This document shows positions 1 through 64,000 of a stretch of DNA of 64,000 nucleotides, piece by piece. The stretch's first letter is position 1, and each line of letters begins with the position of its first letter. The notes under the pieces are model-generated. The model saw only the letters and a list, made by a program, of their open reading frames with translations. It was not told the DNA's origin and did no database searches. A program made the position numbers and the translations under genes. Source of the DNA: Punica granatum (lineage: Eukaryota; Streptophyta; Magnoliopsida; Myrtales; Lythraceae); NCBI RefSeq assembly GCF_007655135.1, contig NC_045130.1, positions 13,330,001 to 13,394,000 on the forward strand, given 5' to 3'.

Positions 1-111
1 AGTCTGGCAGCCAAATCGGAATTGAGCGGCCATTCTTTAGTGTCAACTTTGAAGATGAAATCAATAAATCGAAAATACCATGATTTTTTTAAAAATAAAA
101 TATAAGTTTTA

Positions 112-343
112 GGGTCTGTTTGGTTTCAAGATGGTATTTTAGAATCACAATTCTAACTTTAACTCTACTCACTACAAAACAAAATAACTCATATAAAGTC
201 AAAGAGTGGGCCCCATTTATACCACTTTTTTCCACAATAAAACAACATAACACATACAAAGTCAAAGGTGGACCCCATTTATACCACTCAAAATCAAAAT
301 CAAAATCTGATTTTAAAATCCTACTATGAAACCAAATGCAACC
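112..343. mobile_element. Tourist-like (PIF/Harbinger) MITE, copy 1
   Basis: A 232-bp element whose ends are inverted repeats (GGGTCTGTTTGGTTTCA on the left, TGAAACCAAATGCAACC on the right). It is flanked on both sides by TTA, the 3-bp target duplication typical of PIF/Harbinger elements. The interior carries two copies of a motif around ATAAAGTCAAAG followed by a CCCCATTTATACCAC segment. Near-full copies with the same interior occur at 5496-5728 and 27971-28202. It has no coding capacity and sits upstream of the SEUSS-like gene. Confidence 0.85.
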
Positions 344-849
344 TTAGATTCACGGTATTAAAAGTACATTATCACAATCTCGCAACTTTTCGAGAATCAT
401 GTGAACGTCGTGAGATTTGCATCGGGAAGTGAAACTGCGACCGTTGCTCGCACGACTGAAAGTGTTGTTGCATCATGGGGATTGCTCGGTGCACTTATGC
501 GAGATTCAGATGGATGAAAGCTTGTCGTGCGACAATGCATGGTCCAATGACATGGCATCATCCACTTGCATCATCATCATTGCAAAAAGAGGAGAGAGAG
601 ATCAACAATGAACAAACCGTGAATTGAGTGGTAAATGGTATCATCGACTAAGGAGAAAAATACAAATTCGAATACGAGCTCGGATTCGAGAAATATGTTA
701 TGATCCCCGAAGAGTAAAAGTTCGAATTTGAGAAACATTATTAAGTGGGATATTTTGTCACGAAATTGCGAGACCAATATGAAAAAAAAGAGGGGAGAGA
801 GAGAGGAATAATATTTGACTTCATTTGAGAGAAGGAACTGAGAAAAATT
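344..849. other. Intergenic, upstream of the SEUSS-like gene
   Basis: No supported gene. The short open frames here have no recognisable motif. The stretch presumably contains the distal promoter of the gene that follows, but no TATA box or other element stands out. Confidence 0.4.
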
Positions 850-1434
850 TCAATCCGATCGAATACTACTTTGACGTCCGCAAGGACACCACCACCTCTC
901 TCTCTCTTCTTTCATCCTCTTCCCCTTCTCTCTCTCGCTACACAGCGAAGAACAGGTCACATACAACAGTGGAAGCGTCCAATTCAGTTCCCCTGAGACG
1001 AAACCAGAGAGACGGAGGGGGAAGAAGAAACTCACCCGAGATGTACTGAGGAAGCAGCAGCAAGAGAAGCCTCCTCAGGATATTCCTCTACTCATAATCG
1101 GGCGGGGAAGTGATGAAGATGAGCTGCCGATCAGTGTGAATTCGAAGTCTCCGTTCCGCTTTCCTCAATTTCCAGCTCATGTAAGTTCTCCGAGCTGCCG
1201 CCTGGCTTCCATCTTTTGTGCTTTCGGCGTTTCCAAGCTTGCTTTGTGAAGCTTGTATCGTAGCAGCGCCGGATCGTTGATTTGCGATCGATCGGGGCGG
1301 TTCCAGCTGCGGTGACTATTATTGCTTGTTGGATTATTCTTTGGACCTTCCCATTTCATGGTCGTGATTTTGCTGGGGAGAAGCTGATTTTTTTTAATAT
1401 TGTTGTTTCGATTTCAGGTTAGACTTGCTTCCCC

Positions 1435-1466
<32 letters not shown>

Positions 1467-2098
1467 TTCCCCCTTTTGTGGGAATCTACTTGTTTGTGAT
1501 GTAGTTTGGGTGTTGTCAGCTGACACTGGTTTTCCTGGCACTCCAATGAGCTGAATGTGAGGCGTTTTTGGTGGGGGATTTTGGGTGATAAGTTTGTTAT
1601 TTTCGGAGGCAGGAACCGAGCTTTGTTATAGATTTATTGCTCTGCCAGCTCTATGATGGAATGGTCCTGGCTATGGTGGATCTGATATAATCACAATATA
1701 TGCAGAGTTTCCATGAGAAGGCGGGGTGAAGATTTGGCATCTTTCCGTGTTGCTAGTGGATATCTAAAATGCTCAAACACGGGGATTCTTCCTTGGTTTT
1801 GGTCATCTACGGCTTGTGTCTTCTGCTTGGAAGAACTCAGACACACATGCTCCGGCGCAAAGATTGCTCATTCATGTTATTTCACAATAAGGACTCTTAT
1901 TGTCTCGAGTCTGAGGGTCAAATCATTTCTGGGTTGAACGTCAGATCTTCTGGTTTTTGTTCATTTCTCTTATCTAATAGTTCATTGCATTGATGTTGTT
2001 TTAGGCTTTCCTCCTTAAGAGCACATTAGACAGTTTTGCTGGAGTTCTATATCATATTAGGCCCAGAAAGTTAGGCTTCATATATTGAGATTGGAAAG
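850..2098 (+). other. Probable 5' leader of the SEUSS-like gene, with a leader intron
   Basis: A CT-rich stretch at about 890-945 (runs of CTCTCT and TTCCTC) looks like plant 5' UTR sequence. A strong donor-like site CAT|GTAAGTT lies at 1181, and a plausible acceptor TTTTAG ends at 2004, about 95 bases before the ATG. I infer a non-coding first exon ending at 1180 and a leader intron of roughly 820 bp, but other acceptors (for example TTTCAG near 1417) are possible. No convincing coding sequence lies here. Confidence 0.5.
1436..1466 (+). repeat. Poly-C tract of 31 residues
   Basis: Thirty-one consecutive C residues, preceded by CCCCA and followed by TTCCCCC. It lies inside the inferred leader intron of the SEUSS-like gene. 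Such tracts are length-variable and error-prone in sequencing, so the exact length should not be trusted. Confidence 0.95.
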
Positions 2099-2866
2099 AT
2101 GGTCCCTTCTGGTCCACCGGCTCCAACTGGTGGTGCCCAATCCATTCCTCCTTCACTTTTGAGGTCAAGCTCGAGTCTGTCAGGAGCTCAAGGGGGGTCA
2201 ATGCCCAACCAAAATGCTTTTAATTCCCTGATGTCTCCTCGTGGTCAGTTCAATAATATGAATATGCTCGGGAATGTACTCAATGTGTCTTCTCAACTGA
2301 ACCAATCATTTGAAAATAGTGGTCGAAATGCTGTGCTGCCTGCTTCAGGGAGCAGCCAGCGAACTGGCATTGATACTGGGGCTGAATCTAATTCTTTGTC
2401 AAGTATTGGTAACGGATATCCTGGTGTTTCTGGTCAACTCCAAGGGCAACAATTTTCTAGTGCATCCAGTACCCATTTGAGACCTGATCATTCCACCCCT
2501 CAACAATTTGAACCACAAAATTTCCAGAATGGTCAGCACATGGTGCAACAGTTCTCTGCTTCTCAGAACACCCAGCAGCAGCAGTCCCAACAACAATTCC
2601 AGTCAATTCGTGGAGGGATGGCTGGCGTTGGACCTGTCAAATTAGAGCCTCAAACGGCAAGTGATCAACTGGGAGAGCAGCGGCCACTGCCTCAGCAGCA
2701 GCAACAGCAATTGCAGTCATTAAGGAATCTTGGTCCAGTGAAGTTAGAGCCCCAGCAAGTTCAGAGTATGAGAGGCCTTGCACCCGTGAAGCTGGAACCG
2801 AGTCACTCAGAATCATCGCTGTTTCTGCAGCAGCAGCAGCAATCACAGCAGCATCAGCAGCAGCAT

Positions 2867-2899
<33 letters not shown>

Positions 2900-2905
2900 C
2901 AGCAT

Positions 2906-2938
<33 letters not shown>

Positions 2939-2959
2939 CAGCATCAGCATCAGCATCAG

Positions 2960-2990
<31 letters not shown>

Positions 2991-5900
2991 AACAGCATCA
3001 GCAGCAGCAGCAGCAACAGCATCAGCAGCAGCATCAGCAGCAGCATCAACAATTGCTGCAAATGACAAGGCAGTCTCCACAAGCAGCTGCAGCCCAAATC
3101 AATATGTTGCATCAACATAGATTATTGCAACTCCAGCAACACCAACAACAGCAGCTCATGAAGATTCCTCAACAACGAGGTCAATTCCCACCGCAGTTTC
3201 AGCAACAGAATTTACCCCTGAGGTCTCCTATCAGACCTGCTTATGAACCTGGAACTTGTGCTAGGCGCATCACGCATTACATGAATCGGCAACAACACAG
3301 ACCAGAGGTTTCACTCTCTCTTATGAGTGAATTCTTATTACCTTAGAGGGCGACTGATGAGCGAATAAATTTCTTTGTGCTTATAGGATAATAATATTGA
3401 GTTTTGGAGAAAATTTGTGGCGGAGTATTTTGCCCCCAACGCGAAGAAAAAGTGGTGTGTCTCAATGTATGGAAGTGGACGACAGACAACTGGAGTTTTT
3501 CCTCAGGTCCGCTGCTATACAAAATTTATCAATTTGATAATACCTAATAGAGCCCTGTATCTTTGTAATAAGCTTGCTTCGCCTAGGAATTCACCAGATG
3601 GTTGTGATGCACGTACCTCTTTGTGTCAGCAATTTTTTCTTTTTTTTAGAATCCTTCTTCAGGGAGTCCTGTCAATTAACATGGTTTTGACAGGATGTCT
3701 GGCACTGCGATATCTGCAACCGGAAACCAGGCCGTGGCTTTGGTATGTGTTTCTCGTCTCAGCATAACAATTTTTACCTTGAAGTGGCTCATGGGTTTAA
3801 ATTAGTGGAATTAAATGGCACATGGGTCTAATATTGAGATTTAAGTGGCTTATGGGCTGAAATTTTCTCACTTAATTGGTTGAGTTTCTCTTTTCTCTTG
3901 TGGAGTTCTCATTATGCCCTATATCTCAACCGTTTACCTTGTGGATTTTACAATTGTTAATAGCTATTTCTGTTGTACATTCAGAAGCAACAGTTGAAGT
4001 CCTTCCAAGACTCTTCAAAATAAAGTATGAAAGCGGTACCGTGGAAGAACTGCTAAATGTTGATATGCCTCAGGAATATCAGAATTCTTCGGGTCAAATT
4101 GTTCTTGATTATGCAAAAGCAATACAGGAGAGTGTGTTTGAGCAGCTCCGTGTAGTCCGTGATGGTCAACTTCGAGTTGTTTTCTCTCAGGACCTGAAGG
4201 TAAGTTATTTGAGAAGAATATTTTGGCACTGAGTTTCTAGGTTGCCCTTCTTCACTGCCTTCTTAACGTCTTTTGTAACTGGCAGATATGCTCTTGGGAA
4301 TTTTGTGCGAGGCATCATGAAGAACTTATTCCTCGAAGATTGTTGATACCTCAGGTTGGTCAGAGATATATATGTGTATATATATATTTATTTATTTATG
4401 AGTTTATTGCCATGAGAGTTCTTTATCGCAATTATAGTGTGAAATAACTGACAAAATTTATTTTAACAATTAGAATGAATTTTATAGCTTTTAAACAATT
4501 ATAATGTGAAATAACTGACAAAATTTATTTTAACAATTAGAACGACTTTTATAACTTTTCAACTCTGTTTAAAACATTAATATGCAATGATTAGGCTTGA
4601 CAAGTATCCTAAATAGGCCATCTTCGATTATCAGATTGCTAAGTAGATGCTAGACATACTTTTTCTTTGTTTACACGAAACGCGCATGCTTCCCAGCTTT
4701 GTTTGTTTTGCATTGCGTGTCTTGCCAATGCATGCGACTTGCTGCTCTGTGTAGGTGAGTCAGTTGGGAGCTGCAGCACAGAAGTATCAGGCAGCCACTC
4801 AAAATGCATCATCTAACTTGTCTGTGCCAGAATTGCAGAATAATTGTAACATGTGAGTTTTCTTGCAACGACAGTCCTTGATTTTCTGATTTAAAAAGGT
4901 ATCTGGGTTGTATCTGGTCAGGTTAGTAGCTCCTGTATTTCATATCTAGATTTTTCAATGCCCTGGGCCTAGGGGAAGTCTTACTCTTAGCCTGTATTGA
5001 TGAACTTGTTATATGACTGGTTCATTTCATCTGAATATTGTTTTGTCCCGTTGACAGAGCATTGCACTATATCAACAATTGTTTTGGAATTATTTTTGAA
5101 CATATGTTGTCAATTTAGGTTTCTCTCATCTGCTCGCCAATTGGCAAAAGCTCTGGAAGTTCCATTAGTGAATGAATTGGGGTATACAAAAAGATACGTC
5201 CGCTGTCTTCAGGTGATGCCCATAATTTCTTGATGCGAAAAATGTTATTATTTAAGTTACCTGTTAGCGTTATCCCTTAATGGTTATGTCAGTAGTTGCT
5301 GAGAATGTTGCATATTGCTGTTTTATCCCACAGTTTGACTGTGTGCTTTAATTTGGTGTGGGCAGAATGGAAAGTAATGTGAGATGGAAAATGTTTGTGA
5401 CAACAATAAGCTTCTCTTACACGTGCACGCATGCGCGCGCACACAAAAAGTAGTGAGTATAATGGGAAGAAAATGTAGCAACTGTTCCCTCACTGTGACT
5501 TGTTTGGATTGTGAGTGTGATTTTAAAATCACAACTCTAACATAATTCTACCCACAACAAAACAAAATAACTCATATAAAGTCAAAGAGTGGCCCCCATT
5601 TATACCACTCTTTTTCAACAACAAAACAAAATAACTCATACAAAGTCAAAGGGTGGACCCCATTTATAACACTCTTTTTTAAAATCAAAATCTGATTTTA
5701 AAATCCTACTTTGAAACCAAACGTAGCATAAATTTCTATTGTAAAAAATGGCAGTAAAATGACACTGAATTTCTGTAACTCCCCAAGACTGACTGACAGT
5801 CTCTACGAGTCTGTTACTATTGTTTTTTTTGGTTGATAATGAGGTGTCTCAGCTTCACATGACTAAGTCCCCGTGGCTTATGTGAACACCCTGCCAGCCA

Positions 5901-7591
5901 ACTTGACAGGTCAATTCTGTTATACAGGCCATGCAGGTTGCCCAATAGATAATATTCTGCTGCATAGGTTTTAGGGTGACACAAAGTGTGTTTCGTGTCA
6001 CCACTTTTATGTCTGATATTTGTGAGCAAATATCTCCCCAATAATTATGTGACCTTTTGTCAGTCTGTCTTGGTGCCCTGTTATCCAGCTTTTTCTTTAG
6101 CTAGCTAACTATCTTTTTGGTGTCATTGCAGATATCGGAAGTGGTCAATAGTATGAAAGATTTAATTGATTACAGCAGGGAAACAGAAAGTGGACCTATG
6201 GGTAAGCTTTCTGCAAGTTATCCTCTATTCTACTTTTCCATGTCATTACTTTTGCAACTGTCAAGTCCTGTTTGAGTGAGGTGTTGAAGAAAGGACAGCA
6301 AAATAAATGCTTTAAGTCCTGATAATAAAGGTGCTTCTGGAATTCAATACATCTACTACATTGACTTCGGTGTTAAAAATCCACATGCATGTCATCTGAG
6401 TTCCCCTTTTCTCCCCTAAAATGATTTTGCCTTTCATGGCCAGCATAAATTTCATTATCTTTCCTTCTGGCTCATACATAAATGTGGAAATGAAAAATGT
6501 GTTTATTTGCAAAACATTAAAAAAAAAAGTGCAAAACCACGTGAAAGCATTTAGGGAAATGGCATTTTTAGCAATTAAAGTGTGATATTCTTCATATTTA
6601 TGCTCGTTTCAAAGTATTACAGAACCAAATATGCATCATTTTGAGCAAATATTATTATCTGGAATTTCTTTTACCAGAGAGCTTGGTGAAGTACCCACGA
6701 AGAACAAGTGGCTCGTCAGGCTTACAAAACACACCTCAACAACCAGAGGAACAGCAGCATCCGCAGCAATCAATGTCTCAGAGCACAAGAACTGATCCGG
6801 CCCCTTCTGAGGTCACAGGAATGCAAGTTGATCCAAGCAACAGTGTAGCAGGTGGAGATAACTCGATCAACATCGCATCCACGTCCGCCTCTTCTAGCAC
6901 GATTATAGGTCTTCTGCACCAAAATTCTATGAACTCCAGGCAGCAAAGTTCGATGGGTAACACAGGCAGTCCATATGGAGCATTTAGTGGTGTTCAGATT
7001 GCATCTCCGGGTTCCTCTACGACAACCATCCCACAGACCCAACCCAACGCATCTCCATTTCAGTCACCGACACCATCCTCATCTAATAACCCAAGTCGGA
7101 GTTCTGTGGATATCTTGAATTCTGTGAATTCACCTGCAAATGCATCCCTTCAACAACAGGGAATCTCGAGCGAAGCAGATCAGAGCGAGAATCAGAGCTC
7201 GGTCCAGAAAATATTGCAGGAAATGATGTCTACCCCACTCAATGGTTCTGGGGCTATGTCAGGTATGTGTTCTTTAGGGAATGAGTCCAGTCATGTGAAT
7301 GGGATTATACCTGGGATCAACACTGGAGGCCTAAATGGGCCTAACATCCATAATCCAGGCTTGGGGCCAAGCAGCTTCAGCCAAATGGGTGCGCAGCCCG
7401 CAATGGTCAATGGGTTCAGAAATTCAGTTGGCAATGGTAATCCGCTGATGAATGGAAGAGTTGGAATGGGATCGATGGTTCAAGGGCAAAGCATGAACCG
7501 TCAGTCTGATATGAATAACCAAATACTGAATGGGTTAAGAGCTGTGAATGGCTTCAACAATCTTCAGTACGATTGGAAGCCATCTCCATGA
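2099..7591 (+). CDS. SEU: SEUSS-like transcriptional co-repressor (LDB1-type adaptor), nine coding exons
   Basis: Coding exons read as 2099-3307, 3387-3506, 3694-3742, 3985-4199, 4286-4354, 4755-4852, 5119-5212, 6132-6201 and 6678-7591. All have GT-AG borders and consistent phase, giving 945 residues. The N-terminus begins MVPSGPPAPTGG. Residues about 1-400 are low-complexity and Gln-rich, with VGPVKLEP-type repeats and a Q/H tract (about 244-320). The conserved LIM-binding-like core follows, including EFWRKFVAEYF, WCVSMYGSGRQTTGVFPQ, DVWHCDICNRKPGRGF, FKIKYESGTVEELL, RRLLIPQVSQLG and ARQLAKALEVP. The C-terminus is Ser/Asn/Gln-rich and ends VNGFNNLQYDWKPSP. The Arabidopsis protein is about 877 residues, so this is full length. 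In Arabidopsis, SEUSS works in the nucleus with LEUNIG as a co-repressor of AGAMOUS and in floral and ovule development. A paralogous SEUSS-LIKE assignment is less likely because the N-terminus matches SEUSS. A MITE and a tandem duplication lie in its introns. Confidence 0.95.
2828..3050 (+). repeat. CAG/CAT trinucleotide tract encoding Gln/His
   Basis: Imperfect CAG repeats with interspersed CAT and some CAA codons, within the first coding exon of the SEUSS-like gene (residues about 244-320). It includes runs of up to ten Gln, alternating Gln-His pairs, and a run of six His. The opposite strand shows long Ala- and Leu-rich open frames that are only artefacts of this repeat. Confidence 0.95.
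4430..4563 (+). repeat. 67-bp tandem duplication in a SEUSS intron
   Basis: Two adjacent copies of a unit starting AATTATARTGTGAAATAACT (4430 and 4497) with only a few differences, inside the intron between 4354 and 4755. It has no evident function. Confidence 0.85.
5496..5728. mobile_element. Tourist-like MITE, copy 2 (intronic)
   Basis: Same family as 112-343 and 27971-28202. It shares the ATAAAGTCAAAG and CCCCATTTATAMCAC interior blocks and ends TGAAACCAAACGTAGCA. The left end is degenerate (TGACTTGTTTGG) and no clean TTA duplication is visible, so this copy is probably older. It sits in the SEUSS intron between 5212 and 6132, clear of the splice sites. Confidence 0.8.
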
Positions 7592-8580
7592 AAAGGTCCA
7601 GTGAAATAGCATTGCAGTTTCCATTCCCCAAATGCATCTTACGCTGCTGCTTGAGATTTGGCAGAAAAGCTGAATGCAATTGTTTGAGAAGAACTCAAAC
7701 CGAGCAGCTCCCAGGGATTTTTCCCTCCCAAGTTCTCTTACTAATCTTGGAGAAGGCTAATATACATATGTTTATTGATGGCTTTGATACAAAAGAGTTT
7801 GGCGCTCTTATATGTTGATTAGGGGCTTTCGACTTCTGTGGAGTGGCTTTCTCTGGTTTTTTTTTTTTTTTTAACTCCGATACAGTGGGTCTTATCCAAC
7901 TAACCAAATGTGATCGGGAATTCCCAATACCGGGAGGGGTTGAGCCACTGCCTGATGGAGCTGCTACTTGTGATGTGTATTACGTCCACCACTCACCCTT
8001 TGAGTCGTTTATAGGAACCTCTTTCCCTGTCTCAATGTATAAAATGTTGGCCTAGAAGCAGTATCAGTGTATAACTTTTTGGTCCTCTTGTTACAGTGAT
8101 CTTTTGGTGAAATAGCTCTGAAATTCATCTTCTTGTTCATTTCAATTGAAATTTTTGTCTTTCGCCCAAATCGTAGAATTTGTTCATCTTTATGCTATCC
8201 ATAGTTTCCTTGACAATATGATCAAAGTTTTCTGTTTGACGGGAATGGTGGTATGATATTCGTGAGCCGGGGTTGTATGCCAAGGATCATTTTCGATCCA
8301 ACAGTTAAATGTGTTCTGCAATTTGTAACAGAGCATACAAGCCGTTCATAGCATCCGAGAAGGGTGGAGTGATCTAACAGCAATTGCTCTGTTGATCGTC
8401 GGTTGAGGATTCAAATTCGCGGGATGAATCAGAGTGGACAGCAGATCATATACAGGCCTGGAGAAGTTGGGAAGGTCTTACAAAGTACTTACACATACAT
8501 AGACCGAAAGTACGTGAAGGTATACATCTTTGCAAAGAATCCACAGAAGTGCTCCCTTTAAATTGGATAAATCTCGATTT
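7592..8580. other. 3' UTR of the SEUSS-like gene and convergent intergenic space
   Basis: Sequence downstream of the SEUSS stop, with a T-rich run at about 7858-7872, presumably includes its 3' UTR. The 3' UTR of the convergent thioredoxin gene would occupy the last 100-200 bases. No poly(A) signal can be fixed with confidence, and no other gene is seen. Confidence 0.5.
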
Positions 8581-9565
8581 TTAGGCATCTAGATACTTCT
8601 CAATGGTAGCAGATAGGGTGGTCTTGGGCACGGCACCAATCACACTCTCCTTCTTCTCGCCGTTCTTAAAGAAGAGAACGGTCGGGATGCTTCTGATCCC
8701 GTACTGGGTGGCTATGTTGGGGCAGTCATCAGTGTTGAGCTTATAGCACGCGATCTTTCCCCCATACTCTTTGGCAAGCTCGTCGATCACGGGCGCTATC
8801 ATCCTGCAGGGTCCACACCACGGGGCCCAGAACTCCACCAGCACAGGGGTCTCGCTCTCTATCACGCAGTTGTTCCAGCTCGAGTCCGTCACCGCTTTCA
8901 CTGCATGAACTCAGAGACATATTCACTTCCCTCAACTCAGTCCAATCTACTGAACGATTGAAAAAATTCGATAAATTGCCAATTTTCCCATTAGTTTCGA
9001 ATTCTAACCAGTTCGCTAGTTTCAGGCCGGATCCATGGTTTAAGGGGAAAATGCTTTGTAATAATTTTTATTCGTTATTTTGCTCTGACTATGTTACGGA
9101 TTTTCTGGATGATGTCATTGTGCTCTAGTTTTCCATCAAAATCCTCCTCTAACCGGAAACGAAAAGAACACGATGAGTCATTCAGAAGAACTCCGATAAC
9201 GTTTTCAATCCTAACATGCTTTCCTCAATGGCAACGAAACGTATTACAAGTGCTGGGCAAAACTACACGAAGGAAGGACTTCACTTTGAAGTATGTACGA
9301 CAAGAAATGAGCAGAGAGTATACAAACCTTCATCGACCGCCTCACGAGCCTTGCAGACAACCAGCGACTTCCGGGCCGGAGAGCGCGCGACAGAGGAGGC
9401 CAATGACGACAACCCCGAGGTAGGGAATCTCCTCAACCCGGTGCAACCCAAAAAGCTTAACCTCTTCCCCGACACAGCAACATTGGGATGGTGACACTGC
9501 ACAAGAACTCCTGCTCTAGCGGTACCGGCGCCCGTCGCGCTCATCCGAAGAAGGCAATGCTCCAT
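8581..9565 (-). CDS. Thioredoxin m-type, chloroplastic (two exons)
   Basis: Exon 1 runs 9565-9328 and exon 2 runs 8900-8581 on the minus strand, joined by a GT-AG intron in phase 1 (ATGAAG|GTTTGT ... ATGCAG|TGAAAG), giving 185 residues. Residues 1 to about 75 are rich in Ser, Arg and Ala with few acids, as expected for a plastid transit peptide. The mature part starts near [16 protein letters not shown] and carries the redox-active WCGPC (Cys108 and Cys111), preceded by EFWAP. The cis-proline is in IRSIPTV (Pro152), followed by [17 protein letters not shown]. These match m-type thioredoxins, which are reduced in the stroma by ferredoxin-thioredoxin reductase and in turn reduce target disulfides. 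Length is normal for the family. The start is the first ATG in the open exon. It is convergent with the SEUSS-like gene. Confidence 0.93.
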
Positions 9566-10249
9566 ACCGACCGGTAAATGAATTTCTACTCACACCTTCT
9601 CCCTACAGTCAGCTTCTCTGATTCCTCGAACGGGGTAGCTTAGCCGTTAAACTACTAAAATATAGTTGCAGCGTCCTCTGTGTTTCTCCCTTTTTTGGGG
9701 CTAATTTTGGTGGGAGGTTGTGAAGTGGATATTATTGAAGAATTGTGAGGTGCTGAGGGAGCTTCATAGGCTGTGGATAACATTCTGCAAGTCCAAGTGA
9801 GATCCCTTTCTACCCTTGAATAAAAATTAAAGAACGGTCCAATGTTTTGGAATTGTGACAGGACGGTGTCACCAACTTTAACGAAAGAATTTTCGGTGAT
9901 TTTATATCGTCACGCAACATGAAAAAAATTACTAATTAGATCATAACAAATAAGTAAATAAGTGTTAATTATGTACTCAATTATCATAAATAAATAATTT
10001 ATTAATTTTTTCTCGTCACGTTATATGAAAATATATAAAAATATATATAAGGGAGTATTTAAGATTTTCTTGCCCATTTGAGTGGGCCACATTGATTTTC
10101 CTTTTCCATGTTCAGACATGTTTGCTAATCAAAACCGCATTTACTAATCATTTCATTTGATAAATAGCTGCGGCTGTGCGTATTATTTCCCTCTTCAAAG
10201 TTCAGTCAACTGACAGTCGGATTCTCGTGTCGTCATTTCATTTGATAGT
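9566..10249. other. Intergenic, upstream of the thioredoxin gene
   Basis: Presumed promoter side of the minus-strand thioredoxin gene. AT-rich toward 9900-10070. I see no coding sequence and no clear repeat until the SINE at 10250. Confidence 0.4.
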
Positions 10250-10438
10250 GTTTTTAATGTGAGTTATGGTATTCAAAAGCTCAATTCGGCCCCGTTAATC
10301 CGATCAAGTCAGGTCGGCTCACTAAGTGTTAAAAATTTTCCAGTATGAATTTTTTGTATTCACATAAACTTAAATCTGAGACCTTACTTAAGCGGAGCAA
10401 GTGTCGAATCGCTTGAACTAATTTATGTTTGGTCGTTC
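10250..10438 (-). mobile_element. tRNA-related SINE (family A), minus orientation
   Basis: A 189-bp element flanked by the 11-bp direct repeat CATTTGATAGT (10239-10249 and 10439-10449). Read on the minus strand it has the head TTAGTTCAAGCGATTCGAC, then CGCTTAAGTAAGGTCTC, a B-box-like region, and a body matching the copies at 18425-18611, 21068-21258 and about 31675-31857. The matching length and long target duplication support a SINE. Confidence 0.8.
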
Positions 10439-10786
10439 CATTTGATAGTTATTTGTAGTGTTAGTGCCAGCTTCCAAGTTCAAGCCACGTAAACCTGGGA
10501 TTTCTTTTCAAATCAACAGGTCGTTGGGATATTAGATACGGGGAGAACTCTTGCAGTCGGCCTCACCCTAAGTTATTTTTCTCCGAGCTATTCATCAACC
10601 ACGCACCGATGACAAGTTAAAACTATTATCCACCAAAACTAGTTATGATCGTGATCTATAGACAAGAACATACCTCAGTGAAGAGATTGCTTTGTAATCT
10701 CCAAGTCCAAGGTGCTTTTGGTAAGTCTAAAGAAAAGACAATAGATCGAGGTGAACTGGAATCAGATCATGAGAGTGTCAACAGTG

Positions 10787-11691
10787 AAAGTAATTCCACA
10801 ACATTATAATTTATACTTGCATCAATTATAGCACGAATTATTTCTTTTATTATGAAAATTCACTGACTATCATTTTAATATCAATATTAACACCATGTCA
10901 AATTTAACGGATTTACCAATGTTTTTAATAAAAAAATATTCTGAAAATAAAAAAAGGAAAAAATAAAGAAATAGGAAAACCCAATCGAGTTTTGAATGAA
11001 GACGAGGGAGGGGGAGCCAATGGTGGGGATCTCGCTAGCGACTGACCACTTCCCTGATTGGGGTGCTTGGCAACCTTAGGGGTCGCTGGTGACCCCACAA
11101 GGATGGTGGTGGCCTCCAGCGAGGTCCCCACCCTTGAACTAAAAAAAAAAAAGATTATGATGGAAGGGGAAAGATAAGGAGGTCGGTAGTGAGGGTCTTG
11201 CTGACGGCCACCGCCCCTAATGGGGATTGCTGACGACCACTAAGGTCATCGACAAGCTCAATTAGGGGGTGGGTGACCGTTCGCTATGCACCCTCTGCTC
11301 GATTTTTTTTTTTAAAGATGGAGATAGTACATCGGGAAATGAGGGGGTTGCCCATGGGGACCCGCCAACGGCCACCATCCTTTGGGGTAGGGGCGAGGTA
11401 CGGTTGGTTGTTGGCGAGGCCCCCCACGGCTGACCCCTTTTGCCATTCCCTTTTATAATAATGTTTTTTTTTGTTTAACTCGAGTGGTGGGGGCCTCTCT
11501 AGGGGCCATCGGCACTGATCATGTGGGATTGTTGGCAATTTGAAATCTGTCAAAATTGATGGAAAAATTATCGTCGTGCTAAAATTGATATCAAAATGAT
11601 AGTTGGTGAATTTCTATGATATAAAAATAGGTCATGCTAAATTGATACAAAGTGCAAAATTTAAATTTTTCTTTTTTTTTGTAATTTACCC
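10787..11691. mobile_element. Mutator-like non-autonomous element with long inverted ends (approximate bounds)
   Basis: The left end, around TTCACTGACTATCATTTTAA, is inverted at the right end (reverse complement TTCACCAACTATCATTTTGA). The similarity runs for more than 70 bp and probably out to about 10787 and 11691. Long imperfect terminal inverted repeats suggest a MULE-type element. The interior is GC-rich with repeated GGTCGC/GACCACC-like phrases also seen near 41085-41340 and 57740-57890. Target duplications are not clear. The short open frames inside have no motifs. Confidence 0.6.
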
Positions 11692-14426
11692 TAAAACATA
11701 TGTGATATTCCCACTTGGCACTTCGATTGTGCGTGAAACGGGCGATCTGTGCCTTCTGCACATAGTGGGCGGGCCAAGGGGGCCCAGCCGGCGCAACCTG
11801 ATTGACCCATTAATGAAGAGACATGGAGTGGGCCTTATTTGGGCCTGAGGAAAGGGAACATGACAAAACGAAAAGGGAAAAAAATAGAAAAAGAAAAAAG
11901 GGGAAAATAATCGCAAGTTCCCATCTTGTCTTCTTGTTGGGTCTGTGTGGGAATGAATTTACTGTTGTTCTTGTCGCGAGCAAATTTCTTCTTTTGGGTC
12001 GGCGTGATAAGAAATTATCATAATGATTGAACGAGATATTTCATGGGCAACTTCTTCATTGCATGCATGTGAAAACGGGCTGAAGAGGACTTCTTTCCAA
12101 AGAAAAATTTACCATGATGTTTTGAGTAAGCATTATACAGTCGGGTTCAAACTCCCGTATCGTGTAATTTAATCCTTCTGGCTGACGTATTAATTGTCCT
12201 AATTACACTATGCAGGTTTAGTGGGATCACTTACGAGCTAGATGTTGGAAGGTGTTACTACAACTCTTCGAGATGTCCAAGTTTGTTACTCCTCTTTTTG
12301 CATGCATGCCTTAATGTCTCAAGCCCAAGACCAATTTGCTCTGCCCATAATGACCTGAATTTTACCCAATGTTTCGATCGATTTTCATTTGTCAGGAAGA
12401 TCATTTTAAGCATGTTGAAAAAGAGACAAATCCTAGTCGGGCATTCACTAGCTAGAGAATAAACTTGTTGGCACCTATCACAATTTGGTAATTGATACGG
12501 CAGTACTCTAACAAGCCCCCGCCTGGTTAATCATACAAGCCCGCTCTAAGGATACTTGCCTGGAGATTTCTCTCCAAGGAGATGAAACAGTCAGGGAATG
12601 GACATTGATAGTATTGAAGATGCGCAAGATCGGCTGTGGAACTATCTCTATTAAAAATTAGACATGGTAAGTTACAGCTCCAAGTTCACTGCCCTTATAT
12701 TCATTTTTTCCGGTCGAAGGACATTGATGTATGGATTTTTGGAAGATATTTGCTGTATTTCCAGTCTCTCATGCAACTTGTGAATTATGCATTGCAAGAA
12801 TTTTTATAAGGAACAAAGTATTTCGAAAGATTGCATATTTCCGTCCCGAATTCTTGTCTTTCACATGATTCTACTCCTAAAATTTCTCCGTGCATTGGCC
12901 TTGTCTAACTGGAAACAGGACCTGAATTTGGTACCTCTCCTTCATTCATGCGCCAGAAGCTTCTTTCGGTTCTGAGCGACTCGGGCAAGAATTCCTCATT
13001 CGTCGACGAGATTTCAACCGTGAAGAAATATTCCTCAGGGTCATCACATTCCTTTCCCCTGTGCTCTCATGATGAAGAACTTGTCAATGGAGGTTAGCAT
13101 TCCGAGTTCGATTCGTACAGCTCATTATATTCTTTATGGAAGGAGAATTAGATACTAGTGCTTGGAAAAGTCCTTGAAGGCTGAGAAAGCCGACAGTGAA
13201 CACGTTTTCAAAGCATGAAATAGAGAAACTGAAATCGTTCTTCACCGCTCATTATTGAATTCAACTTTCTGGCCCAAAACAAATCAGAGAAAGAGTACAA
13301 ACTTATTTTTGTTCTGTTCATATCTTCATCGTGTTTTCTTCATTTTTTGCTTGTCAGGTGAAAAATAATGAATGGGTACACTGTGTCTGGATCCAGTTCT
13401 CCGAACTGAATTGATACTTAGAGAACCAAGCAAAGGATTAAGAGGAGTTGAATGGGAGACTTGCGGAAATGGTGTATTTGCTAACATGCCCGAAGAATTC
13501 CTCAAAAAGAAAAGATGCCAAATGCAAACCTGAACTATAGGAAGTACTATCATGGATTGACTCGAGAATCCGCAGCCCGTACGCAGCTTTTCCCATGAAT
13601 ACTATGCTAACAATCTGTACAGTCCACGGAGACACGCCTATTGTTTGCTGGTAATGCGATTACTCTGACCTCACGCCAAAATTCCCTCTATGTGCCTTTT
13701 CTTTTGAAATCCCAAATCAAAATTCATTCTATGCTGTGAAGATTGAGGAAGCTGCTGAATGATGAGACAGAGACGACAGTAAGGCCGAGAGGCTATTGTA
13801 AAGGTGTCGCAAGAGCTCCAGGCCTGGGCTGAGGTAGCTCTATGTTTCGTCGGTGTTAAGCATTGACATAAGATGACTTCCTTCTCATTGCCTGTGATAT
13901 ACTACAACCTCGCGTACGCATTTGGTTGTAGAAAAAGGATAATCAAATGTAACTTAGGTTTTCTGAGCATGTCAAATGAGAAACGGAGATGCCAGTATAA
14001 GATTATGTTGATGGATCCGGAGCAGAAGTTGCAACACTTTTGGATCTTTTCTGACAATAGTTTAGTTTATCCTTTGAGGTGAATATATTTCGTGAAACAC
14101 AATTTGATCGGCTCTCACATTCACTTCATGCCTCTTCAAAAGTTTATATGAGCATGATTTGCAGGACTGTATATCGAAAAGATCATTGGATCCATCAGGC
14201 TGAGCTCCGTGGAAGTTTCATATTGAATGATTGAAGTATTGAATTATATATGCGCTTAACCTAAATTTCATGGCTTGCGCATTGAACTTTGGCACGGGGC
14301 ATTTGGTAGGTAGGATGTCATCTCGAGAAGAAGTGTTCAGCGATAACCGTTTCAACTTCCACTCCATTGTTTTTTTTTTTGGGCCATCACTCAATTGTTT
14401 ATTTGAAAATAACATATTTTTTCATC
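11692..14426. other. Intergenic, no supported gene
   Basis: Mixed-composition DNA. A sequence near 12145 (GGGTTCAAACTCCCG) resembles a tRNA B-box and could be part of another SINE. The short open frames around 12790-14460 have no recognisable domain, and the region could hold a decayed gene I cannot identify. Confidence 0.4.
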
Positions 14427-14590
14427 AAATAGGGTATAGTGCAATGGTACATGCTATCGTCTGGTGACCAAGAGGTTCTAAATTCGATACTTATGTGAAA
14501 CTACTCGTACCTCTTTATTAGATATTTTAGAATTTTATTTCATTATACTAAGTACATAGGCATTCCTTGTAATCGAAGAAAATAACTTCT
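14427..14590 (+). mobile_element. tRNA-related SINE (family B), copy 1
   Basis: An A-box-like TAGTGCAATGG at about 14437 and a B-box-like GGTTCTAAATTCGATAC are followed by a tail TTTTATTTCATTATACTAAG and CATAGGC. The order and tail match 18622-18740. Bounds are approximate and the target duplication was not resolved. Confidence 0.6.
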
Positions 14591-17500
14591 TTTTTTTTTT
14601 TTCAAAATAAGAGCAAACTGCCCATGAAACTTGAAACTAAGCAAATAAATAATAATACAAAAATAATAGAATACCAAATTAATTTATCTTGATGTGATAA
14701 GATAATCTCCTAGCCAAGCAATAGATGGCGGCGTAGAATTAAAATTAATGATAGTAACAATAATGAAACTAATATGGGTTAATAGATAATTACAGTCAAT
14801 TTCAAATTAATTTTTGCATTTCAATTGTAGCAAGAAAGACTTCTTATATAAAATATTTGCTAAAATAAAAGAGCTAGCAAATTTTTTTCTTTAACCGTTT
14901 TTCATAACTTCTATTATTCAATTGCGAGTTTTTTTTTAGAGTTTAAAGTGTTTCACAGCTGACACCTGTGTCAATCTCTTTCGAGGTTACCGTTAAGGTT
15001 AGAAATCTTTAGCGACCATGGTAGAGGTCCATTAGACGGCAATGATGAACTTAGCTACTCACTTTACTAAGATATAGTGATGAATCATTTTATCATATTA
15101 GCAAAACGTTAACTTAGAAAGCATTGGCGTTTTCTGCAACAATTTAAACATTGGGACAAATTTATAAGTGATCACAAATGTTGGACTTCTTTTGCAATCA
15201 CATCCTAATATTTATTATCAGTGTTATATATATATTATCAGCGTTTATACCTAATCTTGAATTTGGCATGCCAATGTTGACCTCTCATCATTACTTCAGC
15301 TGGCCAATCAATTACTAGATTAGGCATATGATAATACATATTGTTGATTTGTAATTAACAAATAATTTAATTTATGTACGTGGCTAATTGGAAGAATAGC
15401 CTTTAACTATATCTCAGGTTATGCTTTATATATATGACATGTGTTCATTAAGCACATTGACCATGACATTAGTACATGAGAAAATATTCAATGAGGATTA
15501 CTCATCCACTTTAGATGAGTAAGAACCAATCAAAATACTTGTAAGTAGGAATCTGTGGACCCATTGTAGAACCAGCTTCCCACTTTCAGACATTTTCATT
15601 GGGTGTTACATATCCAAGTGAATGAGTTATAATCACCCAATATTTGCACTTAGTACATGACCATGACATTAGCATATACCATTGATGACCATTGATGATA
15701 TTTGTGTTTCCTATATGCATCTATATAGCACGCTTATGTAATGATAGAGGTTTGTGCCAATTAACTTAACTTCAATATTCAAACGTTTTGCTGTCGTGAT
15801 ATTAGATGATCAACATCTAATAAAAAAAATTTATTGGATATGATAGGGATATATACATATGTATATCCATACCATATGGAAAGAACGGGGAAGGTCCGCT
15901 AATGGTGATTTCACTCGTCGATATGATAATTTTGGATAGGCGACCATGTCTATATAGAGGATAGTTGGGATGTCATCTTCTCACAAGCACTAGCAAACAT
16001 AACAACATCATGTTAACTAACAAGAGAGAATCATACACTGTAAATAGACATAAACCAAAACCTAATTGTCAGGATATATCTTATAATAACATAAATAAAT
16101 AATTGGGGAATTCCAACTAACTTTTGTACTTGTCCCCACTTTGAACACCATTAGATTTTTTTAAGTCGTAACAAAAAATTGAGGGTTGGTTTCAATAGAA
16201 ACATGAAAATACAAGAAAACTCCAAAGAAGCAGATTCTTATGGGTCACTTCACCCCCCTTAATTGTGTGTTGGGTCACACGTCACAGCCATACATCCACA
16301 GAACAATCAAACCTTTTGTTTCGTCTTTGAAAATTAAACAAACTTTTGAGGTTAATCGCCATTTGAGGCTGCTGCTGTAACAGTAAGAGACTGTAACATC
16401 CTGATCACAACCCGCCGTATACGAAAAATTAACTTGAGCTTGTGACACATTTGTAACATGAGATCAATATTTTTGTGTATTGAGACAAGTTCAAGCAAAC
16501 CAAATGCTAATTAACTCAATATGTGGAAGGGTCATATAAGATTTTTTTCAAGATATATAAAGAGGTGATGGTGGAAGTCGATGACGATCCGATTACAACT
16601 ACATATGTGTAAGATTGGAAGATTCCCATAACATCCGTCTCCATAATTAGTGATCAATAATTATTCTTTCCAAATTCGAACCCTTAGACATTGCCAAAAA
16701 CTTCATGCACATTCAATGAAGCCAGCACATTTTCAACTACCATGTAACAAGATGCATTAAATGGATCCACCTAAGAAAAAGGGTAGCCCCCTCTGCGATT
16801 CTTGTGCAATGCTTACAAATCTATATATATAGACAAAGTCAAAGAAATGCGTAATCAGATCCAATTGGTCACCTGTACGCAAAGATTCAAAAACTGTTTT
16901 TCCGGAAGGATTAGGTCTCCAGTTTAAATCTCATTTGGCATCATGGTTACTCATTTTGAATGAGCCAACTCTTAGGACGTTTTCGTTCATATATATACTT
17001 TTTCTAATATCTAGGGTCGTGGCGTGGAACGGAAGGAATGTAGAACGTCCACGCCATAATTGGGCATGAGAGTCGGGTTTTCTTGGATTAACTAGAAAGG
17101 GACTGGCTACATATATGTTTGGGTGATTAAAACTTGTGGGCGTGAATATTAGAAGGAAAGGTAGATTGGAGTAGTCGAAGTAGTTTGTCTAGGGTTTTCG
17201 AGGAAATCTCTTTTGATATGTCAAACATGTGATGTGGTTAGGAGAAATCGTTTTTTTTTTCGCTTTAATATTTGTTTTCTTTTGGGCAGAGGTAAATTAA
17301 AAGGTGCGTTATGATTTTCATCAAACTTACACATATGTTTTGAACATAATAAGAGGGGCTGTCTCACGTTTGAGGTCAATTTCAAATCCTTTTCGGGTAA
17401 ACATGCATCTTGATGAGAACGGTGGAATTTAATTAATTAGCTGTTAATTTGAACCATAAGAGCATTTCAATTATACATTAATCCATTCAATTATTCACAT

Positions 17501-18412
17501 TATTCAGCTAGACAGATTTTTTCTATTTGTTATGAGGTTGTAATTCAATAAATCAAAGTTAAGATAGTCATATATAATTGCTTATGCCCGACAGCCTAGT
17601 ATAGTAGGTTTTTTTTTTTTTTAGCCCAACAACATTAGCTGAATGCTAATTTTCAGTTTCTTTGATTACATAAATTACTTAGGAGTAGAGGCGTCAAAAT
17701 GGCAATGGATAAGCCGTAAGAAATGTCAGATGAGTTGTTTGATTTCGTGGGTTATGTATTGTTAGTCCATTCAAGAAATACATCGATATATATCCGGTTA
17801 GGCTATATATATTTTTATTTTGATTGTAATATAAAAATGAAATACCATTTTCTAGAATCTTGTATGTTTTGACTTGCCATCTAAATGAAATTATAATAAG
17901 GAGGGCTAACGGTTAACCGATTAGTTTTCTCGATACATATATCCCCCGATAAGTACTGGAAGAGGAAAAAACTGAAATTAGGTTGACCAGAAAATGAAGA
18001 AATTAGCCCCAAATATCAACTTATATATCACTTATACCCCTCGTAATTAGAGAAAATAGACACCTGCTATAATAGAAATTTTATGTATTTTATTCTGTCA
18101 GCAGTGAAACATTGATACAGAGAAAAACCGTAGAAGAAAGAGCATCAGGAACTATTTTGAAACTAACACGCCGTGTTAAATAACGAAATAATATATTAAT
18201 ATATAGTGAATGATTCCCAGCTTGGTTGTACTGCTAATTGCGTAAAGACTGTACTTGCAAAATATGATTTGTTAACGGGGTTAGTTATAATGGGTAAATA
18301 ACTTATGTTACTCAGTTAGCAGCCTCCGGAAGACTCCGTATCCAGTCAAATTATGGCAACTCCTAAGGAAGATATATTAAAAAGACATTAATATTGATGT
18401 AATGTAATCAAC
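14591..18412. other. AT-rich intergenic region, no supported gene
   Basis: Contains many short AT tracts. No open frame with recognisable content and no clear complete transposon. GGCGTCAAAATGGCAATGG near 17690 resembles the end of a hAT element, but no partner end was found. Confidence 0.45.
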
Positions 18413-18740
18413 GGGGATGTAGTGTAACTAACATGTATTGGTTCAAGCGGTTCGACTCTTATTTTTCTTAAGCAAGGTCTCAAGTTTGAGTCTTGTGGAT
18501 GGAGAAAATTCACGCTGGGAGAGTTTTACCACTTAACGGGCTGACCCAGCCCGACTACATTAGTTGGGGCCTATTAAGTTACGGATACCAGGGTTCACAC
18601 AAAAAAAGAGAGGATGTAGTGCAGTGCGTACGCACCTGGTAATCAAGAAGTTTCATGTTTGATACTCGTTGGTGACCATTCATGTCCCTTTATAAGTTAT
18701 TATGATTTTTATTTCATTATATTAGACTGAATAGGCGAAA
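18413..18740 (+). mobile_element. SINE family B copy 2, interrupted by a SINE A insertion
   Basis: The short head at 18413-18424 and the body at 18612-18740 belong to one family B element (GTAGTGCAGTGCGTACGC, then TTTCATGTTTGATACTCG, then TTTTATTTCATTATATTAGA). They are split by the family A SINE at 18425-18611. The 10-bp duplication GGATGTAGTG made by that insertion lies inside the B head. Confidence 0.65.
18425..18611 (+). mobile_element. tRNA-related SINE (family A), plus orientation
   Basis: A 187-bp element flanked by the perfect 10-bp direct repeat GGATGTAGTG (18415-18424 and 18612-18621). It carries TTGGTTCAAGCGGTTCGAC (A-box-like) and GGTCTCAAGTTTGAGTC (B-box-like), then a body with GGGAGAGTTTTACC and CCCGACTACATTAGT, and ends in a short A-rich tail. 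Same family as 10250-10438 and 21068-21258. Confidence 0.85.
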
Positions 18741-18750
18741 AAAATATATG

Positions 18751-18791
18751 GACACACATACATATATATATATATATATGTGTGTGTGTCT
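18751..18791 (+). repeat. AC/TA/TG microsatellite
   Basis: A compound dinucleotide run: (AC)n-like, then (AT)n, then (GT)n. Confidence 0.85.
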
Positions 18792-19643
18792 GATCCTTCT
18801 GATTATAATAAAGCTCATTATTTTGTTGGGGCAGATAAATTTCATTGAATAGTTTAAACGGGTCTCAAAATTACTAATCGAACTTAAGAGTCATGCCATT
18901 TGTGTGATTGTTTTACCTTAGAAATTTATTTACATAAGTCTTAGCTAAAAAGAAAGATTTTAATTTATTATGTGTAAGAAACGATGTTAGAAATTGATAT
19001 TGTCAGGCTGTTAGTTTTTTTTGGAACAAACGGGCGCACCATCACCATCGTCGCAAAGCATATCGTCCTTATTCGTAAAATATGAACCGACGATATTGAG
19101 AATTTTTTTGGTAACGGATATTGAGATTTGTGAAAGGGTAACTAAATATTGAATAATCAATTAGCAAAACTTGATCAAATGAATTAAGCGACAATTAACA
19201 ACAAATATAGGATAGGGAGCTAAATAAGCCAAAGAAAAATTTTAAAAGAATTCATTTTTGTCGTCTGCTTGTTGTAAATTATACATATGCGTTCACATAA
19301 GCCCAAGTACAATTATATAACGGTGACACATATATATATGTGCAGGCATCAAGTTTTGTCGTGTGTAACCAAACAAAAGTGACTTCCCACCGCAGCCCTA
19401 AAAACCAAAACCTTCGTCTACCCCCAGCTTTGCTCATATATATCTGATCATCCGTTTGGTTCCTCTCTCTACCGCTATACATATACACATACTGCTGAAC
19501 AGTTAATCGGTCTTATCGGTATCGAGTTATCCATCTTCTTGAATCCATCTAGTCAAACTGTATGTAAGGACATCTATTAAGTTGGACCAGTTAATATTGA
19601 TCCTGATCGACAACAATTACTAGTGTTGGCTGGGGGAACGTGC
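18792..19643 (+). promoter_or_regulatory. Upstream region of the MYB gene
   Basis: AT-rich 5' flank of the MYB reading frame. A TATA-like CATATATATC lies at about 19434 and a CTCTCTCTAC leader-like stretch at about 19463. They are compatible with a transcription start near 19465-19500, but this is inference from position only. No other feature was seen. Confidence 0.35.
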
Positions 19644-20734
19644 ATGATCATGGATGAACAATCGTCTGGACCTGCATCCAACTTTTCGGGTTCAGGAGAC
19701 GAAGCTAAGGGCGGGAGTTGTTGCTCACGGGGCCACTGGAGGCCAGCTGAGGACGAGAAGCTCCGGCAGCTCGTTGAGCAGTATGGTGCCCAGAACTGGA
19801 ACTCCATCGCTGAGAAGCTAGAAGGAAGATCAGGCAAGTATATGCAACATACAGATAGTAATATTTCATCATAATTTGATCAAGAAATAATAAATAGTTT
19901 ATTATTATTGCTTATATATTGGATCTTCCACCATGTCTTGCAGGAAAGAGCTGCAGACTAAGATGGTTTAACCAACTCGACCCCAGGATCAACCGGAGAC
20001 CATTTACTGATGAGGAAGAAGAGAGACTCCTCTCAGCCCATCACATACACGGTAACAAGTGGGCCCTCATCGCCCGGATGTTCCCTGGTCGAACTGATAA
20101 TGCGGTCAAGAACCACTGGCACGTCGTGATGGCGAGAAAGCAGAGGGAGCAGTCGAAGATCCGCGGGAAGAGAGTGAGGCCACCCTTTCCTGATCAAACC
20201 ATCTGCAGCGACCCAAACGGTGTGGCTCAATTCCGCGGAAGAAAACCTGGGCTTGATCAAGAGTCAATCAGTTCCTCATTCGAGTTATTCGATTTTCAAA
20301 ACCCTAACAAGGATGGGACTTTTGCTCTATCTCCACCAAGTTCCCTTTCATGGAGCTTTACCTTCGGCCCGGCATCATCATCGACATACAGCCACAAAGA
20401 CAGGATTCTCAAGAGATCAGGAGGCAATTATATTAAATGCTACAGCCAGAGCTCGAAAGGCTTAAGCCAATCCGTTCACCAACCATTTTATTCTTCTTCT
20501 TCTTCTTCTTCCTCTTTCTTCGCAAATAATAAATATATTAATAGGGATCATGATCAGATGGTGAGCTTTTGTGATCAGCATGATGATGATGATTCATCGG
20601 CTAAGTTATTTAAATTGATGAGGTCGTCATCAGCGGCTTCTCGTGAGCATGTGCAAGGTGATGATAGCGGTGGCCAATCGAAGCACGATGAAGTTCCATT
20701 CATAGACTTCCTTGGCGTCGGAATCTCATCATAA
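19644..20734 (+). CDS. R2R3-MYB transcription factor, subgroup 21-like (MYB52/54/105/117 group)
   Basis: Exon 1 is 19644-19833 and exon 2 is 19944-20734, giving 326 residues. A second in-frame ATG at 19650 is an equally possible start. The R2 repeat has Trp at 32, 52 and 71. R3 has Phe84, Trp103 and Trp122, the Phe replacement being usual in plant R3 repeats. RGHWRPAEDEKLRQLVEQYG and GRSGKSCRLRWFNQLDPRIN are characteristic of the MYB52/54/56/105/117 group. The C-terminus, with PFIDFLGVG at about 315-323, matches the motif of that subgroup. Members act in the nucleus in cell-wall regulation, organ boundary formation (LOF1/LOF2) or seed traits; which role applies cannot be read here. The 110-bp intron begins GCAAGT instead of GTAAGT; splicing there restores the invariant GRSGKSC. 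The second intron seen in many R2R3 genes is absent. Confidence 0.92.
19834..19943 (+). other. GC-AG intron of the MYB gene
   Basis: The exon ends ATCAG and the intron begins GCAAGTATAT, a consensus donor except for C at position 2. The acceptor is TCTTGCAG. Joining gives a Gly codon (G|GA), restoring GRSG-KSCRLRW. No nearby GT donor preserves the repeat. Confidence 0.85.
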
Positions 20735-21067
20735 GATATGATCTTATTTGGTAAAATCATTAACTCATGTAGTGATTAATTTTTCTAATTTAATGGAATT
20801 CTGGATAGCTGATTTAGCTTTCAGTTAACTAGTGAATTTATTAATCCACCGAAAAAAAACCTATTGCATTTACTACATTTCATTTTGCTAATTAAATATC
20901 TATTTGCCGATGAAGTTTCACGACAGCTTCTTCATCTTTGAATTAGGATGAAAGTTATATGTTTGCTCTCCCTGGGTAGTCCGCCAAAAATAATTATCGG
21001 CGAATCACCGAGTGATTTCTTAAGAAGTCATTCCCTGGAATGTTTCTAGTCCCTCGGAAAATTGAAA
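20735..21067. other. MYB 3' flank
   Basis: Presumed 3' UTR of the MYB gene followed by intergenic DNA. An AATGGAATTC stretch at about 20792 could be near the poly(A) region. No other feature is seen. Confidence 0.35.
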
Positions 21068-21258
21068 AATTGATTTTTTTTTATGAATCCTGATATTCAG
21101 AAGTTCAATTGGACCCCGACTAATCCAGTTCAACTAGATTGTCTTATTAAGGATTAAAATTTTTCCAGCGTGAATTTTTTATATTCATAAGAACTCGAAC
21201 CCGAGATATTATTTAAGCGGAATAAGACCCAAACTGCTTAAACGAATTCATGTTGGTA
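21068..21258 (-). mobile_element. tRNA-related SINE (family A), minus orientation
   Basis: A 191-bp copy flanked by the 10-bp direct repeat AAAATTGAAA (21058-21067 and 21259-21268). On the minus strand it shows GTTTAAGCAGTTTGGGTC, ATTCCGCTTAAATAATATC and a good B-box-like CGGGTTCGAGTTC, then AATTCACGCTGGAAAAAT. It is the best-preserved promoter-like copy of the family here. Confidence 0.82.
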
Positions 21259-21393
21259 AAAATTGAAATTTTTTTAAATTAGTTAATTCGCTAATTGGGT
21301 TTTTCCAGCGAACTTTTCCTCGGCAACTGCAAAGTTGCCACGTGAGTGTTGAAACTTGTTATTGCACATGGCAAAAATAAAAAGATTCGCCAG

Positions 21394-22166
21394 TATATAA
21401 GATGATCACACTCATAAGTTTATTAGCTTGAATTTTTGTGTGGGATATAAAGCCAACCATTTATAGGCCTAATGAAAAATTTATATAGGATTAGAGTGGG
21501 TGTTATGTGTTTATATGGGCCCACATCATATTAGACTCATAATTAGATTTGTTGAGAGATAAAATGACTAAAAATCCCACATTGAGAAATGAAGGAATAT
21601 TTATGGGTTTATACATGACTTGGATATTATCACTTAACTTGATCTTTTAAACAAAAATAGGCCAAAATCCATATAAGCCTAATGTAAATTCAATGTGGTA
21701 TCATAGCAGATTATATGCGTGCGCATGCCACGTGGGCTCACACCATGTTGATCCAAATTTGAGTGCATCCAAAGTGTGTATCACATTAGTCCCCCCCCTC
21801 GCCCTAGCTCCTAGGAGGATCCTGGCTCGAGGTTAGTTTTTTAGGGTAGATGTTTAAGGGCACGTGGCAACGTTGAGATGGGTGTTGAGAGGTAAAATGG
21901 TCTAAAATCCCATATTGAGAAACTGTAGGAGTATCCATGTATTTATATGTGATTTCAGTGTTATCAATTGACCGTTTGAGTTTTTAAATGGAAATGAACT
22001 TGAATTAAGGACATTCGGTGAGGGCTAAAACAAACATTAATTCGCATTCAAAAATGCGAAGAAATATTGAGTATGTAAGCTGATTAAACTCACTATTTTA
22101 TCAACTCAAATTTTTGGACTGAATATAAGTCGAACAATTTCAAAGCTGAATGGAAAATTTAACAAC
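21394..22166. repeat. Imperfect direct repeats flanking the TRIM
   Basis: About 95 bp at 21394-21490 (GTATATAAGATGATCACACTC ... TGAAAAATTTATATA) recurs imperfectly at 22069-22166 (GTATGTAAGCTGATTAAACTC ... TGGAAAATTTAACA). The copies lie outside the TRIM repeats on either side, so they could be the ends of a second, older LTR-type element in which the TRIM resides. Confidence 0.6.
21550..22020 (+). mobile_element. TRIM (terminal-repeat retrotransposon in miniature)
   Basis: Two similar direct repeats start TGTTGAGAG: 21550 to about 21692, and 21883 to about 22020. They share TAAAATG...TAAAATCCCA and TATTGAGAAA-like blocks. Immediately after the first lies TGGTATCATAGC (21696-21707), one base off TGGTATCAGAGC, the common plant initiator-Met tRNA primer-binding site. 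A purine-rich GAGATGGG precedes the second repeat. The roughly 190-bp interior has no coding capacity, which defines a TRIM. The exact 3' ends of the repeats are uncertain. Confidence 0.75.
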
Positions 22167-23109
22167 TACATTTATCAATTTTGCTAATTATATGGGCTTA
22201 GATATGTTATGTTTTTAATCCAAGACGAAATGTTACGAGAATTAGGTTCCCAATGGTACATAAAGATGGTATAACTTCCAGTGAAAAACGCAGCCAATAT
22301 TAACTTGAACAAAGATATGTACTTACATTACATATAACAATATTAACTGATATCGTACAATACCGTGATCTATTTAACTCACTAAGGACAAAGAATATCA
22401 TAAAGCAATTGCCACGAGCTAATTGATTTCACAACTGATTTTTAAGGTTGATTCCCAGATCGCTATTAAACCTTTGAAATATATTTTGGGTTTTTCTCTT
22501 TGTTATTGATTAATTCGATGTGAATATCATGGGTTGACCCAATTTGAAGCGTATCGTGGGTTGTGGACTCTATCAAACCTCAATAATGTACGGCCCAGCT
22601 TGTGCAAGATGTCTCGCATTGACCCCAATAAAACTTCTATTCTTAATAATTTATTTTTAAAGCCCAATAACTATTTGTGTTTTGGCTCCAAACACAATTA
22701 TTTTTTGCTCAAAACATAATTAGATAGCCAATCCGGAGACTCGTCCGAATGCAAATACTGGTGATTCGAGACTTGTGGTATATCCTTCGGTTTACAAGTT
22801 TAATTTACGTGATGCGAAGCAAGTGGCCGTTTAATATATTATGATGACTTTAATGCTACTGATGTCTCGAATCATTAGAGTTTGAGTGACTCCAAATCAT
22901 AATACGAGATTTCTTTCTAATATGATAACTCTTTGACCATGGACGTGACAATGTATACTGTCAAATATTTATAGATTATACGTGGTTGATGTTTCATCAT
23001 CCTATATACGCATGTCTGTATGACGAAAATGGATCTAGACAGTAGGAAATCGAAGAAAATAACTCGTGCAGGCCTTTACGTGGCCAAAAAAAAGAAGACG
23101 AAGAAGAAG

Positions 23110-23560
23110 AAGAATAAAATGCAGTTTACCCTTGATCTCTACTCAAGGAGTGTGTCAACCTTTTAAATTTTGTATGACGACCCTTGACCTCTTTGAAAAA
23201 TGAGTACTCTGCACCTCCGGTCATTTTTCCGACCAAAATGGAACAACTGCACGCCATGTGACCTTTTTGAAGGAAAAAGAAATAATTAAATTAAACTAAA
23301 TTCTAAAATAATAAATTTCAGAAAAAAAATTAATCATACACTTTTTTTTTGGTTAGTTATCGTTAACAGTAGTGGCCTCACTGGTGGCCGCCACCATTGG
23401 AAATAACAAAAAAATAACACTTGCGCCTTGCAGGTCCCCTTCCACCCGATGATCTCCAAACCGCCGCGAGTTGGGACAAGGACATCGGAGGTCTACTTTC
23501 CCTTCTCCCTGCTCTCAATTTAGTTAGGACGAACTACAAGAAGATGAATGTCAACAGCCG
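23110..23560. mobile_element. Possible MULE-like repeat fragment
   Basis: A stretch beginning CAGTTTACCCTTGATC, with an AT-rich part and then a GC-rich part (GTGGCCGCCACC), resembles in style the elements at 10787-11691 and 40816-41572. Its opposite end was not identified, so this is only a candidate. Confidence 0.3.
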
Positions 23561-23612
23561 AGGCAGAGAGTGAAATAATTTGTCTTCTCAAGTCTCTCAT
23601 CTTTTGTATATA

Positions 23613-23651
23613 CTAGCTAATATGGTCCACGCATTGCCATGGGTCAAGATA
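23613..23651 (-). mobile_element. Helitron-like 3' end candidate, minus orientation
   Basis: On the minus strand a hairpin-prone CCATGGCAATGCGTGG is followed by a sequence ending AGCTAGT. Helitron 3' ends carry a short GC-rich hairpin a few bases before CTRR. The 5' end was not found. Confidence 0.3.
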
Positions 23652-25510
23652 TCGTTCAATTATAACTATATATAAGTATTAGTCGTAGAGCCCGTGAATT
23701 GCACATGATTGTACATGTTCGATTTTTATACTTTTTTTAATATATGAGTGACATGGTAGAAAACTACATGCGTGACATGTTATATTATATGTGTGTTTTG
23801 AAATTTATAAACCATAATTTACCATCATTAAAACTATATATTAGATACATATATATGCGTGACGCGGTAGAAAACGCTTTCTATTTTTATAGATATAAGA
23901 TAGATACGATAACAAATTATGTCTATAAAAATTATGATCTGATTTATTTTTTTGAAAAACAAATATGGTAATAGACCTTTGAAAATACAAATATGATCTA
24001 TTTTTATAGATAAAATCCTACCAAAATTTAATATACATAATAGTTTATGTGACTCGCAGGTTAATGGAATCATGCAAAATATATAACGCATCATATTTAT
24101 AATGCGTTATAGAGAATATCTATATTTGTAACACAAACATCTATATCTATATGTTTTGAAAAATAAAAAAAAATCAAAAATTCATTTTCTAAAAACTGCT
24201 GAAAAAAATCGAAAAAATGACAATCAATTCCACGAATTATACAGCTTTAAAAAATATATAATTAAAAATTATTTTTTAAAGAAAGTCAAAATGATTAGAA
24301 TAATGACTGGTCCTGCAAATCTACATATTTTTAAAATTTTAAAAAATCAAAAATTCATTTTATTTTTTTTATAGAAAGTTAAAATAATTGACAAAATAAT
24401 GATGGATCCCTCAAATCTATGTCTATATATATTTTAAAATTTTAAAATAAATAAAAAATTGGATTTTAAAAGATGATAAAAATATCAAAAGTAACAACTG
24501 GTTCCAAAAATTATATGGCTTTAAAAAATTAAAAATTCTTTTTGAAAGAAAGTTAAAAGATAAAGAAGTTATTAGTTTGGAAATATTAGTTTATTTATCA
24601 TACTCATTATAGATATTGTAATAAAAAATAAAATATTATGTACATTTTTATCAAGAGGAACCATATCCATGTTGATTAAGTCATTATTCTTTGCGTTCAC
24701 TGCATCCTATAATTTATTCACTCTAACTTTTATTTTCCACGAATCTTTTTCAAGTGATAGCTCACTTAATAAAGTGTAAGACATGCTAAAAAATAAAAGA
24801 GAAAAAGTAATACATAAGTCAAAATTTTAAAAAATCTATACATTAATCAAAGAAGTACATTCTGATGGAGAACTGGGGAATAGGGAGTCTATGCAATCGT
24901 TACCTTGATTTGTTTAGCTCAGTTGTTTTCCGAAGCCTTTGTTCTTGGTGCTTCTCGTTTTATTGGGAGACCTTGGGATCCTTCTTTAGTAGACATATGT
25001 ACTATGTTTCTAAAATCTCTCTATATATAATATTATGTGTCACAGTTTAGGAGTAACAATCATCTATATATTTAGTCTATAATCTATAACATATATAAAA
25101 GTGTGAAGCTCACTTTTGTGTTTCTTGATTTCTTATAATTCCCATTTTAGACACCTCTTATGATTACCAATTGCGCTCATTCAATGCATGTGGACAATCC
25201 TGTAATCTCTATTGCAGTCTTTAAATGCATGTAAAAGAATATTTTAATTAATACCTCTTGATTATTTAGAAATATGACACTTCAATTTAATGGTGCCTTT
25301 TCATCAATATGATCATTCAATTGAATAGTGCCTTTTTAGAGATTAAATGATAGAATTTTCTTTTCCATAATGCACTTTTTTTAAAATTCATTTTTAAAAA
25401 GCTTATTTCTTGATCAAATAATCGAATATTTCCTTTTTGGCATGCAAATTTTTTAATTTTAAGTTACATGCAATACATCAAAAATATTATATCATATTAA
25501 TGGTCACAAA

Positions 25511-25677
25511 CGGGGGCGGAGCCAGTTAATTGGCAAGGGGGCAATTGTCCCCCTGAACTTTGAATTTTTTTAAAATTTTGTCCCAAAATAATATAAAATT
25601 AGTATTTTATCCTCTTGAAAAAGAATATTTATACACTATTTATATTAAAAAATGAATGAAAATCTTGTTCGGCCCCG
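25511..25677. mobile_element. hAT-type MITE, 167 bp
   Basis: Begins CGGGGGCGGAGCC and ends GGCCCCG, flanked by the perfect 8-bp repeat GTCACAAA (25503-25510 and 25678-25685). An 8-bp target duplication and GGGGCGGA-type ends are typical of plant hAT elements. Too short to code. Confidence 0.78.
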
Positions 25678-25799
25678 GTCACAAACAGTTATTTTTATAT
25701 TTTTCTGTCCATGAAAAACGGCACCCATTTACTTTATATTTCCTTTTTTGTGTCTAAGTATATACACAAAACGCAAAACGCAACTCTGCCAGTAGTCCT

Positions 25800-27770
25800 G
25801 CTTGCGCCTCCTCACCGCCAAAAGCAACTCTCTCCTGCACCTTTCTTTATCATTTGAAAATGGCAATGAAACTGCCCAACCGCCAGAGGCAACTTACTGC
25901 AACCCCATTCTCCCCAGAACAGAATTTGCCCTTAAAGGGGTCGGAAGGCGATTGCTCTGCAACACCTCTGTCGGGGGAAGCGTCTCTGCCTATTTGCAGT
26001 TCATCCCGTGTTTCTCATTCCAAAGATTTCTATGTTCTATTCTGCTCTGGGGTTCGGAACCAAAGGATCGAGTGATCATTGCATATCTCTTCTTCGTCGC
26101 CAGAATACGAGACTCAATGGTAGCTCCTGCTCGGTTTATGCATGCCATGTGTTTGACGAAACTCCTATTCCAAATTCCAAGGCATCTCTGTTTCCACTGG
26201 ACAGCTTCTTTCAGTGGGGTCTGCTAAATGTGATTCTAAAATTAATGTTCATAGGGCACAAGATATGATATTAATGATATTTTGGTTGCTAATTCTGTTG
26301 CCTCGACCATTAAATGATCGTGCTTTGTTTATGTGGACGATATAGAGGTTGAATTGTAGGATTTGAAGGGTTGGGCTGCCCTGGTTTTAATGGTTTTTGT
26401 GTTGCAGATAGGAAAGAGAAGGAGCAGAAAGGGGAATAAAATGTTTCCGGAGAGGTTAGAGAAGGCCGTCAACAATAATGATTTTTCAAAATTGTTGGAA
26501 TATCAGTTTGCTGGTCTTAAAACTAAATTTCATTTCATGGACGGATAGGTAAGTGTTCTTAAATTTAATCTCATGCCTTCCCCTAATTTTACTTATTATA
26601 TAATTTTACTTATTATAATACACTCCAATTACTTACTAACATGCACGAGACTTACTAATGTCAATTGAGAATTATATATGATGGTCATATAATTGTTTCT
26701 TTTTTAGAACCATTTGTGTTTTCAGATTTCTCTTCAGCAGCATATCAATTGAATTTACCTAAATTGTCAACCCTCCATTCGTCGGATCATCATTAATCAG
26801 TATGTATTTTTCTTACCCCTTCATTGATTTACATATAGAAGCAAGACAATGAGTAGTTAATATCTTAACTAGAGGATCATTCCAGCCTCTCTTTTCAGGC
26901 AATCCCTTCATTATTTCTCTTAATTCTGGTTTTTTTGCTCATGTATGGACTGAATGGGTTAGGAGAAGGGTGGGGTTAACCGTGCACAAGCTGTTAACTT
27001 TGTTGGTGATACATAGTGCGATTATGATTTCTGTAGTTCATTTCATGACTAGTTAATGTACTACGATGCTTAATTCTCATAAAAAGGAATTGGCAGCTCA
27101 AAACAATTCTTTTGTTTTTTGTTTTTTTACTGTTCAGACCGTCATTAATTTATTTATTGGGCTTATCAATGATCTAATTGTTTCATTATAACATGGAAAA
27201 CTATAGAGGATATTTAACATGGATGATCAAATAGTTCTGGGTATTTTACACTGAGTGTAAGTTGTTTCACATTAATTAATGGATAGTTTTGGATCTTACT
27301 TTGGACAATTGCCAAGGAAATTGAGCATGAAAGATGCCGCGCAAGACTTGAATTAGCTGTTCAAATCAATAATTGTTGGTCTTCTTGATTGTTCATTTAT
27401 TGACATATTAATCTTATGGAACTCATCACTTTATTCTTACAGGTTGCAGCCCATGCGACACTCAATTGACAGTAAATAGCTGCATCTCGACTTCCGAGAG
27501 GCAGTCTCTCAGTTTTATGGTGATAATCTAGCCTGCTACTGAAATATTTGTCCTGATTTTTGGGTACACTGGCTCCTTATTTTGTAATTACTAATCATCT
27601 GGCTGTTCGTGTTTGTTTGGAGCTTTGGGCTGATAGATGTATAAGCTTCTGGAACCTTTATGTGTAAATTTCTAATGGTGACCAAAATATTGTACTCTCT
27701 CAATTGAATGAGTTTTGATATGTAAGGATGATGTTTGAAGTACAAGTAAGAAAGCACTTCTGTCTTTATA
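25800..27770 (+). other. Possible spliced transcript or decayed gene
   Basis: A moderately GC-rich start (25800-26230) with several overlapping short open frames is followed by T-rich intron-like DNA and exon-like segments with good borders: 26408-26548 (TTGCAG|ATAGG ... GGATAG|GTAAGTG) and one opening after TTACAG at about 27442. Joining them gives no long frame. I do not recognise a protein. It could be a non-coding RNA, a decayed gene or chance. Confidence 0.25.
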
Positions 27771-27970
27771 CTTGGATCGAGGTATACTATTCTTAATTTC
27801 TGTTGGGTTGTACAAAGAACCTGATAGAATGAAGGCTTACTGGAAAAAACTAAGATTCCAATGTGAAGCTCATTTAGGTAGTGTTTTGTTCGGGTATTGT
27901 TAGATTCAATTTGGTTCTAATATCATCAAATTAATTGTAAATTACTGGAAAAGTAAGTCTGGGACATTTA
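27771..27970. other. Short intergenic interval before MITE copy 3
   Basis: Plain intergenic sequence; nothing is seen in it apart from the TTA target site at its end (27968-27970). Confidence 0.4.
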
Positions 27971-28202
27971 TGGCTTGTTTGGTTTCATAGTTAGATTTTA
28001 AAATTTCACTTTAACTTAATTCTATTCGTAACAAAACAAAATAATTTATATAAAGTCAAAGGGTAGGTCTCATTTATACTACTATTTTTCTACAACAAAA
28101 CAAAATAACTTATACAAAGTCAAAGGGTGAACCCCATTTATACCACTCTTTTTCAAAATCAAAATCTGATTTTAAAATCAAATTTTGAAACCAAACGCAA
28201 CA
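27971..28202. mobile_element. Tourist-like MITE, copy 3
   Basis: A 232-bp element, the same length as copy 1. Ends TGGCTTGTTTGGTTTCA and TGAAACCAAACGCAACA, flanked by TTA on both sides (27968-27970 and 28203-28205). Interior blocks match copies 1 and 2. Confidence 0.88.
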
Positions 28203-28839
28203 TTACATTTTTAGAAGTGTTATATTACGTGCTTGAAGTACATTATAATCCACACAGTAATTTAATATTATGGTATTTGGTAAGAGAAGTGCATTGATTT
28301 GAAAGATATGTAATTTTACTATGTCTTTATTTCTATTTCTTTATACAAGCCCTCATACACATGCGAAGGTGATTGCTCTCGCGCTAGGAACAAACACGAT
28401 ATTGGATTAACAGTTAAAACATTATTGGATTAACAGTTTAAAACATGGGATCTCGTCTTTCATAATTTATTTACCAAATTTTGCCGTTTCAACATGATAT
28501 TGAAATGTGAATCTGTGATTTATCTAAGTGATATGTTGCTCTCTTAAGATGAATCATATGTTGTAGGCAAATTGATTTAAATTATAGATTTTGTAGTTGC
28601 TCTATAACATTGTTTAATGGTTTTTCTAACTTTCATGTTTATTTCATATTCTTTCAATTGAATGCTTTGTATGAGCTAGTTTTGCGCAATTTATCTATTG
28701 ATCAAGTCAAATAACTTTTTAAGTAATAGTGACTGCATATCAAGTCAAATAACTTTTTAAGTAATAGTTACACAATATATATATATATATATATATATAG
28801 CGTTAGCTTCAAATAAAAAACCTGCATCTCTTCACTTTC
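28203..28839. repeat. AT-rich intergenic DNA with a short direct repeat and (TA)n
   Basis: ATCAAGTCAAATAACTTTTT followed by AAGTAATAG occurs twice (about 28701 and 28739), and a (AT)n run occupies about 28773-28799. No gene seen. Confidence 0.7.
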
Positions 28840-28843
28840 TTGC

Positions 28844-31050
28844 ATGCTCCTTACCGTTTCAATCAATCCCATTGTCTTTTCTCCAACCGCCTGCTCCATG
28901 CCCACTGGCCATTTGCCTTTTGTCGTCGCCATAATGCACCCAAGCCTCTCTCAGTACTCGCAGCACTTCGGAGATCTGCGTCAGGGCAGCGGAAAGTATT
29001 CGTGCCCCTTGCTGATCCATCCTCCAAGAGACCAGTCTCGGTGCCAGTGCCATCTACAGCCCAATGCGTTCAGTTTTCGCCACTACGAGTCACCAGTGCA
29101 TGATCAAATCCATCGGTTAGATTGCCCTGCTTTGCTGAAGTTATGTAATGCATTTTCTCTCAGATCAACTGTTTTTGCGTGCCCCAAAATTGTATAAAAT
29201 GCCCTTAAAGACTGCTATGACCGTTCTGTCACTTACCCTTCTTCCCCACATATAATTCGTTAGAATTGTTGCTCTTCCCCTGAGTTTGCTTGCAGCCTAT
29301 GTTTCCACAGCAAATCGGGAGTTCCTTCAATGTAAGCCAACTTTTAGCAATGTTTCATGTGCTCTGTATTTTGTGTTCATCTTCGATTTCTACTTGTTTT
29401 CTACTTGCTTATCAGAATGCAACTATGAATGAGCAATTCAGATTTGTTACTGCTAACACATCTCTAGGTAATCTCTTTTTTTAATCAATCTCATCCAGTA
29501 CAACATTTTCTTTCCCTTATTTCTTAATAATTATCTAATATATCTCGTGGCTCATTCTCTGAGAATTTCAAAGAAGTGATATTCACTATGACTGAAATGT
29601 TTGTTTGCTATCTGATTATGTTTGTTTTGTGTTTGTTACAAAGGACCATGTTTTTCTGACCAGTTTGTTCAATTTTCTTCTAGCATAAATAAAGCCTCCG
29701 AGTATAATTTTTCAAGTTAAATGTGAGTTTCTTGGGCTCCCAGATAGTAATACTACCTAAACTAGGTCTAGCTATTTTGTTTCTCTCTATCTGTTATTTC
29801 CATAAATTGGCAAATTTCTAAGAACATAAATTCAACTGTCACCGCTAACCTTGTTAAGCACGATCATAGCATCTTGGTTGGATGCAGATATGGACTGTGC
29901 TTCATTAAAAATATTGGTTCCCGATTATCTATAGCTAGGTTACTTGCAATTACTCATTCGTTTGTGGGTTTGTGGTTATTTGAAGATCCATCTCAAAATC
30001 CATATATTCTCTTGTTACCCTCACCTTTATTTGCTTGCTTTCTGGACATAAGAAGTTAAGAGAATTGGGAGGACTTGTCCTGACACATTTTAGTTATCAT
30101 TACTTACGTGTCATTCCTTGTTTCCTTAAATGTAGAAAGGTGCTTGATAATATGCTTAAGTTTTTATGGTGAAAGTTTTCGTAATTGATAATCTATTGCC
30201 TCTCTTTTCCAATATAAAGTCCTAAGATGCAGTATGTATAACAAGCATGGTCTCTCTCTGTGTCTGTTCTTTGTTTAGTTTTTGCCATTTATTTAGTTAT
30301 GGATCTTTATTTTAGATTTATTATTATGTTATTTTTGGAATTGCGAGGTTACTTCTCGTGAGACTTGTGAAAGATGAAATGTGTTTGTAATTTCACTTCC
30401 GAACCTCAGGTTTGGATTGTGGTGACGCAAGGGATTTGATGGCATGGTTTCTTTCCTGTATATCAAGGCAATTTAGCGTGAACAATCGTGATGCTTTATC
30501 AGTTTACTCTTTTTAATCTGTTATTACCCGCTTTGTTTTTATTAGATAATTCTAATGGGAAAAGAGTGCCTCAGCTTTCAGTTTAGTTAATCACCAATGC
30601 CATGTTAATGCCTTTGTAGTTCTCTATAACTCTAACCTTTCAGTGGTTTGATTTGTTCACAGTTTCATGTTGGCTTGATGGGCCTGTTGGGTGTGATTTT
30701 GCAATGTTGCAGATTGCAAATTTTGTCTTTGAGAGTTCGTTCCATCTATCCGTTTGATTATTCTTGCAATTCTTAGCTTCCCGCAAGTCCATCTCTCTTT
30801 GTGCACTTTTTGTTTTTCTTCTTTGTGTTTGCTTTACAGAAATAGAGGCAAGTCTCTAATAGATGTATAACGATCCATTGAGGTGAATGACCAAGGGAGG
30901 TGCTTTGTCTCTCATGTTATGTTTCGGATAATCTAAGTGGGATTTTTGTTGATGATGGATTGGTTTTGCATAATTCTATTTGGTTGAAGTACTTTTAAGT
31001 TTTTCTTGGATTGTAATTGTAATTTGTTTATACACTACGACATGATGAGT
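28844..31050 (+). other. Candidate multi-exon gene with tiny exons, unrecognised
   Basis: A GC-richer opening segment holds an ATG frame at 28844-29197 (117 codons, no known domain). Three short segments follow with good borders: about 29294-29330 (TTGCAG|CCTATG ... TTCAAT|GTAAGC), 29417-29466 (ATCAG|AATGCA ... TCTCTAG|GTAATC) and one opening after GATGCAG at about 29887. They join in frame to read PMFPQQIGSSFN, NATMNEQFRFVTANTSL, then DMDCASLKILVPDYL and a stop. How the first segment joins is not solved, since the ATG frame does not fit in phase. It could be a real small gene, a decayed copy or coincidence. Confidence 0.3.
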
Positions 31051-31674
31051 ACTTATTTGGTGTCCTAATTTTTAGCATATTATATATATATATTGTTTTT
31101 GCGTCATTTATGTCTTTTATTTATTAATTAATTATATATCACTCGATATATATCTATGGGGTGTTGGCCTGGTAAACTTATACGAGGTTGACATATGAAC
31201 TTGATAGGGCCTTAATGGATCTCAGTCAAGCTTTTTGGATTGTGATAGATCGCCTAACTGACCTTGTTTGCGATCGCTTTGCCTGAGGTTGTCCGATCTC
31301 CATCGGGGTCATCGAGCCTCGATGATGCTCAGACAAATCTCACTTGGAGGTCATTGGATTTGGAGCTAAATGCAATCTATAACGATCGGGGTTGTAGGCT
31401 GAACTAATTTCAGCCAAGATCATGGATCTTGACGAGCCCTGATATCCAAACATATCCTAATAATATATGTAATTATTCTTACAATTAATTTAAGGATACA
31501 TTGGTCATTAGACTTTCATATTCCAATAACATTTATTCTCGACACTAACCCGTACTATGTACGGTATATATTAAACCACACGTACGGTATATATTAAATT
31601 ACATAATTGACAAATGAACTAAAATAAAAGAAATTTTCATTTCCCATTTTCCGGTCGAGTGTGATTTTTCGATA
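31051..31674. other. Intergenic, no supported gene
   Basis: (TA)n and AT-rich at 31078-31145, then a GC-richer patch (31190-31440) of uncertain origin. A self-complementary CCGTACTATGTACGG lies at 31551. Confidence 0.35.
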
Positions 31675-31857
31675 AGGTTAATTACAATGGGAAACTAAAT
31701 TATATATTCAAATTGCATTCAAAACTCTTGGATTTGAGTCTTATGAATAGAAAGAATCATATTGGGAGAGCTTTACACTTTAGTGAATCGATCTGACTCG
31801 ACTGGATTAGTCGGAACTCATTAAGTTTTCGGATATCATAGTGCAAACTGAAAAAAA
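31675..31857 (+). mobile_element. tRNA-related SINE (family A), divergent copy
   Basis: Aligns in order with the other family A copies: CTTGGATTTGAGTCTTATGA, ATTGGGAGAGCTTTACAC, GACTGGATTAGTCGGAACTC and GGATATCATAGTGCAAACTG, ending in an A-run. The 5' part is diverged and no target duplication was found, so bounds are approximate. Confidence 0.6.
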
Positions 31858-32881
31858 CACTTCTGCACTACCACGAAACATGAATATTCACACTAATATG
31901 AGTTATATTATACCATACAAAAGATGTCCTTCAACACTTCCCCACTACCACAAAGAATTGTTTTGCTGGATTACCAAAAAGAATTATCCTTTATGCAAAA
32001 CGGTATCACGTATGTATTGGTTATATATATATATGTAAAATTTTAAATATGCCAACTATGATAATATTGCTTTGTGCAAGCCGGATTGACAACTAATTAT
32101 GGACCATTTTGTATTGACATGGAATGAACTAAAGAAGTAATGCATGAGTAACACACGTGGCCCATTATACTAATAAAAGATTTAAAAATTCGGATTTTAT
32201 CATACAGTATATTTTAAAAAAAATTAAAAAAATCTCATTTATTAAAAATTAAAAAATTCGAGAAAATTTTATTCAGCTATTCGAGCGATCTAAGGTCATT
32301 CATTCGGGCCTACCACATTTGTGCTCTCTCTCTCTCTCTATCTATATATATATATATATATATATGAAAGCATGACAAAGGTGACCTAGCTATGTGGCCT
32401 CAGAATTCTCTATTTTCGATTAGAATTTTCTCCCTTTCTTTAGTTTATTAAAAAATAATTTTTTGAATTTGTAGAAATATATAGATATAGATTTGTGGGA
32501 CATTTCTTTATTTTTCTAAATTTTTTAATTTTTTTTCAATTTTTAAAAATTTGAAAAGATATAAATAAAGATTTGTGGGACCTATTGATAGTTTCTTGGA
32601 TTTTTAAGCTTTTAAAAAAATAGATACAGATTATGGGAATGATATTTTTTATTTTTTCAAATTTTTTAAAGTTATGAATATTTTATGAGAAAATCTAGAT
32701 AAAGCAAGTCATGTAATTTGCTTTTCAAAAATTAAATTAAATCATATTTCGAGAGGTATGATGTGTTATATGCATTTGCTTTTCAAAAACGAATCATATT
32801 ATTATTTTTATATAAATGTAGATATGATTTGTTATCTATATTATATTCTGCGTAATACATTATAAATAATGGAGGTATTAC
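31858..32881. other. AT-rich intergenic DNA
   Basis: Low-complexity AT-rich sequence, including a TC run followed by a (TA)n microsatellite at about 32323-32364. No gene seen. Confidence 0.5.
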
Positions 32882-33433
32882 TAGTGTTATCAGAACCAGA
32901 TTGGATATTGAACTAGTTGAGGTATGGGTTCATGAGCTTATGGGTTCAACAAGAGTTTGATGGGGACCACGCGTTTAATTAAAAATTAAATAAATAATAA
33001 TATTACCAATGAAAATGATTATAATTTGATATATATGCAATAATTATAATATTACTAAGAAAAACAATTAAAATATGGTTATGAATAGACATTTAGGAAA
33101 GTCATTGAGATAAATGACAAAGGAATGATAAAAGATGCACGACAAAAAGTTAATAGCTCAGTGGATTTCTGTGAGAAAGAGTTCACTGTAATAGCTTCGA
33201 GGTTTAAGGTTCAATTCCTTCTCCAATCATAAAAAATTTTGACAATTTTTAAAAATAAAGAGAACTCGTAGAATCGGCCGGTTCACGTGAGTTTTCTTGA
33301 AAAACGGCCCGGTTTTTTGGGTTCATGGGTCAATTCATACACTTTGGGTCCATAAGTAGCCAGACCGGTCATAGAGTCGGTTCTCGATTCGACCGATCGA
33401 GCCTTCCGATCCGATCCGGTTCTGAAAGCAGTG
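32882..33433. mobile_element. hAT-type non-autonomous element, 552 bp
   Basis: Ends TAGTGTTATCAGAACC on the left and GGTTCTGAAAGCAGTG on the right (its complement is CACTGCTTTCAGAACC), inside a perfect 8-bp direct repeat GGTATTAC (32874-32881 and 33434-33441). Subterminal DNA is rich in CCGGTT and GGTTCATGGG-type words, some inverted between the ends. No transposase. A tRNA-like segment lies inside. Confidence 0.85.
33150..33222 (+). other. tRNA-like segment with A and B boxes inside a hAT element
   Basis: TAGCTCAGTGG (33154-33164) fits the tRNA A box and GGTTCAATTCC (33208-33218) fits the B box, about 44 bases apart, close to normal tRNA spacing. Acceptor-stem pairing is not convincing, so I do not call a functional tRNA. 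It may be a SINE head or a tRNA pseudogene. Confidence 0.5.
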
Positions 33434-33737
33434 GGTATTACACACAAACTGTAATTTATTCGGCACTTAAAAATGTTGCTATTGTTGGAGTTCTTCAATT
33501 TTACGCACGAGCTTGAAGTTGTATTCTCGACTTTTTACTTTTTCTCACATAGAAACTTTGTTTGATTTCAAGATTTATATTGATTTATTTTCTTTTTATA
33601 ATTTTTTTCTTATTGTATTCGTGAAATTAAATAACCATAATCAATATATGTAATAAGATAATTTTTTTATTGATTGGAAATCACTATTATCAACAATTTA
33701 CAACACATATTTTATATATGATAAATTAATGGGAAAA

Positions 33738-33781
33738 AAAACACGTTCTATTCTGTGCAATGCACGAGCGCCATGACTAGT
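33738..33781 (+). mobile_element. Helitron-like 3' end candidate
   Basis: The palindrome GTGCAATGCAC is followed after a short spacer by CATGACTAGT and then T-rich DNA. A hairpin followed by CTAGT is the form of Helitron 3' ends. No matching 5' end identified. Confidence 0.4.
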
Positions 33782-34196
33782 ATTATATATATATATATCC
33801 GTAAATTTGTAATCTAATTTATGTATGAAGATAAGTAACACAATAAATTTAGTCATCATCATTCTAACTACTAAATATAATAAATTAAATTCGAATAAGC
33901 ATCGCTTTACAACTTTTGAAGATTTAATTAAATTCATTTAATATTGTCCATATTTTACTGAAATTAGCATATACTCTTCTTTTTCTTATTTTAATTTTTA
34001 TGAAAGGGTCACTTGTCCATACCATATATATCATAATTTAAATAAGCACAAAGAGCGAAATTCTAGGAGATTGTCAGTCCCCTGATGAGGTGGTGGCCAT
34101 TGGCACGTTACCAGATAAAACAACCTGGCAAGTATTGGGGATGAAATTAAGAGATGGTATAATACAATGACATATTTTATAAATTTTATAAATTGA

Positions 34197-34934
34197 ATGA
34201 TCTTTTCACCCCTCAAAATATCGTATGACACGTATATGACCCACCTTATTTTTTAAGGTGATGAGGGGAAACTATGTAAAATTTTAAAGGTTGGGAGGAA
34301 CTCCATGACTACCCTGGAGGTCCTTCTGGGGTTAAATTGCATTTTAATCGTAATTTTTTTTAAAAAAAAATAAAGCATGTTACTTTGGCCAATAAAAAAT
34401 GGAGTACGTTTACAAGGATATAATCGGAATTAAAATGTACGTGCTGACTGGGAGGGAGGTTGTATCTGAAAGAGAGTTGACTCGAGTCATCGCCGTCTAT
34501 TCACACAAAATTTGGAGTTATATACTTCCAAACAAGCCAAAGGAGATGTGAAAAGAATCAAAATAACTGAAAACTATACCCCCAATAAAAAAAAATCCAG
34601 AGCTAAAAGGAAACGTGCAACAACGTTTGTATTTTGTTTATTTATATTATCTGAAAAAATATTTAATGAGTATTATACATTCACTACTAAATAATGATCT
34701 TTTCACCCCTCAAAATATCACATGACACGTATATGACCCACCTTATTTTTCAAGGTGATGAGGGGAAATTATGTAAAATTTTAAACATTGGGAGGAACTC
34801 CTTGAATACCTCTGGAGGTCCTTCTAGGGCTAAACTACATTTTACTCGTAAAATAAAAAAAATAAAGTATGTTTTTTTGGCCAATAAAAAATGGAGTACA
34901 TTCACAAGGATATAGTTGGAATTAAAATGTACGT
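34197..34934 (+). repeat. Two ~245-bp direct repeats, 497 bp apart
   Basis: 34197-34442 and 34694-34934 are closely similar, both starting ATGATCTTTTCACCCCTCAA and ending AAAATGTACGT. The 250-bp spacer is unrelated. Neither TG...CA ends nor a primer-binding site is evident, so a segmental duplication is as likely as a small LTR element. Confidence 0.85.
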
Positions 34935-35116
34935 TCTATTCCGCCAGATCCAACAACCAATCTGACCCCCATTTGTATTCCGCCGGCTCCAATTGCCAAT
35001 CAAAACCCTATTTGTATTCTCCCGGATTAGCAGCTGATCAGGGCCCCATTTACATTCTGCTAGGTTCAGCGGCCGATCAGGCCTATTTTGTAATCCGTCG
35101 GATCCAGCGATCCCAT
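34935..35116 (+). repeat. Degenerate ~39-bp minisatellite, about five units
   Basis: Units share a TTTGTATTCCGCCGG-like start and a CCAATCA/CGATCAGG-like end, then CCCCAT or CCTAT. Because units are close to a multiple of three, both strands stay open and give repetitive short peptides; I do not regard these as genes. Confidence 0.7.
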
Positions 35117-35460
35117 GGCTATAATCAAATGACACCACCAGCGCACTCAATCATACCATAACGTCCTCTTACTTAACATGTCCACAATCAAATCCTCAAT
35201 AATAATCTTTCATAATATATTTTCCCAAATTAACCCATATAATTATATATATATATATATAAATGTATCATTTCACAATGAAATAAAGTATTCACTAAAA
35301 TCCCCAAAAATAACTCAACGAGTTAAGCCTTCTAGACGCAAGGGTTCAGTCTCTTCGGTCTCTATATCCCATAAGCATGACAATCATTAAGTTATATCAA
35401 GTTCTTACTCTATATATATCAAGTTCATACTGACAAATGGTAACACATCATCCTTAAAGA

Positions 35461-38100
35461 AAAGCTGTTAAAATCTGTGCGGACTCGAATTTCATCTCGT
35501 CGGGGCCGGCATGTGCGCGCCTATGCGCACGGCTTGGGAGTGTCCACCTTCCCATGGAGATGCGTGACGAACACGAGTAAGAAGGAGTTGCCACTTACTA
35601 TTTACGACCCGAAGGTCGAGGGCTGTTAAGTTGGCAAGGTCTAGGGGTACGGAGTACACCTAACTGTTAAGGCATTGGTCTTGCGGAACCAAAAATTCCA
35701 AGTTCGGGGGTTCTATTACGTGCGGGCCTATATCCTGCACGCTCTTTCGGTACTCTAGCTTACTAAGCTTGCCGTTCTATTTATTTACTGCGTGATTTAA
35801 GGTTACACTTGACTCGCCCGATTCAGACTAAGAACCCGAGAAGGAATAGGCCTGTACATCGAGGAATCGGTTCGCTATCCTTGCGTGACGGTTCATCGGA
35901 CCGTGACAGTCGACATCCCGCGCGAACTGAAACCGCGAAGCATTGGGTTTACTTGTCCCTAGGTAAGCAAATCGACTCTACCGATTCAGCACTCAAACCG
36001 TTCACACTTCGACCAGGATTCTTACATGAATAAATGTACAAAATAAATCATTACACTGTTCTCTCGAATATGAAAATACAAATTACAATGACCGAATCCT
36101 GGTCGGTTCGCATTCGGTCATTATTCCACTCGTGCTCACCGTGTGGTTTGAAAAGACTGAAATTGAAATTAAGATGCGCGCTCAGCGTTTGGGGGATTAG
36201 GCCCCGTGATCGACGGTTAGGGGCGTTGGACCCTGTGTGAATCGTATCTTAAAGGATTGGGCTCGTCCCGCAAGGAAACAGAGAAAAATAGACAAAAGTA
36301 GATGAAAATGGATAAAAAACATATAAAAGCAGATGAGTACAGACAAGTTGTGTTTTAAACGTCGGTGTTTACGTGATTTATCAGGTTATGTACCGGGGTT
36401 ATTTGGCAAGCAAATTCCTACCCTAAACGGACAAACGAGGTGATGGAGAGGGTATGTAGCATTCGGTGGTATTTTAACGGACCCGAAAGACATGATGTCC
36501 GTAGTCAAGTCTCGATTGTGTGGATTGTTCTTAGATTATTTTGTATTGTGACAATGTGGCTTTTACAGATTATGACAAGAGTTTTTTCGCCTAAAACCCG
36601 AAACCTAGCCATTTGCTTGACTATTTGCCCATGTTTGGTTAAGCCGAGTTTGAGATTAATATGTTTTTCGTATTTTGACTCGTTCTAAACAAAAACTTAG
36701 GAAATGGGGGCACGAAACACCGCTAGGATATCGGCGGATCAAGAACCGGTGGTTATGCCCTTGAATTGGAAAATATGTGTGTGTATGAAAAATTAAGATT
36801 ACGCGACACGGACTATCGAAAGTCAGTAGCCGGTGTCGACCGATCCCTTGGATCTGTCGGGGTCGTGAAGACTCCGAAAGAGCCGAGAAACCGATCGGTC
36901 CGCCCGGAAGTAGTCTAAAAAGGACTCATATACCCCGATTTGAACTGCCTCAAATTGGGTCTAGATTTAAGTCGAGATATATGAGTACTCCTAGATATCC
37001 ATGCTACACGTGGCACGTATCTCGGTACTTTTGAAATTATGAATTTTTAAAAAGGCATGACCAACAGTTCTTGAACTGTCGATGCGATTACAAATTATTG
37101 ACCGGTTCGTACAATTCATCTAAAATTGTCGAGTAATTTATTTTAGTCAAGTTTAACGTCCCGATTGTCCCGTGTGTGGAATTTTAAGTTAATTGGAAAT
37201 TTGCTGAATGCATTAATTTACGGATCTCAAGCTGCCAAAATGGTCATTGGTGGACTGCCCCGATAGAACTCTAATTTCCGATTGTCTTGGGGTTAAATTC
37301 AATTTTTAATCGACTTTACGTGATTAAACCGATTCATGTGAGGTTTTAATCAAAAGCACATTCAAACACTCCAAGCACACGAATATGAGCAAGGACGATC
37401 ACAATAAAATTAATTCGTTGATTTTAAGTCAAAGTGATTAATAAAACCGTTTTGATGTATTTTGTGCCTTGTATATTATGGGTTTACAAAGCGATTTATT
37501 TAAATTTAACGCATTTAAATCACGATTTAACATCCAATCAAAACCAAAATAAAATACGGTCGCATACAATCATATATCAATCACGATCATAACACATATT
37601 TCATAAATTGTTCAAGGATCGAATTAAAATAATTTCAAAGGAACATGGACTGATTTGGAAATTCGGCTAAAATCCCGGGGACTGATTAGAGACAACTTTA
37701 AAAATCCAGGGCTGCTTTAAAAAAAGTGCAAAAAGTCACAGGGACTAAACTGGAACAGATTTAAAAGTTTCCTGGATTAATCTGGGACGTCTGAAAAGTT
37801 CTGTGGCTTAACAGAAATTTAAAATGGCCCAGGATCTGATTAAAACAGATTTGAAAGTTCAGGGGCTGATCTGAAAAAGTGGAAAAGTCACAGGGACTGA
37901 AATGAAACAAATTAAAAAGTTCCCCAAACTGATTTGAATCATCTGAAAATTCTGTGGCTGAATTGAAAGAGTTGAAAATGGGCCAGGACTTGATTGAAAC
38001 AGAATTTAAAATTTGGGGCTGATCTGAAAAAGTGAAAGAGTTGCAGGGACTAAACTGGAATAGATTAAAAAGTTTGTAAAACCCGGTTTAGAATAATTCC
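35461..38100 (+). mobile_element. Large LTR-retrotransposon-derived block A
   Basis: A GC-richer block of unique style. 35466-37060 is homologous, in inverted orientation, to 52975-51300: shared landmarks include GGCTTGGGAGTGTCCAC, GACCCGAAGGT, AAGGCATTGGTCT, GCGGAACC, CTTTCGGTAC and GTAGCCGGTGTCGACC. No gag or pol frames are present in either copy, so I read these as long terminal repeats or internally deleted derivatives of one LTR family. Ends were not resolved. Confidence 0.6.
37708..38060 (+). repeat. ~154-bp tandem repeat, about 2.3 units, inside block A
   Basis: Unit starts at 37708, 37861 and about 38015 with AGGGGCTGATCTGAAAAAGT-like sequence. Each contains a CACAGGGACTAAACTGGAAC-like segment and then TTCTGTGGCT. 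Smaller GGGACTGATT-like phrases repeat within units. Confidence 0.8.
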
Positions 38101-38864
38101 GCTTATTTACACGGTCCACAAACAATTATCTCACATCATTACCACCCAAAAAAACATTAATATGTGAAAATAAGGTCCTGTACATGCCACTAAGTCGAGA
38201 AATTATACCTTATTCGAACTATCAGCAAAAAGACCACGAAGCTTCGAAAATCTCTCCAAAGTAGGGCTGGTACAGACTGTTCAGGGGTACCTCAGCGGGT
38301 CAGCAACGGCTCGGGTACACATAGGACACGAACGAGACGACAACGACGAGCAGCCACGAGCAACGGACGGCAACAACGTGCAGCCAGTGGTAGCCAACCT
38401 GCAAAAATAAATCAAAGAAGGGACAACAACGAGCGTTAGCCACCACAGGGAGTGCGAGAAGGGCCTGGATCAAACTGGACGCGACTCCCGGTGCTCGGAG
38501 GTGGTGGCAACAACCACTGCTATCTAAGAATGAAGCTGAGAGCGAGAGGGAGGTCCGGTGATGGTGCAAAACGTCGAGAGATCCAAAGAAATAGGGGACT
38601 GGGGGGTGGTCAGTGAGTTCGGGACCTCCCAGAACTGAGGGCACGAGGATTTTTTTTTTTAAAAAAGAAAAGGCGAGCTGTATGTTGTGAGCGTGGGCTG
38701 ATAGTCGGGAGTTTTTTTTTTTTTTGTAGAAAACGGGGAGGACTACAGGAAAGTTCCCACTGAGGGGATTTCGATTCAGCTAAGGGAAAGGGAATTGAGG
38801 AGGAGATGGCTGAGGCGTTCAGGAAAGGAGAGAACCGAAAGGGGTCTTGAGAGTGAGTGACGCA
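38101..38864. other. GC-rich repeat-like DNA downstream of block A
   Basis: A GC-rich segment with CGACGACGAGCAGCC-like phrases and T-runs at 38651 and 38715. The 114-codon open frame on the minus strand (38300-38644) has no recognisable motif and is probably not a gene. It may be a continuation of block A. Confidence 0.35.
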
Positions 38865-39240
38865 TCGAACCTAATTGGGATATGTTGATTCACACACGAA
38901 TACCAGAAAACAACCTTCTATCACCTGTTGATTCTACGAATACCAGGAATATGTATCAAACTTGAAAACAAATCCGAGATTGGGAGAAAGAGCATGATAG
39001 CTCCACAACTTTATTGATAAATCCGAAATTAACTGTTTCCAACCCTAGGGTTGTACAAAACTTAAATAGGTCTTAAAAACGCTTAAATTGCATGAAAAAT
39101 ATAAACTTTGCTAAAATTGCAAAAACGTCCTAAATAACATAAAATTGCCTGTTTGAGGCCATAAACGATGGAATTTGCCTTAAAAATCTAAAAATCACGA
39201 CGTAGCGGTGAGTTTTGCTTCGGAGGCCGTTTCCCTTCAC
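38865..39240. mobile_element. Possible LTR fragment
   Basis: Sequence with GATTCACACACGAATACCAG repeated partially about 55 bp later, then ACAACTTTATTGATAAATCC and CAACCCTAGGGTTGTACAAA, resembles a plant LTR fragment. No partner repeat was found in the window. Confidence 0.35.
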
Positions 39241-39475
39241 ATTGAGTAGTTAGAACCTATTTTTCTCCAGGTACCGACTTGCCGCCTCTTCTACCGCAGT
39301 ACCTAGCTAGTAAGAAGAGGAGAGGATCACCGAGGAGGCGGTGGCGAATGCAATGCTCGGGGGAGCAAATACGGCGATTAGGCTACTAGAGTTTTGGCAT
39401 AATTTCATGAGATTAAATTAATAAAAAAACTTGAGAGAATTTAAAGAGTTGAGAGTTGTTAAAATGGGACTCTTA

Positions 39476-39644
39476 GGGGGCGTTTGATTTCAGAGTTAAA
39501 GTAACTTTGATTTTGATTATGAAAAAAGACAAATGAGATGGTATTATAAATTTGACTTGGGAAACACGTGTTTTTGTTTTGTAGTGAGTAGAGTTAAAAT
39601 CAAAATCATAATTATAAAATTTGACCCTAAAATCAAACAGGCCC
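39476..39644. mobile_element. Short Tourist-like MITE related to the 232-bp family
   Basis: 169 bp, ends GGGGGCGTTTGATTTCA and TAAAATCAAACAGGCCC, flanked by TTA on both sides (39473-39475 and 39645-39647). The interior holds GTTTTGTAGTGAGTAGAGTT, the reverse complement of a block in the 232-bp copies, so it is a shortened relative in opposite orientation. Confidence 0.8.
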
Positions 39645-40815
39645 TTATATTTCACAATATATATGAATATATATCTTTTTACAACAGTGATTCATGAGTT
39701 TAGTACTACTAGATAGAATTCTAATAGCTAATTAAAGGGTATGAGTAGCCTCGTCATTAAATTTCAACTTACAACATCTTTGTTGATAAGCGAGGACGCG
39801 CACTACTATACTACGACCTTTTTTTACTATTTCAATATTTATTTTTAGAGTAAACTATCTTTTTGTCCTTAATGTTTAGCTTAGCCATCGAAATTGTCCT
39901 TAAAGGTGAATTTTGTCTATCAACTCAGTCCTTCTGTTTACTTTTCTTTAAAAAGGGCTTAATGACGTGAAAAGAAAATATTCAAATTGGAAAGATGAAA
40001 AGAAAAAATGACAAATAATAATAATAATAATATTCTTTTTTTGGTAACTGGAGGGGGAGCTCGCCGAAGGGATTTTCGCTAAAATGAACTCGTATGAACA
40101 CACAGAAAGACACTGGTCGCTCTAATACCTGTATAATGCCATCAAACAAAATTGTTGGCAACATCTTGTTACATATGATATCATCGTTGATCTTCGCCTA
40201 CAACCATGCGGGATCTCGAGTAGGAGTTCTAGAGGCCACCCACAAGCCGGAGTCCTTGGGAGGTATGGGGTGAGAGTGTTGTTAAGCCTTGTGAATCCTA
40301 CATTGATTGTACAATGGGAAGATATGAAATTTGTATGTAAAGCCCAATGATCTCATTAGAAATTACCACTTTTGAGTGATAAGCCTGTGATTATTACCAC
40401 TATTTTAGTCAAAATATTTACACTTACAATAATGGACATCAAACACATCTTTTAGTACACTAAACACAATAAAGATTATGGTATTGCTTCAAATGCCTCC
40501 ATAAATTATTGTTTTGAAAATCTTGAGTGAATATTAGAAATTTTATTAAAAATAAAAATAAAAATATTTTCTTGATAGATTACACTCATCTAACCCGTAG
40601 CCCCTGTCGCTATTGACTAATTATTTATGGACAATACTTTTATTTTCGGTAGATTATTGATGGAAAATACTTTTTTCTTCGAATCAAAGGATGCGGAATT
40701 CCTCGTGAATATATATTACCCATCTTTTATTGGGAAATTACAGACATGCCACTATGTCTTGTAGCAGTAATTTTCGGCAGATTTGGTTGGCACAAATAGC
40801 AGTGCCCATTATTTA
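39645..40815. other. Intergenic, no supported gene
   Basis: AT-rich DNA with a short (AAT)n run at about 40016-40032. Nothing else recognised. Confidence 0.45.
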
Positions 40816-41572
40816 GGGTTAATGACAAAAAACCACATAAACTTTGACCATTTTTTCTATTTTAGCACGAATTTTAATTTTTGGTAAAAAAAGATACGAA
40901 CTTTGATTTTCTTGTCAAGTTAGACATATGCGCCATTTTTCATCAATTTTGCTGTCATGGCGGAAAATAGTGACTACGTGTCAAAAAGTGTCACATCATA
41001 TTAGCAAAAATAATAAAAAATTTAAAGAAAAAAATAGAGAAATGTTTTGATTGAAAAAAGGGTGAGGACCCCTGCTAGCCACAGTAACCTCGATTGGGGC
41101 TGTCAGTGACCTCGAAGGGTTTCGACTACCTCACTCAGGGGTGTTGACTGGGATCAAAGCCTACCCTCGAGAGAATCCCCAAGGGTGGCAGCCAAGATAA
41201 AAGCCTCGCCTGTTGAAATAGGGAGAATCCCCAATTTGAGGATTCTCTTGATTCCACCCTTCCACCACTCCTTTAATTAGGTTTGTCGATGTCCTCTAGG
41301 GTCCTCGACGACTCCAATCGGGGGCGGTGGCTCACCCTTTCTCTAATCAATGTCTTTCTCACTTTTTTCTCTTAATTTTTTTTTAAATTTTTTTCCGAAG
41401 TGACATTACACCATTTTCTGCGTAGACACTGCTTTCAGCCAAGTCAGCGAAATGATGGAAAATGGCACAAATATTTAACCTGACAAGAAAATCAAAGTTC
41501 GTGTTTTTTTGTCGAAAAATAAAGTTCGTGCCAAAATTAAAAATGATCAAAATTTTTATTTTGTCATTAATC
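40816..41572. mobile_element. Mutator-like MITE with 9-bp target duplication
   Basis: Begins GGGTTAATGACAAAA and ends TTTTGTCATTAATC, with inverted similarity continuing over 100 bp or more (ACGAACTTTGATTTTCTTGTC on the left is inverted on the right). Flanks CATTATTTA and CATTCTTTA match at 8 of 9 positions, as expected for a Mutator-type insertion. The interior has the same GC-rich GACCTCG/GGGGTC style as 10787-11691. No transposase. Confidence 0.75.
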
Positions 41573-42453
41573 CATTCTTTATAGATGTCTACCGATTTTC
41601 TTTTTTCATGCGTAGGAAGAAGAAAAATTTAATGTAAAAGTACAATAGTATTTCGTTGTCCAGCGAATAAAAAGTACAATAATATATCGTTCGCCGAAAA
41701 AGCTATATATTCATTGGTCAATTTACATGTATATGCTTTTTCCCTACAATTTATTTTCAAAAGTAATTTTTCTCTTCTCACTCTTTCCTCTGCAATATGA
41801 TATGATTTTTCTTTCTACAATGCAATAGTACTACCCGTACCACTGTTGTCTATTTGCCATATATAATATTATAGATATAGATTTCTAACTTAATTAGTTA
41901 ATGGATGAGTCCTTATTTGAAATTAAATTTTAATTTATGATAATTTTAGGACTTCTACTTGAATGACAATTTCAATTTTCTTATTTACAGTATTATGGTA
42001 AAATTATAAATTCATTAGACCATAGTTTTATATAAAACCAGAAGAGGCTTTTCTTGCACCTATACAGATAATCAGGTCTGGAAGCTTCCACTGTGAGGAA
42101 GAAAATAAAGTAGAACGAAAACTCGAATTGGTGAGAGTTGAATCACTGACTTTTTTTTGTTTCAAATTGAGGACGAATGTCACTACACTCCTCTATTTTT
42201 TTTTCCCTTATGGGTTGTCTAGGTTTCTTTTGATTAATTTTACAATTCACTTGAACATCCTGTAAGTCCATGGAATAGGTCAATCCGATCACAAGTCATG
42301 CATGTGGCCCAAAAAGAATATTTTTCTACATAATTTTTGATATGATTTGAACTTTGGACTTTCAAACAAATTATACCATTTTACCCAATTTACGCTCCCC
42401 CTTCTTAAGGGCATTATCTTGTTTTGTGTTTTTCATTTTTTTTATGAGACAAC
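41573..42453. other. Intergenic, no supported gene
   Basis: AT-rich; the short open frames are not supported. Nothing recognised. Confidence 0.45.
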
Positions 42454-43074
42454 CAAGGTTGTCACGATTGCGATCCTATTTAGGATTGAAAGGGAGTCAT
42501 GAGATTGAGGATCTATAATTAAAAATATATATATAATAAAATGTATGATTTCTTATCCATCACAACTCCTACTTACCATCAACTTTTATCTACCGCCAAA
42601 AAACAAAAAAATTCTTATTCATATGATTTTAAGCTCTTGAAAGACTAATCACCAACTATAAGTCATAGAAAAAACATAAAAATATCGTTCACAAGTTACT
42701 AAAAAGCAACTACAATTTACAAATGACATTATTGAATATAAGCAACAAGCAACAACAAAGAAAGAAAAACAAATTACACGTCATCAAAATCATCGTGAAG
42801 ATCATTGCCATGAACACCGACATAGTCATCATCCTTAGGATCATATTCATCTTCTTCGGGGAACTCCAAATCATCAACCATGGTACTTAGGGCTTAGCAT
42901 ATGAACTCAACATGCATGGGCTTGGTCCACTTTTTTAAGATTGCACAGATCCTAAGATCCTAAAAGTCAGACCAAGATCCCGATAAGATCAGAGTAATAT
43001 TGGAATCGGAAGCTTGCCAATGAATTGTAAGATCATAAGATCCTGAAAGCCCACTCGAAATCCTGACAACTTTG
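42454..43074 (-). mobile_element. hAT-derived element, 621 bp, with residual coding end
   Basis: Ends CAAGGTTGTCA and TGACAACTTTG, flanked by the perfect 8-bp repeat GAGACAAC (42446-42453 and 43075-43082). Subterminal sequence is rich in AGGATC and TAAGATC words in both orientations, as in many hAT elements. On the minus strand it contains a small acidic reading frame (42881-42774). Confidence 0.83.
42774..42881 (-). pseudogene. Residual acidic C-terminal frame, possibly of a hAT transposase
   Basis: A 35-codon frame starting MVDDLEFPEEDEYDP, continuing with KDDDYVGVHGNDLHDD and stopping at TAA. It is strongly acidic and without a domain. Plant hAT transposases often end in an acidic tail after the dimerisation domain, and the location near the end of a hAT element fits. 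The rest of the gene is absent, so this is probably a deletion derivative. That identity is inference. Confidence 0.45.
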
Positions 43075-43082
43075 GAGACAAC

Positions 43083-44769
43083 TATATGTTTCCAATCTAT
43101 TTGCTAAAATTAGTCCTCAATTAGGTGTGCATTATTGCACTGCAATTACAACTTCTTTTTTAATGACACAGTTTACCAACTGTCCTACATCTTACGGTTG
43201 ACAACATAATTATTCCTTACAGTCAGGCCAAGCCAATGTATATTGTTAACGTATAACGAGAAGTCAGACCTTTGTCTATTAGGTTGTCATTACCCATCAG
43301 GTTTGGCACCGACATGCTTTCTTTTTCTTGCTGATTTTGAAGATTAGTCGTCGTCGCAAACATCAAGTCAACATCTGTATTTCAAAGTTCCCTTGAAGAC
43401 CGGTCAACTTCAAATTCCACTTTATCGAGATAAATTTGTGTATTGCCTTATTTTCCTTCTTTACCCTTAACATCTCTATATTGCTATGAGAAACAGTAGG
43501 AAGTACTGCAAAGTGAGATTAGCTATAAAGTCAGATAAATTAGGACCTTATTAGGAAGTACCGTACAACCTTATAAACACATTCTGATGACATATGATTA
43601 ACGAGGATTTGTACTTGAGATTTATACATATGTTTAAGATTAGCTAAATTAATTTCCATTTTAATTTTTTGAATTACAAATGAAACCAGAGAGGCTAGAA
43701 TAAGGAAACACTACAGAATAAATGACAGTTACCGATAGAGAATTACGATCGTTAAAACTAGAATATTCCCTGATAAAAGACCAGGTTATACCTTCAGTCA
43801 AGACTAGTTGGCAAAAGTTGGATTGGTGTAGAGCTAACCTATTGGACTTTTGCTGAGGATAATAATGCTAAAAACTCTATTCCAACTGTCAATTAATACT
43901 AGTGGCAAAATCTCACCCATGAGAGCAAATAAATTCATACTAGTGACTAAAGAATCTATTCGTATAACTCTCTTTATTTTAACATCTTCTCTTTTAATAA
44001 TAAAGATTCCTGTCGGTATATATCATTTATTTTGTAATGAAATATAAACCTAAATCTAAATAAATGAGTACAAATAGTTTCACTAACGAAAATCGAACCT
44101 AAATCATTTCTTCCCTAGACTAAGATGTGTGGCACTGTACCATGCCTCCTTTTTTTTTATTCCATTTCAATTAGTTTTTCTTTATAAATTATTCCATAAA
44201 CAAGATAGCTAATTAAAATGGAATATTAGTTGTAACAAACGGCATGTATAACCTCTGATTTTGAGGAGTCATAAATAATAAGCTTGAATATTTAACATTT
44301 AGAGACTCTTCTTTGCGATAAGGATTATACCCCAACCAACATTGTTAGACCACAATCTTTTTAATTTAATCTCAAGTGGCTATATCCTTAAAATTTTAAT
44401 TTCTTACATATTAAACTAGGTGCAGAGATAAAATGATGACATGAGAGATTTTTTTTGGATGGTGGGTGACAGTAGTGGCGATCTTGCTGTCCCCTGCTAT
44501 GCAATGTTCGAACTCTTATCTTTAACTGCGAACATATCAGACTAATTGAACAATCAGTGCAAGCACTGGCTCGTCCGCGTAGCACCACCAAAGGCCTAAT
44601 ATAATTTACAGAAGCCGGTATCCCCCAAGTTCAAGCTTAAGAGCACACAACTAGCAAATATTTTTGACAAATGCACTAGAAAGAATTTGAACTTGGAATC
44701 TTGGAGTTACCAAACCATTTAAATTAAGCTTGTTAACTACTGGATCACTATCTTTGATGGTATGACATC
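43083..44769. other. Intergenic, possible SINE-like pieces
   Basis: No supported gene. On the minus strand, GAGTTCGAACATTGC (about 44502) and AAGTTCAAATTCTTTC (about 44685) look like tRNA B boxes and may be SINE remnants. Confidence 0.4.
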
Positions 44770-44990
44770 AGATATTTACGTACTCAAGTCATTGCCCCAA
44801 CAAAGTAATTAGCTTTCATTAGGGGAAAAAAAAACTAATTAGCGTCCAATTTAGAAAGCACATCCAATTCTAATATGTTATATCTATCGGAATATAATAT
44901 GTTATATCTATATATATAGTCGGGGAAGTAGAGACTATTGTCCATATGGAAAAATTAAGTTAGGTAGAAAAAGCTCTGGGCTCATCTCTC
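44770..44990 (+). promoter_or_regulatory. Conserved upstream region of the duplicated gene, copy 1
   Basis: The region from about 44785 (CTCAAGTCATTGCCCCAA) to the ATG is nearly identical to 63641-63836 upstream of the second copy. A TATA-like CTATATATATAG lies at about 44908, 72-83 bases before the ATG. Copy 1 has an extra 10-15 bases at TAATATGTTATATCTATC relative to copy 2. Confidence 0.55.
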
Positions 44991-45190
44991 ATGGCAGCTG
45001 CACTTCTCCATTGCTGCGTTTTGCCCCTATCTCTTGCCTTACTTCTCATTACAATCGGTTGCGTCTCAGGAGAAGGCAATGAAGTTAATAACGAGCGACA
45101 ATCGGTGCTCCGAACCGATAAAACTAGTCGGGAGCTTAATCAGGCTGCCGATTCTTTTCCGGTTCAATATGCACTTGTAGTAAGATCGAT
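44991..45190 (+). CDS. First exon of an unknown secreted protein (duplicated gene, copy 1)
   Basis: An ATG frame starts MAAALLHCCVLPLSLALLLI. Residues 1 to about 27 form a clear signal peptide ending near GCVSGEG, so the product should enter the secretory pathway. The mature part begins with a polar stretch (VNNERQSVLRTDKTSRELNQ) and then FPVQYAL. The frame runs on to a stop at 45272, but the exon probably ends near 45185: CACTT|GTAGTAAG is a plausible donor and the later residues look intron-like. The next exon is not certain; a segment after ATTTTAG at about 46045 (LVGPTLSAEEPLYIH) joins in frame but is short. The family is not recognised. The same exon recurs at 63837 with only silent changes. 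Confidence 0.65.
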
Positions 45191-47280
45191 CTTCTCTTCT
45201 CAGATTAACAACTATCCAATCTCATATTTTCTTCAACTGTTATCAGTACCGGTTCTCCTCAAACTCATTTAAGCAAATCAATAACTTGAGTTTGGCTAGT
45301 CCTTACGTGAGCATGGCTGCTCCAAATTAATTATAATATATAAAAAACGAGGAGTGATACGTGTGTGAGTCTTGATTCACTTTTAATCATCATTTTGACT
45401 CTGCGAAAAATTCAATTCTTGATCAGAATTTCAGGTATTTTTCCGTTTTTATCATTAATATCTCAAAAGTACATTGTCTCTTTCACAATATTTCCACATT
45501 TTATGTACTAGGCTATCGAGAAAATAAAATAACATTATCATAATCCGGACGTATTTCACGTTAACTCAGTCCGTCTCCATCAGTTTTCTCCTTGTTAATA
45601 AATGCTTCAACTTCACTATGTCCATCTCCCTCAAGAAAAAATGTATCTGACTTTTCAAATAGTCTGCTAGGTAATTATTAAATTAAATATCAAAAGAAAA
45701 AGCCAAATTACTAGAGCTATATCTCTAGAACTTTGTCGAATAAGTTACACCTCTTTAATTTCTTTACACATCCGTGCAATGCACGGCTCTTTTCGTAATT
45801 GTTATAATTTTATGTTATTATCTCTCAGTGTTGTGATTATGTATTATATATCATCTTATACTAGATGGTAAAATGACGCTGAACTAACAAATAGACTTTT
45901 TAATAATTTAGTAAACAATGCAAAATAGAAAAAATAGAAAAACTTTAATAAAAAATTGAATTGCACGAATCTATGTATATATAATTTTTTTTCGCATGAA
46001 TAAAATTATAATGCTTGATTAGATAATAATTCTTGATTATTTTAGCTTGTCGGTCCAACTTTATCAGCAGAAGAGCCACTATATATTCACTGAACGACCA
46101 TATACTTCCCACGGTAAAACCATCATTTGTTCCATTTTGATGAGCCGTAATTTATGTGCTCTCAGAGTTTGGATCATTGTGGGGGATTACATTGTGAAAA
46201 CCCTCGTGTACAGGCAATTAATTTAACCTAACTAATACTGGGTTCAATCACCCAAATCATGCGTTAAATCGAGAGGTTTAGCACTTCTGTAAAATCATGC
46301 AAATTGCAAAATCGACCCATTACATGCCAAAATATTACTTAAGATTAATTACGGTACTATATGAGGGCGATGCCTTTAAAAAGAAAATTGATCTATGGGC
46401 TATTAGCGAAGGTGATCGATGAATCGAAACAAAACGAATAAATTTTCCACCACGTCCTCAAACAGTCCTTCAGCTTGTGGTTTTCATTCTCCATGGCCCT
46501 GGCTCGTCACTCTTTCTTCGCCAAGTCTGTGTCTATACGTGGCTCTCTCTCTTCGTCAGGGATCGTCGAAGGTGCTTGGCCACGGCTCCACCCACCCAGT
46601 GGGCGTGATTGGAGAACATGACTATTCCGCGACCCAAACCACTTCATTTCACCATTTCTCTCCCAAATTTTCATTTTTTGTATTTTGTAATTTGATTTTG
46701 TAATTTTTTTCCCGGTCATATGCGGAACAAGTGCCTCTTTCTATTAAATTTACCTGAGAAACTAACGGGAGGGGAGATATTTTCCTATGACCATAGTTGA
46801 GGGAGTAAATGTTATAAATAAAAGTTTTGGACGTTCCCTCCGGGATAGTTTAGGGGGCTCAAGGGTAATTTTCCCTTAAAAAAAAACATACATGTACTGA
46901 GAGATTTACAATGTCGTAGAAGTGCAAAACTATGGTCGGATGTTGTCGTTTCCTTGAGAGATTAAGCACTTTGCAAAAATCGTTCCAGTATTTAGCATGA
47001 TTTTGCAAAATTACTAAATCTCTCACAATAGCCAGAGCTTTCATCACTGAAAGAAAAAAAAAATATGTATAATGATAATTTATAATTTTGCAAAAGTGTT
47101 AAATCTCTTATGATAGCAGAGTATTCAACACTGAGAAAATTATATATATATTATGTGTAAGATTAATTTTAAATATATTAATAATATATTAAGTAATGGA
47201 ATAAACTAACATTCAGCCATTTCTTGGTGACTTTGATGATTTTACGTGTTATGAGGGACCTGGAAAAAAAAAAAAAACGG
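45191..47280. other. Intergenic or intronic, no further exon supported
   Basis: This could include introns of the gene starting at 44991. CCGTGCAATGCACGG at about 45773 is a Helitron-style palindrome. 46896-47150 contains imperfect inverted and direct copies of a GAGAGATTTA...GCAAAA phrase, perhaps a small MITE. No coding region supported. Confidence 0.4.
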
Positions 47281-49330
47281 AACCGAGAGTGTCTTCTAGC
47301 TTGTACTGGACGTGATGGAGACACATGTCTTTTTAAATAGGCGGAGTTAGAGAGACCCCTCAGAATGTTATTTCCTTACATGTCATTCTATCAAAATAGG
47401 GAGTCCAGACGGCATCCAAATCGGTGTTTTCAAAATATATCGCCGACAATGCTATTTTCCGCTAGTTCGCTCGACCATTAGAAGATAGTCAATATTGGAC
47501 TCCAAAAATCCCTAGCGGTGCCAAACAGATGAAAAGTGTCTTCAAACACATTTCGCACATCATTTGCTCTATGCAGAGCAACTTTCTGTATACAGACAAC
47601 TTTCCAATGGGAGTCCAAAAATACTGATTTATCAGAGAAAAGTTAATGCCAAATGTCAGATGCAGTCATATCCAACAATTATACAGAGCATGAGCATCGC
47701 TTTAGATTGCTCATCGGAAGTCACACAGACTCCTCGAATGACTCCCGAGAGGCAGAACAAGCGTACCTTTCAACGGAAAATCATTTCCGGAGACTGGTCT
47801 GATAGAACATCGGCAAACAAAGTTGACCCTGCATTGCCCAAAAACTACAACGGACAGACAGAATTGGGCAAATCAGATAGCATAACCCCTTTTAGTTTCC
47901 TGAATAGCCTCTGAGGAGCAGAAAAGGCCGTTTTCAACGGAAATCCATATACGGAGGTCCTTTTTACGGAAACTAGACGCTGGACGATTAGCCTACACAG
48001 TGCTAGCCATCCCAAGGCTCAATGTGGAATCATCAGACTGAACTGCACAACCCATCTAGGCCCTCAAAACAGTGCTTTTAGGGTTTCAGATACACTTTTT
48101 CAATCCTTCAGGGTCTGTTCTCAACGAATAAAGATCGCAGCGATCTCCGGATCATCCAAGCAACTCAGAAAATATTATGAGAAATCGGGCTTCGGACCCC
48201 TAAGATGTCTCCGACTTCATATTGGCAATACCAGCTTATTGGTCAATTATGCAGTCTGATTTACAATGTACATCAAAATGACCAACGCGGAATGTAGATA
48301 CGAGATGTGCATTCAGAAACGGCTAACTTTGCTCTGATTGCCTGAAACGAGCAAAACCGTCTTCCGAGCCCAAAAAACCACACGATCATTCCTTTGTGCA
48401 AAATAGGTGATTTCGGGCTCATTTAAATCGTTTGAGCCACGAACCTCGAACGCGCGATCAATTGAGACATGAACTTTGTCCCGAACCTCCCTCAAAGACC
48501 GTGGGGTACACGGGCTGCCCTAGGGCAGCCGTGACTCCTCATTGCCACCCTCTCCATTGCCTCTTGTCTTCTCTTGATCAACTTGCCAAGAACAAATATC
48601 CTAAGTGTTCTTCTTCAACACTCCAACTTCCCATCCATCTCATTAATGCATTTTAAATCTTCTTCATCAAGATACTTAGTTCAAATTTATCCTCATCCTC
48701 ATTAAGGCCATCGAATTTTCTTAAGCATACCCTAATTTCACTTTGTTTCATTAATCTTGTCATTAAGCTTGTCTATATATTGCATTATTGTCATTAAGCT
48801 AATCACAACTTACCTCATGCCAACTCTCTAGCATTCCTCACTCTTCAAAATGCTCTCAACTCTCCCTTAGCTTCAGCAGCAAAACCGCAGCCCATAGCAA
48901 GCAAAAACCCTTAAGACTTAAGTCGGAATCATGGTATTTACCATCCCAGCTTAAATCCAAACTTCACCAAACTTCATATCCCACATGTTTTCGACCCCCT
49001 CTATCCATTTCCAAGCTTAGATTTTAAGTTTGAAGCCTCCAACCCATTGCCAAATCCCATTGCCTACCACAGAACCAAACATAAAAACTGTCTTTTCGGA
49101 TCAAAAATGGCAACCCGAGTTTCAAGGCCTTCCAGGTCGGTTTGAGTTGCCAAAACCCATCAAACACCTCCCCAAATAACCCTAGGGTGTCAAGTAGTCG
49201 AGAAATCCAAGAAAAACCGTCGATTTCAACCCAGCACGAAGAAACAACCCGATTGCTTAGTTGGGTCGAATTTTCTGACTGTTCTTGGGGTTTTCTTGCA
49301 AATCAGGTCGATTTAAGACTCTTTTCACAA

Positions 49331-49640
49331 AACGACCACCACAGTAACCTCTGGAGGTCAGTGAGGAGTCGAGAACCGTTGACCTTGCCTCAAAATTCCA
49401 TCGGGAGACACCGTGGTGACGTCCGACCGGAAAACTGCCCAGTCGGGTCTGTTTTCCAGACGTACTTTGTTTTCCATGATCTTTGCAGGGCTATATGGGT
49501 CAACCCGATAGGTCTGGAACCAAACGACCACCACAGCTACCTCCGGGGGTCTCTTAGGAGTCGGGATCCACCGACCTTGCGTCAAAATTCTATCGGGAGC
49601 CACCGTGGTGACCTTCGACCCGAAAACTGCCCAGTTAGGT
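49331..49640 (+). repeat. ~192-bp-spaced direct repeat inside block B
   Basis: About 120 bp starting AACGACCACCACAG at 49331 recurs at 49523. Shared phrases include AGGAGTCG, GACCTTGC, CAAAATTC, CCGTGGTGAC and GAAAACTGCCCAGT. Confidence 0.85.
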
Positions 49641-50451
49641 CGAGACAGCTTCCAGCCGAGTCTGTTGTTGCCATTCGGGTCTGTTCAAGCCAAAACAGCC
49701 CAAAACCGACCCACCAACGGTCCAACCCGAATTTTTACAGTCCCATCCCGCATCCTGGGACTAGGTATAACCATTTCCGACTTAGAGGTACTAGGACTTG
49801 TGTTTATAGAGTTATAAGGGGTTTTGTGCATGTTTTACTTCCAAATTTTAATCTTTATGCAATTTTCATGTTATATCATACATGTTTATCATTGTTTAAC
49901 GTGCTAGCATGTCGAAAAATGTTTAAATCGAAGTCGAGGAAACCATATTAACCCGGAAAAGCTGAGATACTTCTCGAATTAACCTCTTGGAGAAGTAACC
50001 GAGGTATATTCTTGACCTTTTTGGGTCAAGACCAGTTTCCTTGCCCCGATTTAAATTGTTTCCCGAGTATTATGTTTTCCCGCATCTATGGAGCCCGTAT
50101 TGTTATATCGATTCCATAAATAACGTGTTTGTGCATGTTTGTATGTTTAAATGCGCTTTTCAAACTCATGGCGATACCGGCTTTTGTTAAATACGTGTTG
50201 TTTACCGTGTTTAACGTTTGTGCATGCGAGAAATAGTCGACATTGGGTTAAAGAAAACGCTTGAAACCCGAAACGGGTCAAGTAAACCCTTTGTTATTCC
50301 CAAGAGGAAAGAGCCGAAGGTTCCTCGACCTTATTCGGGTCAAGAACGGTCTCTTTACCTCGATGAAATCCATTTCTCGGATTTTGTATAAATTACAATT
50401 TTAATATCATTGCAAATCCCGCATAAAAATGTCTTTAAAACATTGTTTTTA

Positions 50452-50914
50452 GGGCAAATTACACAAAAAACCTAAGTTTTGTAAAACGTCTTAGTTTTGT
50501 CATAAATTTTGTTTTCTAACAAAACAAAACCATAAGTTTTCTAAATTGTCTAAAAAATGACCTCCGTTATAAATTCCATCAATTTTGCATACATGGACTG
50601 TTAACTTCAGACATAAATTGATAAACAAATAAGATAGGTTAAATAAAAAAATTCAAATTTTCAAAAACGTTTCAATTTTATCATAAATTTGGTATGTAAT
50701 GAAAAAAAAATCATATGGTTTATCAGATGATGTGCAAACTTTGTGGGTCCCGTGAAGTTCACGTAGGCAAATAGACGGCAAACTTAACATAATGGTAACT
50801 GGAGGTCAAATTTGAGATGATTCTCAAAACATGTGGTTTTTTTTGTTACAAAACAAAATTTAGGACAAAACTGAGACGTTTTACAAAATTTAGGTTTTTT
50901 GGTGTAATTTGCTC
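50452..50914. mobile_element. Mutator-like MITE inserted in block B
   Basis: 463 bp, left end GGGCAAATTACAC and right end GTGTAATTTGCTC, with inverted similarity over at least 60 bp (AACCTAAGTTTTGTAAAACG on the left). Flanks TTGTTTTTA and TTAATTTTA agree at 7 of 9 positions, consistent with an old Mutator-type insertion. Confidence 0.68.
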
Positions 50915-53040
50915 TTAATTTTAAAGCAAAAATGCATGAATTCATGTATCGATAACTCTTTCGGGCCCATTTGGGTTCCGAAGGTATTTTGGTCATTTTG
51001 ACCAAATTATCCTCGACCTTCCTGGACCCGTTTTGGTCACCGTGTCATGAATTGTTCTCATTAAATTAAGCTTTTCGGGTATTCATACTCCATTTAGTGG
51101 ATCAGTTTATGATCTGCTTGATTGTCTGTAATACGCATATTTATTGCATTCGGCATTTAATTTTAAGTTGTAATCCATAAACGGGTTAATCAGAACGCTT
51201 ATATGATTAAACCCACTTCACACTGACAAATCTTGCATGAATTGACAATTAACTGATAACTCGCGTCGATGAGTTGTCAAATGACGTTAATGCCCTTTTC
51301 AAAACATTCATTTCCAAAATCCCGAAACACGCGGTCCGATGTAGCATGGACTTCTAGAAAGGACTTGTGTGTCTCAACTTGAGTTTTTACCTGATTTCAG
51401 GTAACTCAGGTCAAGATACAGAAGATCTTTCTAGATCACTTCGGGTTAGATTGACCGTTTCCTCGGCTTTTTCGGGGTTCTTGGGTAACCCTGGACGATT
51501 CAAGGAATTGGTCGACACCGGCTACAGGCCGAGGTGACCCGCACTGCGATGTTTCCATTTTCTGAAAATAATTTTCAAATAAAAGGCAAAATCGTCTTTT
51601 CACAATTCAGCGACACCCCTAGGGTTAGCTTGACAGAAACACTACGATATCAGGATAAGGACAGGCTACTTGCTCAGGTGCAGGTTCATCTGCGAAGCTT
51701 TTTCTTATCCACTGATGAGTTTCTGTCATCCTATCATAGATTCGGGTAACTAAAACGGTTATCTCTGTTACAAAACATACAAAACGCTGATTAACCTTTC
51801 ACTCGACCAAACCAAACACTAGATAATGGTTAGAGGAACTCCAGGTTCCAAATCTAGAGTTAAAACACGAGTTTGACTAATTCAGTGTCACAATACAGAA
51901 CAATTTTTAAAAGCAATCCACACACATGAGATTTGACTCTATTTTTCAAGTTCTCAAAGCAAAGCTGAATGCAAAATGTTTCACACGTTTGCTTATTTAG
52001 CATATGGCATTTGCTTGCAAAATACCCCTGGGTTAATAACTTGTTAATCCACGTAAACTCGACAATAACAAACACATTGTATGTAATCTGCATGTTGTTT
52101 GTTACTTTTTTGCTATTGTTTGTCCATGCGAGTTGAGCCCGACCCAAAGGACGCATTGCACTTAGGGTTCAACGCCCTAACCATCAGTCGCAGGGTCCAA
52201 CGCCCTATTCACCGAGAACATATTGAATTTCAGTTTTCGGTTTTTCCCTGAACTCACGGCGAATCGGAGTTGAATAATAACCGAACGCAAACTAACTAGG
52301 ATTCGATCATTTGTAATTTGTATTTATTGTTTTTTTTATGAGAGCATAGTAAGGATTTTATTTTGTACATTCATTCTGTAAGAATCTCAGTCGATGAGCG
52401 AACGATCCGAAGTCGAATTAATCGAATCGGTTCAATGCTTGCCCAGACACGAGTAATCCCAAGATCTCGCGGTTTCGGTTTACGCAGGAATTCAAACATC
52501 ATAGTTTGATGAAATGTAACGCAAGATAGTAGACCGATTCCCTGGCATACGGGCATACTTCTCTTTCGACTTCTCAATCGACATCGTTTAGTTCACTGAA
52601 TTTCTGGTGTCAAAACGTGTAAGCCGAGCGCAGTTTAATTCACGCAGTAAATGATTAAAACATGCAAGCCTAGCAAACGATCGTACCGAAAGGGCATGCG
52701 GGAATAGGCCCGCGCGTAACGTGAGCCCCCGAATTCGGACTTTCCGGTTCCGCACAGACCAATGCCTTATCAAAATTAAGTGTTCCATACCCCTAGACCC
52801 GGGTAACTTATCGGACCTCTACCTTCGGGTCGTTAAATTAAAGTGGCGACTCCTTCTCACGCGTATCCGTCACGCATTCCCGGGAAAGTGGACACTCCCA
52901 AGCCGCGGGATCCAAAAGCGAGCATGCGGGCCCCGACAAGAGTCCACATTCGGGTCCGTACACTACCCACGCACAGGGCAATAAGGGGATGGTAATTGCC
53001 TTCGGCTTGCCTCGATCCGTCTCGCCCTGTTTAGAACCCC

Positions 53041-53834
53041 ACCAAAATTAAAAGATACATATATATTAAAAAATCTTTTATATAATAATTGATGACAAAT
53101 TATGTCATGTTTCTTCGTTCATGTGACTATATTGTGTTTTTTCGTTCATGTGATATCGTGTTTCATCATTTTGAATTCAGCTTTTTTTAAATAAATTATG
53201 TTGTGATAGGACAAGACGGGGTGGGGCGGATACCCGTGCACCCCCGACGGTGCAAACATGGTATCCTAATCTCTACCCATGCTCAAGCGCAGGGGCGGGC
53301 TGGTACGGGTATCCATGAGCACGGTGGGGGTATGGTAACTGAACTACCCGTACCAACCCGCCCAATTGCCATCCCTACCCAAATATAGTCATGATTCAAT
53401 GGGTTAGGTCTACTTAGTTTTTCTTTTCTTGATTTCTAATTTTTAGAATATATTTGATTGATTGGAATAACACAAAATAGAAATATTTGACAATTCAAGA
53501 GATGACAAACACACAAGAATGTAATGCATGGGTTGAGAGCGGCCCTAGAGGTTGGTTTATCAATTATGCATGGGAGCATACCGTCTCCTTTCATCTCTTG
53601 GCTTTTCTAAGCAAGAAACTGACTCAAGCAAATACATTCATCATACACAAGCATCACCTTGAATCCAAGCTACCAATTTTCTTGCAACCTATGAACCTTT
53701 TTTAGTCCCATGATTTTATGCCCCAAGTTTAGCAAGAATCTGGTTAAGTATTCTTCTCACATTCTGACCTGGGTTATAGAAATCGTACCAAGGTTGTATG
53801 TCAAAGAAGGTGAAAATCTCTGAGATCCTCCTAA
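53041..53834. other. Intergenic with possible hAT-like short repeat
   Basis: 53210-53376 is GC-rich and contains GATACCCG and ACGGGTATCC, and ends CCCAATTGCCATCCCTA, which resembles a hAT terminus. The other end was not defined. No gene seen. Confidence 0.35.
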
Positions 53835-54733
53835 AGGGGTGGCAAAGATAGGTAGTCGGATAGAAATGGGTGATCGGTTCCGGGTACCCTATTTTTTTCA
53901 CGATACCCGGACTCTACGTTGTTGAATCTGAGAACCAAAACCTACTCGGAATCTAAGTTATACCACAGGTTCTGAGTACCCGGTGGAACCTGTAAATTTT
54001 TTTTTGTTCCGAGTACCTGGTGCTTGCTGGTCGGTCTATAGAGCCAAGAAATGTCACTGTAGCTACTACCTATAGGTTGTGGCCAATTGTTAGAGCCCGA
54101 TTCCCAATTGGAACTCCGTGGAGAGGTTAAGTGGGGGAACCCATGGGGTCCTGACAATCGAGCAGGTGGTCGAGCAGGCCAAACAGCCACTCGAAGGTGG
54201 AGGCCGTCATGTTGAAAGAGTTGATGTATGAGTCGAGGCTCCGATTGGGGTCTGAGAAATCTCCGCCCCCTGCGAGGAAGGCATGACCGCCAAGATCGGG
54301 TTCATGCAACTAGGCTACCCTTGGCCGCTTCCTCGAGGCAAGCAAGATAGAGGCGGTGTCTTCATGAATGAAGGCAAATTAGCGAATTACGGGGAGGAGG
54401 GTAGCGAAGAGTCTGTTAGTGGACTCGTCAGAGGTGAGGGAGAAAAGAGAAGAGGAAGAGGAGGGCCAGGAGCTGCTCAGAGATCAGCAACTTTACCTTT
54501 CCTGTATTTGTTTTTTTAGTTGGTAACTATTAACAGGGTCCGGGTACCGGTTTCGGTTTCGATTCCGGTTCTGGGTACCATGTATGCAGGAACCGGAACC
54601 GAAACCGATTTTCACTGATTCCTTATTTTAATACTCGGACCCTACCTTATTTTCAATACGAGCTACCCGGACCCTACCCTAACAGGTAGATTCCGACCGG
54701 TTCCGGGTATACCCGGTACCCTTGCACACCCCC
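53835..54733. mobile_element. hAT-like element with a captured gene fragment
   Basis: Left end AGGGGTGGCAAAG and right end CTTGCACACCCCC have hAT-like inverted character. Both subterminal regions are dense in GGTACCC/GGGTACC and CCGGTTCC words. No clean 8-bp duplication was found, so bounds are approximate. Between about 54100 and 54520 the style changes to coding-like DNA on the minus strand. Confidence 0.6.
54100..54520 (-). pseudogene. Captured fragment resembling a HARBI1/ALP1-type nuclease gene
   Basis: Minus-strand reading includes LFATLLPVIR, FAFIHEDTASILL, HEPDLGGHAFLAGGGDFSD, then SYINSFNMTASTFEWLFGLL and DCQDPMGSP. The -F-M-TFEWL-LL-L pattern resembles the segment before the nuclease domain in plant ALP1/HARBI1-like proteins (domesticated Harbinger transposases). 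Two in-frame stops interrupt it (one just before LHEPDLGG), and near 54140 the similarity shifts frame to NLSTEFQLGIGL followed by another stop. The catalytic region is absent. It is therefore non-functional. Its position inside a hAT-like element suggests transposon capture; the family name is by eye. Confidence 0.5.
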
Positions 54734-55248
54734 ACTGAAAACGCATCCAGGGACCACCAGCTGGCCGTTCTTAATTTTTCCAAAAATTGGAGCTGAGTTA
54801 AACTAGTTTCGAAAGCAGAAGTAGCGCTTTTACCCCTGAACTTGCTAGGAGCCTCATTCTTGACCCTTTTCCATGTATTTCCTGATGTAAATTGATTTAA
54901 AAGCATTTTTTAAGTCATGGAAAATGGTTTTTCTCTAAAATTTGTATGAAAATATTTCAAACATGAGAAATTAAATTTTCTCATACCCCTCTCTTAGGAA
55001 ATGTAATAAAATAAAATTAACAATCTCTTTGGATATTGAACTGGAAGGGCTACTTGTTCATGGATTTGTAGATGTGACTGCAGGCTCAATGGTTGGACCG
55101 CATGATTAATTATCATAAAATAAATATTTATATTAGTAAGGAAAAATTATGATAAGTGAGATAAACATGATGATTTCAATGAAATATGAGAACAATAAAA
55201 GAAAATATCTCAATCTAATATATGTGTTACTACAATAGTTATTATATA
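54734..55248. other. Intergenic, no supported gene
   Basis: AT-rich from about 54900. Nothing recognised. Confidence 0.45.
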
Positions 55249-56873
55249 TCCCGAGTATAGAATTACTAAATGAGAGAAAATTAAGAGAATGTCTCACACA
55301 CATAATAAAGTGGAGGGCGTTCTCATTTATGGACACGGAGCACATCAAATGGAAAGATAATTTTACCAAATATTTGAGATCTCACACGTATACACAATCT
55401 CCTAATCATATCAAATCAATTTTATGATGTCTTCTCTGATTTCCTCTAATACTCCTTCACAAGCGCATTGGTCCAGAGCAACATTGCACTTGAACCCTCA
55501 AGAAAAACAGAAATAAAATGAGGGCCATAAATTGTTCATTTCAGGCCGAGCAAAATATTGATGCTGGAGACTAGTTTGGTCCATGTCCAGTTGAAGAGAA
55601 TTGCTGGAGAGACAACATGTAGGCTTGAGCTTGTTGGAAGTCGAAGGGAAGCAACCTTTGCCTTGGGCTGGGCTGAATTGAACAAGTCGAGTTGGGTGAA
55701 AGTGGACCTTAGTGAAATTAGATCTGCATGTAATATAGTATTCTTCTCCTTGTCCGTTGATTCCACAAGGATTTTGGTAGTCGTAGCATCCACTTATAAA
55801 GACACTGAGAGGAGGGTCAAAAGAGAAGGAGACCATAACTCAAAAGGCTTTGAGGACGCCGACCGTGAGGGGGTCACAAAGGCTTTATTGGCCACTACAG
55901 AGAACGGTGGTCCATCGGGAGGGAGAAGGTATGATGTAGGACAAACCAAGGAGAAGCTAGGTGACTGTAGGAGGAAGGGGATACCGCCGAATGAAGAAGA
56001 GGTTGAGAATGATATGGAGTCGAAATGAGGCCACTAAGGCCAACATTAACTAGAGATTTCAATAGAAAATTTTAAAAAAAAAAAGATGGTGACCTGAGGG
56101 AGCTGAAGAGCGCAGCCTAGTAAAAGAAGGCGTCGAGAGGTCAAGGAAGAGGAATCTGAATGTGATGAGGGTAACGGCTCGATGCTGTGTTGTTTCACAA
56201 CAAGGAGAATCGAGCAATGGATAATGAGAACAAGGGAAGCTGAGAGAGAGCTCAATATGATAAGGCCATGGCCAGAGCTCGGGACAAGCATTTGAGCCAT
56301 AAGAAGAGGAGAAGAAGGCAACCATAAAGAAAAAGGAAGAGCTGATGGGAAGCTGATTTTGGCGAAAAATGAGATTAGAGGAGTGGGAAGGTCAAAAGAT
56401 GAGAGAAGGTCGAGAAGAGGGTAGGTAGCCTGAGCCGTAAGGGATAGAGGTGGAAGATGAAAATCCTGTCAAAATAGTGCCATGGGAAAATTTAGAAGGG
56501 ATTAATTTGTGTAGAACAAAATGAAGGAGAATGATATCTTAGAAGTAGAAAAAACAAAAAACAAAAATGTCGAACTGGGTTGTCAAGTGTGTCCGGCCTT
56601 AAACCGGAAACTCTGGTAATGACAATGCTTTTGGGGAAAACTATGCCAAGATCTTGGACTCTCGTGCAATATAGAGTTTCTAAATGAGAGAGAATCGATA
56701 GAATGTCACACACACACACGCAATAGTGTGGAGCATTTTATAGATTTGAAGTACATAAAATAGAAAGATATTTCCACTAAATATATGCGATTTCATACAT
56801 ATACACAATATCCTAATCAAATCATGTCAGATCAAATATTCCGACATCTTCTATTGATTTTCTCTAATACCGA
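55249..56873. mobile_element. Direct-repeat element, probably a small LTR-type retroelement
   Basis: About 205 bp at 55249-55453 recurs imperfectly at 56660-56873 (shared AAATGAGAG, AGAATGTC, CACACACA, AAATNGAAAGATA, ACACAATNTCCTAATCA, TTTCCTCTAATAC). In minus orientation the right copy carries a TATA-like CTATAAAATG. A TGTCGAAC...TTCCGACA stretch (56568-56846) could be the full right repeat. The interior has overlapping open frames on both strands (for example 55561-56028 on plus and 55498-55836 on minus) with no known retroviral motif. Confidence 0.5.
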
Positions 56874-57539
56874 GTAGCCAAAAGTAAAGAGGGAAAAAAA
56901 AAACCCAAACAAACAGAGAGTAGTAACTTGGTGGGTTGTGTGTTGAGTCCCAAATCTATGGTTAGCCAGAGGTTAAGTGTTCAATTCTATGGAATCAAAG
57001 ATGGAACCCAAAATCCTATGGAATCGGCAGTTTCTAGAGGACTTTTAATTGGTTGTTTTAATGGGCTCAATGGTTTAAACGACGAAATTTGTCCTTATAC
57101 AGAACCAAACCCACCATGGCGCCGGTTCTCTGTCTGGTTTATAGAGATTCTTAGAATGCACTTGCAATGCACGAGAGTACTTTTATTCTATCATTACTCG
57201 TATCTTTTCGGTGTAAACTATAATATTCGATGGTCCAATAGGTCCCAACTAATCAATTAAGTGGTGATGATTAATACATCATTATTAAAAATGATGAATG
57301 GCAAATAAAAATTGTAAGGGAGAAATGCCAAAAATTTTATAATGCAATTATTATATGTTGCAATGACCTTTCAGGCCATTGATTATTCTTTTTAAATATT
57401 ATAATCTAACAAATTAAGGTAGTGATTATACCATAAATCTTCCTGAAGAATAAAATTTTATGGTATGATCATTTTCGGATACAATCATCTTTCTAGACCA
57501 TTCAATTATAATCACTGATGAAAAATAAATGAGAAAAAG
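56874..57539. other. Intergenic, no supported gene
   Basis: A 110-codon frame at 56928-57260 has no recognisable content. CTTGCAATGCACGAG at 57162 is a Helitron-style palindrome. Confidence 0.35.
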
Positions 57540-58031
57540 ATAGTTTTAGTGCTTAACCATTAGCGATATTGTCATTTTGGACTTAAACCTTGACCTTTTC
57601 CCATTCTCATCCTCAGTCTTTCCCGTTTTGCCACTTTAGTCCTACCTTTTTTTTTTCTGTTAACAGAAGCTAACGTCGATTTTTATATGGATTTTAATAT
57701 TTTTTTAAAATAAAATTACTTTATAAAAATTAAAAAAAATTAAAAAATGGAGGGGACGTTGTTCCGACTAGAAGGAATAGCCAGTGAGGGAGTGAGAGCG
57801 TCAGCTAGTGCCTTGACCCCACCTTCAAGGTCGCCGGTGTTTTCAGAGGGCACCAATGACCTCAGGGGTGGCCTCTCCCTCCATCATCGGTACTTTCCTT
57901 TTTGTCCCCTTTTTTTTTTGAATTTTCAAAAATTTGAAATGTTTTGAAAATATTAAATCAAATTTTGAAAGGCCATTTCGTGCAGAATCAGGCCGGAATG
58001 GTAAAGCCCATTCCTGGCTACCAAACGGGCC
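57540..58031. mobile_element. MULE-like / Tourist-like repeat remnants
   Basis: 57540-57900 has the layout seen in the other Mutator-like elements: a phrase such as TTAGTGCTTAACCATT at the edge, an AT-rich part, then GC-rich ACCTTCAAGGTCGCCGG. The right part, ending GGCTACCAAACGGGCC at about 58031, resembles a Harbinger-type terminus. No complete element could be closed. Confidence 0.35.
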
Positions 58032-58293
58032 ATAAGTGTCATTCTTGTTTCTTGGCATTGTTATGCCTCATCAACAAGCTGCAGCAGGACTATTGCTGGG
58101 AACCTGAGACTACAAATCTAATTGAAATTGATGAACCAGCAGGCAGAGACAGGCTTGAGCTGTTTTAAGTGATGGCCATGTTGGTTTTGGTGTGATATAA
58201 TTGATGAGCAATTGATCTAAGGTGCAAGCCAAGCATTAACAATAGAAACTGAGAGTAGATTTTTGGAATCACTAATTGTAGTACTAGCAGTAT

Positions 58294-61200
58294 TAAGGGT
58301 GGCAATTCGTATCGTGTCGTATTTATACGTGTCGTGTCTAAACGGATTCGTGTCATTGAAGTCATCACCCATACACGACACGATTATTAAACGGGTCAGG
58401 TTTTAAAAACACGTACACGACACGTTTATATCCGTGTCAACCCGTACATGACACGTTTAAATCTGTTTATCGAAACGTGTCATAATAGGTACACGTATAC
58501 ACGACATGATTATACATGGTACCCAGACACGTTAACACAACACGTTTATCCGATCAACCCGTTTACCCAGACACGTTTACACGACCCGTTTATCCGATCA
58601 ACCCGTTTACCCGGACACGTTTACACGATCTGTTTACCCGTTCAACTTGGTTACCCGAACACGTTAATACGACCCGTTTTTCCGTTTATTCCGATTACTC
58701 GGACACGTTAACACGACCTGCTTAAAGTTTTCCAAAAAGAAATGAGAAGAAAAAAGAATCAAGATTTGGGCACGAATCTTTCATAGGAGAAAGTATGAAA
58801 ATCAACATCGAAGATATGGGCAAAAAGAACTGAAGGAATATACAGACTTAGATTTCAACTTCAACATTGTCAAACACTCATCCAAATTATACAGGTTCAC
58901 CCATGCTGCTTTCCTCAATTTCTGACTTGTAATCCTCCATCAAAGATACAAGTCTCCCTATATCAGAATGTTTTCCTGCAGAAACAAGAAAAACACGATC
59001 CATCAAATACAGATTGCAGCAAATTATATTTAATAAGAAACTTTGATAACATAATCCAACCCTTACCATAAAGTATTAGAGTCGAACTGAAATTTAAAAA
59101 AAAAAAACTTAGGCATTCACTTTACGAACAATAAATCTACTTCTCAGCTAATCCTTTTATCTCACATTATTTAAAACAAAAATAAACAAGATACAGGCCA
59201 CAATGGATTGAAAAAATAAAGTAATAAAGCATATTAGTCTTCACCTTAAATTGCCTTGATATTCAACAAAGAAACTAGCGCATCCAAGTCCATGTGTTGA
59301 CATAATACGATACTGAACTGCAAAATAGACACATCATGAACACATTCACTTGTCCATGAGTTAAAGGGGAAGTGGCCTGAAAATGTTAGAATAGAACTTA
59401 AGATTTGTAAACAAAGAGTCACGAACACAGAGTTGAACTGCTGAGATAGAGCGAGATAGACCATGCAGTTATCCATAAAACATAGATAATTAGATAAAAA
59501 GCTGCCACAGCTCAAACACTCAAATAAGACGACTTTTTTCACCAAATAATTTAAGCAAAGTACAAAGATTTTCTTATTCTGTAGTTACGGGGACAAAATA
59601 TGGCATGTAAGTCATGAACTCAGCGGGCATCAATTCTTGGGGAAATACTTGGCAGGGGCACTTTGTTGATAAGTTGGAAGGCATGGAAAATCTCGTGATA
59701 AGTTAACCCTAGCTATTCAAAAACTCCATTTATGTTTAAGAAAAGTTTAAGAAATAGGTATTAACAACACCATGAAAATCTCCATTTATGTTTACAAAAG
59801 ATTGAAAATTTCACTCCCAATCAGTCAAAATCCATTAGCAAACTCACTTTATCAAAACACAAGTTGTAAAATGGATGCAGTTCCTTGCAACAAGTAAAAA
59901 ACAGAACCAATAAGAAAAGGCTTGCACCAAGATGAAGTGGCAGTCCTGGTACCTCATGGCTGAGATATTCCCACATGCTAATGCAATAAAATGGGATGGC
60001 TTTTCAAAACCAGACCAGCAAGAGCTTCACTTGCTATTGAGACATGAAATTGCCATTGCATAGACTATAGTTGAATCGTTACCTGTTTTGAGTAGTAGCA
60101 CAAGGCAGCGTAAGACCGCCTCCCCTCTCCCGATTCCTTTGACTAGTAGCGCTATGGCTTCCAACTTACTAAATTCTGCCCACAATCTCCAATGCCAGAC
60201 AAGAAAGCAAAATTCGATCAAACTAAGCCAATCTGAAAAGAGAAATGTTATGTTAAAAGGACAAACGAGGAGCAAAGATTTATAAAAATCAACAAATTTC
60301 AGAAGCTGGCATCGCTAGTTGACTGAAGAGTATAAGAAAGAGAGAGTTGATATATTTATGAAATTTTATTTAAATTGGTCTTTTGTGAGCTCTTGAGATT
60401 GAACAGGTTGGGAATGAAGAGTATGAGAATATGATTAAAAAAGAGGATTCTCATATGTAAATATTTTCTTGAGATTTGCCCCATGAGAAAAGGACCCGAA
60501 CAAATAAAAAAACAAAGCTCCACCACTGTAATCTAAGCTAGTCTTTGTTAATATCTTCTTCTGTGACTCCAATCCCTTCGTGAGCTCTCTCCATCTCTCT
60601 TTAAGATTTTCCCTCTCTCTATAAGTTCATAAATAAAAAAATAGCCTAGATACGACAAATGAGCAGAAGGTTAAATCCAACAAACTAACCGTAAGAGCAC
60701 CAACCAAGCACTAAAATCGAAATGGTTGAGAAAACAACAAGATCGATAGAGCAACGCTAACACAGAAATTCCAACACAACTCGAGAGGGTAGCAAGACAA
60801 ATAAAAAAAATCCACCTTTTACTCAAATCAAGCAGGCGGAGAAGGGGGGAAGAGAAGATCGGAGGAGACGAATGATACCTGCCGCCGGCAGGTGATCTGA
60901 GGTCGGAAATGGGGAAAGATCTGTACTTTCTCCTTCGATTTTGGAGGCACAGAGAGAAGCAGAGACCTCGAGGTCGACGGCTCGGGGATCGAGGGCTCGA
61001 GGGTCGCGGGGTCGAGTCGAGGTCGCAGTCGAGGGCCCGAGGGTCGCGGCTCGCGGGTTCGTCTTCGTCTGGTCAGCTGGTTTGAGCAGAGGGCTTCGAC
61101 TCGTGAAGATGAAGGATGAAGGGGGGGCGTGTGAAAGTTGAAACCGGGTGGAAGCTCAAGCCTATTGCCTACTGCAGTCCTGAAGGAAATTTCGAAATTA

Positions 61201-61464
61201 GAGTTAACCTAAGGATATTTTCGTAAATTCAGTTAGATAAACGGGTTAATGGATTACACGATTACAATAACATGATTAAACACAGTTAAATAAACAGATT
61301 TAATCGTGTATAATTGGGTTACACTGGTTTAACCCGCTAAGACACGTTTATTAATCGTGTCTAAATGGGTTGAACATGTTTAACCCGAATATCAAAAATA
61401 TCCAATCCAAACCCGTTTAACTCCGTGTCGTGTAATCGTATCGTATCAAATATTGCCAGCCCTA
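58294..61464. mobile_element. hAT-type element, 3171 bp, carrying a gene fragment
   Basis: Ends TAAGGGTGGCAA and TTGCCAGCCCTA (complement TAGGGCTGGCAA), flanked by the perfect 8-bp repeat AGCAGTAT (58286-58293 and 61465-61472). Both subterminal regions are dense in ACACGTTTA, ACGACCCGTTTA and GTGTCGTGT words, the expected binding-site clusters of hAT transposase. No transposase frame is present. The interior (about 58750-61150) has exon-like segments of an unrelated minus-strand gene. Confidence 0.9.
58887..61140 (-). pseudogene. Gene fragment captured by the hAT element, exons still joinable
   Basis: Minus-strand segments: a GC-rich first exon from about 61140 to 60879 (ends GGCGGCAG|GTATC), a second 60175-60083 (GGGCAG|AATTTAG ... 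AAACAG|GTAACG), and a last exon 58975-58887 (TCTGCAG|GAAAAC ... GTATAA). All junctions are phase 1. The joined frame reads TSDHLPAA, EFSKLEAIALLVKGIGRGEA, VLRCLVLLLKTG, KHSDIGRLVSLMEDYKSEIE, then ESSMGEPV and stop. The first exon is open in this frame over its 3' part but I find no ATG, so the original start is missing or elsewhere. I do not recognise the protein. Introns are retained, which argues for DNA-level capture rather than a processed copy. It might be transcribed, but nothing here shows that. Confidence 0.5.
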
Positions 61465-61472
61465 AGCAGTAT

Positions 61473-62460
61473 GACCCTTTCTCTCAAGGTTGGTTCGCAA
61501 TATGATTTTTATATGTGATTGTTTGAATTATCATATTTGCAACTTGAGCTATTGCTTTTACTCTGATATATGTTATGGTACGCAGGTCTACAATGATAGA
61601 AAGAAAGATATGCAATAGTTAAGTCCTTGCTCAGAAAGACAGTGGAAACTTCTTCTTCTTTTTTTAATGAATAATGAAGATTGAAGAGCAAACGTCAATG
61701 CAATACAGTGGAAGAGATTCCATGATTCCAACACTGAGATGTCTAGGTTCTTGCCTTATTGAACGCAATATGTTGAGTAATCTCGGCCGATAGTACTTAC
61801 ATTACCTGGACAAAAATAATTCAGGAGTTCATGTCAATCCTATGAAGTTTTTTTGAGAGGTCTTGGTCTAACTTGTCCGTCCAAGGCATGAGTTGGACCT
61901 AATTCACAATCATTTGGTTCACGTTATCCCTGAGACTTCTTTTCTCGAGCTGGGCCTGCAACTACAGATGATTAGTATTACAAATGAGGTCTTGGAAGAC
62001 CCTTGACTGAGTAAGATAGCAATATAAGGACTCAAATTTCGCTTTATTGTACTTTTCTTATTTTACCTTGTTACTCGCATTCATCATAATAGAGAGAATA
62101 AGAAAACACGGTATGTAAAAGTGTAAATGTTCGTATATTACAAATAACAGACTAGGTGATTACATGTCACATAGTTTACAAAAGTTGCTTGCTAAGTAAA
62201 CAACATGAATTTCAGGGGGAAAACCCAATAATATGAATGATACAGAGTAATTTTAAATAATAGAACAAAAATGAATAAACAGGTGCAAGACACGCGGTGT
62301 AATACTAGTGTTACAAGAGGTTTTTGTAGCTACGGAGGTAATTTACTTTAGAATGGGTCTAAATACGTCCTGAAAATGGAATGGAAATTTAATTTTTTTC
62401 TTGAAAAATTAAACTTTTCAATTAATTAGTTAAACTAATTCTCATTTAAACGTTCATAAA
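61473..62460. other. Intergenic; Helitron-like end candidate at about 62288-62312
   Basis: No supported gene. ACACGCGGTGT followed by AATACTAGT near 62290-62312 has the hairpin-plus-CTAGT form of a Helitron 3' end, weakly. Confidence 0.35.
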
Positions 62461-63420
62461 GGGGCTGTTTGGTTGACCAATTCTATGACGGAATCTGAGA
62501 TTCCGGCCTAAAATCAGCAAACTTTCCTGCGTTTGGTAGGAAAGTGGAGGGAATTCGAAGCCCATTTGAGATTCCCGGGCTTCAACGGGCCAATACAAAT
62601 TCCCTCCCAAGGTGTAATCTGAGAATACCACCAGTCAGGATGGTATGGATGGTATATCTCAGATTACGGACTCTGGAACAGGGGTAATTTTTTTTTTTTT
62701 GAGTTTATTAACAAATCTTTTAAAAACCCTTCGCTTGTTTCATGCGGGGAAGATGAAATTTTTTAATTCAATTTCTTTTTTTTTTACTTTCAGGTAAGAA
62801 TTTTGCTTTTTTTACTTTATATAATAGAATGTATGTATGTATATATATTATATATGTTTTGTGTATTACGTAGGTCTACTAAATAAACTAAAATTTACCT
62901 GTAAAAAAAACTTGAATTTTCACATAATTAACCAAATATGTAGGTGTATTTTTTATTATATATTATATATTATATATTTGTATATTATATTTATTTATAT
63001 ATTTATATATTTGTATATTTAATATAATATATTTGTGTAAATATAATATATTTTCTTTATATATAATGTATTTATGTTTATATTTATATTTAATATAAAT
63101 ATTTTTATTAAAATATTTTATAAATATATAACAAATACCTATATATACATATATTTAAAATAAAAATAACAATAAAAATAAACTTTTGGCATAATAACCA
63201 TACAAATAGGGGTATATTTGTAAAATTACTTTACATTCTCATTGATTAATTTAATATATCAAACGTAATAATCTCACATTACCTTATATTTTCGCAAATA
63301 CATAATAACTTACCCAATACAATAATATTGTAATCCTTGTAATATGACATTTCCTGACTCACTTTCCCTGCAATCTAACATTTCCTATGATTTAACAATC
63401 CGCGAACCAAACGCCCCCTT
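62461..63420. mobile_element. Harbinger-like element, ~960 bp
   Basis: Left end GGGGCTGTTTGGTTGACC and right end GCGAACCAAACGCCCCC are inverted repeats, with TAA/TTA at the borders. Subterminal AATCTGAGATTCC and GTAATCTGAGAATACC words occur near the left end. The interior (62820-63180) is almost pure AT with TATATTATAT repeats. No transposase. It lies about 220 bp left of the conserved region of gene copy 2. Confidence 0.65.
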
Positions 63421-63640
63421 ACTAGAAAAAAATTCTCATTCAGGCATCCATTATTGCCATCATTAATTAAGATTATCTCGTCAACAATGCATAGTTTGAC
63501 ATTAGGATTACAAGCAAATAATGAAAATTAGATTGCCAATATACAAGTAACACCTATCACGTGAAGTCTGACTAGCTATGTTTGTCAACGAAATTTTGAA
63601 ATACAGATATTGACTTAAGGTTTGCAACAACTGATATTGA

Positions 63641-63836
63641 CTCAAGTCATTGCCCCAAAAAAGTAATTAGCTTTCATTAGGGGAAAAAACTAATTAGCTG
63701 CCAATTTAGAAAGCACATCCAATACTAATATATCGGAAAATAATATGTTATATCTATATATATAGTCGGGGAAGGAGAGACTCTTGTCCATATGGAAAAA
63801 TTAAGTTAGGTAGAAAAAGCTCTGGGCTCATCTCTC
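63641..63836 (+). promoter_or_regulatory. Conserved upstream region of the duplicated gene, copy 2
   Basis: Nearly identical to the region upstream of 44991, including CTCAAGTCATTGCCCCAA at the left edge, a TATA-like CTATATATATAG at about 63754, and GTCCATATGGAAAAATTAAG before the ATG. Similarity falls off sharply to the left of about 63631, marking the duplication edge. Confidence 0.55.
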
Positions 63837-64000
63837 ATGGCAGCTGCACTTCTCCATTGCTGCGTTTTGCCTCTATCTCTTGCCTTACTTCTCATTACAA
63901 TCGGTTGCGTCTCAGGAGAAGGCAATGAAGTGAATAACGAGCGACAGTCGGTGCTACGAACCGATAAAACTAGTCGGGAGCTTAATCAGGCTGCGGATTC
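63837..64000 (+). CDS. First exon of an unknown secreted protein (copy 2, cut by window end)
   Basis: The same 54 residues as the exon at 44991, starting MAAALLHCCVLPLSLALLLI with a signal peptide, to QAADS at the window edge. It differs from copy 1 at five nucleotides, all at third codon positions and all silent (Pro, Val, Gln, Leu and Ala codons). The remainder lies outside the window, so this may be the intact member of the pair. Function unknown. Confidence 0.7.
   Translation, partial: MAAALLHCCVLPLSLALLLITIGCVSGEGNEVNNERQSVLRTDKTSRELNQAAD

Follow-up and report, generated by a model that had tools for sequence, protein, structure and literature searches.

A survey of maize and rice by Gisby and Catoni (2022, PMC8903248) covers gene-carrying elements with hAT ends (Pack-hATs), and one of those from maize is described there as extending a host exon and supplying a splice donor. 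Also from maize come the Ds2 and Ds-l4 elements, one of which, Ds-l4-483, is presented in PMC3260210 as a compound element holding several trapped sequences. In animals, 208 of the 370 Pack-TIRs reported in PMC8277862 are of the hAT type. A route to gene capture by tandem insertion is set out in a review (PMC13317346). As for pomegranate, the account of its genome (PMC5999313) speaks of transposable elements in general terms in the passages that touch on them, and no description of the hAT family considered here was found by title in the open-licence literature. The original prediction concerning this DNA held that gene capture by hAT elements is less often described. It is rarer in print, but to judge from the passages cited here and below, it is already known in grapevine, maize and animals.

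The element considered here lies in the window, a stretch of 64,000 nucleotides of the pomegranate (Punica granatum) genome (contig NC_045130.1, positions 13,330,001 to 13,394,000, forward strand). It is very probably a non-autonomous Pack-hAT, part of a pomegranate hAT family, put together from several donors whose pieces would have been copied in by template switching, and spread in trans by a partner resembling one of its relatives, L034 (L numbers denote loci retrieved from the genome).

The element, its ends and its family

Positions 58294-61464 of the window make up a complete hAT-type element whose coordinates are exact. Its left terminus, starting at 58294, is TAAGGGTGGCAAT, and its right terminus, read as the reverse complement from 61464, is TAGGGCTGGCAAT; they are flanked and followed inward by the features listed here.

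58286..58293, plus strand: left target-site duplication (TSD), AGCAGTAT, a perfect match to 61465-61472
58294..58874, plus strand: left terminal region of the hAT family, comprising the TIR, subterminal repeats of 44 bp (58520-58718) and subterminal DNA common to family members; 90.7% to L010
61184..61464, minus strand: right terminal region of the hAT family, TIR included, covered by family members
61465..61472, plus strand: right TSD, AGCAGTAT, perfect

A perfect 8-mer at two fixed ends has a computed chance of about 3e-5. The perfect target duplication and matched hAT termini that had been predicted are confirmed, and the ends recur in the genome: compared by blastn with 30 other elements, positions 58294-58693 are covered on average by 28.7-30 of the 30 and positions 61194-61464 by 27-30.

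Used as a query, the left 467 bp of the element gave at least 42 matches in the genome, itself included. As 40 of 510 first-look candidates were scored, further members of the family may exist. The other loci matching the left end, 39 in all, were retrieved (two further match rows fall within them). The 8-bp TSD expected of a hAT element, perfect in the window copy, is present together with both ends at 27 of the 39 when one mismatch is allowed, and 20 of these are perfect; the scoring script let each end slide by 3 bases, which among the 27 only L046 needed, and L037/L038 and L033/L044 probably each represent the same insertion on two contigs, assembled twice. Beyond these, L028 and a second element at L016 also have perfect TSDs. 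The many TSDs across the family differ from one another.

A candidate source of transposase is L034 (C8, 4112 bp, TSD AATACAAA), which holds an unbroken frame of 714 codons with the RNase-H fold and dimerisation domains of hAT transposases (PF05699, 1.1e-31; PF14372, 8.1e-27). The best match listed for this frame is a pomegranate RICESLEEPER 2-like protein of 693 aa, 93% identical, and a segment of about 45 residues in the frame resembles an unspliced intron. L042, L043 and L010 carry broken or partial relatives, with the dimerisation region present (the Pfam runs for this domain covered L010 and L034 only). All four share with the window element its short, hAT-type inverted ends. The match to L034 is confined to those ends, positions 7-386 (85.6%) and 2895-3171 (81.6%) of the element, and this is the plan of a Ds2-like element, with both subterminal regions in common with an autonomous one and filler between. 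As predicted, no transposase was found in the interior: 10 minus-strand open frames gave no Pfam match, and L034 contributes likeness at the two ends alone, as befits a non-autonomous element. An Rfam scan of the window at gathering thresholds also gave no match.

The Pack-type nature that had been proposed for the element is borne out by relatives with the same ends and different interiors. Among them, L019 includes part of the host helicase gene ISE2/DExH15 (L019:1982-4033), in one open frame with the family's leader; of 80 residues searched, 79% align with the pomegranate protein, at 90% identity. Two other frames, L012:887-3663 and L015:1790-4454, resemble, by our reading, the C-terminus of a receptor kinase and another plant gene, and we take them to be possible captures; a Pfam search of the two interiors gave no match. 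At L016, L039 and L055, two elements or element ends are adjacent or nested, as the tandem-insertion model of capture needs.

Two relatives share more than the ends. L009 (C6) is a second full-length copy, 95.8% identical, with TSD CCTCAGAT/CCTCGGAT, and the third, L011 (C5), has no left terminus and shows 94-96% identity along most of its length. With 40 of 70 candidates scored, the whole composite was present solely in the window element and these two sisters. Since the window copy and L009 carry different target duplications, the composite element has itself moved.

Exons and the sources of the interior

The minus strand of the element can be read as a set of exons, one of them optional.

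60879..61185, minus strand: exon 1 (E1), a GC-rich leader without an ATG in the open frame; start approximate, end exact; donor CAG/GTATC
60083..60232, minus strand: exon 2 (E2), a composite of the L049 and L048 pieces described below; TTCAG/...ACAG/GTAACG
59245..59317, minus strand: exon 3 (E3), optional; TTGCAG/...AAG/GTGAAG, with the AG/GT sites also in L052
58887..58975, minus strand: exon 4 (E4), to the stop codon; acceptor CTGCAG/

Given assumed transcript ends, E1-E2-E4 joins in one phase to give 171 open codons and E1-E2-E3-E4 gives 170. In the window copy the four-exon frame has its first ATG at codon 148, and in each splice form the longest frame opened by an ATG has 23 codons. The prediction of minus-strand exons was right about the good splice sites and about the joining of E1, E2 and E4 in one phase; it overlooked E3 and the lack of a useful ATG.

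Might the element be a simple deletion derivative of an autonomous one, its exons being degenerate remains of the leader and tail of the transposase gene native to the family? The two outer exons offer some support for this. The 5' part of E1 is family sequence, a leader common to L016, L017, L019, L021, L025, L031, L055 and L056. Most of E4 falls within a block, 58914-59062, that is also common to the family (92-95% in L010, L016, L019 and L056), and in L010 the E4 sequence lies downstream of the hAT dimerisation domain; the transposase-related L034, L042 and L043 gave no match to E4. E4 was considered as captured host sequence and rejected for the window element, because other family members carry it. 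Between the outer exons the explanation breaks down: no base of 59094-60693 is covered by any of the 30 other elements (blastn, E 1e-4), L034, L042, L043 and L010 included, and most of that stretch matches loci where no hAT ends were found. Simple deletion accounts solely for E4 and the 5' part of E1, and fails for E2, E3 and most of the introns; as an account of the element it is very improbable.

The interior is better described by its matches elsewhere. A search of the genome with it gave 51 matches, with 40 of 70 candidates scored, and 1.9 kb of it is a mosaic: its pieces correspond, at 84-95% identity, to five loci or locus families distant from one another, with sharp switches from one to the next.

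59067..59691, minus strand: piece matching the L052-L054 locus family (best L052); contains exon 3 with part of intron 2 and of intron 3; 87.6-88.6%
59687..59965, minus strand: second piece matching the L052-L054 family; 86-90%
59970..60164, minus strand: piece matching C7 (L048); 3' half of exon 2 and its splice donor; 94.9% over 197 columns
60161..60247, minus strand: piece matching C3 at 7.7 Mb (L049); splice acceptor and 5' half of exon 2; 94.3% over 87 bases
60248..60333, minus strand: 86 bp without a donor between the L050 and L049 pieces, matching the sister copies alone among the matches listed
60334..60832, minus strand: piece matching C3 at 26.7 Mb (L050), within intron 1; 83.8% over 513 columns
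60832..60965, minus strand: piece matching C8 (L051); 3' part of exon 1 and its splice donor; 87.4% over 135 columns

With identities in this range, the loci fetched may be relatives of the true donors. L052, L053 and L054 are three related loci on C4, C4 and C3, a repeated family that, from the similarity, is the putative source of 59067-59965; relative to L052, about 480 bp are missing between the element's two pieces. The L051 piece has a second genomic match at C8:26026441 (83%). No hAT ends were found in the stretches retrieved for the donor loci (1.3-2.4 kb per locus). A profile search gave no gene name for L049-L054, leaving L048 as the sole named donor. The minus strand of L048 holds the start of a DnaX/STICHEL-like AAA gene (TIGR02397, 2.3e-26, below the model's own cut-off because the gene start alone was supplied; PF13177, 3.9e-11), the name STICHEL being our presumption, and the piece in the element covers that gene's leader and putative start codon in antisense orientation.

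The interior thus comes from host genomic DNA and is partly genic, as the matches to L048-L054 and the 5' end of a gene at L048 indicate. It does not keep a captured coding sequence in frame: what the L048 gene gives is about 11 nt past its presumed ATG, antisense. Captures of introns and of non-genic DNA are counted too in the relevant passages of PMC3260210 and PMC2528002, and following that usage an in-frame coding sequence is not treated here as a strict requirement of a Pack-TYPE element.

What had been predicted was a fragment of a single parental gene, and the presence of good splice sites, exons compatible in phase and retained introns is what one would expect if a single intron-bearing host gene had been captured whole from one parental locus. 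Against this, successive stretches match different chromosomes and switch sharply, one of the switches falling inside E2, which is joined in mid-exon from C3 (L049) and C7 (L048). Moreover, E4 is found in other elements of the family, the L048 piece is antisense to its gene, and neither splice form has a long ATG frame. The single-gene account is already contradicted and can scarcely be credited. More generally, the case suggests that phase-compatible exons within transposon ends do not imply a single parental gene. Other parts of the prediction fared better. Capture at the level of DNA, with introns retained, is supported, and no ancestral locus without hAT ends was found among the 40 of 70 pomegranate candidates that were scored. 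In the donor loci the splice donor of E1 and both splice signals of E2 and of E3 are already present; the captured pieces would have brought their own splice sites with them, so the minus-strand exons could act as a spliced transcript.

Most of the joins can be read. The two L052 matches overlap by 5 bases, those of L049 and L048 by 4 bp (TTGG) and those of L051 and L050 by 1 base. At the join of L048 and L052 there are 4 bases matching neither, and at that of L052 and the exon-4 block up to about 4 such bases. On the outer side, the L051 match (from 60965) and the family match (reaching 60949-60953 in L016, L019 and L056) overlap by 13-17 bases. The window element does not have the L051/L050 join to itself: L025 and L055 show it too. 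L011 has a different L048/L052 join (L011:2501-2900), its L048 piece running to L048:1179 rather than 1017 and its L052 piece entered at 637 rather than 544. This means that the interior was remodelled (or partly deleted) after assembly, or else was assembled in more than one step.

According to the model we favor, breaks in the element would have been repaired with template switching, so that pieces of donor DNA were copied in, perhaps aided by the short overlaps of 1-5 bases that occur at three joins. Transposase acting in trans from an L034-like partner would then have spread the composite. A different mechanism, compatible with a multi-donor element, would be that DNA between neighboring elements was trapped by tandem insertion and joint re-mobilisation, as in the Pack-CACTA model. 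It has been published for Pack-TYPE elements, in the relevant passages of PMC8903248 and PMC13317346, and the nested or adjacent ends at L016, L039 and L055 speak for it; the donors, however, are far apart, no element ends were found in the retrieved donor stretches, and the joins examined have none. Tandem insertion could explain some of the pieces, but it is rather unlikely as a replacement for template switching.

One region of the window itself, 30080-30640, about 28 kb from the element, was considered as the parental gene and rejected, its similarity to the element or to L052-L054 being 73-79% over short stretches (best 30447-30518). That level makes it a distant relative of the L052-L054 family, not a donor. 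Long alignments made with cheap gaps scored 681 there, against a maximum of 562 among shuffled sequences (n=100), and DNA just outside the aligned block scored 96 against a shuffle median of 90, not above the shuffles. Elsewhere in the window, 5554-5690 and 28030-28154, 22 kb apart, hold similar 64-bp units, each in two tandem copies, and frames at 2075-7591 and 19898-20734 presumably belong to a SEUSS-type co-regulator and a MYB transcription factor gene.

Gene models on the sister copies

Two annotated pomegranate gene models, LOC116212135 (P0001) and LOC116208693 (P0002), lie on the sister copies L009 and L011 and use the same exons. LOC116212135 follows E1-E2-E3-E4 in L009, with its first 25 residues encoded 267-341 bp outside the element (L009:4331-4405), so that the model is fused to host flanking sequence. 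LOC116208693 follows L011 and skips E3, whose donor there reads GC; its ATG is absent from the window copy. These correspondences suggest that the two annotated "genes" are transposon-borne patchworks.

Between the window copy and L009, substitutions amount to 3.6% in E1, 2.0% in E2, 1.4% in E3, 0 in E4 and 2.1-3.7% in the introns (computed with exon boundaries one base out), numbers too small to tell exons from introns or to support a claim of constraint. E1 also has indels of 7-8 bases among the copies. The minus-strand exons would most likely yield a chimeric RNA that is non-coding or junk and that in some cases is joined to a host exon next to the element, as in the model LOC116212135. Perhaps, at long odds, there is more to it: the family would build spliced units de novo from the leaders, introns and splice sites of unrelated loci and spread them as a unit, and the fusion of at least one copy (L009, in its gene model) to a host exon would yield a lineage-specific chimeric gene, expressed and possibly translated.

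Comparison with other gene-carrying transposons

Rice Pack-MULEs, like the pomegranate element, are patchworks of multiple loci; they differ in belonging to the Mutator superfamily and in their 9-bp TSD. Closer in kind are the Pack-hATs of maize and rice, with which the pomegranate element shares hAT ends, an 8-bp TSD, lack of autonomy and host DNA inside (PMC8903248). It differs from them, as they are presented there, in having been resolved into five donor loci or families, and it comes from another plant and another family.

The maize Ds2 and Ds-l4 elements (PMC3260210) offer a similar mix of likeness and difference. They too have ends in common with an autonomous element, filler DNA and retained introns, and Ds2-18, like the pomegranate case, is an annotated gene whose copies are all transposon-borne. 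Their partner, however, is Ac, whereas that of the pomegranate element is RICESLEEPER-like, and a spliced unit stitched together within an exon, as in pomegranate, is not stated for them in the relevant passages of that paper. In grapevine, Hatvine-6 combines shared TIRs and a transposase with variable interiors that match genic exons and introns, much as here; the passages on it in PMC2528002 do not detail the donor joins, most of which can be read in the pomegranate element. With animal Pack-TIRs (PMC8277862) the likeness is in the hAT type of many of them and in the joins, for which microhomology (1-36 bp, median 2) is described there and gap-filling by template switching has been proposed; unlike the pomegranate element, those described are mostly single-copy, and their hosts are animals.

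What pomegranate adds is a well-resolved case of a cut-and-paste transposon assembling a multi-exon unit from loci far apart, with most of its joins readable, sister copies to put the steps in order and a candidate source of transposase at hand. In kind it belongs among the Pack-type hATs, which are already known, with Pack-hATs, Ds2 and Hatvine-6 as its precedents.
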